Assembly (NCBI GenBank): GCA_945870465.1
Contig: CAMBSS010000137.1
Location: forward strand, 1-11,070
Source of the DNA: Bordetella parapertussis
GTDB taxonomy: Bacteria; Pseudomonadota; Gammaproteobacteria; Burkholderiales; SG8-41
Direction: 5' to 3'
DNA length: 11,070 nucleotides
Shown: positions 1 to 11,070 of the stretch, one piece after another
How positions within the stretch are numbered: position 1 is the first letter of the stretch
Layout: the number at the start of each line of letters is the position of its first letter
Notes under the pieces: model-generated
The model's input: only the letters and a program-made list of their open reading frames with translations
Told to the model about the DNA's origin: nothing
The model's database searches: none
Position numbers and translations under genes: made by a program

Positions 1-302
1 GGGTTGATGGCGAAGGACAGCGCGAACAGGCCGAGCGTATAGCCGTCGGGCGCGGACTTGGCGACGATGTCGGTGGCGATAATGCCGGTGGCGCCGGTGC
101 GATTGTCGACGACGACGTTCACGCCCATAGCTGCGGTGTATTTTTCGCCAAGAATGCGCGCCGTGACGTCGGCCGCGCCGCCGGGCGCGAAACCGACCAG
201 GATGCGGATAGGGCGCGCGGGATATGTTTGCGCAAAAACGGACTGCGCAAAAACACCGGACGCCAACAGCGCGAATGAACCGGCGATCAGAATTCGTTCC
301 AT
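1..302 (-). CDS. Bug/TctC-family periplasmic solute receptor, N-terminal part (cut by window edge)
   Basis: Reading the minus strand from the ATG at 302 gives about 100 codons without a stop, running off the left edge, so only the N-terminal third is present. A strong Shine-Dalgarno site (GAGGAG) lies about 5 nt upstream of the ATG. The product begins with a signal peptide (MERILIAGSFALLASGVFAQ) followed by a second VFAQ, so the exact cleavage point is unclear. Next comes the Bug signature: Y-P-A-R-P-I-R near residue 30, a G-F-A-P-G-G-A-A-D ligand loop near 37-45, VVVDNRTGATG, then SAPDGYTL. Family knowledge: Bug proteins bind carboxylates or other small organics in the periplasm and are often encoded without the TctAB membrane partners. 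It is divergent from the next Bug gene. The ligand cannot be predicted. Confidence 0.9.
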   Translation of the reverse strand, partial: MERILIAGSFALLASGVFAQSVFAQTYPARPIRILVGFAPGGAADVTARILGEKYTAAMGVNVVVDNRTGATGIIATDIVAKSAPDGYTLGLFALSFAIN

Positions 303-437
303 GGTTTTCTCCTCGATGCCGCAGCGAGGCGGCGGGCGCTATTGTCGTTGCGTTTGCATACGGGCGCAAATCCGCGGCTTTGACATGCTGCCGTGGCTGC
401 TTCATCATCGCCGTTGCTGGATCCGCCTGGAGGAGAA
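303..437. promoter_or_regulatory. Divergent promoter region between two Bug genes
   Basis: These 135 bases separate two outward-facing genes and should hold both promoters. The rightward one is described separately. For the leftward gene only a weak candidate is visible on the minus strand: TTGCGC, 17 bp, then GACAAT, roughly 60 nt upstream of its start. I see no clear operator palindrome. Confidence 0.45.
380..408 (+). promoter_or_regulatory. Candidate sigma-70 promoter for the rightward Bug gene
   Basis: A perfect -35 hexamer TTGACA (380-385) is followed after exactly 17 bp by CATCAT (403-408), which matches the -10 consensus at four of six positions. Transcription would start near 415, leaving a short leader that contains the ribosome binding site GGAGGAG (429-435). 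Found by eye; no experimental support. Confidence 0.45.
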
Positions 438-1412
438 ATGAAAAAAATCATAATGTCTGCAGTCTGCTGCACGCTTGCGCTCGCCGCCGCGCCGTTCGCT
501 GCCGCGCAGAGCGACAATTACCCCACCAAGCCGCTGCGCATGATCTCGCCGTTTCCGCCCGGCGGCAGCGTCGACACGGTCGCGCGTCTGGTGGGTGCAA
601 AGCTCGGCGAAAACCTTGGTCAGCAGGTCATCATCGACAATCGCAGCGGCGCTTCAGGCAACATCGGCACCGAGATGGCGGCGCGCGCGGCGCCCGATGG
701 CTACACGCTGGTCATCAACACCCTGCCGCTGGTGACCAACGGCTATCTGTTCGGCCGCGTGCCGTATGACGTGGTCAACGATTTCGCGCCGATATCGCTG
801 CTGTCGTCGTCGCCTTCTATGCTCGCCGTGCACCCGTCGGTCCCTGCGCGTTCGGTGCGGGAGTTGCTGCAGCTCGCTAAGACGCAGCCCGGCAAGCTCA
901 ATTACGGCGCCGCCGGCGTCGGCACCAATCCGCACATCGCCGGCGAGCTTTTTAATTTGCTCGGCAAGGTCAATATCGTGGTGGTGCAGTTCAAGGGCGG
1001 CGGACCCGCGCTGATTGCGACCATCGGCGGCGAGATCGGCGTGTCTTTCTCCGGGGTCGGCGAGACCGGCCCGTACGTCGAAGCCGGCAGGTTGCGCGCG
1101 CTCGGAGTCACCGGACTCAAGCGCTTCGCCGCGCTGCCGAATACGCCGACCATCTCGGAAGCGGGTGTGCCGGGCTATGAGTTCTCGACCTGGCACATGC
1201 TGCTCGTGCCCAAGGCGACGCCACGCGCGGTGGTCACTTTGCTTGCCGACAAGGTCAAGCAATCCATGCGCGCGCCGGATTTCGTGAAACCGTTCGAGCA
1301 AAAAGGCTACGAGGTCATCGCGAGCACGCCCGAAGAGGCTGCGGCCCACCTCAAAAGCGAGCTCGCCAAATGGGGCAAGGTCATCAAGGAAAGAGGCATG
1401 AAGGCGGATTAG
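438..1412 (+). CDS. Bug/TctC-family periplasmic solute receptor
   Basis: A full-length receptor of 324 residues, normal for the family. The start chosen is the ATG at 438, preceded by GGAGGAG (429-435) and giving a clean signal peptide (MKKIIMSAVCCTLALAAAPF, then AAAQ, about residues 1-24). The ATG at 393 in the same frame would put 15 non-signal residues in front and lacks a ribosome site. Signature motifs follow: Y-P-T-K-P-L-R (28-34), F-P-P-G-G-S-V-D (39-46) and I-D-N-R-S-G-A-S-G-N-I-G (66-77), then APDGYTL and a central YGAAGVGTNPH segment. Family knowledge: these are two-lobed Venus-flytrap binding proteins for carboxylic acids and related solutes, feeding TTT transporters or acting in sensing. 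No TctA or TctB partner is present in the window. The gene stands alone, with 140 bp before the next gene. The ligand is unknown. Confidence 0.95.
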   Translation: MKKIIMSAVCCTLALAAAPFAAAQSDNYPTKPLRMISPFPPGGSVDTVARLVGAKLGENLGQQVIIDNRSGASGNIGTEMAARAAPDGYTLVINTLPLVTNGYLFGRVPYDVVNDFAPISLLSSSPSMLAVHPSVPARSVRELLQLAKTQPGKLNYGAAGVGTNPHIAGELFNLLGKVNIVVVQFKGGGPALIATIGGEIGVSFSGVGETGPYVEAGRLRALGVTGLKRFAALPNTPTISEAGVPGYEFSTWHMLLVPKATPRAVVTLLADKVKQSMRAPDFVKPFEQKGYEVIASTPEEAAAHLKSELAKWGKVIKERGMKAD

Positions 1413-1447
1413 CGGCGCGCCACCCGCGGGGCAGTCGGTGCGGGGGC

Positions 1448-1477
1448 TTACCGGGCGGATGGTTTGTGCGCAATAAT
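1448..1477 (+). promoter_or_regulatory. Candidate promoter upstream of the sirtuin operon
   Basis: TTACCG (1448-1453; three of six -35 matches) is separated by 18 bp from AATAAT (1472-1477; five of six -10 matches), which stands out as A/T-rich in a GC-rich gap. Initiation would fall near 1484, almost on the ATG of a 23-residue leader frame (1485-1556). The weak -35 box makes this tentative. Nothing else recognisable is seen in the 140-bp gap 1413-1552. Confidence 0.3.
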
Positions 1478-1552
1478 CGACCCGATGAATTTACCGAGTG
1501 ATTTCCGGCGCTGCCACAGCCCGGATGTGCAAAAGACAGGATTGCCCGCGTT

Positions 1553-2323
1553 GTGAATTTGACTGCGAACATAGAGAAAGTGCGCGGCTGGGTTGAATCC
1601 GCGAAGCGCGTGGTGGTGCTGACGGGTGCCGGCATCTCGACCGAATCGGGCATCCCGGATTTCCGCGGGCCCAATGGTGTGTGGACGCGCGATCCCAAGG
1701 CCGAGAAGCTTTCCGATATCCGCTATTACACGGCCGATCCGGAAATCCGCAGGCTCGCGTGGCAATCGCGCCTTGAACATCCGGCGTGGGCTGCGAAACC
1801 CAACGCAGGGCATCTTGCTTTGGTACAACTCGAGCGGCGCGGCAATCTGCGCGCACTGATCACGCAAAACATCGATGGCTTGCATCTCAAGGCCGGCAAT
1901 TCGCGCGATAAAGTGTTCGAAGTCCACGGCAACCTGCATAAGGCGATCTGCCTCTCGTGCGGCTGGAAGGGCCCGATGCTGGCAGTGCTCGACCGTGTGC
2001 GTGCCGGCGAGGAAGACCCGCCGTGCGCGACCTGCGGCGGTATCCTGAAAAGCGACACGATATCGTTCGGCCAGTCGCTGATCCCGGAAGTGATTGACGG
2101 CGCGATGGAAGCGGCGCACGACACCGACCTGCTGCTCGCCATCGGCAGCAGCCTGCAGGTGTTTCCGATCGCCAATGCAGCTCCCATCGCGCACGCGGCC
2201 GGCGCGCGCATTGTCATCATAAACGCCGAGCCGACGCAGTTCGACGACATCGCGGATGCGAAGCTGACGGGCCGGATCGGTGAAGACCTGCCGAGAATAT
2301 GCGGGAGATTCGATGCCGCATGA
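1553..2323 (+). CDS. Sir2-family NAD+-dependent protein deacylase (sirtuin)
   Basis: A complete 256-residue sirtuin. Family knowledge: sirtuins remove acyl groups from lysine using NAD+, giving nicotinamide and O-acyl-ADP-ribose, in the cytoplasm. Seen in the sequence: the NAD loop G-A-G-I-S-T-E-S-G-I-P-D-F-R-G (25-39) followed by PNGVWT, the T-Q-N-I-D-G-L-H motif (104-111), catalytic His125 in VHGN, four zinc cysteines as two CxxC pairs (133/136 and 158/161), and GSSLQVFP for NAD binding near the C-terminus. The PDFRGPNGVW stretch recalls SIRT6/7-like sirtuins. The Tyr/Arg acyl-pocket pair expected of desuccinylases such as CobB is not evident, so deacetylation is the simplest guess. The start is a GTG, the only in-frame candidate found close upstream; it has only a distant, weak ribosome site. 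It overlaps the stop of a tiny upstream frame as GTGA. The 3' end overlaps the hydrolase start by 11 bp, so it is probably the first gene of the operon. Confidence 0.93.
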   Translation: MNLTANIEKVRGWVESAKRVVVLTGAGISTESGIPDFRGPNGVWTRDPKAEKLSDIRYYTADPEIRRLAWQSRLEHPAWAAKPNAGHLALVQLERRGNLRALITQNIDGLHLKAGNSRDKVFEVHGNLHKAICLSCGWKGPMLAVLDRVRAGEEDPPCATCGGILKSDTISFGQSLIPEVIDGAMEAAHDTDLLLAIGSSLQVFPIANAAPIAHAAGARIVIINAEPTQFDDIADAKLTGRIGEDLPRICGRFDAA

Positions 2324-3503
2324 CGCCGGGACGTCCGCGCCGAAAAATAAAATCCGGGTTGCCGCGCTGTTCATCGGCCTCGCGGCCGGCTTTGCGTCCC
2401 ACGCGCAGGCCGCCGCGCCGGCACCGGAAGTCTTCGCGCAGGACATGCGCGAGGAGATCGTCCGCATCAGCGCCACCGTGAAGGACATGTACAACCGCCA
2501 GGAAACGCGGCCGGTCCCCATCACGATTTACCGTCCCGCGGGCGATGGTCCGTTTCCCTTGTTTGTGCTGAACCACGGGCGGCCCACGACGGAGAGGCGC
2601 GCCGCACAGGGGCGGTTTCGTCCTGAATCTGCGGCGCGTTATCTGGTGGCCAAGGGTTTTGTCGTGCTGGTGCCCATGCGCATCGGTTACTGGGAAACGC
2701 TGGGTAATTTCGATCCCGAAGAGAGCGGCGGCTGCAGCGATAAAAGAATCGAGCCGATGTCCATCGCGGCATCGGACCAGGTGCTGGCAACGGTCGAGTT
2801 CGCAAAGACCCTGCCTTATGTGGATGCGTCGCGCTGGCTCGTCGGTGGCGTCTCGGTCGGCGGGTTGACCAGCATAGCGACGGTGGGACGCAATCCGCCG
2901 GGATTGCTGGGCGGCATCAATTTTTCCGGCGGCACCGGCGGCGATCCGGTCAAAACGCCGGGACATCCCTGCGGCCCCCACCGGGTTGAGAGCTATTGGG
3001 GAGGTCTGGCAAAAAAATCCACCGTGCCCATGCTGTGGCTGTACTGGCAGAACGATAAGTACTGGGGTGCCGAGATTCCGAAGGAATGGCATAAAGCATG
3101 GGTGGATGGCGGCGGCAAAGCGGACTTCAAATCGTTTCCGCCGGCGGGCGAAGACGGGCATGCCGGTCTGACCATAGACATGAACGCATGGCTGCCGGTC
3201 GTCGATGAATTCCTGAACATACTTGGCTTTACTCAGCCGGCCATCGTGACCAAGCCGCCGGCGAGTAGCTACGCGGAACTTGCCGATGTGAGCAAGGTGC
3301 CGAGTGTGTCGGCAAAAACCAGCGGCTACGCGAGATTTCTGGAAGCCAAACAGCCGCGTGCCTTTGCGGTAGGCGACAGAGGCGGCTGGGGCTCCGCCAG
3401 CGGCGACTACGCGATGGGCAAGGCGCTCGGCAACTGCCAGCGCTACGGCCAAGTCTGTAGGTTGTATGCGGTGGACAACGAAGTGGTGTGGGTGGGTAAG
3501 TAA
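2313..3503 (+). CDS. Exported alpha/beta hydrolase with a Cys-containing C-terminal module
   Basis: A 396-residue protein starting at the ATG at 2313, with GGGAG 5 nt upstream. A GTG at 2280 in the same frame would add 11 residues ahead of the signal peptide and is less likely. The N-terminus has basic residues (KNKIR), a hydrophobic stretch (VAALFIGLAAGFA) and a plausible cleavage after SHAQA, so export to the periplasm is inferred. The hydrolase core resembles the dienelactone hydrolase/prolyl-oligopeptidase fold: an LNHGRP oxyanion region, nucleophile Ser181 in G-V-S-V-G-G, probable acid Asp248 in QNDKYW and His283 in EDGHAG. After about residue 306 a linker leads to a 60-residue tail containing GWGSAS, GKALGNC and VCRLYAVD, with Cys375 and Cys382 that could form a disulfide. 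The substrate is unknown; an ester or lactone is a family-level guess. It overlaps the sirtuin gene by 11 bp and precedes the dehydrogenase by 35 bp, so it is probably co-transcribed. Confidence 0.85.
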   Translation: MPHDAGTSAPKNKIRVAALFIGLAAGFASHAQAAAPAPEVFAQDMREEIVRISATVKDMYNRQETRPVPITIYRPAGDGPFPLFVLNHGRPTTERRAAQGRFRPESAARYLVAKGFVVLVPMRIGYWETLGNFDPEESGGCSDKRIEPMSIAASDQVLATVEFAKTLPYVDASRWLVGGVSVGGLTSIATVGRNPPGLLGGINFSGGTGGDPVKTPGHPCGPHRVESYWGGLAKKSTVPMLWLYWQNDKYWGAEIPKEWHKAWVDGGGKADFKSFPPAGEDGHAGLTIDMNAWLPVVDEFLNILGFTQPAIVTKPPASSYAELADVSKVPSVSAKTSGYARFLEAKQPRAFAVGDRGGWGSASGDYAMGKALGNCQRYGQVCRLYAVDNEVVWVGK

Positions 3504-3538
3504 GCGCGAGTTTGCGGATTCATTGACGAGGAATACTC

Positions 3539-4297
3539 ATGTTCGATCTGACGGGAAAAGTTGCGTTGATCACCGGTTCCACCAAGGGCATCGGCAAATC
3601 GATTGCCGAGGAGATGGCGCGCGCCGGCGCGAAAGTCGTGGTTTCAAGCCGCAAGGCCGATGCGGTCGAGGCGGTGACGAAGGAGTTCACGGCTGCCGGC
3701 CACGAGGCCATCGGCGTGCCGTGCAATATCGGCTCGAAAGCGGAATTGCAGAACCTCGTCGACAAGACGTTGGCCAAATGGGGCCGCATCGACATCCTGG
3801 TGTGCAACGCGGCGATCAACCCGGTGTTCGGTCCGATGGTAAATGTTTCCGACGAAGCGTTCGACAAGATCATGGGCAGCAACGTGCGCAGCGTGTTCTG
3901 GCTCGCCAACATGGTGCTGCCGCAGATGGCGGAACGAAAAGACGGCGCGATGGTCATCATTTCGAGCATCGCGGCGATCCGCGGCAGCAACGTCAACGGC
4001 CTCTACGGCGTCACCAAGGCGGCAGATGCCGGACTCGGCCGCGCGCTGGCGGTGGAGTGGGGCCCGCACAACATACGCGTCAACAGCATCGCGCCGGGGC
4101 TCATCAAGACCGATTTCGCGCGCGCACTGTGGACTGACGAAGAGAGGCGCAAGCGCCGCGAAGCGCTGACGCCGCTGCGCCGCATCGGCGATCCTGAAGA
4201 CATTGGCGGCATCGCGGTATTCCTTGCTTCGGACGCCGCGCGCTTTGTGACCGGCCAGTTGCTGATCGCGGACGGCGGCGCTTCGATCGGTTGGTAA
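3539..4297 (+). CDS. Short-chain dehydrogenase/reductase (classical SDR)
   Basis: A complete 252-residue classical SDR, preceded by GAGGA (3528-3532) at 6 nt spacing. Seen: the nucleotide-binding T-G-S-T-K-G-I-G (12-19), C-N-A-A (89-92), and the catalytic set Asn115, Ser143 (in ISSIAAIRG), Tyr156 and Lys160 (Y-G-V-T-K), ending with the usual GQLLIADGG. Arg38, at the end of the second strand (VVVSSRK), suggests NADP(H) preference, an inference from SDR cofactor rules. Family knowledge: such enzymes interconvert alcohols and ketones, including 3-oxoacyl groups and sugar or steroid alcohols. The sequence does not fix the substrate. It sits between the hydrolase (35-bp gap) and the selenoprotein gene (32-bp gap), so a shared pathway is plausible. 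Confidence 0.93.
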   Translation: MFDLTGKVALITGSTKGIGKSIAEEMARAGAKVVVSSRKADAVEAVTKEFTAAGHEAIGVPCNIGSKAELQNLVDKTLAKWGRIDILVCNAAINPVFGPMVNVSDEAFDKIMGSNVRSVFWLANMVLPQMAERKDGAMVIISSIAAIRGSNVNGLYGVTKAADAGLGRALAVEWGPHNIRVNSIAPGLIKTDFARALWTDEERRKRREALTPLRRIGDPEDIGGIAVFLASDAARFVTGQLLIADGGASIGW

Positions 4298-4329
4298 GGT
4301 AATCAGAATTATTATCGAAAGGAAAATTC

Positions 4330-5559
4330 ATGGTGCGACTCGTTGACCTTCCTGCATGGGAGCGCGAGCACATGCTCGAAAAAATCCCGGCGCTGCCGAA
4401 GTTCGGTCTCAACCCGTGGGTGGCTGGCGGCCCGCTCTCGAAACGGCGCGTTGCCATCGTGACGAGCGCGGGACTGCACACGCGCGGCGACCGTCCGTTT
4501 GGCCTCGGCGCCGCGCGCAACGACTACCGGGTGATTCCGGGCAGCATCGCCGCGGCGGACCTCGTGATGAGCCAGGTTTCGGTCAATTTCGACCGCACCG
4601 GCTTTCAGCAGGACCTGAACGTCGTGTTCCCCATCGACCGCCTGCGCGAACTCGCGGCGGAAGGCGTCATCGGGTCGGTGGCCGATTACCATTATTCGTT
4701 CATGGGTGCGGGCTCGCCGGTTACCCGCATGGAGGCCAGCGCGCGTGAAGTTGGCCGCCTGCTGAAGCAGGACAATGTCGATGCGGTGTTGCTGACACCG
4801 GTCTGACCGAACTGCACGTGCGCCGTGGGCGCACTGGCTTTGTATATCGAGGACGAAGGTGTGCCCACCGTCCTCATCAGTCTTGTGCGCGAACATACCG
4901 CGGCGATGCATCCGCCGCGCGCGTTGTGGGTGCCGTTCATGCTCGGCCGGCCGCTCGGCGTGCCCGGTGACGCGGCGTTTCAGCGCCGCGTCGTTGTGGC
5001 AGCGCTGAATTTATTCGGGCGCGACCGCGGTCCGGTGCTGGAAGATCACGCCGAGGAGGCGCCGCCTGTGGTGTCCGCCGAACCCGGAGAAGGCATGGTG
5101 TGCGGGGTCGATTTTTCGTCCGCGGACAAAGACGTTCCGTTGTCGCAGCTCGTGCTGGAGGAGGTCTCCCAGTTGAGCTCCTGGTATGACATCGCGTTGA
5201 AGCGGCGCGGGCGCACCGCGCTGGGCGTCGCCGGGGCTGCGCCGGAGGAATTGGCGCAGTTTATGGGCGCGTGGGCTGAAGGGAAACCGGTGCCGTCGTA
5301 CCGCGCTGGCATGCCGCTGGCCAATGCGATGCGGCTGGCATGCGAGGAACTCAAGGCTTTTTACGCAGAGGCCAACGCGGGCCAACCGGGCGAGCGTTCA
5401 GCGCACAGCGTGCAGGAGTGGTTCTGGCACCAGACGGCGGCAGGCCGCCTGATTCTGGCGTTGCATACGGCGCTGTTAAACAGCGGCGACAAAGAGCTGC
5501 GCAGTTTCGCGAACGAAAGCATGATTCCGCGCGTAGCGCGACATGGAGGTGCCGAGTGA
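4330..5559 (+). CDS. GrdB/PrdB-family reductase, probable selenoprotein (UGA at codon 159 read as Sec)
   Basis: Two ORFs (4330-4806 and 4825-5559) are in the same frame, separated only by TGA at 4804-4806. Read through, they give one 409-residue protein. It starts at ATG 4330 with AAAGG about 7 nt upstream; the second ORF has no ribosome site. Seen: an AIVTSAGLH strand (about residue 41 on), a V-F-P-I-D-R-L-R-E-L-A-A-E-G motif (about 98-111), Y-S-F-M-G-A-G, then D-A-V-L-L-T-P-V-U-P-N-C-T-C. Sec159 and Cys162 form a UxxC pair. Family knowledge: GrdB (glycine/betaine/sarcosine reductase) and PrdB (D-proline reductase) carry catalytic Sec at this point, just after a DAV(I/V)LT strand; PrdB shares the FPIDRL motif. 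A SECIS-like hairpin follows the UGA. Residues from about 236 to the end form an extension, rich in predicted helix and containing EWFWHQTAAG, not known to me from PrdB. No GrdA, GrdE or PrdA partner is nearby, so the reaction is unknown. Alternatives are a nonsense mutation or base error replacing Cys, but the hairpin and intact downstream frame argue for Sec. Confidence 0.85.
4804..4806 (+). other. In-frame UGA, proposed selenocysteine codon
   Basis: This TGA is codon 159 of the GrdB/PrdB-like gene. Coding continues in the same frame for 250 further residues, whose first part (PNCTCAVGALALYIEDEG) completes the domain begun upstream. The residue occupies the N-terminal position of a UxxC redox pair with Cys162. 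Confidence 0.85.
4818..4834 (+). promoter_or_regulatory. Candidate bacterial SECIS hairpin
   Basis: Arms GTGCGCC (4818-4824) and GGCGCAC (4828-4834) pair perfectly over 7 bp around the loop GTG (4825-4827). The loop begins 18 nt after the UGA, within the roughly 16-37 nt range used in models of bacterial SECIS elements, and has the required G at its first position followed by U. It lies inside the coding sequence, as all bacterial SECIS elements do, where SelB would bind it. GC-rich DNA makes chance hairpins common, so position and loop are the main support. Confidence 0.65.
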
Positions 5560-6539
5560 ACCGCAATGCAGCCTGGTCCATCATAGTACTCGCGGCGGTG
5601 ATGTCCGTTGCGCCTGCCACACATGGCGCGGATTGGCCGGCGAACGGAATCGTCGAGATTGTCGTGCCTTCGGGGCCGGCGAGCGGCCTCGACACCGCCG
5701 GCAGAACAATAAAAAACCTGTTTGATACCGCGAAGCTGATTTCAACCTCAAGCGTCGTCATTAACAAGGCCGGCGCGGGCGGCACCATCGCTTATCAGTA
5801 TTTGAACCAAAAGCCGGGCAACAGCCGCTATCTCGCCATCGCCTCGCCCAGCCTCATTACCAACAAGCTGATGGGGATAGGCGACGTCGATTTCCAGGAC
5901 ATGACGGCGGTCTGCCGCCTGTTTTCCGACAACATCGTGTTCATGGTGCGCGCGGACTCGGCGATACAGGATGGCAAGGGCCTGGTCGCGCGGCTGCGGA
6001 AGAACGCCTCATCCGCGTCGTTCGGTATCGCCACGGCGCTGGGCGGGGCCAACCACATTGCCGCTGCCGCGATGCTCAAGGGCGCCGGCATCGATGTCAA
6101 AGCGGCGCTCTATGTCGGCTACAAGTCTGGCTCTGACGCGTTGATCGCGCTTCTTAGTGGCGATGTCGACGTCGTCCCTGTTGCCGCGCCCGTCGCCCTG
6201 CCGCAACTGGCGGGCGGCAAGGTGCGGGTTATCGCCGTTTCGTCACCGGAACGTCTTGGCGGTGCCCTGGCGGTCGTGCCGACGTGGAAGGAGCAGGGCA
6301 TCGATTCCGTATATACATCCTGGCGCGTCATCGTCGCGCCGCGCGGCGTGAGCGACGAGGAGGTGCGTGCCGTGGCGGGTGCGTTCGCGAAGATGGCGGC
6401 GATGCCGCAATGGAAGGCGGAGCTCGAAAAAAACTACTGGATTGGAAATTACCTCGGGCCGGAAGCCACGAAGGCCTTTCTGGGCGAGCAATTGACCGAG
6501 CACCGCAATCTTCTCACGCAGTTGGGGCTGGCCAAATAG
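5556..6539 (+). CDS. Divergent Bug/TctC-like periplasmic receptor coupled to the selenoprotein
   Basis: A 327-residue protein starting at GTG 5556, whose GTGA overlaps the selenoprotein stop by 4 bp. GGAGG (5545-5549) lies 6 nt upstream, deciding this start over the longer frame from 5340. Signal peptide: about residues 1-25, ending in THGA before DWPANG. The fold is recognisable by G-A-G-G-T-I-A (equivalent to the family's SGASGNIG), FGIATALGGANHIAAA, YVGYKSGSDALIALLSGDVD and a C-terminal TSWRVIVAPRGV. It is unlike the other three receptors here: the usual PGG-x-x-D loop is replaced by P-S-G-P-A-S-G-L-D (38-46), the DNRSG motif by NKAGAG, and APDGYTL is absent. Inference: different ligand chemistry, probably tied to the upstream enzyme. 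It is the last gene of the plus-strand set and converges on the methyltransferase gene 51 bp away. Confidence 0.85.
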   Translation: MNRNAAWSIIVLAAVMSVAPATHGADWPANGIVEIVVPSGPASGLDTAGRTIKNLFDTAKLISTSSVVINKAGAGGTIAYQYLNQKPGNSRYLAIASPSLITNKLMGIGDVDFQDMTAVCRLFSDNIVFMVRADSAIQDGKGLVARLRKNASSASFGIATALGGANHIAAAAMLKGAGIDVKAALYVGYKSGSDALIALLSGDVDVVPVAAPVALPQLAGGKVRVIAVSSPERLGGALAVVPTWKEQGIDSVYTSWRVIVAPRGVSDEEVRAVAGAFAKMAAMPQWKAELEKNYWIGNYLGPEATKAFLGEQLTEHRNLLTQLGLAK

Positions 6540-6590
6540 CCGCGTCCAGGCGCGGCGCCAGCCGATTCGTGTAGCGCCGAGCAGGCGGTC

Positions 6591-7301
6591 CTAGAAAGAC
6601 GGGTAAACGATCACCCCGTTTTCCACCACCAGCGACTGGTGCTGGAAATCATTCTTTTTCGGAAAGTCGCGGATTTCGATCAGTTGGGGCACGTTCAGGA
6701 TCAATTCCCGCGTCAACAGCAGCGCCGACTCCTTGCTTTTGGTGAGCACGTAGGTCGGAAAGTTTTCGATGGTCAGCGCGACGAATTCGTAGCCGCACTC
6801 GAGCACGAAGCGGTTGACGGCTTCGACCACGCCGAAATTCCATTTCCGCGCCTGGCTGTGGTTCGTATAGTCGTGACCGACGATGAAGCCGCCTTCCCTG
6901 ATCTTCGGGGCATAGGTCACGAGATCGTTATAGGCGGCTTCGGCGGTGTGCATACCGTCGACGTAAATCCAGTCGAGCTGCCCGGCGCCGAAAAAAATCG
7001 CGGCGTCCTCGGCATAGTCGCGATACATCTTGACGGCGCCATCGTCGATCTGCGTGCGGAAGCGGGCGAGCACTGCTTCGAAACGGGCTTCCTGCGCGCT
7101 CGCGGCGACGTTGTTGGCGTCTCGCGCATAGTCGGCGCGGTTCTGGTGCTCCCACGGATCGATCAGGTGCAGGCGGCGCGGCTTGGATGCCGTCAGGATT
7201 TCCTGCGAAAAATCTCCGGTTGCCACCCCGATCTCGGCGACTTCGCCGCCGTGCGGCAGCAACCGAAGCAGGTGCTCGCGCGTCGTCGGGCACAACAGCA
7301 T
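6591..7301 (-). CDS. Class I SAM-dependent methyltransferase (Methyltransf_24-like)
   Basis: A 236-residue cytoplasmic protein. Seen: motif I E-I-G-V-A-T-G (23-29) for S-adenosylmethionine, the acidic residue ending strand 2 (Asp48 in HLIDPW), D-W-I-Y-V-D-G-M-H (110-118) and G-G-F-I-V-G-H-D-Y (137-145). The DGxH plus GHD pattern is typical of the Methyltransf_24 group, which includes natural-product and glycan O-methyltransferases, so a metal-assisted O-methyl transfer is possible. The substrate is unknown. The ATG at 7301 is directly preceded by a stop in the same frame (TGA two codons earlier), so no longer start exists. No good ribosome site is visible. It lies 107 bp downstream of the chaA-like gene, so it may be co-transcribed or have its own promoter; that A/T-richer gap shows no convincing hexamers. 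Confidence 0.85.
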   Translation of the reverse strand: MLLCPTTREHLLRLLPHGGEVAEIGVATGDFSQEILTASKPRRLHLIDPWEHQNRADYARDANNVAASAQEARFEAVLARFRTQIDDGAVKMYRDYAEDAAIFFGAGQLDWIYVDGMHTAEAAYNDLVTYAPKIREGGFIVGHDYTNHSQARKWNFGVVEAVNRFVLECGYEFVALTIENFPTYVLTKSKESALLLTRELILNVPQLIEIRDFPKKNDFQHQSLVVENGVIVYPSF

Positions 7302-7408
7302 TTCAGTTCATGCTTTCAGAAAAAACAGTGGATGCAACATACCGGAAAAGCAGTTTGATTGCCATCCGGCCGGCGGAAGTTCCTGCACGGCGCGCGAGCG
7401 CACCGCCG

Positions 7409-8494
7409 CTAAGGCACCAGCGTCAGAAACAGGTAGGCCGCGAATATCACCAGGTGGACGACGCCCTGCAGCAGGGTGGTGCGGCCGGTCGCCAATGTGA
7501 GGACGCTGACGATCAGCGTCAGCGCCAGCAGCACCAGTCCGACCGGGTCCAAACCCAGGCTCAGCGGCAGTCCAAATACTATGGATACGAATGCGACCGC
7601 CGGGATAGTCAGGCCTATGCTGGCGAGCGCCGAGCCGAGGGCCAGGTTGAAGCTGATCTGCAAGCGGTTGGCCAGCGCCGCGCGCATGGCGGCGAAACTT
7701 TCCGGCAGCAGCACGAGCATCGCGATGGCGATGCCCACCGCGCTCTTCGGCGCGCCCACGCTGCGCAAAACGCTTTCAATCGAAGGGCTCAGGGTTTTCG
7801 CGAGACCGACGACCACCACCAGTGAAAGCACGAGCAGGGCGCCGCTGATGAGCGCGGCTTTTGCGGACGGTGGTGCCGCGTGTTCCTCGTCGCCGCTGGC
7901 GGCGGGCAGAAAATAATCGCGATGGCGCACAGTCTGGATGAAGACGAACGTGCCATACAAAACCAGCGACGACAAACCCGCGAACGCAAGCTGGGAGGGC
8001 GTGAACGTCGGCCCGGGGGAACTGATCGTAAACGTCGGCAGCACCAGGGTGAGGGTTGCCAGCGCGGCAAGCACGGTCAGCGCCGGATTGGTGCCCTCAA
8101 CCCGGAACGCGAGTTCGTGATGGCGGATGCCGCCGAACAATATGCAGAGCCCGACCACGCCGTTGCAGACGATCATGATTGCAGCAAATACTGCGTCGCG
8201 CGCGATCAATGCCTTGCCCTCGCCGTTCCCCAGCATCAGCGAGACGATCAGCGCCACTTCGATGATGGTCACGGCCACCGCGAGTATCAGTGTGCCGAAA
8301 GGCTCGCCGGTACGATGCGCGACCACTTCGGCGTGATGCACCGCGGCCAGCACGCTTGCGATCAAGGCGGCGCCGAAGATCGCCGCCCACAGCGTGCCTG
8401 CAGCACCGCCCAGCGCGAAGCCGAGCACTATGCAGGCAGCAACCGGAACCGCGAGGCTCCACCACGGCAAACGCGCTCCGCTGGCTGGTGTCAA
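7409..8494 (-). CDS. chaA: ChaA-type Ca2+(Na+)/H+ antiporter
   Basis: A 361-residue polytopic inner-membrane protein, close to the 366 residues of E. coli ChaA. Family knowledge: ChaA, of the Ca2+/cation antiporter superfamily, expels sodium, calcium or potassium in exchange for protons. Seen: about 10-11 hydrophobic segments, the conserved E-P-F-G-T-L-I-L-A-V-A-V-T-I-I-E-V repeat in the first half and its counterpart L-P-E-S-F-A-A-M-R-A with N-L-A-L-G-S-A-L-A-S-I-G-L-T-I-P in the second half. Between the halves lies a hydrophilic acidic loop (ASGDEEHAAPPS). C-terminal ATGRTTLLQGVVHL also matches ChaA. The start is TTG at 8494: AAGGA lies 6 nt upstream and no better start is seen. It follows the Bug gene by 14 bp, so co-transcription is likely. 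Confidence 0.92.
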   Translation of the reverse strand: MTPASGARLPWWSLAVPVAACIVLGFALGGAAGTLWAAIFGAALIASVLAAVHHAEVVAHRTGEPFGTLILAVAVTIIEVALIVSLMLGNGEGKALIARDAVFAAIMIVCNGVVGLCILFGGIRHHELAFRVEGTNPALTVLAALATLTLVLPTFTISSPGPTFTPSQLAFAGLSSLVLYGTFVFIQTVRHRDYFLPAASGDEEHAAPPSAKAALISGALLVLSLVVVVGLAKTLSPSIESVLRSVGAPKSAVGIAIAMLVLLPESFAAMRAALANRLQISFNLALGSALASIGLTIPAVAFVSIVFGLPLSLGLDPVGLVLLALTLIVSVLTLATGRTTLLQGVVHLVIFAAYLFLTLVP

Positions 8495-8508
8495 AATATT
8501 TCCTTTTT

Positions 8509-9498
8509 TCAGTCGAGCCGGATGCCGGCTTGCTTGATCAGTCGCGCATACTTCTCATAGTCGGCGCGGATCGACGCGGCAAACTCCTGTGGTCCGAGCG
8601 CAGCCGGCTCTATGCCCTGGCTCGTCATAGCCTCGCGCATTTCCGGCGACTTCATGACGGCCTCGATCTGCGAGTGCAGCCGCTGGACAAGCGCCTTGGG
8701 CGCGCGCGCCGGCGCAAACACGCCCATCCATGAGTTGGCATCGTAACCGGGCACGCCCGCTTCATCGAAGGTGGGCAGCTCGGGCATGGTCGTCGAGCGT
8801 TTCAATGTCGTAATCGCCAGCGCCCTGACGCGGCCGGCGCGTATATGCGGCAATTGCGCCGGGATGCCCGAGAAATACGCCTGCACGTGTCCGCCGAGCA
8901 GATCGACGGTGGCCGGCGCGCCGCCCTTGTACGGCACGTGCAGCATGTCGATATGCGCCATCGCTTTGAGCATTTCTCCACACAGATGCGGCGTGCCGGC
9001 GACCCCCGAAGAAGAAAACTTCAACTGCCCCGGTTTGGCTTTTGCCAGCGCGATGAATTCGGCGACGGAGTTGGCGGGCACGCCTGCATGTATGACCATG
9101 ATGTAGGGCACGATGCCGAACAGCGTCACTGGTGCCAGGTCGCGCAGCGGGTCGTAAGACAATTTGGAAACGCTCGGGCTGATCGCAATGCCGCCGTTGG
9201 TGCCCAGCAGCAGCGTGTAGCCGTCGGGCACTGCCTTCGCCACCAGTTCGCCGCCGATGTGGCCGGAGGCGCCTGAGCGGTTGTCGACGACGAATTGCTG
9301 GCCCAGCGAGTCTGACAACCGCAGCGCCAGCACGCGTCCGAATATGTCGTTGCTGCTGGAGCCCGCGGGATAGGGGATGATGAAGCGCACCGGTTTCGAC
9401 GGGTACTGCTGCGCCGCCGCCGTGGTGGGCGCCATCATCGCGAGCGCAATAGCGATCAGCGCGCGCGGCACTTTTTGCATCAGGTTGGCAGAGATCAT
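8509..9498 (-). CDS. Bug/TctC-family periplasmic solute receptor
   Basis: A 329-residue receptor from ATG 9498, whose ATGA overlaps the stop of the hupE-like gene by 4 bp. A GGGGAG about 10 nt upstream and the overlap suggest translational coupling. The in-frame ATG at 9480 would give a shorter but usable signal peptide; a longer frame reaching 9999 only runs antisense-offset through the upstream gene and is not a real start. Signal peptide to about residue 29 (ending TTAAA). Motifs: Y-P-S-K-P-V-R (32-38), I-P-Y-P-A-G-S-S-S-N-D (41-51; the usual second glycine is replaced), V-V-D-N-R-S-G-A-S-G-H-I-G (70-82), then VPDGYTL and FSSSGVAGTPH. The ligand is unknown. The location between a HupE-like protein and an antiporter is unusual for a carboxylate receptor. 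Confidence 0.95.
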   Translation of the reverse strand: MISANLMQKVPRALIAIALAMMAPTTAAAQQYPSKPVRFIIPYPAGSSSNDIFGRVLALRLSDSLGQQFVVDNRSGASGHIGGELVAKAVPDGYTLLLGTNGGIAISPSVSKLSYDPLRDLAPVTLFGIVPYIMVIHAGVPANSVAEFIALAKAKPGQLKFSSSGVAGTPHLCGEMLKAMAHIDMLHVPYKGGAPATVDLLGGHVQAYFSGIPAQLPHIRAGRVRALAITTLKRSTTMPELPTFDEAGVPGYDANSWMGVFAPARAPKALVQRLHSQIEAVMKSPEMREAMTSQGIEPAALGPQEFAASIRADYEKYARLIKQAGIRLD

Positions 9499-10835
9499 TT
9501 CAGTTGGACTCCCCGTTTGCGCAATGCTGCATTGACTGCCCACATGCCGGCCGCCATCACCACCAGCGCGATCAACCAGCGCATCGCACTCGCCAGCGTG
9601 GCGGCATCGAATGCCGGCCACGGGAACTGGCCCAGGCGCTCGCCGCGTTCCAGCATCCAGTGCCAGCCGGTGTGACCGATCAAAACGGACAAGATGATGA
9701 CGCTGATGCGCTCGGGCACAACGTAATGAAACAGCAGCCGGATCAGCGGGATCAGCACGGCGAGCACCAGCAACTGGCCGAACTCGACGCCGATGTTGAA
9801 CGATAGCAGCGAAGTCAGGAGGTGGTTGCCGGCGAACTGCAGTTGCTCGCGCAGCGCGAACGAGAACGCAAAGCCGTGCACAAGGCCGAACGCGAAAGTG
9901 AGCATCCAGCGGCGCTGCACGTTGGTGCCGATAATGTTTTCGATCGCCATGTAGACGATAGACAGCGCGATCAGCATTTCGATCAGCGGTGCAAACCACA
10001 GCGCGGTGGGCCCGAGGTCGTAGGCTGAGGCGATGAGCGTAATTGAATGCGCGACCGTGAACGAGGTGACGATCAGCACCAGCGCGCCGAAGCGCCGGAA
10101 TGGTATGACGAGGCAGAGCAGGAACAGCAGGTGGTCGGCGCCTTCAAGGATGTGCCAGAAACCGGACTCGACGAAGCGCAGCGCGGCCTGGTGCCAGCGC
10201 GGATCGAGCGCCACCGTGCCGGGATCGCCGTGGAACTCGAACGCGCGCTCGGCGCCGCCCGACGGCAGGAAACGCAGTGCGACCGTCACGCGCAGGCCGA
10301 GCCGCTCGAGACGCGGGCGTATCGAGAACGCGGCATTTGCCGACTGGATCGGGTACTCGAACAGCACGTCCAGCATGCCCTGGTTCCAGAACAGCTCCAT
10401 CTTCTCGGGCAGCCGCGGGCCGGCGAGATGAGCGCGCGCTTCGTCGAACGACGCGAAAGACTTGTCCGACGGCAGCGACACGCGGGCATCGACCACGACC
10501 GGATAGGCAAGTTGCCTGCCGGCCTCGTAGAGATCGATGTTGTCGGCGATCCACAATGTGGCCGCGGTACGCAGCGCCGCATCGGCGCGCGCGAGATCGA
10601 GGTAACCGGGGCCGCGTTTCGGAATATCGACTTCGCGCATGGCGGTGAGCGGCACGCGCACCAGCAGTTGAAGCTTTTGACCGTCCGGTTTGACGAACGC
10701 CTGCACTTTGACGTCGCTGGGAATTTCGTGCGCTGCCGCAATGCACCAAAACGCCGCAAGCATAGCGGCCGTCAGCACGGCAAAAGCGCGCCTGACACCG
10801 TTGAAACTTATCCTCTGCGCGAATTTATTTTCCAT
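9495..10835 (-). CDS. HupE/UreJ-family membrane protein with periplasmic N-terminal domain
   Basis: A 446-residue protein with three parts: a signal peptide (about 1-35, ending IAAA), a periplasmic beta-rich region of about 185 residues, and a C-terminal membrane domain of about 6-7 helices. Membrane motifs are typical of HupE/UreJ: H-I-L-E-G-A-D-H (228-235) leading into LLFLLCL, F-T-V-A-H-S-I-T-L (259-267), E-M-L-I-A-L-S-I-V-Y (286-295), F-G-L-V-H-G-F (316-322) and FNIGVEFGQL. Family knowledge: small HupE/UreJ proteins are linked to nickel or cobalt entry, and the invariant His and Asp residues suggest metal binding. Long versions like this one have unproven roles. If cleaved after Ala35 the mature protein would begin with His (H-E-I-P-S), a possible metal ligand (inference). 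The ATG at 10835 has no clear ribosome site. First gene of the minus-strand set. Confidence 0.88.
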   Translation of the reverse strand: MENKFAQRISFNGVRRAFAVLTAAMLAAFWCIAAAHEIPSDVKVQAFVKPDGQKLQLLVRVPLTAMREVDIPKRGPGYLDLARADAALRTAATLWIADNIDLYEAGRQLAYPVVVDARVSLPSDKSFASFDEARAHLAGPRLPEKMELFWNQGMLDVLFEYPIQSANAAFSIRPRLERLGLRVTVALRFLPSGGAERAFEFHGDPGTVALDPRWHQAALRFVESGFWHILEGADHLLFLLCLVIPFRRFGALVLIVTSFTVAHSITLIASAYDLGPTALWFAPLIEMLIALSIVYMAIENIIGTNVQRRWMLTFAFGLVHGFAFSFALREQLQFAGNHLLTSLLSFNIGVEFGQLLVLAVLIPLIRLLFHYVVPERISVIILSVLIGHTGWHWMLERGERLGQFPWPAFDAATLASAMRWLIALVVMAAGMWAVNAALRKRGVQLK

Positions 10836-10882
10836 GGCTGCGGCCTAGAGTAATGGTATATGGCCGCGACTGACAAGCGGAA

Positions 10883-11070
10883 ATGAGAGTCCGTAACAGC
10901 ATGAAACACGTGTGCGTTGCTGCCAGAATTGGTGAGGGCAAGGCGCCCGGTGAAGCCAATACTTACTGTATTGGCAAGACGAGCAACGCGGCCATCGCCG
11001 ATTCTGGCTGCAACCCTTCGGGCTGGCACGAGTTTTGGCCTGTAGCTCCCGGATCTCGGCGAAAGGGTCC
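10883..11070 (+). CDS. Doubtful open frame running off the window edge
   Basis: From the ATG at 10883 (second in-frame ATG at 10901) 62 codons remain open to the edge, with a weak AGCGGAA upstream. The predicted peptide contains four Cys and two Trp, with SNAAIADSGCNPSGWHEFWP in the second half, and matches no family I know. Third-position GC (about 60 percent by eye) is below that of the clear genes here, and the inverted repeats in it suggest a structured RNA or repeat element instead. Divergent from the hupE-like gene. Confidence 0.2.
   Translation, partial: MRVRNSMKHVCVAARIGEGKAPGEANTYCIGKTSNAAIADSGCNPSGWHEFWPVAPGSRRKG
10914..11014. repeat. Nested and competing inverted repeats
   Basis: Three pairings are seen. 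Arms GCGTTGCT (10914-10921) and AGCAACGC (10982-10989) pair perfectly over 8 bp. Inside them, GCCAATAC (10955-10962) and GTATTGGC (10968-10975) form a perfect 8-bp hairpin with loop TTACT. An alternative long stem pairs 10916-10930 with 11000-11014 (13 of 15 Watson-Crick plus one G-U if read as plus-strand RNA), competing with the first stem for 10916-10921. A further CCC-TTC-GGG turn sits at 11014-11022, and ACCCTT (11013-11018) can pair with AAGGGT (11063-11068). Confidence 0.6.

Follow-up and report, generated by a model that had tools for sequence, protein, structure and literature searches.

A predicted UxxC selenoprotein of the GrdB/PrdB superfamily with an additional C-terminal helical domain, from a betaproteobacterial contig

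The 11,070-nucleotide stretch of Bordetella parapertussis contig CAMBSS010000137.1 analysed here (the window) contains, at positions 4330-5559 of the forward strand, what is most likely a selenoprotein gene rather than a pseudogene, predicted from sequence to encode 409 residues followed by a terminal TGA. We propose, with a probability of roughly 0.6, that its product represents a widespread branch of stand-alone selenoenzymes, in which the selenocysteine (Sec) domain of Stickland reductases, lacking a pyruvoyl partner and combined with an unrecognised helical domain, would perform a different and as yet unnamed reduction in bacteria equipped for respiration. The selenoprotein assignment follows from five lines of evidence: a conserved TGA codon, Cys-containing relatives, a covarying hairpin, the presence of Sec genes in genomes carrying relatives (carriers), and the association of such relatives with selA.

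Two ORFs, at 4330-4806 (158 residues) and 4825-5559 (244 residues, called from a GTG), share one reading frame; from the ATG at 4330 onward, the TGA at 4804-4806 (forward strand) is the sole in-frame stop encountered before the terminal TGA at 5557-5559. Reading through this codon yields a 409-residue product that can be aligned along its length with full-length relatives and that places U159 within T-P-V-U-P-N-C-T-C, a UxxC motif. A scan of genome contigs with a single peptide pattern provided 359 confirmed related loci, the best 80 of which (the top of the ranking) were compared at this position: all 82 matched segments have TGA at the Sec column, two of these segments being second copies, the one from L072 with an identity of just 34%. 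Among more distant full-length database relatives Cys occupies this column in all 18 that cover it, P0064 being left out for want of this stretch, and also in P0036, a further relative outside the 18. The same pattern was apparent in an order-wide sample of 300 genomes, taken from the order of the carrier genome G002, where each of the 21 long-form matches at E <= 1e-80 contained one TGA. With homology on both sides of an in-frame UGA, and with Sec or Cys at the corresponding position in relatives, the UGA at 4804 is almost certainly read as selenocysteine.

Database records reflect the difficulty that this codon poses. One separate cluster (P0002), 99% identical to the downstream half, comprises 58 member sequences having the same start after the TGA, which speaks against a sequencing error there. 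Among the 120 homologues listed of 1167 in a protein search, a manual count distinguished 42 long sequences from 78 representing the short downstream half; the latter have no Pfam domain, and several are named 'hypothetical protein'. Relatives are often stored in this half-length form because gene callers stop at the UGA. The initial annotation had described a single gene interrupted by the TGA at 4804-4806, had called for an alignment of homologues to establish whether column 159 is Sec or Cys, and had anticipated that automatic annotation would split the gene; the shared frame, the uniform occurrence of TGA or Cys and the 78 half-length homologues agree with each of these points.

A candidate bacterial SECIS hairpin follows the TGA at 4818-4834 (forward strand), with a seven-pair stem (4818-4824 with 4828-4834) and a three-base loop, the position and first G of which we take to fit bacterial SECIS elements. 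In an alignment of the 48 bases from the TGA onward, gap-free in 81 genes, 87.3% of cells in the stem columns (15-21 with 25-31) are paired. Five of the seven pairs are altered on both sides, giving 32 doubly changed cells versus 9.9 expected by shuffling, and slid stem registers gave at most 11; the stem is interrupted at pair 17-29 in 36 of the 81 sequences and at pair 21-25 in 24. Compared with synonymous codons, the mean z was -1.21 for the 81 genes versus -0.26 for 324 control stretches from the same genes. A SECIS-like downstream stem-loop is thus evident in the 81-gene set, but the window hairpin taken alone did not differ significantly from random synonymous codons (z -1.43, p 0.07). 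Together with the conserved TGA and the Cys forms, this covariation sustains the earlier claim of a selenoprotein.

Genomes of relatives, as distinct from that of the window, were then inventoried for the Sec machinery using curated cut-offs. In 40 carriers that we chose from the genomes of the 80 loci, matches over cut-off were obtained for selA in 37, selB in 36, tRNA-Sec in 35 and selD in all 40; the corresponding numbers in 14 control genomes were one, two, five and two. The tRNA-Sec model is the least specific of these, since five controls exceeded its cut-off, and at least one of the 35 carrier matches (G016) lies exactly at threshold. In the 300-genome sample the long form occurs in 18 genomes and selA over cut-off in 87, distributed as 17 of the 18 carriers versus 70 of the 282 others (Fisher p 3e-9, in a test that ignores relatedness). 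Only G001 among the 18 carriers has no selA over cut-off; this genome of the closest relative, a fragmented assembly, shows selD and tRNA-Sec but no selB over cut-off either. We also observed that selD matches in carriers, among them G001-G005 and G008, often contain one in-frame TGA, so that SelD itself looks like a predicted selenoprotein in such organisms.

These results bear directly on whether the TGA could instead be a real stop, marking a broken gene or two separate genes. Gene callers do split the ORF in that manner; however, the occurrence of TGA at this codon in every one of the 82 segments, which are homologous to either side of it, Cys in distant relatives, the covarying hairpin and the selA association render this extremely improbable. 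We rejected the broken-gene interpretation on the conserved TGA, the hairpin covariation and the link to selA.

The long form is broadly distributed. Loci encoding it bear labels including Betaproteobacteria, Alphaproteobacteria, Chloroflexi, Desulfobacterales and others, and TGA is present at the Sec column in marine relatives of SAR116 and SAR202 (L032, L039 and L040). A quick tree, combining the 18 Cys rows that were retrieved with 80 Sec rows (79 of the 80 loci plus the window), required four changes of state, a figure that is no census given the midpoint root and 24 weak branches. The window clusters with 13 other rows, all 14 being Sec, at a local support of 97; 12 of the 13 carry the label beta proteobacterium, Betaproteobacteria, Burkholderiales or, in a single case, Bordetella, the remaining one being L004, in keeping with the betaproteobacterial placement originally suggested. 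A second, shorter GRDB relative occurs in the same order (L099-L110), in most cases with a UPxCHQ or CPxCHQ motif. In the 300-genome sample, short relatives with TGA were found in eight genomes, all eight having selA, and seven genomes had stop-free matches only, one of these having selA; in one of the seven (G113) the match lies only outside the Sec region.

Profile searches define the affiliation of the product. Pfam GRDB (PF07355) matches residues 34-156 (4429-4797, forward strand), ending just before Sec, with 56.5 bits against a cut-off of 22, and NCBIfam TIGR01918 scores 70.4 bits against 65.45; both curated cut-offs being exceeded, the GrdB/PrdB-like character proposed in the initial annotation is retained at the level of the superfamily. 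The PrdB profile TIGR04483, the best NCBIfam match by E-value, extends over residues 35-227 and across U159, and reaches 110.3 bits versus its cut-off of 300; three Cys relatives likewise score below 300 (98, 130 and 102 bits). The GrdB models TIGR01917, NF040794 and NF040795 gave 62.6, 68.5 and 65.8 bits against cut-offs of 602.2, 800 and 775. These profiles place the window protein within the GrdB/PrdB superfamily but outside PrdB itself. An identity as D-proline reductase or glycine reductase in the strict sense was rejected on the profile cut-offs, with which the partners missing from relatives agree.

GrdA, GrdE and PrdA are partner proteins in the Stickland enzymes, and PF09338 is presumed to cover GrdE. 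These partner roles are repeated in part in the available portion of PMC13188914. We searched with profiles the draft genomes of 27 betaproteobacterial carriers: 12 lie behind the loci, three of these also falling within the order-wide sample, which contributed the other 15. GrdA and PF09338 were each found in one of the 27, in both cases G331, and PrdA over cut-off in none of the 27, with one weak match in G331; the setting free of Stickland partners suggested at the outset is accordingly seen in relatives. On contig C148 of G331, a short GRDB relative and a PF09338 protein accompany a GrdA gene that contains an in-frame TGA, in what is likely a glycine-reductase-type cluster. A haem-copper oxidase is present in 26 of the 27 carriers, the exception being G001; this shows equipment for respiration, not lifestyle.

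It follows that a true D-proline reductase PrdB (or GrdB), acting in Stickland reduction with a partner encoded elsewhere in the genome, is very unlikely. Such an assignment would accord with PrdB being the best profile by E-value across Sec, with 36% identity over 204 residues to an annotated PrdB, and with the carrier G331 having both GrdA and a PF09338 protein, but it is opposed by a score of 110 bits where 300 is required and the annotated PrdB attains 310, by the extra C-terminal domain, and by the rarity of GrdA, PF09338 and PrdA among the carriers. In the genome of that annotated protein, from Peptoclostridium acidaminophilum, prdA is not listed within 5 kb of prdB either, in a gene table that is incomplete there.

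The extra domain is seen in the predicted structure. An AlphaFold2 model from 56 sequences, with Cys standing in for Sec, had a pLDDT of 91.4 and a pTM of 0.91 for the whole protein, and comprises an alpha/beta part to about residue 240, a low-confidence stretch at about 251-260 and an all-helical part from 271. Residue 159 is located between a strand (152-156) and a helix (160-175). The C-terminal all-helical domain, residues 271-405 (5140-5544, forward strand), lies beyond the end of the PrdB match at residue 227; modelled alone it is also confident (91.2). No Pfam family exceeded its cut-off for this domain, and comparison with solved structures returned nothing that clearly matched.

From these features we lean towards a UxxC selenol/thiol reductase operating without a pyruvoyl partner, the gene encoding a single-chain selenoenzyme. 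In the model, Sec159 follows a strand and sits where a helix begins. Its selenolate would be the reactive nucleophile, attacking or reducing a small substrate bound within the alpha/beta domain; the UxxC cysteine, Cys162, could then resolve Sec159 as a selenenylsulfide, with subsequent recycling by a cellular thiol system. Because a pyruvoyl-type partner is almost always missing from the genomes of relatives, the chemistry would not be Stickland cleavage through a pyruvoyl adduct. The additional helical domain may provide substrate-binding or assembly contacts that a partner supplies in proline and glycine reductases.

The gene neighbourhood was inspected for further indications of function. 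A short-chain dehydrogenase gene precedes the selenoprotein gene by 32 bp, and the terminal stop codon of the latter overlaps a possible GTG start of the next gene, encoding a Bug/TctC receptor; across loci, no neighbour is fixed. Several betaproteobacterial loci (L002, L004, L009, L086, L093, L094, L096 and L097) do have Bug genes in the vicinity of the long form, and adjacent Bug receptors had originally been thought to point to a role. We do not uphold this: the scoring ceiling of the search, about 62 TctC/Bug matches, was attained in all but one of 27 related genomes, with raw candidates numbering 81 to 995, and since related genomes are full of such genes their adjacency is weak evidence, near chance expectation. 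The window itself contains three Bug/TctC receptor genes in 11 kb, at 393-1412 and 5556-6539 (forward strand) and 8509-9516 (reverse strand), compared with dozens to hundreds in related genomes. Elsewhere in the window, a 407-residue ORF at 2280-3503 (forward strand) overlaps the end of a Sir2-type gene (1553-2323) and matches nothing in Pfam or NCBIfam at E <= 0.001.

One functional hint, a thin one, comes from TauD-type dioxygenases. P0036 is a Cys-form relative fused to a TauD-type domain, and in L002 and L083 the gene immediately upstream, on the same strand, is TauD-like. Both observations would suit a catabolic route in which the product of substrate oxidation by TauD serves the selenoenzyme for reduction or cleavage. 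We regard such a partnership as doubtful: TauD-like matches occur in four of the 80 loci, adjacent in one, and the scanned genes of the window include no TauD match. A selenol-based protein of detoxification or repair rather than catabolism, reducing for example peroxides or disulfides, appears similarly unlikely. The UxxC motif, the absence of fixed catabolic neighbours across loci and the respiratory oxidase in 26 of 27 carriers are compatible with it, but similarity is to substrate-specific reductases and not to known detoxification families. A reductase without a pyruvoyl partner remains our preferred interpretation, and its substrate is amenable to testing because natural Cys forms are available for expression.

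Selenoproteins of this general kind have been recorded before. The available sections of a Sargasso Sea survey (2005) report 42 PrdB selenoproteins with UXXC, the third most abundant known family (PMC1088965), and those of a Global Ocean Sampling survey (2008) count among the most abundant families 'Proline reductase PrdB, pfam07355, UxxC', with 235 Sec and 110 Cys sequences (PMC2398784); on these portions, GRDB-type selenoproteins of the open ocean are already known as a kind. The uncharacterised role ascribed to the gene by the initial annotation therefore stands insofar as its function is unassigned, and not as regards novelty of kind. The sections available of other surveys describe one selenoprotein family, formate dehydrogenase (FdhA), in Betaproteobacteria (2006; PMC1794560), and proline reductase in 110 organisms, with the strong tie between Sec and anaerobiosis no longer found (2016; PMC5029168); those of PMC9312934 and PMC12013277 add nothing on the long form. 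Our literature search, mostly of listings, retrieved no publication dealing with the long architecture, the absence of the partner or the function of this branch. The family is named after an enzyme with which anaerobes ferment amino acids, a designation unsupported for the long form, and the occurrence of that form in 18 of 300 sampled genomes of one order contrasts with the one betaproteobacterial family counted in the accessible part of the 2006 survey. A probable selenium-dependent activity thereby escapes routine annotation, gene callers stopping at the UGA.

Comparison with known systems delimits the branch. The marine-metagenome PrdB selenoproteins, compared here by family and motif as listed in the sections available (PMC1088965, PMC2398784), share with the window protein the Pfam family and the UxxC motif. 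The short GRDB relatives (L099-L110) belong to the same superfamily and have the Sec/Cys column in common with it, Sec and Cys forms being mixed among them, but they are only 26-38% identical and their matches end before most of its C-terminal domain. GrdB-type proteins (PF07355, TIGR01918) are related to the extent that both cut-offs are exceeded, with the Pfam match running up to the residue before Sec; this match covers profile positions 221-345, the first half of GrdB being absent. The database-annotated PrdB of P. acidaminophilum (L111) is the protein noted above as 36% identical over 204 residues, and has Sec at the same column and Cys three residues on. It differs in having 237 residues rather than 409 and in passing TIGR04483 (310.2 against 300, versus 110.3), and the window protein has, beyond PrdB, its C-terminal helical domain.
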